A program made the position numbers and the translations under genes. From Polyangiaceae bacterium (GTDB lineage Bacteria > Myxococcota_A > Polyangia > Polyangiales > Polyangiaceae): a stretch of DNA of 40,409 nt. Each line of letters begins with the position of its first letter. Within the stretch, counting starts at the first letter, position 1. Shown in pieces: positions 1 through 40,409 of the stretch. The DNA is taken from NCBI GenBank assembly GCA_009780955.1, contig WQZB01000046.1, positions 1 to 40,409 of the forward strand, written 5' to 3'. The notes under the pieces were generated by a model. That model did not search any database. It was not told the DNA's origin and worked only from the letters and a program-made list of their open reading frames with translations.

Positions 1-651
1 CGAGAAGTTTCCCAATCGCAGCGACTCCGTCTTGATGTTGAAGGCGCTTCCCCCCGTGATGATCTCGCCCGTCGAGGTGTGGATGCGGTAGTCGCGCACG
101 TCGCGGACCCCGCAGAGGATCACCGATTGGGGGAACGACGCCGGTCGGTCGTTGTACCCCGTTCGAAGCTGCCGCAGAACGGAGACCAAGGTGTCGCCCA
201 CCAGCGCGTCGATCTCGTCCACCATAAGCACGATGGGAACGCGCGAGTGGATGGCCCACTGCCCGAGCAACAGCGTGAGTGCGTTGCCCGGTGCAGCGCC
301 GGCGACCGCGCCTCTCCAATTCGACGCCGCCCAGCTGTCGGGCAGGAACATGCTGGCTCGCGTTCCAATGAGCTCGACGATCGTCTGGATCCCGATGGCA
401 ACGTCGTTGCGCGCCACCTGCGCGTTCTCGACGTTGACGTAAAGCGCCTGGTACCTTCCTTCACGATTGAGTCGTTCGACGATTGCGTTCAGCAGCGTCG
501 TCTTTCCCGTTTGCCGAGGAGCATGCAGGACGAAGTACTTTTCCCCGTCGATGAGCTGCTGAATCTCGGGCCAGTTAATCCGTGCGAAAGGGTCGATGCT
601 GTAGTGCTTTGCGGGTCGATTGGGGCCAGCGGTGTTGAAGTGTCGGGTCAT
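1..651 (-). CDS. P-loop (AAA-like) ATPase, partial, 3' end outside window
   Basis: This reading frame is open from the ATG at 651 to the window edge: 217 codons with no stop, so the C-terminus is missing. The frame contains a Walker A motif (APRQTGKTT, about residues 44-52) and a Walker B motif with acidic residues (VLMVDEID, about residue 147). The N-terminus (RHFNTAGPNRPAKHY) resembles a group of bacterial AAA-type ATP-binding proteins of unknown role that share a 'NTAGP...HY...PRQTGKT' layout; that likeness is from memory. The start is supported by a purine-rich AGGGAGAG about 7 nt upstream. The gene lies 44 bp downstream of the RlpA-like gene on the same strand. The ATPase fold is well supported. 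The biological role is not known, and the missing part could hold an effector domain. Confidence 0.8.
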   Translation of the reverse strand, partial: MTRHFNTAGPNRPAKHYSIDPFARINWPEIQQLIDGEKYFVLHAPRQTGKTTLLNAIVERLNREGRYQALYVNVENAQVARNDVAIGIQTIVELIGTRASMFLPDSWAASNWRGAVAGAAPGNALTLLLGQWAIHSRVPIVLMVDEIDALVGDTLVSVLRQLRTGYNDRPASFPQSVILCGVRDVRDYRIHTSTGEIITGGSAFNIKTESLRLGNFS

Positions 652-695
652 CGCGTCTCTCCCTTTGCACAATCCCCGTCGTCAAGCTCACAATC

Positions 696-1208
696 TCACG
701 GACCATCAACAATTCGCAGCTCCACGCGTGCCGTGCCAGTACGAATCATGTCGATGTCGCGGGCAGCTTGCTTTGAGAGATCGATGATGCGGTCGCGACT
801 TGCATAAGGACCGCGATCGATAATCCGAACACGGACGCGCGCACCCGTATCGACACGGCGGACCTCCACCCATGTCCCAAACGGCAGCGTGCGGTGAGCG
901 GCAGTCCGTTTGCTCGGGTCGAATCGCTCCCCGCTCGCCGTTCTTCGTCCGGCAAAAGCATTTCCGTACCACGTAGCCGTGCCAACTTGATGGGGAGCGG
1001 AACGCGGCGCCTTGGGTGTCTCAGACCAACCAGCGCTCTGTTTTGCTTCAGCGTGGATCACCGAAGGCGGCTGATACGAGCCCGACGGGGTGCACTCTGC
1101 AACAAGGCTGGCGAGCACCACGATTGCGCCTATTGCTCCTGCTTTCCGCAACGCGGAAAGACATCGCCCGGAATCAAGGCCCGGCAGGAGTGGTTGGCGC
1201 CTTACCAT
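696..1208 (-). CDS. rlpA: RlpA-like septal-ring/lytic transglycosylase-type protein
   Basis: This 170-residue protein has a double-psi beta-barrel of the RlpA type at about residues 75-166: GTATWYG, GRRTASGE, TAAHRTLPFGT, RIIDRGPY and RIIDLS are all present. In this family the His of the AHRTLP segment (here H105) and the Asp of DRGPY (here D131) are the catalytic pair of the peptidoglycan lytic transglycosylases, so the protein is probably an active cell-wall enzyme. An N-terminal hydrophobic stretch (about residues 22-37) is followed by Cys39. The residue before that Cys is Glu, which is not a good lipobox, so lipidation is uncertain. The C-terminal SPOR domain of E. coli RlpA is absent. 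A TTG at 1241 in the same frame would add 11 residues; the ATG at 1208 gives a more ordinary signal peptide. The name is by domain, not by demonstrated orthology. Confidence 0.85.
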   Translation of the reverse strand: MVRRQPLLPGLDSGRCLSALRKAGAIGAIVVLASLVAECTPSGSYQPPSVIHAEAKQSAGWSETPKAPRSAPHQVGTATWYGNAFAGRRTASGERFDPSKRTAAHRTLPFGTWVEVRRVDTGARVRVRIIDRGPYASRDRIIDLSKQAARDIDMIRTGTARVELRIVDGP

Positions 1209-1286
1209 GGGTCGATAGTCAGGTCTAGCACGAACCCACAATGGGTCTCGGGCAAGGAACGGCTACCATCATGCTATCACAAAAGT

Positions 1287-3884
1287 ATGATTCGATTGCC
1301 TTTCCACCTCGTTGCGATCGGTTTTGCTGTCGCAGCTTGTGGTGGGAGCAATCGCACACTGCCAGACGTAAGCGTGGCTCCCGCGACAACGCATGCAGCC
1401 GACGTGCGCATCGTGCGAGAGCGCCCGCCGATCGTGCTCATTGCACGCCAGGGCGATCCAGCAGCTTTTGTCGGTGTCGCGATCACGACGGCGGGAGTCG
1501 ATGCGTCGGCAAACGGAAAAGGCGTACAAGACGACGATCCAGAAATTCCTGTGGCACTTGCGGGTGTCGTCGAAGCGCGACTTGAAAAACGCCAGGTGTT
1601 GGCAAAGGTCACGCCTCAATGGGATGGGCTGCGTGCCGTAGTGCTTGCCAAGGGCAGCGACCAAGCCTTCGTGGCTGTAAACGCGCTGCACGCGGCCCTG
1701 ACAGCCGCAATCGAGCCCGTCGATCTTCTTGCTGCAAAGAAGAAACTGAATGCGCTCGGTGCGCGCCCCCTTGCTGACAAAGCGCTTGGGCGATGGGCAC
1801 GGTGCACTGGCTCGCCGTATGCGCTCACCTCGCGTGCAGGCAATAGCGGAACGGACTTGACGCTTACGAAGCTTGAATCGTGGCGCGCCGCATCGCACGG
1901 GCTCGGACGCGTTGCGATGTCCGCGGTCGGCCCACCCGGCGTGACAGAAGCTGCTGCACGCGCAGTCGGGCGCGGGCCCGCTTGGAGCCCTTCCACAACT
2001 CCGCTCGTCCCATCCAAGGTGCCGGATGATCCATCGACAACCGACGTCGATGTGTACGATGCATCGCCCAGCGTGGGCCTCGCACAAACTGTCGTGCACG
2101 CGACGTTTGAGGTGGGCTCGAGCAGTGCCGCGGCCTTGTCTGCTGAGGCGCTTGGCGATCCGCACGGGCCTCTCGCCACGCGTCTCGCCTCCCTCGATCC
2201 ACCGTTTCGCGCTCGCGAGATTACCGGCACGGCCCACCCGCGCGGAGGCTGCATTGGTGTGGTGCTCGAAGCGGCGCCTACCAGAGCCGCAGAACGGACA
2301 CCAGCAGCGGACATGGCGGCGGTCGTCGCCGATGCGATGGCCCTCGTCCGGTTCGAGATTCACACGAACCTCGCGGATGTAAGCGCAACGCTCGATGGGC
2401 AACGGCTCGCGCGACGTGCGGGTGACGCCAGGGAAGCCGCCGAACGTGCAGCATGGTGGGCCCTCGGCGATCGCGTGGCTCCGGCCGCCTCTTCCAAGGA
2501 GATTACCCACGCATCCATTGCCCTTGGCGTTCGCTCCTTGCGGGCGCAGGAGCCCCCGCTTATCGCGTCGGCCGCGTCGGCCGCGTCAGCCGCATCTGCA
2601 ACATCGGGACTCGAGCCGTTGCTCGAACCGTTGAAAGGCATGCTCATCGCAGCAGTCAGCCGCGCAGCCGCATCGTGGAAAATGCCTGTGGCCTTTGGGC
2701 GTACGCGCGTCGAAGCCGGTCAGGGCGAAGTTTGGCTGCTCGTCGCGTCACCATGCGGAACCAGCGGGGAGACGAATGCCGACGCGGGTGCCACGGCGAT
2801 CTTTGCGGTAGCAGCCGCCAATCACGCCGCTCACGCCATTCACGAAAGGTCCGCTCCCGGCGTCGAGGTTGAACCGTGGGTTACGGCTGACGGCGTGGGT
2901 CTGCTCGTGCACGGACCTGCGTTGCCTGGCGAAACGCCCACAGCGCACGCACAAAGGCTCGCCAACATCGCAGCAGAATCCTTTGTGGCCAATACATTGC
3001 ATACTACATCAATTACGAGTGCGCGCGCCGAGCTGCTACGGCGCGCGGCGATGGAAAGCGATCCCGCACTTTCAACGCTTGCCGAGGCATTGTCGCCCGA
3101 CAGGCCATCGGCAGTCATCGCGTGGGGACGAGCAGACAGCGTGCTACGCACATCCGAGCATGCCGTGATGGCGCGCGCGCGCGCACTCCGCTCCGGACCG
3201 GTGCGCCTCGCCGTGCTTGCCAACGTGGATGGTGCGCAGGGCGACGCCGCCCGACGCGCGATGGACCGTTGGATCGTTCGTCACCAAGGCGCTCGATCAT
3301 GCCCAGCGGCGCCCGCCTCACGCCAAGCGCGTTCCGGAACCTACCAAGCTGCCGCGCGCCGAGGCGCATTGCCAGGGGCGCTCATCGCCTTTCCCTTGCC
3401 GCCGGGCGATGAGACAGCGCGCGCACACGCAACGACGTTCGCACTTGCCATGGGCGGCCAGGGCGGACTGCTCGAAACAACGCTAACGACGCCAACGACA
3501 CCGGCCGGCAGCGCGCGAGCAAGTTCCGCACGCGTGGTGGGTTGGCCCGATGCCCCTGCCCTCGTCGTGCGCATCGAGAGCAACCAGGCAAGCCTCGATG
3601 CGGCCGTGATACAAGTGCGAGCCCTTGCCCTTCGCCTTCACACACGCGGCTTGCCAGCCGCTGATCTCGAGCGCGCAAACAGCCTTGCAGCGGAACTCGA
3701 GATCACTACCCTACTCGATCCACGTGCGCGCATCGTGGCAACGTGGAGAGGTGAATCCATCGAGGCCCGTCGAGCACGGACAAATGCAGACGAAGCACTT
3801 GCCTTCGCGAAAAAATACCTTGGCGAAACGATGCTCGTCGTTGCCACACGCTCACAAACCCCACAGGCAACCTCGGCGCCTTAG
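1287..3884 (+). CDS. lipoprotein, divergent M16 (insulinase-like) family
   Basis: This 865-residue protein starts at ATG 1287, where the N-terminus becomes a clear lipoprotein signal (hydrophobic core ending in AVAAC, Cys18). The open frame continues upstream to 894, but that part lacks signal character and overlaps rlpA. The mature protein begins Cys-Gly-Gly, with no Asp at +2, so outer-membrane sorting is expected. The overall arrangement resembles two-half M16 peptidases: alternating 'vealrrlr'-like helices, a central Ser/Ala/Pro linker, and an end reading YLGETMLVVAT like the M16 C-terminal strand. The zinc motif HxxEH is not found, so if it belongs to M16 it is a non-catalytic member. 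An Ala/Ser simple repeat (AASAASAASA) lies near residue 430. It ends 3 bp before the phospholipase-D gene, so the two are probably co-transcribed. The CDS is secure; the family call is moderate. Confidence 0.7.
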   Translation: MIRLPFHLVAIGFAVAACGGSNRTLPDVSVAPATTHAADVRIVRERPPIVLIARQGDPAAFVGVAITTAGVDASANGKGVQDDDPEIPVALAGVVEARLEKRQVLAKVTPQWDGLRAVVLAKGSDQAFVAVNALHAALTAAIEPVDLLAAKKKLNALGARPLADKALGRWARCTGSPYALTSRAGNSGTDLTLTKLESWRAASHGLGRVAMSAVGPPGVTEAAARAVGRGPAWSPSTTPLVPSKVPDDPSTTDVDVYDASPSVGLAQTVVHATFEVGSSSAAALSAEALGDPHGPLATRLASLDPPFRAREITGTAHPRGGCIGVVLEAAPTRAAERTPAADMAAVVADAMALVRFEIHTNLADVSATLDGQRLARRAGDAREAAERAAWWALGDRVAPAASSKEITHASIALGVRSLRAQEPPLIASAASAASAASATSGLEPLLEPLKGMLIAAVSRAAASWKMPVAFGRTRVEAGQGEVWLLVASPCGTSGETNADAGATAIFAVAAANHAAHAIHERSAPGVEVEPWVTADGVGLLVHGPALPGETPTAHAQRLANIAAESFVANTLHTTSITSARAELLRRAAMESDPALSTLAEALSPDRPSAVIAWGRADSVLRTSEHAVMARARALRSGPVRLAVLANVDGAQGDAARRAMDRWIVRHQGARSCPAAPASRQARSGTYQAAARRGALPGALIAFPLPPGDETARAHATTFALAMGGQGGLLETTLTTPTTPAGSARASSARVVGWPDAPALVVRIESNQASLDAAVIQVRALALRLHTRGLPAADLERANSLAAELEITTLLDPRARIVATWRGESIEARRARTNADEALAFAKKYLGETMLVVATRSQTPQATSAP

Positions 3885-3887
3885 CAC

Positions 3888-5060
3888 ATGATAAATTGGT
3901 GGGAACGCAAAGGCGGTAGCGGACCATGGTTCCGAATTGGTACCGACGAAGTCCGCTTGCTGCGAGATGGCGTCGAGGCCTTCCCTGCAATGCTCGAGGC
4001 CATCGCAAGTGCAAGGCGAGAGATCTTGCTCGAGATCTACTGGGTTAGCGCCGATGCCGTTGGCGAAACCTTCCGCACCATACTTGCAAGTCGAGCGAGG
4101 GCTGGAGTGACCGTGCGAGTCATCTACGACGCAGTCGGAAGCTTCGGCACACCCGAGGGGTTCTGGAAGCCGCTCGAAGACGCGGGCGGTGAGGTGCGTG
4201 AATTCCATCCGCTTTCGCCGTTTCGGCCGTCGTTTCGCCTCGCGCAAGTCGAGCAGCGCGATCACCGGAAAATACTCGTCGTCGACGATGTGGTGGGCTT
4301 CACCGGCGGCGTGAACCTCGCTCGTCCTTGGCTGCCCGTTGAAGACGGCGGACAAGCGTGGCGCGACGACATGGTGGAGGTGCGCGGGCACGTGGCCTCC
4401 GAGCTCCGAACGCTCTTTTACAAAACGTGGCGCAGACTCTGGCTACGCAACCTTCCGCAAAGCGGAGGCCAGCGCGGCGCACCAAAGGGACTCGTTCCAC
4501 TCAGCCGAAAGCCAACAGGAAGCATTTACGTGCTCGCGAGCCTTCGCCGAAGTCGGCGCAGTCTCCGGCGCGAATACATTCGGCGCATGAAGCTCGCCGG
4601 GCGCACGATCGACATCGCAAACTCGTACTTCGTGCCCGACAGAGCCATGCGAAATGCCCTATGTCACGCTGTTTTACGCGGGGTACGCGTGCGCGTGCTC
4701 GTTCCCCAGAAATGCGACGTGGCCATCGTGCAGTTCGCCATCGAGGCCATGTACGAGGGGCTTCTGCGTCGCGGTGTCGAAGTCTACTGCCACGCAGGAC
4801 CCATGATGCATGCAAAGACCGCAATCATCGACGACCGCTTCGTGACCATTGGCAGCTACAACCTCGACGAGCGCTCGCGCACGAAAAATCTCGAAGTCAA
4901 CGTTGCGGTGAACGACGAGGCCTTCGCGACCTACGTGCGCAGGTGGTTCGACCGCGATCTCGAAAAGGCAACGCGCATCGACTTGTACGAGTGGCGTGCA
5001 CGACCCCTTGCCCGGCGCGCGGTCGAATCCATCGCCTACGCGCTACGAAAGCTGTGGTGA
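3888..5060 (+). CDS. phospholipase D / cardiolipin synthase-like protein
   Basis: This 390-residue protein has two HKD catalytic motifs: H126-x-K128-x4-D133 (HRKILVVD) and H308-x-K310-x4-D315 (HAKTAIID), each followed by the usual GGVN and GSYN segments. This is the layout of bacterial cardiolipin synthases, which join two phosphatidylglycerols, or phosphatidylglycerol and phosphatidylethanolamine, through a phospho-histidine intermediate. It has no N-terminal membrane helices, so it resembles ClsB more than ClsA and is probably peripheral on the inner membrane. The next gene is a PlsC-type acyltransferase only a few bases away, which supports a phospholipid-synthesis role. A basic, Arg-rich segment (about residues 218-240) lies between the two halves. 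Other HKD enzymes (phospholipase D, phosphatidylserine synthase) are possible but less likely. Confidence 0.88.
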   Translation: MINWWERKGGSGPWFRIGTDEVRLLRDGVEAFPAMLEAIASARREILLEIYWVSADAVGETFRTILASRARAGVTVRVIYDAVGSFGTPEGFWKPLEDAGGEVREFHPLSPFRPSFRLAQVEQRDHRKILVVDDVVGFTGGVNLARPWLPVEDGGQAWRDDMVEVRGHVASELRTLFYKTWRRLWLRNLPQSGGQRGAPKGLVPLSRKPTGSIYVLASLRRSRRSLRREYIRRMKLAGRTIDIANSYFVPDRAMRNALCHAVLRGVRVRVLVPQKCDVAIVQFAIEAMYEGLLRRGVEVYCHAGPMMHAKTAIIDDRFVTIGSYNLDERSRTKNLEVNVAVNDEAFATYVRRWFDRDLEKATRIDLYEWRARPLARRAVESIAYALRKLW

Positions 5061-5065
5061 ACGAC

Positions 5066-5872
5066 ATGCCGTTCGGCTTACGTGAAAGCCGAGAAAGCCG
5101 CGCAGGCCGTGAAAACGCGCGCCTCGTTGTCCGCACGGGCGGATTTCTTGCCGTCACCACGCTGATGCTCGGCCCGTTCGTTCTGCGCATGCAAATGGCG
5201 AATCGGATGGGGCGCGATAGCGATAGTGTGCGCGAGGCCTGGGTCAACACGTGGGCGCGTTCGCTTTTACGGCTGTTCGCGGTCGATGTCGTGGTTGACG
5301 GCACCCTGCCCCCGCGAACGATGCGCGGCCGGCTCGTTGTGTCCAACCATCGCTCCGCCATCGATGTTGGCGTCATGCTGTCGACGTTTGGCGGCGTGAT
5401 GGTAAGCCGCGCAGATTTGGCAAATTGGCCAATCGTTGGGGCCGCGGCGCGCGCAGCCGGCACATTGTTTGTCGACCGCGCGAAAACCACGAGCGGCGCG
5501 CAAGTCATCCGCGCAATGCAAGGCCGGCTCGAAAAAGGGCAAAGCGTCTGCCTATTCCCTGAAGGAACAACCTTTGACGGTGACGAGATCCGCCCATTTT
5601 TCGGCGGCGCATTTGTCGCTGCGGCGCGCGCCGCAGCGGAAGTTCTGCCCGTGGGCATTGCTTACCCACACGCGTCGGGCGTGGCGTTTGTGAACGAAAC
5701 ATTCCCTCAGCACCTTGTGCGCATGGCACGAAGCAGCGGCGTGCGAATGGCGCTTGCCATCGGCAAGCCTTTCGCGTTGGCAAAGAGCGATCGCGCAAGC
5801 GTTGTCACAGGGCGAGCCCATGACGAAGTCGATGTGCTCGTCAAGCGAGCCCGAAAAATCTGTGGAGCATAG
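5066..5872 (+). CDS. plsC: 1-acyl-sn-glycerol-3-phosphate acyltransferase (PlsC-like)
   Basis: This 268-residue protein has the acyltransferase motifs NHRSAID (H95, D100, the NHx4D catalytic pair) and FPEGTT (164-169, glycerophosphate binding), and a conserved LPVGIAY segment afterwards. It should transfer a second acyl chain to lysophosphatidic acid, giving phosphatidic acid at the inner membrane. A hydrophobic helix at about residues 25-41 is the likely membrane anchor. I place the start at ATG 5066. A GTG at 5057, overlapping the stop codon of the phospholipase-D gene, would add three residues. The near-overlap argues for translational coupling. Some PlsC-like proteins acylate other lipids, for example ornithine lipids, so the substrate is inferred. 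Confidence 0.88.
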   Translation: MPFGLRESRESRAGRENARLVVRTGGFLAVTTLMLGPFVLRMQMANRMGRDSDSVREAWVNTWARSLLRLFAVDVVVDGTLPPRTMRGRLVVSNHRSAIDVGVMLSTFGGVMVSRADLANWPIVGAAARAAGTLFVDRAKTTSGAQVIRAMQGRLEKGQSVCLFPEGTTFDGDEIRPFFGGAFVAAARAAAEVLPVGIAYPHASGVAFVNETFPQHLVRMARSSGVRMALAIGKPFALAKSDRASVVTGRAHDEVDVLVKRARKICGA

Positions 5873-5882
5873 ACCGCGCGAG

Positions 5883-6083
5883 CTAACCACCACCAACCAA
5901 GTGCACCACCTCCACGATGTCGCCGCCCGAAACTCTACGTGTTGCGTGCTCCGCGCGCGTAATGATCTCGCGATTGATTTCGACAGCAACAGGTCCATCG
6001 GCAAGGCCGAGGTGCACCACGAGCTCGCGCACGGTCACGCTGTCTGGAACTTCGCGAGGGGAGCCGTTGATTGTAACTTGCAT
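5883..6083 (-). CDS. thiS: sulfur carrier protein ThiS
   Basis: This 66-residue ubiquitin-fold protein shows the ThiS pattern: MQVTINGSPREVP at the start, a VAVEINREII strand, the GGDIVEVVHLVGGG end and a C-terminal Gly-Gly. The C-terminal glycine is adenylylated by ThiF and converted to a thiocarboxylate that supplies sulfur for the thiazole ring of thiamine. The start is set by a GGAGAA ribosome-binding site about 8 nt upstream. No thiG, thiF or other thiamine gene is in the window, so the partners must be elsewhere. It faces plsC with only 10 bp between the two stop codons. A small sulfur carrier for another pathway (MoaD-like) is possible, but the sequence is closer to ThiS. Confidence 0.85.
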   Translation of the reverse strand: MQVTINGSPREVPDSVTVRELVVHLGLADGPVAVEINREIITRAEHATRRVSGGDIVEVVHLVGGG

Positions 6084-6272
6084 GGACGAGGTTCTCCGGG
6101 CGTAATTTTGCGCAATCTTGCGCCATCCTGCATTGGCTGCAAAGCAACGGCACACCTATCATGCGGCGTCAAACAAGGTCGCAGATCGAGTCTATGCGAC
6201 GTGCCAGCATAGTAGGCTTGCCAAGGGGCCCGTGTTCACCGACGATTTCACGCACCATTTTAGGAGAGCTCG
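6084..6272. other. divergent intergenic region thiS / 268-residue protein
   Basis: These 189 bp separate two divergent genes and should carry both promoters. It contains tandem TTGCGC words (around 6108-6121: TTTTGCGCAATCTTGCGC), which could be a protein-binding site, and the AGGAGAG ribosome-binding site of the rightward gene at about 6262-6268. I found no convincing -35/-10 pair and no RNA structure. Confidence 0.4.
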
Positions 6273-7079
6273 ATGGTCTACGACGAACGAATCGCTCTTC
6301 CGCGCATTCCCGAGGCAACAGCGGACGATCCGGAAGATGTTTCGTGGGCGCTTTCCACGGCCGAAGCCCTTTGGACACGTGGCGAGTTCACCGAAGGACT
6401 CAAGTGGCTACGCCGTGCCGCTGAAGCGGCATCCGACGCGGAGGCAGACGCACGCGCCCTCGTGCTTGCCAAAGCCGCGTCGGAGATCACTGCCAGAATT
6501 CGTCCTCCGACTCGCGCTGCGGCCGACGACACGAGCGCGCCAGAGACTGTCAACACCATCCCAACGCCGCCGCCCGAGCGAGCGCGTTCGGTGCCACCAC
6601 CGCTGCCCGCGGCTGCAGCAAAACGTTACTCAACTGCGCCGCCACGCCCGGGCATCTCGTCCCGCCCTCAACGGCCCGAGGCATCACCCCCGCACACCGA
6701 ACCCAAGCAATTCGGCGTACCGTTTTCTATGACTCCGCCGCCACCTTCGGCTCGTACATTTGCCGAAGCGCCGTCAACCACAAGAAGCACGGCAGACTGG
6801 GGTGCCCCAACGCACACCCTTACCGGTGATGACCACAATCTTGCGCTGAGCAGCGATCGCGATGGCAAAGCTCAAACGACGTCTTCATTGCCGACTGAAG
6901 CACGGTCCACGACAGCCGCCTTTCAAGCCGTGCATGTCGTTGTTTGGCGCGAAGGCCGCGGGATCCATGTCGCACCCGCAGGCACACTCGTGCCCTCCGC
7001 CACGGTTGATGCAATGCTTGTCTCGCTCGAACCAGGCGTTGACCTAGAGGCGTGGTTCTCGCGCAACTCGCACAAGTGA
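6273..7079 (+). CDS. hypothetical protein with helical N-terminus and Pro-rich middle
   Basis: This 268-residue protein has three parts. Residues 1-75 are helical and Ala/Glu-rich with a TPR-like look (EALWTRGEFTEGLKWLRRAAEAA). Residues 76-205 are disordered and rich in Pro, Ser and Thr. Residues 206-268 form a small predicted alpha/beta end (TAAFQAVHVVVWREGRGIHVAP). The start is well supported by AGGAGAG 6 nt upstream. There is no signal peptide and no membrane segment, so it is probably cytoplasmic. Proteins of this build are common in Myxococcota as adaptors, but I do not recognise this one. It precedes sucA by 164 bp and need not be functionally linked. Confidence 0.75.
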   Translation: MVYDERIALPRIPEATADDPEDVSWALSTAEALWTRGEFTEGLKWLRRAAEAASDAEADARALVLAKAASEITARIRPPTRAAADDTSAPETVNTIPTPPPERARSVPPPLPAAAAKRYSTAPPRPGISSRPQRPEASPPHTEPKQFGVPFSMTPPPPSARTFAEAPSTTRSTADWGAPTHTLTGDDHNLALSSDRDGKAQTTSSLPTEARSTTAAFQAVHVVVWREGRGIHVAPAGTLVPSATVDAMLVSLEPGVDLEAWFSRNSHK

Positions 7080-7243
7080 GACTCGATTCGAACTTGGATC
7101 GCGTCAAATCGAAAGCGCTCTGATCAGCTCTCAACGATGACAGTACGCATGCGTCAGCGATCAACGCTCTGCGCAATGCAAACCGCGAAACAATCGTGGT
7201 GTTGTGCTCTTCGCGATGCAAACCTATGTGCTAAGAAAACCAA

Positions 7244-10036
7244 ATGTTCGATGAGTTCGGTATCAACGCAGGATTCGTCGAGGATCTGCACGAGCAATAT
7301 CGGCAGAGTCCTCGTTCCGTAGACGAGCAGTGGCGACGCTTCTTTGCCAACGGGAATGGCGGCACCAACGGAAATGGCGCAACCGGCACGACCGCTTACG
7401 CACGCGGCGGCAACGGCGTGCATGCCTACGAGCCATCCCTCACGCGTCTGCCCTTCTCCGCCGCGCGCGACGAGCGCTTGCTCGCCGCTGCCGTTTTGCA
7501 GGGCCGCGTCGTGCAACTCGTCAATGCCTATCGCGTGCACGGCCACTTCTTTGCGAAGATCGATCCGCTAAGCCCCTCGCCAGAAACCGCACCCGAGCTA
7601 AGGCTCGCAAACTTTGACTTCACCGAAGCCGACTACGACGCGACATTCCCCACCGTGGGTGTAGCGGGTTTGCCCGAGCGCGCAACGCTTCGGCAGATCA
7701 TCGCGCACCTCAAAGAAACGTACTGCAGCTCGATTGGCGTCGAGTTCAGACACATCCAAGATCGACAAGCGCGCAACTGGCTTCAAAACGCTATGGAGTC
7801 GACGCGCAACCGCGTTGCGCTCGATCGCAACGAAACACTACGCGTGCTGACACGCTTGACCGACGCCGAAATCTTCGAGCAGTTCGTCCACAAAACTTTC
7901 GTCGGTGCCAAGCGCTTCTCGTGCGAAGGCGCGGAAAGCATGATCGCCACGCTCGATCTTCTCGTTGACTACGCCGCCAGCCACGGCGTCGAAGAAATCG
8001 TCATTGGGATGGCGCACCGTGGCCGCCTCAACGTGCTCGCGAACATCATGAACAAGAACGTGCGCGAGATCTTCGCCGCGTTCCGCGACGGAATCCCCGA
8101 ACGCAATCTTGGCCGCGGCGATGTGAAATACCACCTCGGCGCCTCCACCGACCGCGTCACTTCCTCGGGCCGCAAAATTCACCTTTCGCTTGCGTTCAAC
8201 CCCAGTCATCTCGAGTTCGTCAACCCGGTCGTCGAGGGCCGCGTTCGCGCCAAGCAAGATCGCGAAAAGAGGAACGGCGTTATTCCTCTGCTCATCCACG
8301 GCGACGCAGCGTTCATAGGCCAGGGTGTTGTGGCCGAAACGCTAAACATGGCAGGCCTCGAGGGGTACTCGACAGGCGGCACCGTCCACCTCGTGGTCAA
8401 CAACCAAATCGGCTTCACGACACTCCCGCAAGATTCTCGTTCCACGCACTACTGCACCGACATCGCAAACCTGCTGAGAGTACCGGTCTTCCACGTGAAC
8501 GGTGAAGATCCGGAAGCGGTCATTCAGGTCACGCGCCTGGCCATCGAGTTCCGCCAGCGCTTCGGCAAAGACGTTGTCATCGACATGCTTTGCTACCGCA
8601 AATACGGCCACAACGAGGGCGACGAGCCGCGCTTCACGCAGCCTGTCATGTACCAGCTCATCGACAAAAAGCCGACCGTGCGCGAGGTCTACGTCAACAA
8701 GCTTGTCGAGAGCGGGCAGATCACGCGCGAGCTCGCCAACCAAACGAAAACCGAGCGCCAAGCGGTTTTGACCCAGGCTCTCGAAGAAGAAAAGCACGGT
8801 GACTTTCTCAAAGCGCCAAGCGCCATGGAAGGCATCTGGACATCCTACTTTGGCGGCCCCGACTCACGCGTCAGCGAAGTCGACACCACGGTCCCGCGCG
8901 ATTTGCTCGTTGATCTTGCAACGCGATTGTCAACCCTCCCGGCCGATTTCCACGCGAACCCCAAGGTCAAAACCGTCATCGACACGCGCCGCGAGCGCGT
9001 TTCGTCCGGCAAGCCTTTTGACTGGGGTACAGCCGAACACCTGGCGTTTGGCTCGCTCATCACCGAAGGTCGCACGATCCGCCTGAGCGGCCAAGACGCA
9101 CGGCGCGGCACCTTCAGCCATCGTCACGCAACGCTTTTCGACACCAAGACAGGCGCCCGCCATACACCGCTGCAGAAGCTCGGCCCCGGCACGTTCAACG
9201 TGTACGACAGCCCACTTTCCGAGCAAGGCGTGCTCGGCTTCGACTACGGCTACAGCCTCGACACTCCCCACGGCCTGGTCATTTGGGAAGCGCAATTCGG
9301 AGACTTCGTCAACGGCGCGCAGGTCATTGTCGACCAGTTCATTGTGTCAGGAGAAGACAAGTGGTTGCGCCTCTCGGGTATCACGCTTCTTCTGCCCCAC
9401 GGCTACGAAGGCGGTGGTTCTGAGCACTCGAGTGCACGCGTCGAGCGCTTCCTTCAACTCGCCGCTTCCGACAACATCCAGGTGTGCAATCTCACGACAC
9501 CGGCGCAATTGTTCCATGCGCTCCGCCGTCAGGTGCATCGTCCATGGCGCAAGCCGCTCATCATCTTCACGCCGAAAAGCCTGCTTCGCCACAAAGCAGC
9601 CGTGTCTACGGTGGATGATCTGTCGAACGGGTCGTTTCAGCGTGTCATTGCCGACAAGGAAGTAAATCCAAACGAAGTTACGCGCGTTTTGCTTTGTAGT
9701 GGCAAGGTTTACTACGATCTATACGACGCGCGCCGAAAGCTCGATCGCAAGAACATCGCGATCGTCCGTCTCGAACAGCTTTACCCAATCAACGACACAC
9801 TTTCTCAGGCTCTTTTACCGTATGCCGACGGCACAAAGCTGGTGTGGGTCCAGGAAGAGCCGCGCAACCAGGGACCTTGGTACTACATCAACGCGAACCT
9901 CCGCAGCCACATTGGCGACCGCCTTCCGCTGTCGGTCGTCTCGCGCCCCGAAGCTTCAAGCACCGCCACAGGCAGCCACGCAAGCCACCACCTCGAGCAG
10001 CATCGTCTCGTCGACGAAGCGCTTAGCAACGACTGA
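7244..10036 (+). CDS. sucA: 2-oxoglutarate dehydrogenase E1 component
   Basis: This 930-residue protein is full length for the family. It opens with the E1 N-terminal segment thought to bind the E2 core (AGFVEDLHEQYRQSPRSVDEQWRRFF). An unusual Gly/Asn-rich linker follows (about residues 36-58). The thiamine-diphosphate domains come next, with GMAHRGRLNVL near 255, HGDAAFIGQGVVAETLNM near 352 and the pyrimidine-side domain (FGSLITEGRTIRLSGQDARRGTFSHRHA) in the last third. It decarboxylates 2-oxoglutarate and passes the succinyl group to the lipoyl arm of SucB in the TCA cycle. No E2 (sucB) or E3 gene follows, so the complex is split over the genome. Upstream of the ATG there is only a weak purine stretch. 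Confidence 0.95.
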   Translation: MFDEFGINAGFVEDLHEQYRQSPRSVDEQWRRFFANGNGGTNGNGATGTTAYARGGNGVHAYEPSLTRLPFSAARDERLLAAAVLQGRVVQLVNAYRVHGHFFAKIDPLSPSPETAPELRLANFDFTEADYDATFPTVGVAGLPERATLRQIIAHLKETYCSSIGVEFRHIQDRQARNWLQNAMESTRNRVALDRNETLRVLTRLTDAEIFEQFVHKTFVGAKRFSCEGAESMIATLDLLVDYAASHGVEEIVIGMAHRGRLNVLANIMNKNVREIFAAFRDGIPERNLGRGDVKYHLGASTDRVTSSGRKIHLSLAFNPSHLEFVNPVVEGRVRAKQDREKRNGVIPLLIHGDAAFIGQGVVAETLNMAGLEGYSTGGTVHLVVNNQIGFTTLPQDSRSTHYCTDIANLLRVPVFHVNGEDPEAVIQVTRLAIEFRQRFGKDVVIDMLCYRKYGHNEGDEPRFTQPVMYQLIDKKPTVREVYVNKLVESGQITRELANQTKTERQAVLTQALEEEKHGDFLKAPSAMEGIWTSYFGGPDSRVSEVDTTVPRDLLVDLATRLSTLPADFHANPKVKTVIDTRRERVSSGKPFDWGTAEHLAFGSLITEGRTIRLSGQDARRGTFSHRHATLFDTKTGARHTPLQKLGPGTFNVYDSPLSEQGVLGFDYGYSLDTPHGLVIWEAQFGDFVNGAQVIVDQFIVSGEDKWLRLSGITLLLPHGYEGGGSEHSSARVERFLQLAASDNIQVCNLTTPAQLFHALRRQVHRPWRKPLIIFTPKSLLRHKAAVSTVDDLSNGSFQRVIADKEVNPNEVTRVLLCSGKVYYDLYDARRKLDRKNIAIVRLEQLYPINDTLSQALLPYADGTKLVWVQEEPRNQGPWYYINANLRSHIGDRLPLSVVSRPEASSTATGSHASHHLEQHRLVDEALSND

Positions 10037-10041
10037 CCGCT

Positions 10042-11586
10042 TTGAATTCGGAGATTGTCTGGGCGCTTGGCCTATTCGCTGGCGTCGTCGCCACCGCGGC
10101 CCTCGTCAACCGCTTTGCTGTGGCGCACCGGTCGCGCGTGCGACGCCTCGTCATTCTGTACATCGTTTACGTGGTGACGTTGGGCGTATCCCTTGCCCTG
10201 CGCACCCTCGGCATTCACACCTGGGCGAGCCACTTTGCCGTGGCCACGGAAATCCTGGTCGCGTTCAACGTGGTGAATCTCGGTGCAACCGCCATCTTCT
10301 CGGTGCTCGTGCCGGCGCTTGGCATCGCACTACCGATGATCGCGAGCGATGTGCTCGTTGGTGTAGGTTACATCTTTGCGACCCTTGGCGTGCTCTCCCA
10401 CCAGGGGCTCAACCCGAGCAGCATTCTTGGCGCAAGCGCGGTGGTCAGCGCGGTGCTTGCATTGTCTCTGCAAACCACGCTTGGCAACATTTTGGGCGGC
10501 GTTGCCCTGCAGCTCGACGGATCGATCCACGAGGGCGACTGGATCCAGCTTGAAAACGGCAAACAAGGTTGCGTCAAGGCCGTGCGCTGGCGCCACACCG
10601 TTGTCGAAACACGCGATTGGTCGACAATCATTGTTCCCAATGCGCTTTTGCTCGCCAATAACATTACAATTTTGGGCAAGCGCGATGGCAGGGCCGTGCC
10701 TCAGCGCATGTGGGTATGGTTCAACGTCGATTTTCGTTATCCGCCATCGAAAGTCATCGACGTTGTCACGAGCGCGATTGCCACCGCAACCATCCCGGGC
10801 GTTGCAACCGATCCACCGCCGAATGTCGTGTGCATGGACTTCATGAAAGACATGCGCGAGAGCTACGCTACCTACGCGGTGCGCTATTGGCTCACCGATC
10901 TGTTGGCTGACGATCCCACGAATTCACGCATTCGTGCACGCGTTTTTACCGCGCTTCGCCGCGCCGGAATTCCGCTCGCGATCCCCGCGACCCGCGCGTT
11001 CATAGACGTTGAGAGCGAGGCGCGCAAATCGTCCAAGTTGGAGCGCCATGTGCGCGAGCGTTTCAAGGCACTACGCACCGTTCACATTTTCCAGTCGCTG
11101 ACCGACGGCGAGCTCCGCACTCTCGCCGGCGGCCTGGACCACGTCATTTACACGAGCGGCGAGATCATGACACGCCAAGGTGCAGTGGCGCATTGGCTTT
11201 ACATCATGACGAGCGGCACCGCCAACATCCTCATGAAGGTGGAGCACGAAGGCGCCAACGTACAGTCTGCCCATCCTGGTAAGGTCGTCGCCACCTTGAA
11301 AGCGCCCGATTTCTTCGGCGAAATGGGCCTGATGACAGGAGAGCCGCGCACCGCCGACGTCATTGCAGCGAGCGACGTGGATTGCTTCCGGCTTGGCAAA
11401 GACATCTTCCAGCACGTGCTGACGAATCGGCCCGAAATGGCCAACGAGCTGTCGGAGATCCTCGCTGCGCGTCGAGTCGAGCTCCTCGCTGCGCGCGATG
11501 GCCTCGACGCCACGGAGAAGTCGCAACGGCACGCGAGTGAGCGTGCGCGCATCCTTGGCGGCATCAAGGGATTTTTCGGCCTTTGA
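10042..11586 (+). CDS. MscS-family channel with C-terminal cyclic-nucleotide-binding domain
   Basis: This 514-residue protein has about four to five hydrophobic helices in residues 1-160. They end in an MscS-type pore helix and beta domain (ALSLQTTLGNILGGVALQLDG, GDWIQL, WRHTVVETRDWSTIIVPNALLL). After a soluble alpha/beta part, residues about 365-485 form a cNMP-binding domain whose phosphate-binding cassette is intact (FFGEMGLMTGEPRTADV, near residue 424). This is the architecture of the bacterial cyclic-nucleotide-gated (bCNG) branch of the MscS superfamily, in which ligand rather than tension alone is thought to open the pore. The start is TTG 10042, 5 bp after sucA, without a strong ribosome-binding site, so coupling to sucA is likely. 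Nucleotide type and conducted ions cannot be read from the sequence. Confidence 0.88.
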   Translation: MNSEIVWALGLFAGVVATAALVNRFAVAHRSRVRRLVILYIVYVVTLGVSLALRTLGIHTWASHFAVATEILVAFNVVNLGATAIFSVLVPALGIALPMIASDVLVGVGYIFATLGVLSHQGLNPSSILGASAVVSAVLALSLQTTLGNILGGVALQLDGSIHEGDWIQLENGKQGCVKAVRWRHTVVETRDWSTIIVPNALLLANNITILGKRDGRAVPQRMWVWFNVDFRYPPSKVIDVVTSAIATATIPGVATDPPPNVVCMDFMKDMRESYATYAVRYWLTDLLADDPTNSRIRARVFTALRRAGIPLAIPATRAFIDVESEARKSSKLERHVRERFKALRTVHIFQSLTDGELRTLAGGLDHVIYTSGEIMTRQGAVAHWLYIMTSGTANILMKVEHEGANVQSAHPGKVVATLKAPDFFGEMGLMTGEPRTADVIAASDVDCFRLGKDIFQHVLTNRPEMANELSEILAARRVELLAARDGLDATEKSQRHASERARILGGIKGFFGL

Positions 11587-11844
11587 CCGCCCGATCATGC
11601 GTATTCCGTAGGGGCACAGCATACGCGAGCAAGTCCTCGGCGGCGCGCTCGGTCCAGCGAAGCATTACTTCTTCGACTTGGAGAGCGGCCCAAAGCGAGC
11701 GTCGAGCCGGCGGCCAACCTCAGCAAGATGCGCGGTGCAAGGGATGAGTGCGGCGGCGAGGCGCGTTCGTTGCAAAAACCAAAAATGGTGCAAAAGGCCG
11801 CTCCCTTGCTTGCCACACGATGGAATAAAACTTTTGAGCGCTCG
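11587..11844. other. intergenic region with a partial REP-like half-site
   Basis: These 258 bp lie between the channel gene and the SRPBCC gene. Close to the channel stop codon is an inverted repeat, GCGTAT (11599-11604) and ATACGC (11621-11626). Inside it is GTAGGGGCACAGCAT (11608-11622), the head and left arm of the REP-like family seen elsewhere in the window, without its right arm. The rest carries no gene I can support. The stretch before the next ATG is A-rich (AATAAAAC at about 11823-11830) and may hold a promoter. Confidence 0.4.
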
Positions 11845-12522
11845 ATGCGTTCGCTGCTCTATGCCGCCCTTGCCATTGCGTCGCTCTCGGTCCTTGTGCC
11901 GACTGCGGCGCACGCCAAAACGTCTGCGGTAGATTCGCAAAGCGAACAAAGCGAAGGGCGCGAACGGCTATCAACGGGCGAGAGCACGCGTTTGGACCGC
12001 GGCGAAACCGTAGTCCGCAAGCAAACTTGGGAGCTCGGTAGTCGGCACTACGTCGGAGGTCTGACATACACCGTTGTCGACTCGTCCGCAGCGGAGCTCA
12101 CGAGTGTGCTCAAAGACGTCCAGTCTTACCGCCGCGTCTTGCCGCGCACCAAGCAAGCCCGCGTTGTTGGCGAAGAAGGCCGCGATCGCCTCGTTGAAGT
12201 CGTGCAAGGCAACGCTCTGGTCGAAGCAACGTACACGATGCGCATCCGCAACGAGCCGGCATCGCCCTCTGGCAGCCAAGAAATTCGCTTCTGGCTCGAC
12301 CCAACGAGGCCGCATAGCATAAGCGATGCTTGGGGCTTTTTCCGCCTCGAGCCATTCGTCGGGCAAAATGGGCAGGCGCAAGTGCTCCTCACTTACGGCG
12401 TTGTGGTCGACATTGGCGAAGGGATCGTGCGCGATCTGTTCGAAGAGCGCGTAAGGTCCGCCCTCTTGTCCGTTCCGCAGCTTGTCCGCCACTACGTGAC
12501 CGAAGTAAAACGCCCACCTTGA
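11845..12522 (+). CDS. secreted SRPBCC/START-like lipid-binding-fold protein
   Basis: This 225-residue protein has a clean Sec signal peptide (MRSLLYAALAIASLSVLVPTAAHA, cleavage after AHA). A charged linker follows, then a domain of about 150 residues with the SRPBCC (polyketide cyclase/START) pattern: a first strand, SSAAELTSVLKDVQSYRRVLPRTKQARVVGEEGRDRLVEVVQ, and a long C-terminal helix (FEERVRSALLSVPQLVRHYV). Such domains bind hydrophobic ligands in a deep cavity, and this one would act in the periplasm. Earlier in-frame starts (for example 11728) would hide the signal peptide and are rejected. The stop codon overlaps the ATG of the ABC-2 permease (TGATG), so the two are coupled and may handle the same lipid-like ligand. 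That link is inference. Confidence 0.8.
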   Translation: MRSLLYAALAIASLSVLVPTAAHAKTSAVDSQSEQSEGRERLSTGESTRLDRGETVVRKQTWELGSRHYVGGLTYTVVDSSAAELTSVLKDVQSYRRVLPRTKQARVVGEEGRDRLVEVVQGNALVEATYTMRIRNEPASPSGSQEIRFWLDPTRPHSISDAWGFFRLEPFVGQNGQAQVLLTYGVVVDIGEGIVRDLFEERVRSALLSVPQLVRHYVTEVKRPP

Positions 12523-13487
12523 TGCTCTCTCGCGCTTATCGCGTTTGCGCCGTCGCGATGAACACGTATCGCGAGGCTGTCCGCGCGCGCGTGCTGCTCG
12601 GGCTGTTCGCGTTCGCGCTCGCGACTTTGGCTTACTCGGTCGTGATCGCGGCCATGTCGGTTGGCCAAGACCGCCAGCACCCACAAGAATTGCGGGTCGT
12701 GGCCGATCTTGGGGCCGCGTCGATGTCGCTATTCTCGGTTCTTGGCGCCACGGTTCTCGGTGCGACGACGCTCTATCGCGAGCTCGAGTTGAAAACGATC
12801 TTTCCAATTCTGACACGCAAGCTCGCTCGCTCCGAATACCTTGTTGGTAAGTACTTTGGCATTCTTATAACTTTGCTTGTTTTTCTTGCTATTGACAGCG
12901 CCGTGGTGCTCGCGATTCTCGCGCTGCAAGCCGGAAACGTGACGGCCACCCTCGGCGTTGCCACATGCGCGATGGCGCTGCTTGGGGCGGCTCTTTGGCG
13001 CGCGAAATTCACGCGCGTTTACGTGATTCTGCCTTGGTCGATGGCCGTGCTGGTGGCCATGGCGCTTTGCGCCGACGCAGCAGGCGCAGAGCGGCAAGTC
13101 GTTATTCTGTCAGCCATTCTCACATTCGCTGAAATTGCCATTGTATCGGCCGTAACTATATTTTTTTCGGCGTTTTCGTCGCCCTTCCTCACGGGCCTCT
13201 ACACGATCATGGTGTTCGTGATCGGTCGCTCGGCCGACACATTGGGCAACATTCCCGCGCACGTTTTCGGCACGATGGGTCCGTGGGTGCACAACATCGG
13301 CAGGGTGCTCGCGTACATCGTGCCGAACCTGCATCTGTACGTGCCTAGCCGGCCGCTCTTGCTCGGCCAAGTCGCCGAAATCACACCGGCCTGGTACACG
13401 GCTCGCGCGTGCGCGAACGCAGCACTATACGCGGCCATTCTCTTGACGTTGGGCGCGCTCGTTTTTCGACGACGCGATTTTTCGTGA
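12522..13487 (+). CDS. ABC-2 type transporter permease (COG1277-like)
   Basis: This 321-residue integral membrane protein has about six or seven hydrophobic helices. The segment TLYRELELKTIFPILTRKLARSEYLVGKYFG after the second helix is the hallmark of ABC-2 permeases of the NosY/COG1277 type, where 'ELE.KTI..ILTRP..R.EYL.GK' links the membrane part to the ATPase. No ATPase gene lies beside it, so its NBD must be encoded elsewhere. The ATG at 12522 overlaps the stop of the SRPBCC gene by one base, and the stop overlaps the GTG of the next gene, making a coupled three-gene unit. The frame is open upstream to 12330, but that part lies within the preceding gene. The substrate is unknown. Confidence 0.83.
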   Translation: MLSRAYRVCAVAMNTYREAVRARVLLGLFAFALATLAYSVVIAAMSVGQDRQHPQELRVVADLGAASMSLFSVLGATVLGATTLYRELELKTIFPILTRKLARSEYLVGKYFGILITLLVFLAIDSAVVLAILALQAGNVTATLGVATCAMALLGAALWRAKFTRVYVILPWSMAVLVAMALCADAAGAERQVVILSAILTFAEIAIVSAVTIFFSAFSSPFLTGLYTIMVFVIGRSADTLGNIPAHVFGTMGPWVHNIGRVLAYIVPNLHLYVPSRPLLLGQVAEITPAWYTARACANAALYAAILLTLGALVFRRRDFS

Positions 13488-14155
13488 GCCGCATACGCGG
13501 GCAATCCTTTTCTGTTGCTGTTGCGGCTCTCGCTACAGCGCTCACCATCGTCGTGTTCGCCGTTGCATGGGCAGGGCGCGTTTCCGAAGGACGACAAGCG
13601 CTTGCCAAAGCCGACGCTGCCATTGCGAGCGGCAACATGCTCGAGGCCATCGCCATGTCGCGCGCCGCGGCCGAGGCTCGATGTCCGGGTTGCACCGCGT
13701 CGGAACAAGGCTTTTCCCGCCTCGAAACCATCGCAAAGTTGGCCGAGCTACGAGCGGACAACGAAGCGGCACTGTCGGCGTGGCGGGCCGTGCGTGCTGC
13801 TTCTATCGCCTCGGGTGTCTTTCGCGTGCACACGGCACGACGCGAACATGCCGATGCCGAGCTCGTGCGACTCGGTCACCGCGCGAGCGTTGTCGACGCG
13901 GCCGAGCGTGCCCCATTGAGAGGCCCATCGCGAACAGTGGGCGAAGAGCAGCTTGCTACCATGCTTGACACGAGCACGGTGCCAACCGGTGCAACGTATG
14001 CCCTTGTTGGTATCGGTGCGATTGCTTTTCTCGTTGGCACAATTCGGTTTGCGCGCCAGCGTACATCCGACGGCTTCAACGCTCGAGATGCTTGGGATCT
14101 CCTGCTTTGTGCCGTCGGCTTTGCCGTTGCCGTGTGCGGCGCGTTGTTTTTTTGA
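13484..14155 (+). CDS. small membrane protein with two transmembrane helices
   Basis: This 223-residue protein probably starts at GTG 13484, which overlaps the permease stop codon (GTGA). Helix 1 (about residues 9-30) follows a short basic N-terminus. A periplasmic or cytoplasmic helical region (residues 31-150) includes a CPGC pair and an ALAKADAAIASGNMLEAIAMSRAAAEA stretch that looks like one TPR hairpin. Two further hydrophobic segments lie near the C-terminus (ATYALVGIGAIAFLVGTIRFA and WDLLLCAVGFAVAVCGALFF). I do not recognise the family. Overlap with the permease suggests it is an accessory subunit of the same transporter. An earlier in-frame start at 13409 lies inside the permease gene. 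Confidence 0.7.
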   Translation: MSRIRGQSFSVAVAALATALTIVVFAVAWAGRVSEGRQALAKADAAIASGNMLEAIAMSRAAAEARCPGCTASEQGFSRLETIAKLAELRADNEAALSAWRAVRAASIASGVFRVHTARREHADAELVRLGHRASVVDAAERAPLRGPSRTVGEEQLATMLDTSTVPTGATYALVGIGAIAFLVGTIRFARQRTSDGFNARDAWDLLLCAVGFAVAVCGALFF

Positions 14156-14502
14156 GAGCGCATTCGAAAATCCCCGTCAAGCCCCAACGGGAACGACGAG
14201 GAGAACCAAGATGCGCACGCGTGGCCTTTCAGCACATGAAACGCGATTCCTTCCGCATAGCTAAAGAAGCGACCTTGGTTTTTTCGATGTTCGAAATTTT
14301 GCTCCTACATCGAATTCCCCAAGAGACGCCCAGTGCCGCACCAACGTAGACTTCCCTACCTGCCAAACATGGTGAGACAACGGCCACAACCTGCGTTTCG
14401 TATTGCAATTACGAATTCGTGATTCGTTTTCGCCAAAAACGACAATGCGAGAAAACGGCCAAATTGGATGCGCTCGCCTAGTGGGCTGAGGAGAATAAAG
14501 AA
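14156..14502. other. 347-bp non-coding stretch before the beta-propeller gene
   Basis: No conserved gene is visible. There is a short frame at 14211-14264 (17 codons, starting MRTRGLSAHE) with a good GAGGAGAA ribosome-binding site, similar to the one before the large downstream gene. It could be a leader peptide or a decayed 5' end. A perfect 10-bp palindrome, ACGAATTCGT, lies at 14411-14420 and could be an operator. A run of six T at 14277-14282 has no stem before it. The ribosome-binding site of the next gene (GAGGAG) is at about 14488-14493. Confidence 0.35.
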
Positions 14503-17500
14503 ATGGATACACTGGCAAAGCAGATCGGACTCGGCGCCAATGCCGTCGGTGTGGCTCTCACCCCGAACAATAACTACATCTACGTCACCTTCATAGGCGT
14601 TCACACTGGAACGATGGATGTGATCAACACGACGACCTACAACACCGAGTGCAGCGCCGTACTCGATCGCTGGGACTCTGGCGGCGTGGTGGCCGGGAAG
14701 AACGGAGTCTACGCCTACGCCACCGGTAACAAAGATGGCCACAATGAGCTGACCACGATTGCCACGTACGCGTACATAGTCGAAAGCCGCACCAACACAG
14801 GCGGCAGCTATGGCAATGGCCCCTTTTTCGGGAGAAGTCTGGCCATCACCCCGGATGGGAATTACATCTACGCCGCCAACCCAGGCAGTAACACGGTGAG
14901 TGTGTTTGCCATTCGCGCTGGCGCTCTCACGCCCGTGTGCGCCCCCATTGGAACAGGGATCGGCCCAACGCCACTGGGTCTGGCGGCGAGTCCGGACGGG
15001 CGATATGTTTACGTCACCAACTCCGGTGGCAACACCGTAAGCGTGATCGCCACCCCGTCCAGCCTGAACCCCTCCACAAACCAGAATAAGGTCGTTAACT
15101 CCTTCCCGTCGGGCGGCAATAGTCCCTGGGGTATAGCCATCACCGCAGACGGGCAATACGCCTACGTCGCCAACTCCGGCAGCAATACGGTGGGCGTGAT
15201 CCGCCTCGATATGTCCGAGTCCACGCGCACCATCGCAGTCGGCCCACAGCCCAAGGGGGTGGCTATCACTCCGGACCAAAAATACGTCTGCGTCACCAAC
15301 AGCGGCAACGCTACGCTGAGCGTGATCTCCAGGGCAAGCAATACGGTCGTCAACACTATCCCGTGTGGAGGCGCTGACATAGCAATGGCATCCGACTCCC
15401 GCGCCTACGTTGCCGATACCAACAACAGAGTGAACGTGGTCGCTTTAGACGTCCCGCCCACAATCTGGTCCACATACTTCGTATCGCGAGCCAGGCTTGG
15501 CGCCAAATACTGCTTCACGGACAGCTTCGGGACTACTGCAAATGTTTTCATCGAGACCAAGGGCACCCCAAAACCCAGCTTTGTCTTGTTCTCTGGCGGT
15601 CTGCCGCCGGGACTGAGTTTTGTCGAGACGTCGGGGTCAGCAGACACCGTCAGCTACGGACTGGCCGGCACACCGACCAAATCGGGTTCGTACTCCTTCA
15701 CCATGAAGGCCATCAACAATGCGCACAATGACGTCAGCGCAAACCCCTCACAGACGTACACGATTGACGTGCTCGACCCGCCCGTCATCTTGGGTGCCAA
15801 TCTACCGGATGGGAAGGTCGGCGTTCCCTACCTTCCCACCGCTGGTGGGGAAATACCAATACCATGTGGCATCGTGGCCACGGGCTACCCGGCCCCCACC
15901 TTCAAGGTGACCGCTGGAAGCCTGCCGCCGGGACTTAGCCTGGATTCGGCCACAGGCGTGATCTCTGGCACACCGACCACGGGCGGAAGCTACACCTTCA
16001 CCGTGACGGCCACCAACTCGGCTGGCAGCGACTCGAAGACATTCACGATCGCGGTGAATGCCGCACCCGTCATTACGGGTGCCTACCTGCCGGACGGGGA
16101 GGTCGGCGCCCCCTACCTTCGCGCTGGAATAGGAGGAGCACAAGCATCGTGTGTCATCATGGTTACGGGCTACCCGACGCCATCCTTGAAGGTAACTGCC
16201 GGAAGCCTGCCACCGGGACTAAGCCTGGATCCAGCCACCGGCGTGATCTCCGGCACGCCGATCACGGGCGGAAGCTACTCCTTCACCGTAACGGCCAGCA
16301 ATTCGGTTGGCAGCACTTCGAAGACGTACACAATCACGGTGAACGCTGTACCCGTCATCACGACCACCAGTCTGCCCGGCGCTGTTGCCGGTACTGCCTA
16401 CACCGGTACGGGTGGCGCGGCGGTTGTCATCACGGCCACGGGTTACCCGGATGCCCCCACTGTCGCCGTGACCGCCGGAAGCCTGCCACCAGGACTAAGC
16501 CTGAATCCGACCACCCGCGTAATCTCCGGCACGCCGACAACGGGCGGAAGCTACACCTTCACCGTGACAGCCAGCAATTCGGTTGGCCACGATTCGAAGA
16601 CATTCACGATCATGGTGAATGCCGCACCTGTCATCACGACCACCAGCCTGCCCGGCGCTGTTGCCGGTACTGCTTACACCGGTACGGGCGGCGCGGCGGT
16701 TGTCATCATGACCACGGGCTACCCAGCCCCCACTTTCGCCGTGACCACCGGAAGCCTGCCGCCAGGACTTAGCCTGAATCCGACCACCGGAGTGATCTCC
16801 GGCACGCCAACCACGGGCGGAAGCTACACCTTCACCGTGACGGCCAGCAATTCGGTTGGCCACGATTCGAAGACATTCGCAATCGTGGTGAATGCCGCGC
16901 CCGTCATCACGACCACCAGCCTGCCGGACGCCACGGCCGGCGCTGTCTACGGGATCCCTTCAGTAACGAAGCCACTGGCCCCCGTCGGCGGCGCTGACAA
17001 TGTGGTCGCAAAGTCTTCCCTGCAGTCACTGGGCACCGTCATCAGCGCTGACGACGTGGTCGCGAGACCTCCCCTGGAGCCATTCGTTCCACCGACTTTA
17101 TTGAGAAAGGTTGTCATCACGGCCACGGGCTACCCGGCGCCCACTTTCGCCGTGACCGCCGGAAGCCTGCCGCCCGGACTGGAGCTCTCGGAAACCGGCG
17201 TGATCTCCGGCACGCCGACGGACAGCGGAAGCTACTCTTTCACCGTGACGGCCAGCAATTCGGTTGGCCACGATTCGAAGACGTTCACGATCGCGGTGAA
17301 TGCCGCACCCGTCATCACGACCGCCGGCCTGCCGGACGCCATGGCCGGCGCGGCCTACTTGGCGAGGCCTTTCACGAAGCCACTAGACCCCGTCGTCAGC
17401 GCTGACAACGTGGTCGAGAAAACTTCCGTGCAGCCACTCACCCCGGAAATCATCACTCCACCGGTTTTATTGAGAAACGTTGTCATCCGCGCCACGGGCT

Positions 17501-18057
17501 ACCCGGCGCCCACTTTCGCCGTGACCGCCGGAAGCCTGCCGCCCGGACTAGAGCTCTCGGAAACCGGCGTGATCTCCGGCACGCCGACGGACAGCGGAAG
17601 CTACTCCTTCACCGTGACGGCCAGCAACTCGTTTGGCAGCGATTCGAAGGCGTTTACGATCCAGGTGTTTGCCGCGCCCGTCATCACGACCGACAGCCTA
17701 CCGGACGCCAGCGTCGGCGTTGCCTACGGTGCGAGTTCTTCCTTGAAGCCACTGGACACCATTGCCGGCACTGACGACAGGGTCGTGACGCCCCTGCAAC
17801 CACTCACCCCGGGAGTCATCAATCCACCGATTTTACCGAGATCGAGAGGGGTTGTCATCACGACCACGGGCTACCCGGTGCCCGTCTTTGAAGTGTCTGG
17901 GGGCACTATGCCGCCAGGATTGGAACTCTCGGAAACCGGCGTGATCTCCGGCACACCGACCAACGCTGGAAGCTACACCTTCGCGGTAACGGCCACGAAC
18001 AGCGTGGGGCAAGACGAGCGGAAGTTCGCGATTCAAGTGCTCGGCATGTCGAAGTAG
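14503..18057 (+). CDS. YncE-like beta-propeller plus tandem He_PIG (putative Ig) repeat protein
   Basis: This protein has 1,184 residues. Residues 1-320 carry about six propeller blades of the YVTN/YncE type (for example SLAITPDGNYIYAANPGSNTVSVF and GIAITADGQYAYVANSGSNTVGVI). From about residue 325 there are eight putative-Ig (He_PIG) domains, each with 'GSLPPGL.L...TGVISGTPT..GSYTFTVTASNS'; the first is divergent. Domains 6, 7 and 8 contain 30-45 extra residues between the opening PVIT strand and the ATGYPAP segment, including related 'KPLDPV.SADNVV' words. Such proteins are normally extracellular adhesins or scaffolds, but no signal peptide is present: the protein begins MDTLAKQIGLG after a good GAGGAG site. 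Export by a leaderless route, or loss of a signal exon-like 5' part, must be considered. The next gene is a convergent AraC-type regulator. Confidence 0.85.
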   Translation: MDTLAKQIGLGANAVGVALTPNNNYIYVTFIGVHTGTMDVINTTTYNTECSAVLDRWDSGGVVAGKNGVYAYATGNKDGHNELTTIATYAYIVESRTNTGGSYGNGPFFGRSLAITPDGNYIYAANPGSNTVSVFAIRAGALTPVCAPIGTGIGPTPLGLAASPDGRYVYVTNSGGNTVSVIATPSSLNPSTNQNKVVNSFPSGGNSPWGIAITADGQYAYVANSGSNTVGVIRLDMSESTRTIAVGPQPKGVAITPDQKYVCVTNSGNATLSVISRASNTVVNTIPCGGADIAMASDSRAYVADTNNRVNVVALDVPPTIWSTYFVSRARLGAKYCFTDSFGTTANVFIETKGTPKPSFVLFSGGLPPGLSFVETSGSADTVSYGLAGTPTKSGSYSFTMKAINNAHNDVSANPSQTYTIDVLDPPVILGANLPDGKVGVPYLPTAGGEIPIPCGIVATGYPAPTFKVTAGSLPPGLSLDSATGVISGTPTTGGSYTFTVTATNSAGSDSKTFTIAVNAAPVITGAYLPDGEVGAPYLRAGIGGAQASCVIMVTGYPTPSLKVTAGSLPPGLSLDPATGVISGTPITGGSYSFTVTASNSVGSTSKTYTITVNAVPVITTTSLPGAVAGTAYTGTGGAAVVITATGYPDAPTVAVTAGSLPPGLSLNPTTRVISGTPTTGGSYTFTVTASNSVGHDSKTFTIMVNAAPVITTTSLPGAVAGTAYTGTGGAAVVIMTTGYPAPTFAVTTGSLPPGLSLNPTTGVISGTPTTGGSYTFTVTASNSVGHDSKTFAIVVNAAPVITTTSLPDATAGAVYGIPSVTKPLAPVGGADNVVAKSSLQSLGTVISADDVVARPPLEPFVPPTLLRKVVITATGYPAPTFAVTAGSLPPGLELSETGVISGTPTDSGSYSFTVTASNSVGHDSKTFTIAVNAAPVITTAGLPDAMAGAAYLARPFTKPLDPVVSADNVVEKTSVQPLTPEIITPPVLLRNVVIRATGYPAPTFAVTAGSLPPGLELSETGVISGTPTDSGSYSFTVTASNSFGSDSKAFTIQVFAAPVITTDSLPDASVGVAYGASSSLKPLDTIAGTDDRVVTPLQPLTPGVINPPILPRSRGVVITTTGYPVPVFEVSGGTMPPGLELSETGVISGTPTNAGSYTFAVTATNSVGQDERKFAIQVLGMSK
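15781..18054 (+). repeat. tandem coding repeats (He_PIG domains 2-8)
   Basis: Seven direct repeats begin with CCCGTCAT-like words at about 15781, 16066, 16351, 16627, 16900, 17308 and 17677. Unit lengths are about 285, 285, 276, 273, 408, 369 and 378 bp. Repeats 4 and 5, and repeats 6 and 7, are nearly identical at the DNA level over long stretches, which points to recent duplication and makes copy-number change by recombination likely. Reading frame is kept throughout. Confidence 0.85.
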
Positions 18058-18101
18058 TCCTTGCGGCATACCGGTGAACTAACTTCGGTCTAAGCGACAC
18101 G

Positions 18102-19055
18102 TCAGTGGCGTTGGCGGCTCTGTCCGCGAACGCCGCTTGGCGTGTCGCCGAAGCGGGCGCGAAACCTGCGGTTGAAATGCGAGATATCCGAGAAGCCGGC
18201 CGCCATGGCGATCTGGAGAATTGTGCGCTTGTCGGGCTCGGCCGTCGTCAATTCATTGAATGCCTTTTGCAACCGCAATTCGTTGACGACATCGACATAG
18301 CAGCGCCCGGATGCCCCCATCAGATCTCGCAGATAGGGCACCGAGATGCCCTGCGACTTCGCCACCATTTCGAACGTGAGCTGTGGATCGTTGAAGTGCG
18401 CCGCGATGTAATCGAGCGCCGTCTGAAGGCGCGCGGCCGCTACCGCGCCGAGGGTGCTTTCGCCGACCGCGCCGCTGTAGGAAACGGCGAGCGCGATGAG
18501 ATCGAGGATATGTCGCCCGTGCACCGTTTCACTCGTCGGTGTTGAAAAGTCTATGACACGTTGAACGCCTATCGTTCCCAGCGCTCGCAAATAGGCCTGC
18601 AGCAAAGCGAGCGTTTCATTGGACGATGGCAAGCGCCGCATCACGGCATCGCCGGGGTGAATGTTCCTCGCCTCGAATTCTGCTTTCGACGCGATCACGA
18701 GGGCACACTTGAAGCCCTTCGCTGAACCAGTACGCCTTGGCTCGTCGCCACGAATCAGCGTTGCCTCGCCTCGATTGAGCTGGATGTGACGCCCGATCTG
18801 CTCGTTACAAAGTCCATTTGTTTTCGCAAGAAGGAACTGAAACGCGTCGTCTCCGTGCCTGATGTGTTCGTGGGAACGAACGACCATGCCGGGGCTGAAC
18901 CGGGCTTCCATGACGCCAGGTTGATTGAGAGGTCGCCTGCTAAGTAAGAGGAAGGGCGCATCATGATGGGGTTCGAAATCGCCCCCTCCCATCCCGGATT
19001 TTGGAGAATGCTCTTCCCGAAAAAGACGAAGTGAGTTGCAACGCAGAATTCTCAA
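18102..19055 (-). CDS. AraC-family transcriptional regulator
   Basis: This 317-residue protein has a C-terminal AraC/XylS double helix-turn-helix at about residues 212-312 (LTFEMVAKSQGISVPYLRDLM and ILQIAMAAGFSDISHFNRRFRARFGDTPSGVRG). The N-terminal part (about residues 40-200) resembles the ligand-sensing domain found with this DNA-binding domain. The start is uncertain: TTG 19055 has a purine-rich GGGAGAGGAAG upstream, while ATG 18992 would remove 21 residues but has no visible ribosome-binding site. The only neighbour likely to be controlled is the convergent beta-propeller/He_PIG gene, or the regulator itself. Its sequence is close in style to proteobacterial regulators of stand-alone type, so it may have been acquired together with that gene. 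Confidence 0.85.
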   Translation of the reverse strand: MRILRCNSLRLFREEHSPKSGMGGGDFEPHHDAPFLLLSRRPLNQPGVMEARFSPGMVVRSHEHIRHGDDAFQFLLAKTNGLCNEQIGRHIQLNRGEATLIRGDEPRRTGSAKGFKCALVIASKAEFEARNIHPGDAVMRRLPSSNETLALLQAYLRALGTIGVQRVIDFSTPTSETVHGRHILDLIALAVSYSGAVGESTLGAVAAARLQTALDYIAAHFNDPQLTFEMVAKSQGISVPYLRDLMGASGRCYVDVVNELRLQKAFNELTTAEPDKRTILQIAMAAGFSDISHFNRRFRARFGDTPSGVRGQSRQRH

Positions 19056-19178
19056 ACTTCCTCTCCCTCACCTGATTCCCCCGCGCCCGCCCATCCTTCA
19101 ACGTACCCTGCCTTCGACGTGTTGAGTACATTCCGGAACTCGTCAACGAAGATGAGACAGGAATTACCGGACAGAAAG

Positions 19179-21209
19179 TCATGAATGATCCGGGCTCGTA
19201 ACGAAATCAACCGTCACCCACGCATCGATGCCGCTCCGACCCATGCGGTGTGCACCCATGGCACGCAGGGTGACGCATCGGCATCGATCGCGCAGCTCAA
19301 TGCCACCACGCACGTCAACGAGCTCGCCGCTCGTTACATCGGCGTCGGCTGCCACCGATGTGGTCACCAAACGTGACCACGGAACCACGACTCCGGCTCC
19401 GCCGGTCGTTCCTTGCTGCGCAAGAAAGCCCGCCGACGGCTCGAGCGGCGAGTCGACGAGCACACGCGCAAGGATTGGATCGGTTCCCGCAGCCGCTGCC
19501 ACGTTGCCGACGACGCGCACACCATCTTCGAGACCCACGCGAAGCCTGCCCACAGTTACGCTGCCCGCACCAGGCGCACCAGAATTGAGCGACGAGCCGA
19601 ATGCTGGTGCGACGTACGCGCCGTCAACGGTGGCCCCAACCCACATCAGCTTTGCCGACAGGCGCGCGCGCGCAAGCGGCCTTTGCCCGGAGTCGCTCGA
19701 CCCCAAAGTCGTGCCTCCCGCGGCTTCGATCGCAAGCGCCTTTTGCGCGCCCCATCGCCCGAGCGACGTTGCAACTCCGGCTTCGACGACGGGAGCAACG
19801 CCGGAAACGCCCGATGTTCCCCTTCCAGGTGCCATGCCAAGCATGCCGTCGCCCTTCGCGCCCAGGATGGCTGCTTCGACGAATGGCTCAACGAGGTGAA
19901 TCCATGGGTCGTTCGGCGCACTCGCATGTTCGAAAGTTCGCACCATGGGCAGCGCGAACCTGGCGCGCGCACTGCCGGCGCGATCGGTGCCCGTACGGTC
20001 TGGTTCAGCGGTGACGTCGACGATGCCGCGAAGCGAAAACGATGCAGCCACGGGTCCAAACGATGTGGCTCCAAGAGCCCCTGCTTCGGCACGCGCAAAA
20101 CTAAGTGCATGATGCATGGATGAAAGCGCCGACGTAGACGCGATGGGGCTGCCCGAGATGCTAGAATCGCTCGAGATCTCGAGCACGCCACCTTCCACAC
20201 CCACGTCATAAGCAATGCCCGCGCTCGCAGCGCCGGAAGCTCGCACACGCGCAACAGGTCCCCACGCGTCGATGTCGGACAGCGCGCCGCCGCGTCGAGT
20301 CACGCCGATCATGGCCGTTGACACGACGAGCGGTCCGCCATGCACCGAGGTTTCGGCACTCGCGCGGTCCCACGGCTTGGCCGCTGCATCGATCTCGGTC
20401 GTCGAGGCTACGCCTCGCGCTCCACGCAAGACATCGGCCTGCCATGCCACACCGAGCTCACCGGAACTTGTCGCGCCATGCGCGTCGATGAGTAACCCTT
20501 GCCCCGCCTGCGTGGTTGCGGGCGACGCCGTTGCGGAGCGAACCCCAAACGGCGCCGGGCTCGAACTGCCCGGAAGGCTATCAACGCGGATTTTCGTGGT
20601 GCTCGCTTCGGTTGTCAGGCGCGCGTCAATGGCGAAACCTGAGAAGGCATAGACGCCACCACGCAGATCGAGAGCGTTGGTCGCGTGGTCCCAGGGCAGG
20701 TGTACGCCTGTACCCACGAAAAGCCCATCTTGGCCGCGATAGGCAATTTCGGGAGGCAGAAGTCCCACTTTTTCTTCGGATCGCAACCAGAAATAGGGAA
20801 AGTACAAAATAGGAACGCGGTAGATGCGAACCGTTGCCGACGACACGACGATCTCGCCCGGTGGCGCAACGATGGCGTGGTCGAAGTCGATACGCAGAGG
20901 CGTGCCAAGGCACTGGCAGAACGCAAGCTGCCCGTTGCCATTGACCTCGATGCCACGACGCGTGCGTTCGAGCGTGAGCCGGTCGCTGCGCAGATGGAAC
21001 GGCCCGGAATCGATGCGAACATTGCCCGAGAGTTCGAGGCTGCGAAGACGCATGTCGAAGCTGACTTGCTCTGCGCGCGTCGTCAAAAGGGAGAAGGGCG
21101 CAGCATGCTGCGCCCCTACCCCGCTCGTCGATGGCTCCGGTTCGGCGTGAGCCGGCGACATGGGGATGAGTAGAAAGTGCGCGGTGACCATGACCTGCAC
21201 CAGGCGCAT
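19179..21209 (-). CDS. lptD: LptD/OstA-like outer-membrane protein
   Basis: This 676-residue protein has a signal peptide ending in SPAHA, then an OstA/LptA-like N-terminal domain (about residues 35-130: AEQVSFDMRLRSLELSGNVRIDSG, SDRLTLERTRRG). The conserved LptD start-of-barrel segment follows (VRIYRVPILYFPYFWLRSEEKVGLLPPEIAYRGQDGLFVGTGVHLPW). The rest is Gly/Ala/Ser-rich alternating strand sequence, as expected for a beta-barrel. LptD inserts lipopolysaccharide into the outer leaflet. I chose ATG 21209 because the open frame further upstream (to 21500) runs antisense through the bactofilin gene. ATG 21191 is an alternative. Residues just after the signal peptide (GVGAQHAAP) are encoded by a palindromic REP-like repeat. 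The C-terminal disulfide pattern of E. coli LptD is not seen, so a divergent LptD homologue is the careful call. Confidence 0.82.
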   Translation of the reverse strand: MRLVQVMVTAHFLLIPMSPAHAEPEPSTSGVGAQHAAPFSLLTTRAEQVSFDMRLRSLELSGNVRIDSGPFHLRSDRLTLERTRRGIEVNGNGQLAFCQCLGTPLRIDFDHAIVAPPGEIVVSSATVRIYRVPILYFPYFWLRSEEKVGLLPPEIAYRGQDGLFVGTGVHLPWDHATNALDLRGGVYAFSGFAIDARLTTEASTTKIRVDSLPGSSSPAPFGVRSATASPATTQAGQGLLIDAHGATSSGELGVAWQADVLRGARGVASTTEIDAAAKPWDRASAETSVHGGPLVVSTAMIGVTRRGGALSDIDAWGPVARVRASGAASAGIAYDVGVEGGVLEISSDSSISGSPIASTSALSSMHHALSFARAEAGALGATSFGPVAASFSLRGIVDVTAEPDRTGTDRAGSARARFALPMVRTFEHASAPNDPWIHLVEPFVEAAILGAKGDGMLGMAPGRGTSGVSGVAPVVEAGVATSLGRWGAQKALAIEAAGGTTLGSSDSGQRPLARARLSAKLMWVGATVDGAYVAPAFGSSLNSGAPGAGSVTVGRLRVGLEDGVRVVGNVAAAAGTDPILARVLVDSPLEPSAGFLAQQGTTGGAGVVVPWSRLVTTSVAADADVTSGELVDVRGGIELRDRCRCVTLRAMGAHRMGRSGIDAWVTVDFVTSPDHS
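21096..21119 (-). repeat. REP-like palindrome inside the lptD coding sequence
   Basis: On the minus strand this reads GTAG followed by the perfect 20-bp palindrome GGGCGCAGCATGCTGCGCCC (21096-21115). The head and the outer GGGC...GCCC bases are those of the other REP-like copies here. It is in frame and encodes part of the linker between the LptD signal peptide and its first domain. Confidence 0.75.
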
Positions 21210-21264
21210 GAGCCGCAAGTGCGGTTGCCAATGCCCAAATGGCCTGCTAACCGGTGCGGCTACG

Positions 21265-21672
21265 ATGGATGCGTCCTCTGCCACCGAAATTACTGCGTTG
21301 CTTGGCCGTGGCACCCGCTTCGAAGGCAAGCTCTTTTTCGAAGGGCGCGTGCGCATCGACGGCATGTTCAAAGGCGAAATCAAGAGCGACGATACGCTTA
21401 TCGTTGGCGAAGGGGCGGAGGTGCACGCGGAAATCGACGTGGCCACGGTCATTGTTCGCGGGGGTGCCGTGCATGGCAACGTCCGCGCTAGCACCTCCAT
21501 CGAGATTTACGCACCAGGAAAGGTACTCGGCAACGTTCACTCGCCATCGCTTTTTATCGAGCGAGGCGTTGAGTTCCAAGGCTCATGCCGCATGGATGCC
21601 ATGGAGCCAACAGCAGCGGCAGCACCTGAAACCCGCAATTCTCGCGATCGCGATGCATCGCCACGCGCGTGA
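21265..21672 (+). CDS. bactofilin
   Basis: This 135-residue protein has the right-handed beta-helix (DUF583) core of bactofilins: TLLGRGTRFEGKLFFEGRVRIDGMFKGEI, DDTLIVGEGAEVHAEIDVATVIVRGGAVHGNVRAS and PGKVLGNVHSPSLFIERGVEFQGSCRM. It is flanked by short disordered ends. Bactofilins polymerise without nucleotide into filaments that organise cell-wall enzymes, chromosome arms or motility proteins. ATG 21265 starts the protein just before the helix; the open frame reaches back to 21160 but would overlap lptD on the other strand. It diverges from lptD with only 55 bp between the start codons. Confidence 0.9.
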   Translation: MDASSATEITALLGRGTRFEGKLFFEGRVRIDGMFKGEIKSDDTLIVGEGAEVHAEIDVATVIVRGGAVHGNVRASTSIEIYAPGKVLGNVHSPSLFIERGVEFQGSCRMDAMEPTAAAAPETRNSRDRDASPRA

Positions 21673-21687
21673 ACCGCGGACCCCATA

Positions 21688-21712
21688 AAGGGCACCCACA
21701 AGGGGTGCCCTT
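21688..21712. repeat. REP-like hairpin (GTAA-headed, minus orientation)
   Basis: The arms AAGGGCACCC and GGGTGCCCTT surround a 5-nt loop, 15 bp after the bactofilin stop codon. On the minus strand it is headed by GTAAGGGC, a variant of the GTAGGGGC head of the other copies. It faces the copy at 21736 with a 21-bp spacer. Confidence 0.7.
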
Positions 21713-21719
21713 ACGAATA

Positions 21720-21762
21720 TGCGTTTTGGTTGGTTGTAGGGGCGCGATTCATCGCGCCCTCG
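21720..21762 (+). repeat. 43-bp dispersed REP-like repeat, copy A
   Basis: The unit is a TGCGTTTTGGTTGGTT lead, the GTAGGGGC head, and arms GGGCGCGAT and ATCGCGCCC with a TC loop (hairpin 21740-21759). It matches the inverted copy at 30559-30600 over its whole length except for one inserted base. The stop codon of mpg (21749-21751 on the minus strand) lies within the hairpin. Confidence 0.85.
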
Positions 21763-22387
21763 CGATCGGTTTTCCGAGACCGATCGATTTTTTAGGCGGC
21801 CGCGATACCCATTTGCTTTCAGCATCGAAAAAACGCCATGGCGCTTCGGCAATGGCACCCGCGTAGGCAACACCCACGCGTGCCGATACGCCAAGGTTTG
21901 GCCGGCTCGTGCGAGGCAAGAGGAAAATCTCTTCGCCATCGGCAAGATCGACACCGTCGTGGGCTCGTGTGATGCCGAGCGCGCGTGCCAGCCGGCCTGG
22001 ACCATCTGTGCGAAGATTTGTGCTGATGCCAGCTGCGGGCTCCCCGGCGCGGACGAGCACGGCGTGGCCTTTTCCCCTCTCGAAGCAGACGATGTTGAAG
22101 CAATCGTACATGCCATAAATGAGATACACGTACGCGTGGCCTTCGGGGCCGAGCAGCGTTCGCGTGCGCTTGGTAAGCCCTGCGCGGGCGTGTGACGCGC
22201 GATCGGCTGGCCCGCAATACGCCTCGGTCTCGACGATGCGCACGGCGCGGACATTGGTTTCGTGATCCGAGCGCACAACAAGGAATGCACCGATGAGAGC
22301 CTGCGCGAACTCCCTTGCATCGCTCGCGTAGTCGCTGCGCGTGAGCCGGCTTTGCCTTTGCCACGGTGTGCTGACGAGACCAATCAT
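21749..22387 (-). CDS. mpg: DNA-3-methyladenine glycosylase (AAG/Mpg family)
   Basis: This 212-residue protein has the AAG-family motifs: a VRIVETEAYCGPADRASHA segment carrying the catalytic Glu, RTRTLLGPEGHAYVYLIYGMYDCFNIV, the nucleotide-flipping region and DGPGRLARALGIT. It removes alkylated purines such as 3-methyladenine, starting base-excision repair. The ATG is 2 bp after the gloB stop codon, so it is the last gene of a sulfatase-gloB-mpg unit. The last residues (about KKSIGLGKPIARAR) are encoded by DNA that is also the terminator stem and the REP-like repeat. The native C-terminus may thus have been replaced when the repeat arrived. Confidence 0.9.
   Translation of the reverse strand: MIGLVSTPWQRQSRLTRSDYASDAREFAQALIGAFLVVRSDHETNVRAVRIVETEAYCGPADRASHARAGLTKRTRTLLGPEGHAYVYLIYGMYDCFNIVCFERGKGHAVLVRAGEPAAGISTNLRTDGPGRLARALGITRAHDGVDLADGEEIFLLPRTSRPNLGVSARVGVAYAGAIAEAPWRFFDAESKWVSRPPKKSIGLGKPIARAR
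21763..21793 (+). terminator. probable rho-independent terminator for the bactofilin gene
   Basis: A 7-bp perfect stem (CGATCGG at 21763-21769 and CCGATCG at 21780-21786) with a 10-nt loop is followed by A and six T. It lies about 90 bp after the bactofilin stop codon, inside the 3' end of the convergent mpg gene. Confidence 0.6.
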
Positions 22388-22389
22388 TA

Positions 22390-23166
22390 TTAATGGAAGT
22401 CGTTTTTTGCGTTTCGTACGGCTCCAAACACTTCTTCGGCCGAGGCGCTCGATGGAAGATTGAGTGCGGATCGAATTTCCACAGACGACGTGCGCAAAAA
22501 CGGATTGTATCGGAGCTCGTCTTCCATGGTGGACGGAACGGTTAGCATCTTGTCTTTGCGCAATCTGGCGGCGCGTGCTCGAGCCTCGACAATGGCCTGG
22601 TTCGATGGCTCGATGTGCGCGGCAAAACGCAAGTTTGATTCCGTATATTCATGGCCACAAAAAATGCGAGTAGGCCCGCCCAACTGCGCAAGCTTTTGCA
22701 GCGAACGGTGCATGATGGCAGGGCTGCCTTCGAACAGGCGCCCAGAGCCCGCAACGAATAGCGTGTCGCCGGTAAACACCACGGGTTCGCCATCGACCGT
22801 GGCAAAGTAAGCAATGGAGCCGGTTGTGTGCCCAGGGACATGCAGGACGGAAACACTGATTTTGCCAATCACAACCCTGTCTCCGTCGGAAACGAAGTGG
22901 CTCTGATCAGGAATGCGGCCACCGTCGCTGAGATGACCGTAGATACGATGGATATCAAGAGCGTGCGCAACCTCATGGTTGCAACCAACGTGATCGTGAT
23001 GGTGATGCGTGCACAAGATGGCCATCACCCTCACCTTCTCGCGAGCCACTGCATCGAGCACCGGGCCGGTTTCCGAGGGATCGATGAGGGCCGCGTCGTT
23101 CGTTTCGGGACAGACGAGTAGATACGCGTAATTGTCCGCAAGGCATGGAATGGGAATGACGGGCAT
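22390..23166 (-). CDS. gloB: hydroxyacylglutathione hydrolase (glyoxalase II)
   Basis: This 258-residue metallo-beta-lactamase-fold protein has the metal-binding signature THHHHDHVG (from about residue 53), HVPGHTTGSIAY, FTGDTLFVAGSGRLFEG and FCGHEYTESNLRFA. These match glyoxalase II, which hydrolyses S-lactoylglutathione to lactate and glutathione. The C-terminal helical substrate domain (RYNPFLRTSSVEIRSAL) is present, so length and layout are normal. It sits between the sulfatase-like gene (12 bp) and mpg (2 bp) on the same strand. All three could be called detoxification or repair genes, but a shared function is inference. Confidence 0.93.
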   Translation of the reverse strand: MPVIPIPCLADNYAYLLVCPETNDAALIDPSETGPVLDAVAREKVRVMAILCTHHHHDHVGCNHEVAHALDIHRIYGHLSDGGRIPDQSHFVSDGDRVVIGKISVSVLHVPGHTTGSIAYFATVDGEPVVFTGDTLFVAGSGRLFEGSPAIMHRSLQKLAQLGGPTRIFCGHEYTESNLRFAAHIEPSNQAIVEARARAARLRKDKMLTVPSTMEDELRYNPFLRTSSVEIRSALNLPSSASAEEVFGAVRNAKNDFH

Positions 23167-23178
23167 GGCCTAACCTTA

Positions 23179-24564
23179 CTACGGAGTGGATTTCTTTTTC
23201 ATGTAAGCGCCGTTCAAGCAGTCTTCGCCACATGCGTAGGGTGCGACTTCGTGAACGGTTTTTGAGAAGGCGCGGTAGCGTTTTGCCATGGCATCGAAGT
23301 CGTCGCCTTTCGTAATGGGAGCGCGTTCCTCCGGATCGGCCTCGAGGTCGAATAGCTTGAGCACCTCGGTTTTCCCGAATGCAATGATTTTCCATTTGCC
23401 GACAATCAAAGCTCGCCTCTTGTCGTTGTCGCTCGTCATAGGCAAATCGATCACGATGTCGCGATCCTCAGCCTGGGCGCCATAGATTTCAGGCACAAGG
23501 CTTTTCCCAGCAAAGTCAGAATCGCGTTTCGCATCGTGATCGGGCTTTATACCGAAAAGGTCAACAAGGGTCGGCGCGAGATCCACGGCGCTTCGCGGCG
23601 TATCGATATGGCGTGGAGAAACACCTGGTACAACAAAGAAAAGCGGGACACGAACAAGGTTTTCCCATAGCTCGAAACCGTGCGCGTAGCGCCCGTGCTC
23701 GCCAAAGGCTTCGCCATGATCGCTCGTGACCACGATCGCCGTGCGTTTGGCCCACGGCTTCCCCTCAACAAAATCAAGAAGTTTTCCTACCCATCGGTCG
23801 GTAAACGTCACCTCGGCGTCGTAGCGATCGCGAAGGGACCTGCCGTACGGAGCAATGCCGTCTTTTTCGTGCGGCATATACTGATCGTGCGGATCGAGGA
23901 AATGAAACCAGGCAAAAAACCGGGTTGTGTCGAGCTGGGGATTGCCGAGCAGCCGCTCGGCGATGGCTTCGTGCTGGGGGCTTGTCACATTCAGATCTGT
24001 TTCGCTGTTTGAAACGAGATTGGGAACGAGCTCCCACACATCGAAACCCTGCTGAAAACCAGCCGTGCCAAAGTAGGTATGCGCGTGGGCGCCAAGGGTA
24101 CGAATTCCGTGAGATTGAAGCAGTTCGGGGAAAAAAAGATTCGACTCGGGATAGGTCCCGAAAAAATATCCACTTCGTTTCAGCTCGCTTGGCAGCTTTC
24201 CTGATAGAAAACCGCCAAGGCTCATCGACGTGTACGATGAAACCGCATAAGCGCGTGTATAGCTCACGCTTTTCTTTTCGAGCTCGGTGAGACGCGGGGC
24301 AATCGCGCGCGGGTAGCCAGCCCAAGGCATGTCGGCGCGCAAACTGTCAATCGAGATAACAAGCACATTCAAATCCGCCGCCGGCCCCGCTTTGCCGGTT
24401 GTCGTCGATCCGCCAGATCCACCAGCAGCCGCCAGCGTTGGCGCCGCCGATGCACTCGCTGCTGCCCTGGCCTGAGCAGGCGCCTCGCTCGATTCGCGCG
24501 ACTCGCGACAGCCACCGGCCCCAACAACCATCGTAACGGCAGCGAGAACAGCAAAAGAACGCAC
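23179..24564 (-). CDS. sulfatase-superfamily lipoprotein lacking the formylglycine motif
   Basis: This 461-residue protein has a signal sequence ending in a probable lipobox (VGAGGC, Cys19) and an Ala/Gly/Ser linker to about residue 64. An alkaline-phosphatase-superfamily (sulfatase) domain follows: NVLVISIDSLRADMPWAGY, FHFLDPHDQYMPH, VVTSDHGEAFGEHGRYAHG and VRVPLFFVVPG. At the place of the sulfatase Cys/Ser-x-Pro-x-Arg motif it has SSYTSMSLGGFLSGKLPSE, so no formylglycine can form there. Thr112 would be the nucleophile, as in related phosphoryl-transferring members. It is thus likely a phosphatase or phospho-group transferase acting at the cell surface, not a true sulfatase. The start is GTG 24564, with no clear ribosome-binding site. 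Confidence 0.82.
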   Translation of the reverse strand: MRSFAVLAAVTMVVGAGGCRESRESSEAPAQARAAASASAAPTLAAAGGSGGSTTTGKAGPAADLNVLVISIDSLRADMPWAGYPRAIAPRLTELEKKSVSYTRAYAVSSYTSMSLGGFLSGKLPSELKRSGYFFGTYPESNLFFPELLQSHGIRTLGAHAHTYFGTAGFQQGFDVWELVPNLVSNSETDLNVTSPQHEAIAERLLGNPQLDTTRFFAWFHFLDPHDQYMPHEKDGIAPYGRSLRDRYDAEVTFTDRWVGKLLDFVEGKPWAKRTAIVVTSDHGEAFGEHGRYAHGFELWENLVRVPLFFVVPGVSPRHIDTPRSAVDLAPTLVDLFGIKPDHDAKRDSDFAGKSLVPEIYGAQAEDRDIVIDLPMTSDNDKRRALIVGKWKIIAFGKTEVLKLFDLEADPEERAPITKGDDFDAMAKRYRAFSKTVHEVAPYACGEDCLNGAYMKKKSTP

Positions 24565-24787
24565 CCCAATTGGCTAAAAGATGACCTGTCAAATGGCAAG
24601 ACCGCTTTCAAGTTGACGCGAGTAGTCAGCGCCGCCTTGCTTGTGCTGGCCCAGCCATGGGCAAAACCAGCCATGCCGACCACGACCGCGCAACCACGAA
24701 TCACGAGTTCAAACCACAAATCACGGATACTGAGCACCTTCAGCGATTGCTCAGCCGAAAGGCTCGGTGGTAATCTTCCGAAACCCC
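24565..24787. other. divergent intergenic region, sulfatase-like gene / TPR protein
   Basis: These 223 bp separate two divergent genes and must contain both promoters. I see two partly repeated words (ACCACGAATCACG near 24692 and ACCACAAATCACG near 24713), spaced two DNA turns apart, that could bind a regulator. No RNA gene or REP-like copy is present. Confidence 0.35.
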
Positions 24788-27700
24788 ATGGATCGCGCCA
24801 AAATCGATAGTCTTGTCAGGCGTCTCGTGGACAATCCCCACGATGAAGAGGCGCTCGACTCTGCGCACCAGGCCGGCGAAGCCGACCCGAAATCTTACGC
24901 GATGATGCTCGAGCGCATCGGCACGGAAACCAAAGATCCGGCCTATGCCGCGCACTGGCTCGCCGAGGCAGGGAACGTCTGGTCCACGACACTTGGCGAC
25001 GCGCACCGCGCCGCACGCGTGCTGATGATGGCCATCGACAAGGACCCCGCGGCACCAACAGCGGCAGAACGGCTTGCGCAGCTCTATCGAGACAAGGGCG
25101 ACTCCAAGGCTCTCGTCGCCCTCCTCGACCGGCGCGTTCGGGCGCTCACGCCGCTCGCAGCCCAAGCCCCCGAGCTTCGCGGTGAACTCGCAGGCATGCA
25201 CGAAGAGCTAGGGCGCCTCTGGTCGGAACCGCCGCTTTTGCAGCGAAAGAAGGCAATCGACGCCTTCAAAAAGGCCATCGAGCTCGACCCCACGAGCGCC
25301 TATGCCATCTACAGCGCACGTGAAGTCTACAAGCAGCTCGAAGACTGGCAAAGCGCCATTCCGCTGTATGCCTCCGAGCTCGAACTCGAAACCGATCCCG
25401 ACCGACGCGTAAGCTTGCTTCGCGACGAAGCTGCAACGCGCAAGCTTGCCGGTGATCTGCATGGGGCGAGCCGCGCGCTCGCATCGGCGCTCGAGATCAG
25501 TGCGTCCGACTTGGCGCTTCAACAAGAATACGCGTCAAGTATTCTCGATCGAATCCAAGCAGGTGAAGCCGTACCCGCGGCGGATCGAATCTCCGCCGCC
25601 GAACTTCTCGTTCTACTCGCCGAAACTTACGAAGGCGAGCACGGCTTGGCGTATGCGGCTGCAGCACTCGACATCGATCCAGGAAGCGATCGAGCCATGC
25701 AGCTCTTTTCTCACTATGCGCGCACGCTCAGCCAACCGAATGATCTTCTCGCGCGCCACAGCGCCTATCTCGCCGCAAAACCCAATGGGGCCATGGCTGC
25801 CGAGATCCGCGCCACGCTGGCTCTAACGGGTTCTCGCGCTGCGTCCGCGCCGTCCAACGCGCATCATTCGCATAACCCGAATGCCTCGGCGGCCCCATCG
25901 ACAGACCATTCAACGGGATTGCCAACGGCTGCAGCAGCAGGACCGACCGCCAGCGTCACCAACGACAGGCGCAGCAGCGAGCAGCTCTCCTCCTCCTCCG
26001 AACTGCGCGAGGCGCATGGCAGCTCCTCCGAGCCGAAGGTGCCCACTGCATCCACGCCACGACCGAGCAGTCCATCCACACCATCCGTCGTAGCAGCGGC
26101 TGCAGCAGCCACATCAACAACGACCGACGCAACCGAGCCGGCCGCTAGCAGTACTAGCGTTGCCGACGACAAGCTCCGCGAGCGGGCGCCGTCCGAACCG
26201 CGTGTCGAGCCGCGCGTCCGATCCTCCGAGCCCAAGGTGGCTTCTGCCTCTTCCTTTTCCGCAAGCTTGTCTACAACGCCTACAACGAGGCCAAGCACAG
26301 ACAAGGACAAGGCAGACAAAGACAAGACTGCGGCCACGTCATCTGGCGCGGCAGCGGCAACCGCACCTGCTGCGCCCACAGCCACAGCCGCTACAAAAGC
26401 GACAATACCAACCACCGAACGCAAACGCGACACGGCCCAGCGTGTAAACGGCCAGCGTGTAAACGGCCAGCGTGACGGAGAGATAAGTGCAACGAAGCGC
26501 GTGTCCATGACCCCCGGAAAACTTCAAAGCCTTCTCGAAGCCGCTCAGGGGCTTGCCCGCAAAGGCAAGAAGCCCGAAGCATATGCAAAGTACAAGGAAG
26601 TGCTCGAGGCCGAGCCTGCCCATCCCGAAGCGCTTTGCTGGACCGAAGACTACCTACGCAGCAAGCGCGACTACGGCCAGCTGCGCGACGTGCTTCTTGC
26701 GTGTATCCGTGCAACCGCCGGGCTGCCCGACCAGCAAGAGTTGCGCAAAGGGCGGCTGCGTGAAGTTGCCGGCCTCTGCGAAGGCAACCTCCGCGACACC
26801 GACGGGGCCATTTCTGCCTGGCGTCAGCTTCTTGCGGCCGATCGCTCCGACGAAAGCGCACGCACCGCGCTCATGCGCTTGCTCGAGCGATCCCAGCGGT
26901 GGGACGAGCTCGCAAAGCTGCTCGAGCAGGAAGCCGCGACGGAATCCGACGTCGACACCAAAGTGCATCTCGAGCGCAAGCTCGCAAGGGTTCAGGAAGA
27001 CAAGCGCCAAGAATTGGCTGCTGCGGGCGAAGCTTGGCGGCGCATTTCACGCCTGCTGGGCGATGACGATCAGTCGGCCCTAACGGCTTCACGCTTGTTC
27101 GAAAAAGGCGAGCGCCTCGATCTTGCCGCTGCCGTCCTCGCGGAAAGCGCGGCCGGGATCAGCGACCCAGCCGCGCGCGGCCAGGTCCTCCGGCGCCTTG
27201 CCGAGCTCCGTGAGCAACTTGGCGATGCGACCTTGGCCGGCGACTCGTACGCCGAAGCGGCCGATGTGCTCCGTAGCGGCAAGCTTTGGGAAGAGGCCGA
27301 GCGCCTTTACTTGTCCGTCGAGTCGTGGGAGGCGGCCGCGAATGCAGCCAGCGAGCGCGGTCTGCTCACCGGCGATCACAAGCAAGAGGCCTCTCTGCTC
27401 GTGCGCGCGTCCGACTACCTGACGAAAGCCGGGCGTGGTGCCGACGCGCTCGAGCGACTCGAACAGGCAACCAACCTCGATCCACTGAACGACGATTACG
27501 CTGCCTTGCTCGTTGCGCGCTACGACGCGGATCGCCAGATCGACAAGCTCGTTCGGTTCCTCACGCGACGTGGTGATCGACTTACCGATCGAAGCAAGCG
27601 CGTCAGCATCCGCCGTGAAGCTGCAACGCTCTCCGGCACACGTCTGGCCGACAAAGAGCTTGCGCGCGATCTCTGGCTGAAGCTTCTCGAAGACGGAGAC

Positions 27701-30502
27701 GACAGGGAAGCCCTCGAGCGCCTCATCGACGATGCGGTCGAGCGCGACGACCACACCGAGGCCGTTACCCTGCTCCGGCGTCTCGGCCAAAACACCGTCG
27801 ACACGACCGAAAAGGCGCGTATTGCGCTGCGCGAAGCCGAGCTCCTTGCCAACGGAATTGGCGACGTAGACACCGCGATTTCGCGCTACGAGCTCATTCT
27901 GTCCGATCTCGATTCAACGTGCCGCCCAGCATTGCAGGCCATTGCGAATCTGCAAGAGACGGGCGGCCATCGCGCCGAAGCCGCCAACGCTCTCGAACGT
28001 GAGCTAGACCTCGTTGCCGACGTGCAAGATCGCGGGCAAATCGCCGGCCGCCTCGCGCGGCTCTACGAAGCGCTCGCCGATCGGCACAACGCGATCCGCG
28101 CACTCGATCTCGTGCGCAAAGCCGATCCCGAAGATTTCGACGCCCTCAAGCGGCTTTGCGAGCTTTGCGAATCCACCGAGCTGTGGGCTCGCGTCGCCGA
28201 GCTGCTCGCCGAGCGCATCGAGATCGAAGGCGAAGAGCAAGAAGTCGCCGCCCTAACCAAGAAGCTTGCCTCAGTTCTCGCCGACAAACTCGATCGCGGC
28301 GACGAAGCACTTTCTGCCCTTACCGAGCTGGCCGATTCGGGCGAAGCAAGCGTGCGCGCGGCCTACATCGAGCTCGGCGATCGCCTTGGTTGGAAAGGCA
28401 TCGTTGCAAGCAAGTTGAAGGAATGGTGGTTCGATGCGCGGCACGGCGTTGAACGCACGGCGGCTCTGCGCGGAGCTTTCGAACGCTTCAGCGAAGTGGG
28501 TCGCGACGCCGACGCCGTCACCGTCGCAATCGAGTTGATTCGCGCCAAAGGCGCCGACATGAAGCTCGCCGATCACCTCGAAGAGCTGTCGGTCAAAACC
28601 GGCGATCACGACGCACTCACCATCGCGCACGACCTTCTTACGCGCGAGGCTCATGGCGAGGCACGCGCTCACGAGCTCGTCCGTCAGGCCGAAATCCGCG
28701 CCCACGCCGGCATGCCGAAAGCCGATGCCATCTGGCACGGCGAGCAGGGGCTGCCGCTCATTGCACCTGCCGAAGCGGAGCCGCTGCTCGAGCGGCTTGC
28801 GGCTCTTGCTGCCACGCCTACCGAAGTCATCGACATCTACGAGCGCCAGGTCGGGCGTGCCAAGACACCCGCCGATCGCATCGGCGCGCTTGCCCGCGCC
28901 GCACAAGTTGCATCCCTGCGTGGTGAGGCAGATCGCGCGCGTACATTTTTCGAGCTTGGTCTCTCTGGTGCGCCAACCGAGGAGACGCTCTCGGTGCTCG
29001 AGGCATCCGCGCGCGAAGGCGATAAGCTTGGCGACGGCGATCGTCTTCGCCGTGCGCTTTGCCAGGCCCTGGCCGCTGGCGGGCACGGCGCGCGCGACGG
29101 CGGGCGAACGCGCGCGAACCTTCTATGTCGCGCAGCAACGATTGCCCACAACGATCTCAACGACGTCGATCAGGCCTTCACCTGGCTCGCCGATGCACTC
29201 GTTGCGCATGTCGATTCGCTCACGCTCGACTTGCTCGAATCCTTCGGTACAGCAAGCGGCGATCCGCGCCGCGCCGAAGCGGCTCTCACCCAGGCACTCG
29301 GCGAGGTCTTCGACGAACCTCTCGTCAAGCAGCTCCTCGCACGCCGTGCGAAGATCCGACGCGAGCATCTCGGCGAACCGATGAACGCAGCGGCCGATCT
29401 AAAAAAGCTTCTCGATCTGTCTCCAACCGATCAGGCGGTGATGGACGACCTGTCGAGCTTGCTTATGGATCTGTCCGACTACAAATCGCTCGTGCAGCTT
29501 TACGAAGACCAGATCCTACGCAGCAAAGACATGAACGCGCGGGCGGAGCTTGCGCGCAAGGTTGCGCGCATTTGGGAGGAGCAGCTAACCGACGTGCGCG
29601 AAACTGCGGATGCTTGGCGCCGCGTCGCTCGCATGCGCCCAGACGATGCCGAGGCGGCAAGCAGCCTCGAGCGCGTAAAGATGGGTGCCCAAGCGCTGAA
29701 GAAAGCAGAGGGTGATCCCAAGGTTGTCTATGCACCACCACGGCTTGTGAGCGAACAGCCGATTTTGCCACCCCAGCGCCACGCTTCCAAACCGTTGGCA
29801 GCGCCTCATCCGGCAACGAGAATCACCACGGCAAGTCCGGGCAAGGCAATGCTCTCACGCGTGACGTCTCCACCTGACAGCACGAAGACCTCGACGCCCC
29901 TGCCGATGCACGCTGTGCGCACGACATCCTCGTCGATCGATCCGGCCTCTCGCAGGGCTGCTCCGCCACCGCTTCCGTCCGAGTCGATCTCGCGGCGTGG
30001 GGGCGATCCTCTGCACAAGCTCCCGAATGACGTTTCCACCACGCTTGCGGCGATCGACGCGCCGGAAGGTTTTTCGGGCTCATCGAGCACGACGGATTCC
30101 CAACTCGACGGCGATGTTGATTCCTTGTTCGATCACGCCGGCGACGTGCTTGGCACCACGTCTCCTCGAAACGCGCTAGCTGACTCCCCCCTTGAAACCT
30201 CTGACGACACATCCTCTGGCGAGGGTTGGTCGGCAGTCGCGCACGCCGGCACAGCTGCCGCGGCTCGAGCGGAAGAACGAGACGCGGGTGGCGACGTGCT
30301 CGATGCCAATGATGCCAAAAATGAGAGAGAAGCTTCCGCAGCAAGCCGTGCACCCGAGGGCTCACAGCCAGCTCTTGCGCATCATCAAGACGACGACGAA
30401 ATCGTGATTGTCGATGACTTCGCCGAATTCGTCGACGACGCAAAAGACGACAAGGCAAAAGACGACAACGCGAGAGTGACGACCTTGCCCTCCGACGAGT
30501 AG
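24788..30502 (+). CDS. giant tetratricopeptide-repeat (TPR) scaffold protein
   Basis: This 1,904-residue protein has three parts. The N-terminal TPR-like region (about 1-350) includes RKKAIDAFKKAIELDPTSAYAIYSAREVY. A disordered Ser/Thr/Ala/Pro and Lys/Asp-rich linker follows (about 350-580). A long solenoid of TPR-like helical hairpins spans about 580-1640, with repeats such as AYAKYKEVLEAEPAHPEAL and DTAISRYELILSDLDSTCRPALQAI. The last 260 residues are disordered and end in acidic stretches (DDDEIVIVDDFAEF). No signal peptide or membrane helix is seen, so it is probably a cytoplasmic assembly platform. ATG 24788 and GTG 24767 are both possible starts. The stop codon TAG is formed by the GTAG head of a REP-like repeat, so the original end may have been slightly different. 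The binding partners are unknown. Confidence 0.8.
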   Translation: MDRAKIDSLVRRLVDNPHDEEALDSAHQAGEADPKSYAMMLERIGTETKDPAYAAHWLAEAGNVWSTTLGDAHRAARVLMMAIDKDPAAPTAAERLAQLYRDKGDSKALVALLDRRVRALTPLAAQAPELRGELAGMHEELGRLWSEPPLLQRKKAIDAFKKAIELDPTSAYAIYSAREVYKQLEDWQSAIPLYASELELETDPDRRVSLLRDEAATRKLAGDLHGASRALASALEISASDLALQQEYASSILDRIQAGEAVPAADRISAAELLVLLAETYEGEHGLAYAAAALDIDPGSDRAMQLFSHYARTLSQPNDLLARHSAYLAAKPNGAMAAEIRATLALTGSRAASAPSNAHHSHNPNASAAPSTDHSTGLPTAAAAGPTASVTNDRRSSEQLSSSSELREAHGSSSEPKVPTASTPRPSSPSTPSVVAAAAAATSTTTDATEPAASSTSVADDKLRERAPSEPRVEPRVRSSEPKVASASSFSASLSTTPTTRPSTDKDKADKDKTAATSSGAAAATAPAAPTATAATKATIPTTERKRDTAQRVNGQRVNGQRDGEISATKRVSMTPGKLQSLLEAAQGLARKGKKPEAYAKYKEVLEAEPAHPEALCWTEDYLRSKRDYGQLRDVLLACIRATAGLPDQQELRKGRLREVAGLCEGNLRDTDGAISAWRQLLAADRSDESARTALMRLLERSQRWDELAKLLEQEAATESDVDTKVHLERKLARVQEDKRQELAAAGEAWRRISRLLGDDDQSALTASRLFEKGERLDLAAAVLAESAAGISDPAARGQVLRRLAELREQLGDATLAGDSYAEAADVLRSGKLWEEAERLYLSVESWEAAANAASERGLLTGDHKQEASLLVRASDYLTKAGRGADALERLEQATNLDPLNDDYAALLVARYDADRQIDKLVRFLTRRGDRLTDRSKRVSIRREAATLSGTRLADKELARDLWLKLLEDGDDREALERLIDDAVERDDHTEAVTLLRRLGQNTVDTTEKARIALREAELLANGIGDVDTAISRYELILSDLDSTCRPALQAIANLQETGGHRAEAANALERELDLVADVQDRGQIAGRLARLYEALADRHNAIRALDLVRKADPEDFDALKRLCELCESTELWARVAELLAERIEIEGEEQEVAALTKKLASVLADKLDRGDEALSALTELADSGEASVRAAYIELGDRLGWKGIVASKLKEWWFDARHGVERTAALRGAFERFSEVGRDADAVTVAIELIRAKGADMKLADHLEELSVKTGDHDALTIAHDLLTREAHGEARAHELVRQAEIRAHAGMPKADAIWHGEQGLPLIAPAEAEPLLERLAALAATPTEVIDIYERQVGRAKTPADRIGALARAAQVASLRGEADRARTFFELGLSGAPTEETLSVLEASAREGDKLGDGDRLRRALCQALAAGGHGARDGGRTRANLLCRAATIAHNDLNDVDQAFTWLADALVAHVDSLTLDLLESFGTASGDPRRAEAALTQALGEVFDEPLVKQLLARRAKIRREHLGEPMNAAADLKKLLDLSPTDQAVMDDLSSLLMDLSDYKSLVQLYEDQILRSKDMNARAELARKVARIWEEQLTDVRETADAWRRVARMRPDDAEAASSLERVKMGAQALKKAEGDPKVVYAPPRLVSEQPILPPQRHASKPLAAPHPATRITTASPGKAMLSRVTSPPDSTKTSTPLPMHAVRTTSSSIDPASRRAAPPPLPSESISRRGGDPLHKLPNDVSTTLAAIDAPEGFSGSSSTTDSQLDGDVDSLFDHAGDVLGTTSPRNALADSPLETSDDTSSGEGWSAVAHAGTAAAARAEERDAGGDVLDANDAKNEREASAASRAPEGSQPALAHHQDDDEIVIVDDFAEFVDDAKDDKAKDDNARVTTLPSDE
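26437..26475 (+). repeat. 15-bp tandem repeat inside the TPR gene linker
   Basis: CCAGCGTGTAAACGG occurs twice in tandem (26437-26451, 26452-26466), followed by a partial third copy. It encodes RVNGQ repeats in the disordered linker and keeps the reading frame. Confidence 0.8.
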
Positions 30503-30522
30503 GGGCGCCATTCATGGCGCCC
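30499..30522 (+). repeat. REP-like repeat at the TPR gene stop codon
   Basis: The GTAG head (30499-30502) supplies the TAG stop codon of the TPR gene. It is followed by arms GGGCGCCAT and ATGGCGCCC with a TC loop (30503-30522). It pairs in inverted orientation with the copy at 30559-30600. Confidence 0.85.
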
Positions 30523-30558
30523 GACCGCGGCATTTTGAAATCCATGGCATTGGCCATC

Positions 30559-30600
30559 CGAGGGCGCGATGAATCGCGCCCCTACAACCAACAAAACGCA
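30559..30600 (-). repeat. 42-bp dispersed REP-like repeat, copy B (inverted)
   Basis: On the minus strand this reads the TGCGTTTTGTTGGTT lead, GTAGGGGC, arms GGGCGCGAT and ATCGCGCCC, then TCG. It is the same as copy A at 21720-21762 except for one missing base. It lies between two convergent genes, with another copy on each side. Confidence 0.85.
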
Positions 30601-30617
30601 GCAAACGTATATTGTGC

Positions 30618-30646
30618 GTAGGGGCGTATGGCCATACGCCCCCTAC
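30618..30646. repeat. REP-like palindrome before the helical-repeat gene end
   Basis: GTAGGGGCGTATGG and CCATACGCCCCCTAC form an almost perfect palindrome with the GTAG head at both ends. It ends 7 bp from the stop codon of the minus-strand gene and could act as a bidirectional terminator or 3' stabiliser for the two convergent transcripts. Confidence 0.75.
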
Positions 30647-30653
30647 CGTCGAT

Positions 30654-32003
30654 TTATTCTAACCAGCCCCACTGCACCCATCTCAGCGCCGTTTCGGCGG
30701 CAACCATGGGCCCAACGATGGAATTGGTCGTGTCGCACGACAAGCGATCCGTTGTGCTGGCTGCGCGGACAAGCGCTCCCCACGCAACGTTCGAAATGCA
30801 TCGCGAGGTAAGAAGTTCGTCGCTCATGTCTCGCGCGATTTTGCGTGCATTCGCGTCGCCTGTGTCCCAGAGCGCCGCGACCGCAAAGCCACGAAGCTCG
30901 TCGCGCTTGGTGTGTTGAGCACTGTCGACAAGGGCATCTTTCATATCGGAACGACCGTAATCGCGCGCAAGGTAGAGCGCGGCACGTAGCGAGATCTCGT
31001 CGGTGAGCAGGCCTGTTTTCGCAAGCGTTTCGAGCATGGGCTTGCAACTTGCTACGCGAGCATTGGCCAGACGAAAGAGAAATGTCGTGTCGCGATCGGC
31101 ACTCGGGCGATCGGAAAGACGCGCAACGAGTTCGGCGGTCGGCCTGGCAGAAGGCGCCGTGACCAATGCATCGAGGTTCGCTTCGCGAGGCAGGGTGCTT
31201 GCCCTCATGCTCACAGCAGCAGCAACAGCAGCGCGCGCTCGTGCCAGAGTCCACGCCACGAGCATCCACGCCGATCGCGCACTCGAAGGACCTTGCTCCG
31301 CCCTGCTCGAAGCCTCTTCGAGCGCACTCAACTCACCCGCTCGCGTTGCAACCTCGGCAAGCACGAGCCAGCGACCAAGATGCCGTTCGGCCCCGCGAAG
31401 CACGGAAAGTGCCGGACTGATTTGAATTGGAACCGGTGCGCTGCGTAGAAGAGGAACGAAAAGCTCGACGCACAGCGCGATGCGGTGGCTTTCTTTGATC
31501 ATTGGCGCAAGCGACGCCAGATGCGCCCCGTTCGACTCGCCACGGCACACGCGCGCCGTTTCCGCGCCGAACGACACGTGCGCTTTTTTGCTTGCCGCAA
31601 GCTTCGCGAGCGGCGCTGCAAGCGATGAATCCTTGCACAACGAAGCGGCGCTGAGCGTGGCGTAACCACCGGCGTCGTGACTCGAGAGCGCAGCGATGAG
31701 AAGCGCCGGAACGCGCCTGTCGTTGGCCTCGGCAAGTGTGCGGATGCTAGCGTTGTAGATTTCGCGCGAGTATGAGCCGCGCTTCACCATGGTTTGAGCC
31801 GCGTTTGCAACTGCGTTGCGCAGCGCAGGGCTTAGCGAGGCGACCGCGCGAAGTGCTCCAGCAAGTTTCGTTTCGCTTGCAGGACGACGCTTGAGCGCGG
31901 CCTCGAGCTCGGCTTCGAAGCGCGCGCGCGTTGCTTTATCGATGATTTCGGCTCGGGCAACCGTTGGGCGCCCACCATACGCGGACAAGCAGGCAGTCGC
32001 CAT
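30654..32003 (-). CDS. hypothetical HEAT-like helical-repeat protein
   Basis: This 449-residue protein is almost entirely Ala/Leu/Arg-rich amphipathic helices, with HEAT-like hairpins (for example RRVPALLIAALSSHDAGGYATLSAASL and DEISLRAALYLARDYGRSDMKDALVDSAQHTKRDELRGFAVAALWDTGD). No catalytic motif, signal peptide or membrane helix is visible. Some HEAT-like proteins are chaperones or modification-enzyme partners, but there is no evidence for a particular role. ATG 32003 lies 5 bp after the ileS stop codon; a TTG at 32027 overlapping ileS would add eight residues. It is therefore probably co-transcribed with acp and ileS. Confidence 0.7.
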   Translation of the reverse strand: MATACLSAYGGRPTVARAEIIDKATRARFEAELEAALKRRPASETKLAGALRAVASLSPALRNAVANAAQTMVKRGSYSREIYNASIRTLAEANDRRVPALLIAALSSHDAGGYATLSAASLCKDSSLAAPLAKLAASKKAHVSFGAETARVCRGESNGAHLASLAPMIKESHRIALCVELFVPLLRSAPVPIQISPALSVLRGAERHLGRWLVLAEVATRAGELSALEEASSRAEQGPSSARSAWMLVAWTLARARAAVAAAVSMRASTLPREANLDALVTAPSARPTAELVARLSDRPSADRDTTFLFRLANARVASCKPMLETLAKTGLLTDEISLRAALYLARDYGRSDMKDALVDSAQHTKRDELRGFAVAALWDTGDANARKIARDMSDELLTSRCISNVAWGALVRAASTTDRLSCDTTNSIVGPMVAAETALRWVQWGWLE

Positions 32004-32008
32004 GGATT

Positions 32009-35000
32009 TCACGCCTTCGAGATCCAAAGCTCGACGCGGTCGCCCTCGACGTCAACTTCGCGCCGTGAGCTTTCGCGCCCATCGCGCCCATCGCGAATAG
32101 GCGAAGGCGGCAGCGGTCCTGCCGACAGATCGACGACGAGGCACTCGGTTTTGATCGTGCTCGCGTGGTCGCGGGCGATGCGCATGGCGCGCTCGGCACC
32201 TGCCACGCCAACGCAGATGCGCTGGGTGAACTCGAGCCCCATTTCTTTGCGTGCAGTTTGCAATCGATTCAGCAGCTCGCGCAGGTAACCGAGATCGCGC
32301 AATTCGCTCGTCAGGCGCGTGTCGATGACAACGACACCCACACGATCTGCAGCTGCGGCGTAGCCTTCCTTGGCGTCGAAGGCGATTTCGACGTCGTCTC
32401 GGTCGACAAGAACGCCGCTCACGGTAACCTTCCCATCGGTCAGAAGCTTGGTTGCAAGCGCATGCGCCTCGGACGGCGCCATGGCAACCATGACCTTTTT
32501 CAGATCTTGCGCCTGCTTGCCCATGCCCTTTTGACCAAGCGCGCGGAAGTTTGGTTTGATACGGTAGACAACGTATTCGTCGGCACCCGTTTCCGACGAC
32601 ACGAGCTCGACGGAAAGAACGTTGAGTTCGTCTTTGATCATGTCGCGGTAAGCCTCGAGGCGGATCGCGAGCTTTGGATCGGCGAGGATTACTTTGGCGC
32701 TCGACAGGGGTTGACGCACCTTGAGCTTCGCCTGGGTGCGGACTTGCAAGCCAAGGCTGACGAGATCGCGCACAGCCTGGATGGTTTTCGACAGACCGCG
32801 ATCGATGAGTTTGGGATCGCTTTCTGGAAAACGTGTAAGATGCACACTTTCGGGTTGCTTGGCACCTTCGGCGCCAAGTCCCTTGACAACAAGGTTTCGG
32901 TACATGGCATCGGCGAGGTACGGCGTAAATGGCGCCATGATGCCGCTTAGCATGACCAGGCAGGTGTACAGAGTTTCGTAGGCCGCGCGCTTGTCGATGT
33001 CGTTCGGATCGGCCGCGCGCCAGAAGCGCTCGCGCGAGCGGCGCACATACCAGTTCGACAACGCATCGACGAACGAGGTAATTTTGCCCGTGGCCGCATA
33101 CACGTCGTACACGTCGAGATCGGAAATGACGCCGAGCGTGAGCAAATGGAGCTCGCTTAGGATCCAGCGGTCGATTTCGCTTCGGTGGCCCACGGGCAAC
33201 GGGCCCTGGGAGGGATCGAAATCATCGATGTTGGCGTAGATCGTGAAAAACGAATACACATTCCGAAGCTTGATGAGCGATTCTTTCTGCAGCGCGCGCA
33301 CGTTCGACAGCGAGTGACGCGTTGCACTCCATGGGGGGGATGCCGCGAAGAAAAACCAACGGAATGCGTCGGCGCCCGGCGCGGCCGTGTGCGGATCGAG
33401 CAAGGTGACGCGCTCGCTTGGCGGCCGACGCGGAACTTCGACCGGCGAAATGCCTTTCTCCGTTGTGGGCGTGACCGAGAGCGCTTCGAGGTCGGCTTGG
33501 GAAAGAACGACGACGCGCCTGGGAAGTTTGTTGTGCGGCTTGACGCAAAGGGTTCGCACCAGCTCGGGCTTGTCAGCGCGAAAAACATGAACGCTAGCGC
33601 CGGAGGTGAGGTCAAGGCCCTCCATGTCGTCGCGCGCAATGAAGGCAACCCCCTCTTCGGCCTTTGCCATCGAAGCCTTTTCGTCGAGCACGGCAAAGTC
33701 CATTTGCACGCGCTCGAGAATGACGTCAGGAGGCGTATAATTGCCTTTCGATTTTGATTCTTTCTTGCCTTCTTTGTCCGAAACGTGGCCAAGCACGATG
33801 CACGTTTTGTACGGCAAGGGCAGCGGCCGCACCGGCGTGATTCCATAACGCTTCTGCACTTCCTCATCGAAAACGAGCGTCCCGATCATGAGCAGCGAAT
33901 AAAACCAGCCGCGCGTTTGATCGATGGCTTCTGTAATGAAATCTGCAGGAAAGCTCTTTTGGAATTGATCGCGGCCTTGATGCGGAAAGCCCCATTGCGC
34001 AAAGGGCATGCAGCCCGAATCGAACCAGCAATCGATCACTTCGGGCACCCGGCGGTAGGTGCCTTCTTCGCCGGGGTTTTGCCAAGTGACGGCGTCGATC
34101 CACGGCTTGTGAACCATGAGGTGTTCGCTAAGGCTATTGTCGGCCTTTTTTGCTTCGTGGAAGGGATCAAAGGCACTCGGGTTTTTCGCGACAATCTCAG
34201 AAATGCTCGACGGCGCTTCCATGCGGCCCGTTTTGTCGTTGACCCACACGTTCAGCGGTGTGCCCCAATAGCGCTCACGCGACAGCGCCCAATCGACGTT
34301 GTTGGCAAGAAAATCGCCGAATCGGCCTTCTTTGATATGATCGGGCAGCCAATTGACGGCGCGGCTATTCTCGATGGCTCGGTCGATGAGCGCGGTGGTG
34401 CGAATGTACCAAGCCGGCCGCGCAAGCTGAATCAAAGGATCGCTATCGTTTCGCCAACAGAATGGATACGGGTGCCGAATGGTCTCATGATGAATGAGAA
34501 TGCCTTTGGCTTTCAGATCCTCAATGAGATCTTTATCGCAATCTTTAACCCAGCGGCCCCCGTACTTTCCCATTTCAGGACCGAAGGTGCCATCAGGGCG
34601 CACGGCGCTGAAAATGGGAGCATCGGCCCCATAAAGCTTGCGGTGTGCAAGGAAGTCTACCTCGCCAAAGGCGGGCGCTACATGCACGATGCCCGTTGCA
34701 CTCATCTCGACAAAGTCTTCGGAGACAATGCGCCACGCTGTGTCGGGTGCGCCGTGGGTGAACGTGTCAAACGGCGGCGTGTACTTTTTCCCGAGCAGAT
34801 CGCTCGCGGAGATTTTCTTTTCGACCGTAAGCGTCGTGCCTAGCTTTTTCGCAACCTCGCCCACGAGGTCAAGGGCTATAACGAGCTTGTTCTCGAGGGC
34901 TTTTTTTGCCCAACCAGCCTTTGCTGCTTCCGCGTTGCCACGCACGATGGCGTACTCGAACGCCCGGTTGACGGCCGCGTACATGTTCGAAGGCAGTGTC

Positions 35001-35692
35001 CACGGCGTGGTTGTCCACACGGCAAGTGCCGTGTCCGGCCAATCGACCAGCGGGAACGCCACAAAAACGCTTGGGTCGTCGACGTCTTTGTACCCAAGGC
35101 CAACTTCGGCCGACGAAAGCGCCGTGCCCCCCTGCGCCCACCACCAAAGAACCTTGTTCCCTTGGTACAAAAGGCCTTTTTTGAAAAGCTCGGAAAGCGC
35201 CCACCACACGCTTTCCACATACGAGCGATGATAGGTGACATAAGCGCTTTCGAGATCAGCCCAGAACGCGACGCGCTCGGTCAGCTCTTCCCACTCCTTG
35301 GTGTAGCGAAAAACGGACTCGATGCAGCGCTTGACGAAGGGCTCGACGCCGTACGCTTCAATCGCGGTCTTGCCATGAATGCGAAGCTCTTTTTCGACTT
35401 CGACTTCGACGGGAAGGCCGTGCGTGTCCCAACCGGCTTTGCGCGCAACGTGAAGGCCACGCATTGTTTTGTAACGCGGGAACACGTCTTTGATAACGCG
35501 TGTCAGGACATGCCCATTGTGGGGTAAGCCGTTGGCTGTTGGCGGGCCCTCGTAGAAAACGAAGGGCTCTCCGTGTGCGGTTTGGGCGAGCGATTTCTCG
35601 AAAATGCGCTGCCGTTTCCAGAACGCGAGCATTTCGTGCTCTTCCTTCGGGAAATCAAGCAGGCTTGGGACTTTGTCAAACCGCGACGACAT
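32009..35692 (-). CDS. ileS: isoleucine-tRNA ligase (type with DUF5915-like C-terminus)
   Basis: This 1,227-residue class I synthetase charges tRNA-Ile. The HIGH motif is HNGH (residues 58-61, in GPPTANGLPHNGHVL). The editing domain is present (AVWTTTPWTLPSN, ATGIVHVAPAFGE). The KMSKS equivalent is KESKS (644-648), with Glu at the second position. Between KESKS and the following PGADAFRWFFFAASPPW there are about 108 extra residues (about 663-770). The tRNA-binding helical domain and a C-terminal DUF5915-like part follow (VVVIDTRLTSELRDLGYLRELLNRLQTARKEMGLEFTQRI). That tail and the HNGH-type motif place it in the eukaryote-like IleRS2 group, members of which can be mupirocin-insensitive. The start overlaps the acp gene by 17 bp. 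Confidence 0.93.
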   Translation of the reverse strand: MSSRFDKVPSLLDFPKEEHEMLAFWKRQRIFEKSLAQTAHGEPFVFYEGPPTANGLPHNGHVLTRVIKDVFPRYKTMRGLHVARKAGWDTHGLPVEVEVEKELRIHGKTAIEAYGVEPFVKRCIESVFRYTKEWEELTERVAFWADLESAYVTYHRSYVESVWWALSELFKKGLLYQGNKVLWWWAQGGTALSSAEVGLGYKDVDDPSVFVAFPLVDWPDTALAVWTTTPWTLPSNMYAAVNRAFEYAIVRGNAEAAKAGWAKKALENKLVIALDLVGEVAKKLGTTLTVEKKISASDLLGKKYTPPFDTFTHGAPDTAWRIVSEDFVEMSATGIVHVAPAFGEVDFLAHRKLYGADAPIFSAVRPDGTFGPEMGKYGGRWVKDCDKDLIEDLKAKGILIHHETIRHPYPFCWRNDSDPLIQLARPAWYIRTTALIDRAIENSRAVNWLPDHIKEGRFGDFLANNVDWALSRERYWGTPLNVWVNDKTGRMEAPSSISEIVAKNPSAFDPFHEAKKADNSLSEHLMVHKPWIDAVTWQNPGEEGTYRRVPEVIDCWFDSGCMPFAQWGFPHQGRDQFQKSFPADFITEAIDQTRGWFYSLLMIGTLVFDEEVQKRYGITPVRPLPLPYKTCIVLGHVSDKEGKKESKSKGNYTPPDVILERVQMDFAVLDEKASMAKAEEGVAFIARDDMEGLDLTSGASVHVFRADKPELVRTLCVKPHNKLPRRVVVLSQADLEALSVTPTTEKGISPVEVPRRPPSERVTLLDPHTAAPGADAFRWFFFAASPPWSATRHSLSNVRALQKESLIKLRNVYSFFTIYANIDDFDPSQGPLPVGHRSEIDRWILSELHLLTLGVISDLDVYDVYAATGKITSFVDALSNWYVRRSRERFWRAADPNDIDKRAAYETLYTCLVMLSGIMAPFTPYLADAMYRNLVVKGLGAEGAKQPESVHLTRFPESDPKLIDRGLSKTIQAVRDLVSLGLQVRTQAKLKVRQPLSSAKVILADPKLAIRLEAYRDMIKDELNVLSVELVSSETGADEYVVYRIKPNFRALGQKGMGKQAQDLKKVMVAMAPSEAHALATKLLTDGKVTVSGVLVDRDDVEIAFDAKEGYAAAADRVGVVVIDTRLTSELRDLGYLRELLNRLQTARKEMGLEFTQRICVGVAGAERAMRIARDHASTIKTECLVVDLSAGPLPPSPIRDGRDGRESSRREVDVEGDRVELWISKA

Positions 35693-35918
35693 TACCGAGC
35701 TTCTTCTGGACCAAATCGAGCGAACGAGTCAGCGTTGTCACCTGCTGAAGCTCCGAGTCGGCGATCTTCACCTGGTACTTGCGCTCGATGGCCGCAACGA
35801 TTTCGACGCCCATCATCGAGTCGATGCCAAGGTCTTTGAACGCAACATCGTCCGGGATCTCGTCTTTTTCGGCGATCTCGGCGATGAGAGCCCTCAATTC
35901 TTCCTTCAAGTCCGACAT
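35676..35918 (-). CDS. acyl carrier protein
   Basis: This 80-residue protein has the ACP fold: acidic helix 1, the phosphopantetheine site DLGIDSMMGVEI with Ser34, and helix 3/4 (ELQQVTTLTRSLDLVQKKL). The start at ATG 35918 has a good ribosome-binding site (GGAAGGGA). Its last 17 bp overlap the start of ileS. It is divergent from the ketosynthase/ketosynthase/oxoamine-synthase genes, and the most economical reading is that it is their dedicated carrier. It could equally be the housekeeping fatty-acid ACP, but that gene usually sits beside fabF/fabG, which are absent here. Confidence 0.9.
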   Translation of the reverse strand: MSDLKEELRALIAEIAEKDEIPDDVAFKDLGIDSMMGVEIVAAIERKYQVKIADSELQQVTTLTRSLDLVQKKLGNVVAV

Positions 35919-36280
35919 GGCGATCCCTTCCTGTTTCGATGTTCGCGAATGCCTCGAGCACACTCGGGTTGATGAGTGCCATTTGCCATTTGCGCTGAAA
36001 ACGATCGAGCTTGAAAACGATGGAACCCGAAAAAGAACAACGTTTCCCGTCGAGCTACGAGCAAACCGTGAACTCGATTACGCGCTTTGGACCTCTCCTG
36101 TTGCGTCTGTGTGTTTGCATGTTTTGCACTCTGCACGGCGCATGCACATGTCCCGCACATGTTCCGAAAGGCGACCACGACTTCTTTCTTGGCCGTTAAT
36201 AACGATGCAAAACGATACACAACCGTGCAGCGAGACCTTGCGCAACAGGAGCGAAACTCGGTTCGCAGATACGACACAAT

Positions 36281-36297
36281 GTTGAAAGTGGTTCAAC
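36281..36297. promoter_or_regulatory. possible operator, 6-5-6 inverted repeat
   Basis: GTTGAA (36281-36286), AGTGG and TTCAAC (36292-36297) form a perfect inverted repeat. It lies about 50 bp upstream of the predicted -35 box of the ketosynthase promoter, a common place for an activator site. No regulator gene is nearby. Confidence 0.35.
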
Positions 36298-36346
36298 CAT
36301 ACAATGAATCACACGATTTTCCTTGCATGATCGCCGTCACAGCGCG

Positions 36347-36375
36347 TTGCAGTCCACGTTGGGCGCGGATATAAA
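36347..36375 (+). promoter_or_regulatory. sigma-70-like promoter of the ketosynthase gene
   Basis: TTGCAG (36347-36352) and TATAAA (36370-36375) are 17 bp apart, close to the -35/-10 consensus. The ATG at 36387 lies only 11 nt after the -10 box, so transcription should begin about 4-6 nt before the start codon. The absence of a ribosome-binding site agrees with a leaderless or near-leaderless mRNA. Confidence 0.45.
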
Positions 36376-36386
36376 GTGGGTATCGC

Positions 36387-37625
36387 ATGCGTGTATTTAT
36401 TACCGGTGTCGGGGTTGTCAGCTCCATCGGTCTCGGCAAAGCGGCGTACTTCTCTTCCCTCGCGAATGGTGAGAGCGGCATCGCTCAAGTCGAGGCATTC
36501 GATGTGTCGAACCTTGGGCGTGAATTCGCCGGTGAGGTAAAAGGCTTCCGCCCGAAAGATCATCTCACGGCCGGCGAGGCGCGTCGCATGGGGCGTTGCT
36601 CGCAAATGGCTCTTGCGGCCACTCGCATGGCCATCGGCGACGCCGCCTTGCCCGCAGCAGCACTCCAAGGTCCGCGCGCGTCGGTCGTGATCGGCACGAC
36701 CATGGGCGAGGCCGATGTTCTCGGCAACCTCGATCACGCGTGGATCCACAAGGGTGCGTCGGGCGTACGTCGCGCGTGGATCCCGAAGTACGGTTCAACG
36801 CTTTTGTCGATCCATGTTGCACGCGCAATTGGCGCCGAAGGTTCCGTTTTCACCCTGCCCGGCGCATGCGCCGCCGGCAACTATGCGCTAGGCCTCGCGG
36901 CCGACATGATCCGCGCAGGGAAGGCCGACGTCGTGGTGGCCGGCTCGGCCGAAATGCTCCAGCGGCTTCAGTTCTCTGGCTTCATTCGCCTGGCTGCCAT
37001 GGCGCCTGCGAAGTGCCAGCCCTTTGACCTGAATCGGCAAGGTCTCATTCTCGGCGAGGGCGCGGGTGTGCTCGTTGTCGAGAGCGAAGCGCACGCCGTT
37101 CGTCGCAACGCGCGACTGCTCGCCGAGATCGGCGGCTACGGCATGACATGCGACGCCTACCACATCACGCGCCCCCACCCCGACGCCGCGGGCAGCATCG
37201 GCGCCATGCGACAGGCCATCGAACGCTCTGGCATTGGTGTCGAAAGCGTGGACTTCGTCAACGCGCACGGCACGGGCACGCGCCACAACGACGTTGCCGA
37301 ATCGAAAGTCATGCGCGAAATCTTTGGTGATCGCAAAGTGCCCATCTCGAGCATGAAAAGCATGCTCGGCCACTGCATGGGAGCGGCCTCGGCGCTCGAG
37401 GCCATCGGCTGCATCATGACACTCGAAACAGGCATCTACCCACCAACAATCGAGTACGAAACGCCCGATCCCGAGTGCGACGTCGACGTCGTTGCCAACC
37501 GAGCACGCAAAGGTGCGCACGACATCGTGCTCAATAACTCGCTCGCGTTCGGCGGGTACAACGCTGTTACCTGCTTCGCGAAACCGTACAAATTACCCGA
37601 TCCTCCGCATCACCAGGCCGCCTGA
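36387..37625 (+). CDS. beta-ketoacyl-ACP synthase (FabF/KS-alpha-like)
   Basis: This 412-residue condensing enzyme keeps the whole Cys-His-His triad: C161 in LPGACAAGNYAL, H294 in VNAHGTGTRHND and H329 in SMKSMLGHCMGAASALEA, with K324 before it. It should extend an ACP-bound acyl chain with malonyl-ACP. It lies divergent from an acyl carrier protein and is followed by a second ketosynthase lacking both histidines. That pairing resembles the KS-alpha/KS-beta heterodimers of type II polyketide systems. No ketoreductase, dehydratase or enoyl reductase is in the window, so either the fatty-acid enzymes are shared or further genes lie past the right edge. Confidence 0.9.
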   Translation: MRVFITGVGVVSSIGLGKAAYFSSLANGESGIAQVEAFDVSNLGREFAGEVKGFRPKDHLTAGEARRMGRCSQMALAATRMAIGDAALPAAALQGPRASVVIGTTMGEADVLGNLDHAWIHKGASGVRRAWIPKYGSTLLSIHVARAIGAEGSVFTLPGACAAGNYALGLAADMIRAGKADVVVAGSAEMLQRLQFSGFIRLAAMAPAKCQPFDLNRQGLILGEGAGVLVVESEAHAVRRNARLLAEIGGYGMTCDAYHITRPHPDAAGSIGAMRQAIERSGIGVESVDFVNAHGTGTRHNDVAESKVMREIFGDRKVPISSMKSMLGHCMGAASALEAIGCIMTLETGIYPPTIEYETPDPECDVDVVANRARKGAHDIVLNNSLAFGGYNAVTCFAKPYKLPDPPHHQAA

Positions 37626-37636
37626 GTTCGGACACA

Positions 37637-37778
37637 GAGCATGTTTACCAGCCGTCGCGAGCGACGTGAGACCAAGGCGGGCCCGAGGAGCCCGCGTAAG
37701 CGTACTTCTCGTACGTGCGCAGGCACCGCAGGGCCCAACGCAGGTATCGCGGCGCGCAGCAGGCTGGTAAACACGCTC
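37637..37778 (+). repeat. 142-bp element with 17-bp terminal inverted repeats, copy 1
   Basis: The left end is GAGCATGTTTACCAGCC (37637-37653). The right end GGCTGGTAAACACGCTC (37762-37778) is its inverse with one mismatch. Inside are short stems: CGTCGC/GCGACG, GCGGGC/GCCCGC and CGTAC/GTACG. It begins 11 bp after the stop codon of the first ketosynthase and ends 2 bp before the ATG of the second, so it makes up nearly the entire gap. Copy 2 is at 40288. It could be a miniature inverted-repeat mobile element, a structured RNA or both. Confidence 0.85.
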
Positions 37779-37780
37779 TC

Positions 37781-38971
37781 ATGACTCCTCGCGCCATCAC
37801 CGGTCTTGGCATCACGTGTGCGCTTGGCACGGGCGCCGAGATGGTTTTCCGCGCTCTTCACGCAGGCCACCTCGCGCAAGCTTCCAAGGCCATCACAAGC
37901 TTTGACGCCGCGAAGTACGCGAACGATTCAAGCGCCCGAGTGGTTGAAGTTCCCGAGTTCGATCCCACCACGTATCTCGGCAGCAAAGGTCTTCGCACGC
38001 TCGACCGGCTGACCAAGCTGCTCGTGGTCGCCGCGCGCTTGTCATTGCATGATGCACGTATCAAGAAAGACAACCAGTGGGTCGCCCTTTCGCCGGAGGG
38101 CGTCGGCGTGTGCTGTTCGAATGCGTACGGCAGCCTCGAAACCATCACGGAGCTCGATCGAATCGCAACGCTCGAAGACGCGCGCTACATCAACCCCGCG
38201 AAGTTTCCCAACACCGTGTCGAACAGCGCCAGCGGCTATGTCAGCATCTGGGAAGATCTTCGCGCGTTCAATGTCACCATTTCCGACGGCAATTGCGGCG
38301 GGCTCGACGCCATCGCATGTGCGGATCTCTCCCTCGCAACCGGTCGCGCCGCGGCGATTCTCACCGGCGGCGGCGAGGCGATGAGCGAAGCGCTTTTCCT
38401 TGCGTTTGAAAAACTCGGGGTTGGCGGCACGAAAGCCTCGCCATCGGTCGAAACGATTGCGTGCGAAACGATCCTCGGGGAAGGCGCCGCCTTTGTCGTT
38501 CTTGAAACCACGCAAGGCGCCAAGGCCCGCTCGGCGCGCGTGCTCGGCGAAGTCGTTGGTTATGGTACATCGTTCGTTGCGCCTGAAGCCGAGAGCGTGC
38601 TGCTGTTCACGTCCCAAGAGGCGATTTCGCGCGCGATCGCGCAGGCCATCGACGACGCCGGCCTCGCGCCAAAAGACATCGACATCGTCGCCTCGAGCAT
38701 TTCGGGGCTCGCGCAATTCGACGACGAAGAGTTCGCTGCCATCGAGGCCGTTGTAAAAAATGTTCCGATTTGTGTACCGAAGCGAATGTTCGGCGAAACG
38801 TTCGGCGCAGGTGGCACCATGGGCATCGTTTCGGCACTGGGGTGGTTTGATGGCGCTCCGGTCACTGCCCTCGTTCGCGGCGCCGCCCCGTCTCGAATCG
38901 ATCACGTCCTGGTCACGACTGTGGGTTACTACGGCAACGCATCGGCCGTCGTTGTCCGGCGGCCGCGCTGA
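37781..38971 (+). CDS. ketosynthase-like protein lacking catalytic histidines (chain-length-factor-like)
   Basis: This 396-residue thiolase-fold protein aligns with beta-ketoacyl synthases but is degenerate. A Cys remains at the active-site position (C172 in ISDGNCGGLDAI). The NAHGTGT histidine is gone (the region reads VASSISGLAQFDDEE), and the GHxxGA histidine is Glu339 (KRMFGETFGAGG), while Lys334 is kept. It is therefore probably not a condensing enzyme on its own. It would be a KS-beta/chain-length-factor-like partner of the preceding KS. Classical KS-beta proteins differ in replacing the Cys by Gln. The ATG at 37781 is 2 bp after the inverted-repeat element and lacks a ribosome-binding site of its own. 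Confidence 0.85.
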   Translation: MTPRAITGLGITCALGTGAEMVFRALHAGHLAQASKAITSFDAAKYANDSSARVVEVPEFDPTTYLGSKGLRTLDRLTKLLVVAARLSLHDARIKKDNQWVALSPEGVGVCCSNAYGSLETITELDRIATLEDARYINPAKFPNTVSNSASGYVSIWEDLRAFNVTISDGNCGGLDAIACADLSLATGRAAAILTGGGEAMSEALFLAFEKLGVGGTKASPSVETIACETILGEGAAFVVLETTQGAKARSARVLGEVVGYGTSFVAPEAESVLLFTSQEAISRAIAQAIDDAGLAPKDIDIVASSISGLAQFDDEEFAAIEAVVKNVPICVPKRMFGETFGAGGTMGIVSALGWFDGAPVTALVRGAAPSRIDHVLVTTVGYYGNASAVVVRRPR

Positions 38972-39042
38972 CGTAGCGGACGTGAATGAAAGCGCGAAGC
39001 TATTCGTGAAGTGATTGAAATTCGTGAAAGAAGAATCGCAAA

Positions 39043-40275
39043 ATGAGCTTTGTTGACGAAAAAGCACACGCGGAAATGGCTCGAATCCGCGACGCAAAAG
39101 AACGGCAAATTTACCCCTATTATCGAGAGTTCGAAAGCGGAGGCTTGCACACGACCGTCGAAGGTAAACCTATCGTCAATTTCAGCTCGAACGATTATCT
39201 CGGCCTCACAAACCATCCGAAGGTGAAGGCCGCTGCAAAGGCTGCTGTCGACAAGTACGCGTGTGGGCTGTCGAGCTCGCGCGTTCAAGCAACAACCGTT
39301 GAACACGTCGAACTCGAAAAGCGCCTTGCCAAGTGGTTCGGCTTCGAAAGCTGCCTCACCTTCACCACAGGCTACCAAGCCATGGTCGGCACGCTCATGG
39401 CGCTCGCCGACAAAGACACGACATTCATTCTCGACGCCTATAGCCACGCATGCATCCTCGACGGAACCTTCCTCGCGGCGGGCATTCCCGGCCATCAGCC
39501 CGAAGTTCGATTTTTCAACCATAATTCGGCCAAAAGTCTCGAGCGCATTCTCAAAACACGCGAACGCAAGAACGCTCTCGTTCTGGTCGAGGGCGTCTAC
39601 TCCCTCGATGGCGACAAGTCTCCGCTCAAAGAATTCGTCGAAATCTGCGAAAGGTACGATGCGGTTCTCGTGGTCGACGACGCGCATGGCACAGGCACGC
39701 TTGGCGAGCGCGGCACAGGCATCATCGAGGAATTGGGCCTTGCCGGGCGCGTTCCCATCGTGATCACGACATTCTCCAAGACCTTTGGCGGCATCGGAGG
39801 CGTGCTTCTCGGCACGAGCGACGTGGTCGGCTTCATCAAACACACCGCGCGAAGCTTCACCTTCAGCGCGTCGCTGCCCGTGCCCGTTGTCGCGGCCGCG
39901 TCAACCATCCTCGACATGCTCGAAGCCGATGGTCCCGCGATGGTTCGCGAGCTTCATCAGAAATCCGAATACTTCCGAGGCGAGCTCACGAAGGCGGGCT
40001 TCGAACTCGGCACGAGCGACACGCACATCATGCCGGTCATGTGCCGTGAAGAGCGCAAAACGCTTTTCATGCATATCGGCCTGTTCGAATCAGGCATCTT
40101 GATGGTGCCGCTCATCTACCCATCGGTGAAGCATGGCGAGGAGCGCTTGCGTGTCAACATCACGCGCGGCCACACGCAAGAAGACATGGACGTAGCGCTT
40201 GAGCACCTCAAAACATACGGCGAGGCGTTCTTCGTGCTGTCGGGTGAAGAAATCGGGCCGATGGAAGAAGACTAA
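39043..40275 (+). CDS. PLP-dependent alpha-oxoamine synthase (AONS/KBL/SPT family)
   Basis: This 410-residue fold-type I PLP enzyme has the family hallmarks: SSNDYLGLTNHP near 48, STGY-like TFTTGYQAMV, the ring-stacking His in YSHACILDG (H135), VVDDAHGTGTLGERG (D212, H215) and the aldimine lysine in TTFSKTFGGIGG (K246). Members condense an amino acid with an acyl thioester, losing CO2: BioF (alanine), KBL (glycine), serine palmitoyltransferase (serine), CqsA. Which amino acid is used cannot be read with confidence. The neighbouring ACP and ketosynthases suggest an acyl-ACP substrate, so an SPT-like or prodiginine-type role is more likely than biotin synthesis; no other bio gene is present. 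A weak AGAAGAA ribosome-binding site precedes the ATG. Confidence 0.9.
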   Translation: MSFVDEKAHAEMARIRDAKERQIYPYYREFESGGLHTTVEGKPIVNFSSNDYLGLTNHPKVKAAAKAAVDKYACGLSSSRVQATTVEHVELEKRLAKWFGFESCLTFTTGYQAMVGTLMALADKDTTFILDAYSHACILDGTFLAAGIPGHQPEVRFFNHNSAKSLERILKTRERKNALVLVEGVYSLDGDKSPLKEFVEICERYDAVLVVDDAHGTGTLGERGTGIIEELGLAGRVPIVITTFSKTFGGIGGVLLGTSDVVGFIKHTARSFTFSASLPVPVVAAASTILDMLEADGPAMVRELHQKSEYFRGELTKAGFELGTSDTHIMPVMCREERKTLFMHIGLFESGILMVPLIYPSVKHGEERLRVNITRGHTQEDMDVALEHLKTYGEAFFVLSGEEIGPMEED

Positions 40276-40287
40276 AACGCCATCTTA

Positions 40288-40409
40288 GAGCATGTTTACC
40301 AGCCGTCGCGAGCGAATTGAGGCTAGGGCGGGCGCGAGGAGCCCGCGTAAGCGTACGTTGTGGTACGTGCGCAGGCACCGCAGCGCCCAACCGACGCATC
40401 GATTCGCGC
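40288..40409 (+). repeat. inverted-repeat element, copy 2 (truncated by window end)
   Basis: It begins 12 bp after the oxoamine-synthase stop codon with the same 17-bp end, GAGCATGTTTACCAGCC. The first 100 bp or so match copy 1 closely. The stems GCGGGC/GCCCGC and CGTAC/GTACG are conserved, while the loop between the CGTAC arms differs in sequence and length. By comparison with copy 1 about 20 bp, including the right terminal repeat, should lie beyond the window. Confidence 0.8.

Follow-up and report, generated by a model that had tools for sequence, protein, structure and literature searches.

A ketosynthase pair, a dedicated acyl carrier protein and a separate clade of alpha-oxoamine synthase as a proposed first-step module of sphingolipid synthesis in Polyangiales

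At the end of a contig from a Polyangiaceae genome, an acyl carrier protein (ACP), a ketosynthase (KS), an inactive KS homologue and an alpha-oxoamine synthase (AOS) are encoded next to each other, which raises the question of what such a set of genes would make. A first-pass annotation of the window, i.e., the whole stretch of 40,409 nucleotides analysed here, had suggested that the KS pair builds an acyl-ACP, which is coupled to an amino acid by the AOS to give an alpha-aminoketone lipid or a signal. As a prediction, the core of this idea is the best-supported reading of the locus, and neither of the two tests that had been set against it, grouping of the AOS with BioF or KBL and scattering of the four genes in relatives, refuted it. 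Sphingolipids are membrane lipids of the kind found in animals, and we propose, with moderate confidence, that the cluster encodes the enzymes for the first step of the sphingolipid (ceramide) pathway in Polyangiales, with the KS pair feeding an AOS of a separate clade, here called clade A. The features discussed are collected in Table 1.

Table 1. Features of the locus, and two genes found elsewhere in the same genome (L147)
Feature	Position	Strand	Details
ACP1, predicted dedicated acyl carrier protein	35676..35918	-	80 aa; Ser34 in DSMM; PP-binding family model; usually adjoins the AOS
Ketosynthase (KS-alpha like)	36387..37625	+	412 aa; C161/H294/H329 intact; ketoacyl-synt N+C
Dispersed hairpin repeat, MITE-like, between KS and CLF	37636..37781	+	146 nt; terminal inverted repeats
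Inactive KS homologue (KS-beta/CLF like)	37781..38971	+	396 aa from ATG; ketoacyl-synt N+C
Alpha-oxoamine synthase (AOS), clade A	39043..40275	+	410 aa; K246; Aminotran_1_2/AOS; proposed SPT equivalent
Dispersed repeat, second copy	40287..40409	+	cut by contig end
YghO-like gene	L147:4831-5967		37% to YghO
CerR-like gene	L147:7622-8605		30% to E. coli CerR

All four ORFs are intact, and their Pfam and NCBIfam matches agree with the first assignments, including that of an ACP with Ser34 divergent from the KS. Contig C46 ends at the right edge of the window, and the right flank of the locus was read from relatives, the window stopping at position 40409. The genome is 4.2 Mb in size and 98.7% complete; its nearest relative, as judged by the AOS (92% identity), is a Polyangiaceae MAG (L010/L039). 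The repeat between the KS and KS-like genes folds with a z-score of -7.9, is present in at least 40 copies across the genome and is absent from the corresponding gap of the nearest relative (L039). An alternative GTG start of the KS-like gene at 37715, which would give a longer ORF, falls within this repeat. A match of the repeat to mir-4888 in Rfam (30-33 bits, against a gathering threshold of 90) is at chance level and was discarded.

In agreement with the first-pass annotation, the KS carries a complete catalytic triad, C161, H294 and H329 being invariant in all 51 aligned KS of relatives. Its partner had been described as lacking both histidines, and this is correct, but the catalytic cysteine is gone as well: in 56 of 56 proteins the Cys column reads N, P or H, the first His column S, G or A and the second E or D, leaving no catalytic residue. 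As in KS-CLF pairs, the locus holds an active KS followed by a paralogue without the triad. The cluster KS scores 389 bits with the FabF model, under the cut-off, and the KS-like protein also stays under it, while a housekeeping FabF is encoded separately in the same genome (G000:C12; 609 bits, over the cut-off); thus the cluster KS is not FabF. By sequence, the closest solved chain to the KS is 9s5h_B (369 bits) and to the KS-like protein 9s5h_C (142 bits), so the two best match different chains of one entry, the solved pair nearest to them. The structural model of the KS-like protein has a KS fold, and its matches include the ishigamide and actinorhodin KS/CLF among many FabF entries. We infer that the two proteins pair up as a KS-CLF-type heterodimer, which would form or lengthen the acyl chain on a dedicated ACP. 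The type II PKS pairs (actinorhodin, 1tqy; ishigamide, 6kxd/6kxf) share with the cluster the active KS, the inactive paralogue that follows it and the ACP. The inactive partner differs here in having Asn (rarely Pro or His) in place of the Cys and Glu in place of the second His. The pair is partnered with an oxoamine synthase, and no aromatic-PKS tailoring genes were seen.

The distribution of the AOS suggests that the cluster serves sphingolipid synthesis. Among 188 genomes of the phylum that are at least 90% complete, 23 carry clade A, 44 carry a CFB-type SPT and none carries both. Within the order the counts are 23 with clade A, 8 with SPT, none with both and one with neither (Fisher p 9e-7, a value that is too small since genomes are not independent samples). 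A homologue of YghO/bCerS, the ceramide synthase, is kept in 22 of the 23 clade A genomes as well as in all 8 of the family's SPT genomes. Caulobacter CC_1154, a gene needed for dihydroceramide, has E. coli yghO as its listed counterpart (PMC9386255). In clade A genomes a CerR-like reductase often adjoins the bCerS homologue, as seen in L149, L150 and L153. The window's genome likewise encodes homologues of both, near each other on L147 with no SPT beside them, and the clade A gene is not physically linked to either. The sole other AOS that we found in this genome is BioF, adjoining bioD. If the organism makes its own ceramides, we found no candidate for the initial step other than the clade A enzyme. 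The lack of a ketoreductase had been remarked upon at the outset, and there is indeed none beside the cluster; what had been missed is the CerR-like gene elsewhere in the genome, which likely encodes such a reductase and, together with the YghO/bCerS-like acyltransferase, would explain the absence.

Relatives without clade A show the arrangement that it may have replaced. G019 and G026 have the gene order SPT, YghO-like, CerR-like, which recurs on a Rubrobacter plasmid. Close reading covered three loci without clade A: at L155 and L156 a YghO-like N-acyltransferase and then a CerR-like epimerase come after the SPT, and at L154 only the SPT was found. At L196 and L197 the SPT adjoins a YghO-like gene. 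The CFB-type SPT of L155 and L156, whose genomic place clade A has apparently taken, is 35-38% identical to clade A, is extended at the N-terminus by about 180 aa and, unlike clade A, is linked to the bCerS and CerR genes. A search for the CLF of the clade in these two SPT genomes found none. Two other associations were set aside. PF04339, a FemAB-like family encoded beside an ACP in two relatives, was considered as ceramide synthase, but it is absent from the window's genome (G000) and from G010 and occurs both with and without clade A, while YghO is the documented counterpart of CC_1154. CerR-like matches near another AOS in G003 and G007 lie beside BioF, and their nearness is incidental.

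Clade A thus appears, as far as sequence can tell, to stand in for canonical SPT. Of the lipid or signal first suggested as product, the distribution points to the lipid, namely a sphingolipid backbone, rather than to a free signal. The strongest competing explanation would be that KS pair and AOS together yield a specialised metabolite or signal, an alpha-aminoketone of the CqsA, prodiginine or pyrrolinone kind, and not a ceramide precursor. KS-CLF pairs typically belong to specialised metabolism, no reductase lies beside the cluster, and the lone relative of clade A, its sister in the tree (L152, 45% identity), is found among ACP and SDR genes that resemble a biosynthetic cluster. We nevertheless regard this explanation as unlikely: unlike a patchy metabolite cluster, the AOS is present throughout the order Polyangiales as a single copy of 64-92% identity, clade A excludes SPT while the ceramide genes persist, and the fit to a CqsA-type enzyme is poor (189 bits with the CqsA/LqsA model NF005526, against a cut-off of 428, and a structural Z of about 40).

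We now return to the proposed sphingolipid module and to how well its genes stay together. In 58 related genomes, clade A and the CLF occur together in 33, clade A alone in 2, the CLF alone in 1 (a genome that is 82% complete) and neither in 22, with a Fisher p of 1e-12 that is again too small, the genomes not being independent samples. Most loci of relatives have KS, CLF and AOS in the same order on a single strand, and in most of the relatives the genes lie together. In 47 well-flanked loci we counted ACP1 in 40, KS in 40, CLF in 42, AOS in 38, a second ACP (ACP2) in 28 and a ligase in 24. The cluster is larger in many relatives than the four-gene set first described, being completed by ACP2 and an AasR-like fatty acyl-AMP ligase (34% identity to E. 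coli AasR). Comparison of the loci reveals an ancestral layout in which thioesterase, ACP1, ACP2 and acyl-AMP ligase share one strand and KS, CLF and AOS run divergently from them. In the window's lineage the ligase and ACP2 are lost at the locus, and all that is left of the ligase in the genome is a paralogue elsewhere (45%). The Labilithrix-like group has a third ACP (ACP3) and thiamine genes downstream of the AOS, and judging by L039, ACP3, ThiE and ThiG would be expected past position 40409 as well. Labilithrix luteola is an example of a cultured strain of the clade A type. Over 53 aa, ACP3 shares 45% identity with AcpR; ACP1 barely resembles AcpR (24%, E 0.007). The gene set is old, and one order of myxobacteria from soil and gut has conserved it.

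The synteny is not perfect, however, and its exceptions lead to another alternative, in which the AOS and ACP1 make a sphingoid base from ordinary acyl-ACP and the KS, CLF, ligase and ACP2 are neighbours with a different product. In one genus (f5 g29) the KS, CLF and ligase are gone with ACP1 and AOS still adjoining, and in 9 of the 47 well-flanked loci KS, CLF and ACP have no AOS in the neighbourhood. We give such a division little credence in view of the 33:2:1 genome counts and of the one-strand order in most loci. The same genus indicates, within the preferred reading, that ACP1 is probably the carrier used by the AOS, since the two stay side by side without KS, CLF and ligase, and also that the KS pair is not indispensable.

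Which reaction the AOS may catalyse was approached through its residues, phylogeny and fold. The synthase is complete, as first annotated: K246 is invariant in the AOS alignment, as are the other PLP residues, H135 at the position of the stacking histidine, D212 and H215. The lysine lies in TTFSKT (STFSKT in most clade members shown), a motif nearer to GTFSKS of SPT than to GTLGKA of KBL or to the motifs of BioF and ALAS. A 33-row tree (LG+C20) places clade A, L152 and the SPTs apart from KBL, BioF and ALAS with a support of 93/93; in the same tree the SPT references and B form a clade of their own (100/99) with clade A outside, and clade A is also separate in an 87-row FastTree. Grouping of clade A with KBL was rejected (p-AU 0.015), and grouping with BioF or ALAS was worse than the best tree at a p-AU (0.29-0.30) that does not reject it. 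The NCBIfam SPT models give 313, 278 and 226 bits, far below their cut-offs of 640, 500 and 670. The top model by E-value is TIGR00858 bioF (327 bits, cut-off 426), yet a housekeeping BioF or KBL of biotin or threonine metabolism beside unrelated genes is highly improbable given the tree and the rejected KBL grouping, the scores below cut-offs, the separate BioF that adjoins bioD and the lack of any biotin or threonine gene among the conserved neighbours seen around clade A. The AlphaFold model of the AOS (pLDDT 83) has its best structural match in the S. multivorum SPT 3a2b (Z 48.8, rmsd 1.6 over 386 residues), ahead of the next non-SPT match (Z 46.9) and BioF (about 44), although fold likeness alone leaves the reaction unfixed.

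Distribution and gene context lead us to propose the following route. The KS and its inactive partner would build or extend a fatty acyl chain on the dedicated ACP, the reductive steps being borrowed from the enzymes of housekeeping fatty acid synthesis, and in many relatives the AasR-like ligase may load a starter fatty acid onto the ACP. The clade A synthase would then condense the acyl-ACP with an amino acid, which is most likely serine, releasing CO2 and giving a 3-keto long-chain base, and the YghO/bCerS-type N-acyltransferase and CerR-like reductase encoded elsewhere would finish the ceramide.

Parts of this scheme are found in known systems. The AasR-AcpR-SPT module of Rhodobacteria (Caulobacter CC_1165/1163/1162; E. 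coli BL21 ECD_02851-02854) has in common with the cluster a dedicated ACP adjoining the AOS, an acyl-ACP ligase (in many relatives) and CerR and YghO/bCerS homologues in the genome. The cluster differs in its AOS, which comes from a separate clade, in the addition of a KS-CLF-like pair, in an ACP1 that is not close to AcpR, in the loss of the ligase from the locus in the window's lineage and in having the downstream genes unlinked. In Pseudomonas fluorescens MYb115, SgaA and SgaB, an iterative type I PKS and an AOS with SPT activity, produce C24-C28 sphinganines (PMC12134224), and give direct precedent for feeding such an AOS from a dedicated enzyme of the polyketide type. Both systems would have a dedicated chain-building enzyme supplying an acyl thioester to a sphinganine-making AOS, but SgaA is a multidomain protein, whereas the Polyangiales have a discrete KS, inactive KS and ACP, order-wide. 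Our literature search turned up no KS-CLF-fed sphingolipid route.

Taken together, the sequence comparisons favour, as the most likely reading, an SPT-like step that falls to a different AOS clade working with a KS-CLF-like pair and a dedicated ACP, the set being conserved across Polyangiales. More tentatively, the KS-CLF-fed AOS may have replaced canonical SPT in most Polyangiales, with the type II PKS-like pair determining how long the sphingoid base is and how it is modified; such a pair could yield very long, branched or beta-oxygenated bases that are so far undescribed. If true, this would be the first KS-CLF-type sphingolipid route known to us, after the type I PKS route of 2025. It would also be a natural case of a single pathway step being replaced while later steps are kept, and would offer a way into the question of how the chain length of sphingoid bases is controlled in bacteria, and surveys for bacterial sphingolipid producers that rely on canonical SPT may then miss much of a myxobacterial order.

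The KS-CLF operon of the window holds a copy of a 146-nt element, which carries 18-nt inverted repeats at both termini and folds into one long hairpin (z -7.9). Genome-wide, we found at least 40 dispersed relatives of this element, with copies at the start or end of several contigs. The element is MITE-like. The same genome also holds a second ketosynthase-like gene pair, its members lying close together and scoring 312 and 183 bits to FabF.

Features and their coordinates
Feature	Location	Remark
Dispersed repeat, 146 nt	window 37636-37781	further copy at 40287-40409, cut by contig end
Second ketosynthase-like pair	G000:C15:4742-8983	window's genome
Canonical-type SPT, extended	L155:10118-11851	also L156, L154
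Apparent ligase-oxoamine synthase fusion	L157:7398-11810	genome G030
AOS A sister locus (L152)	G003:C26:1-10000	

Among relatives, we did not find AOS A within the fetched flank of KS/CLF at loci L054, L058, L059, L065, L066, L071, L072, L074 and L075. In genus f5 g29 (L164, L181, L183, L184), KS, CLF and the acyl-AMP ligase are gone and the divergent pair of ACP1 and AOS A is retained. In L164 and L181 this pair has two further neighbours, an epimerase gene and a conserved gene encoding 297 aa.

Other oxoamine synthase architectures were also observed. The canonical-type SPT of Polyangiaceae lacking AOS A bears an N-terminal extension of ~180 aa, and one 1470-aa protein of G030 is an apparent single-chain fusion of acyl-AMP ligase and oxoamine synthase. 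AOS A has a single close sister, 45% identical to it and encoded in L152. There it is accompanied by genes for an ACP, an epimerase and two SDR proteins, in what looks like a biosynthetic cluster.
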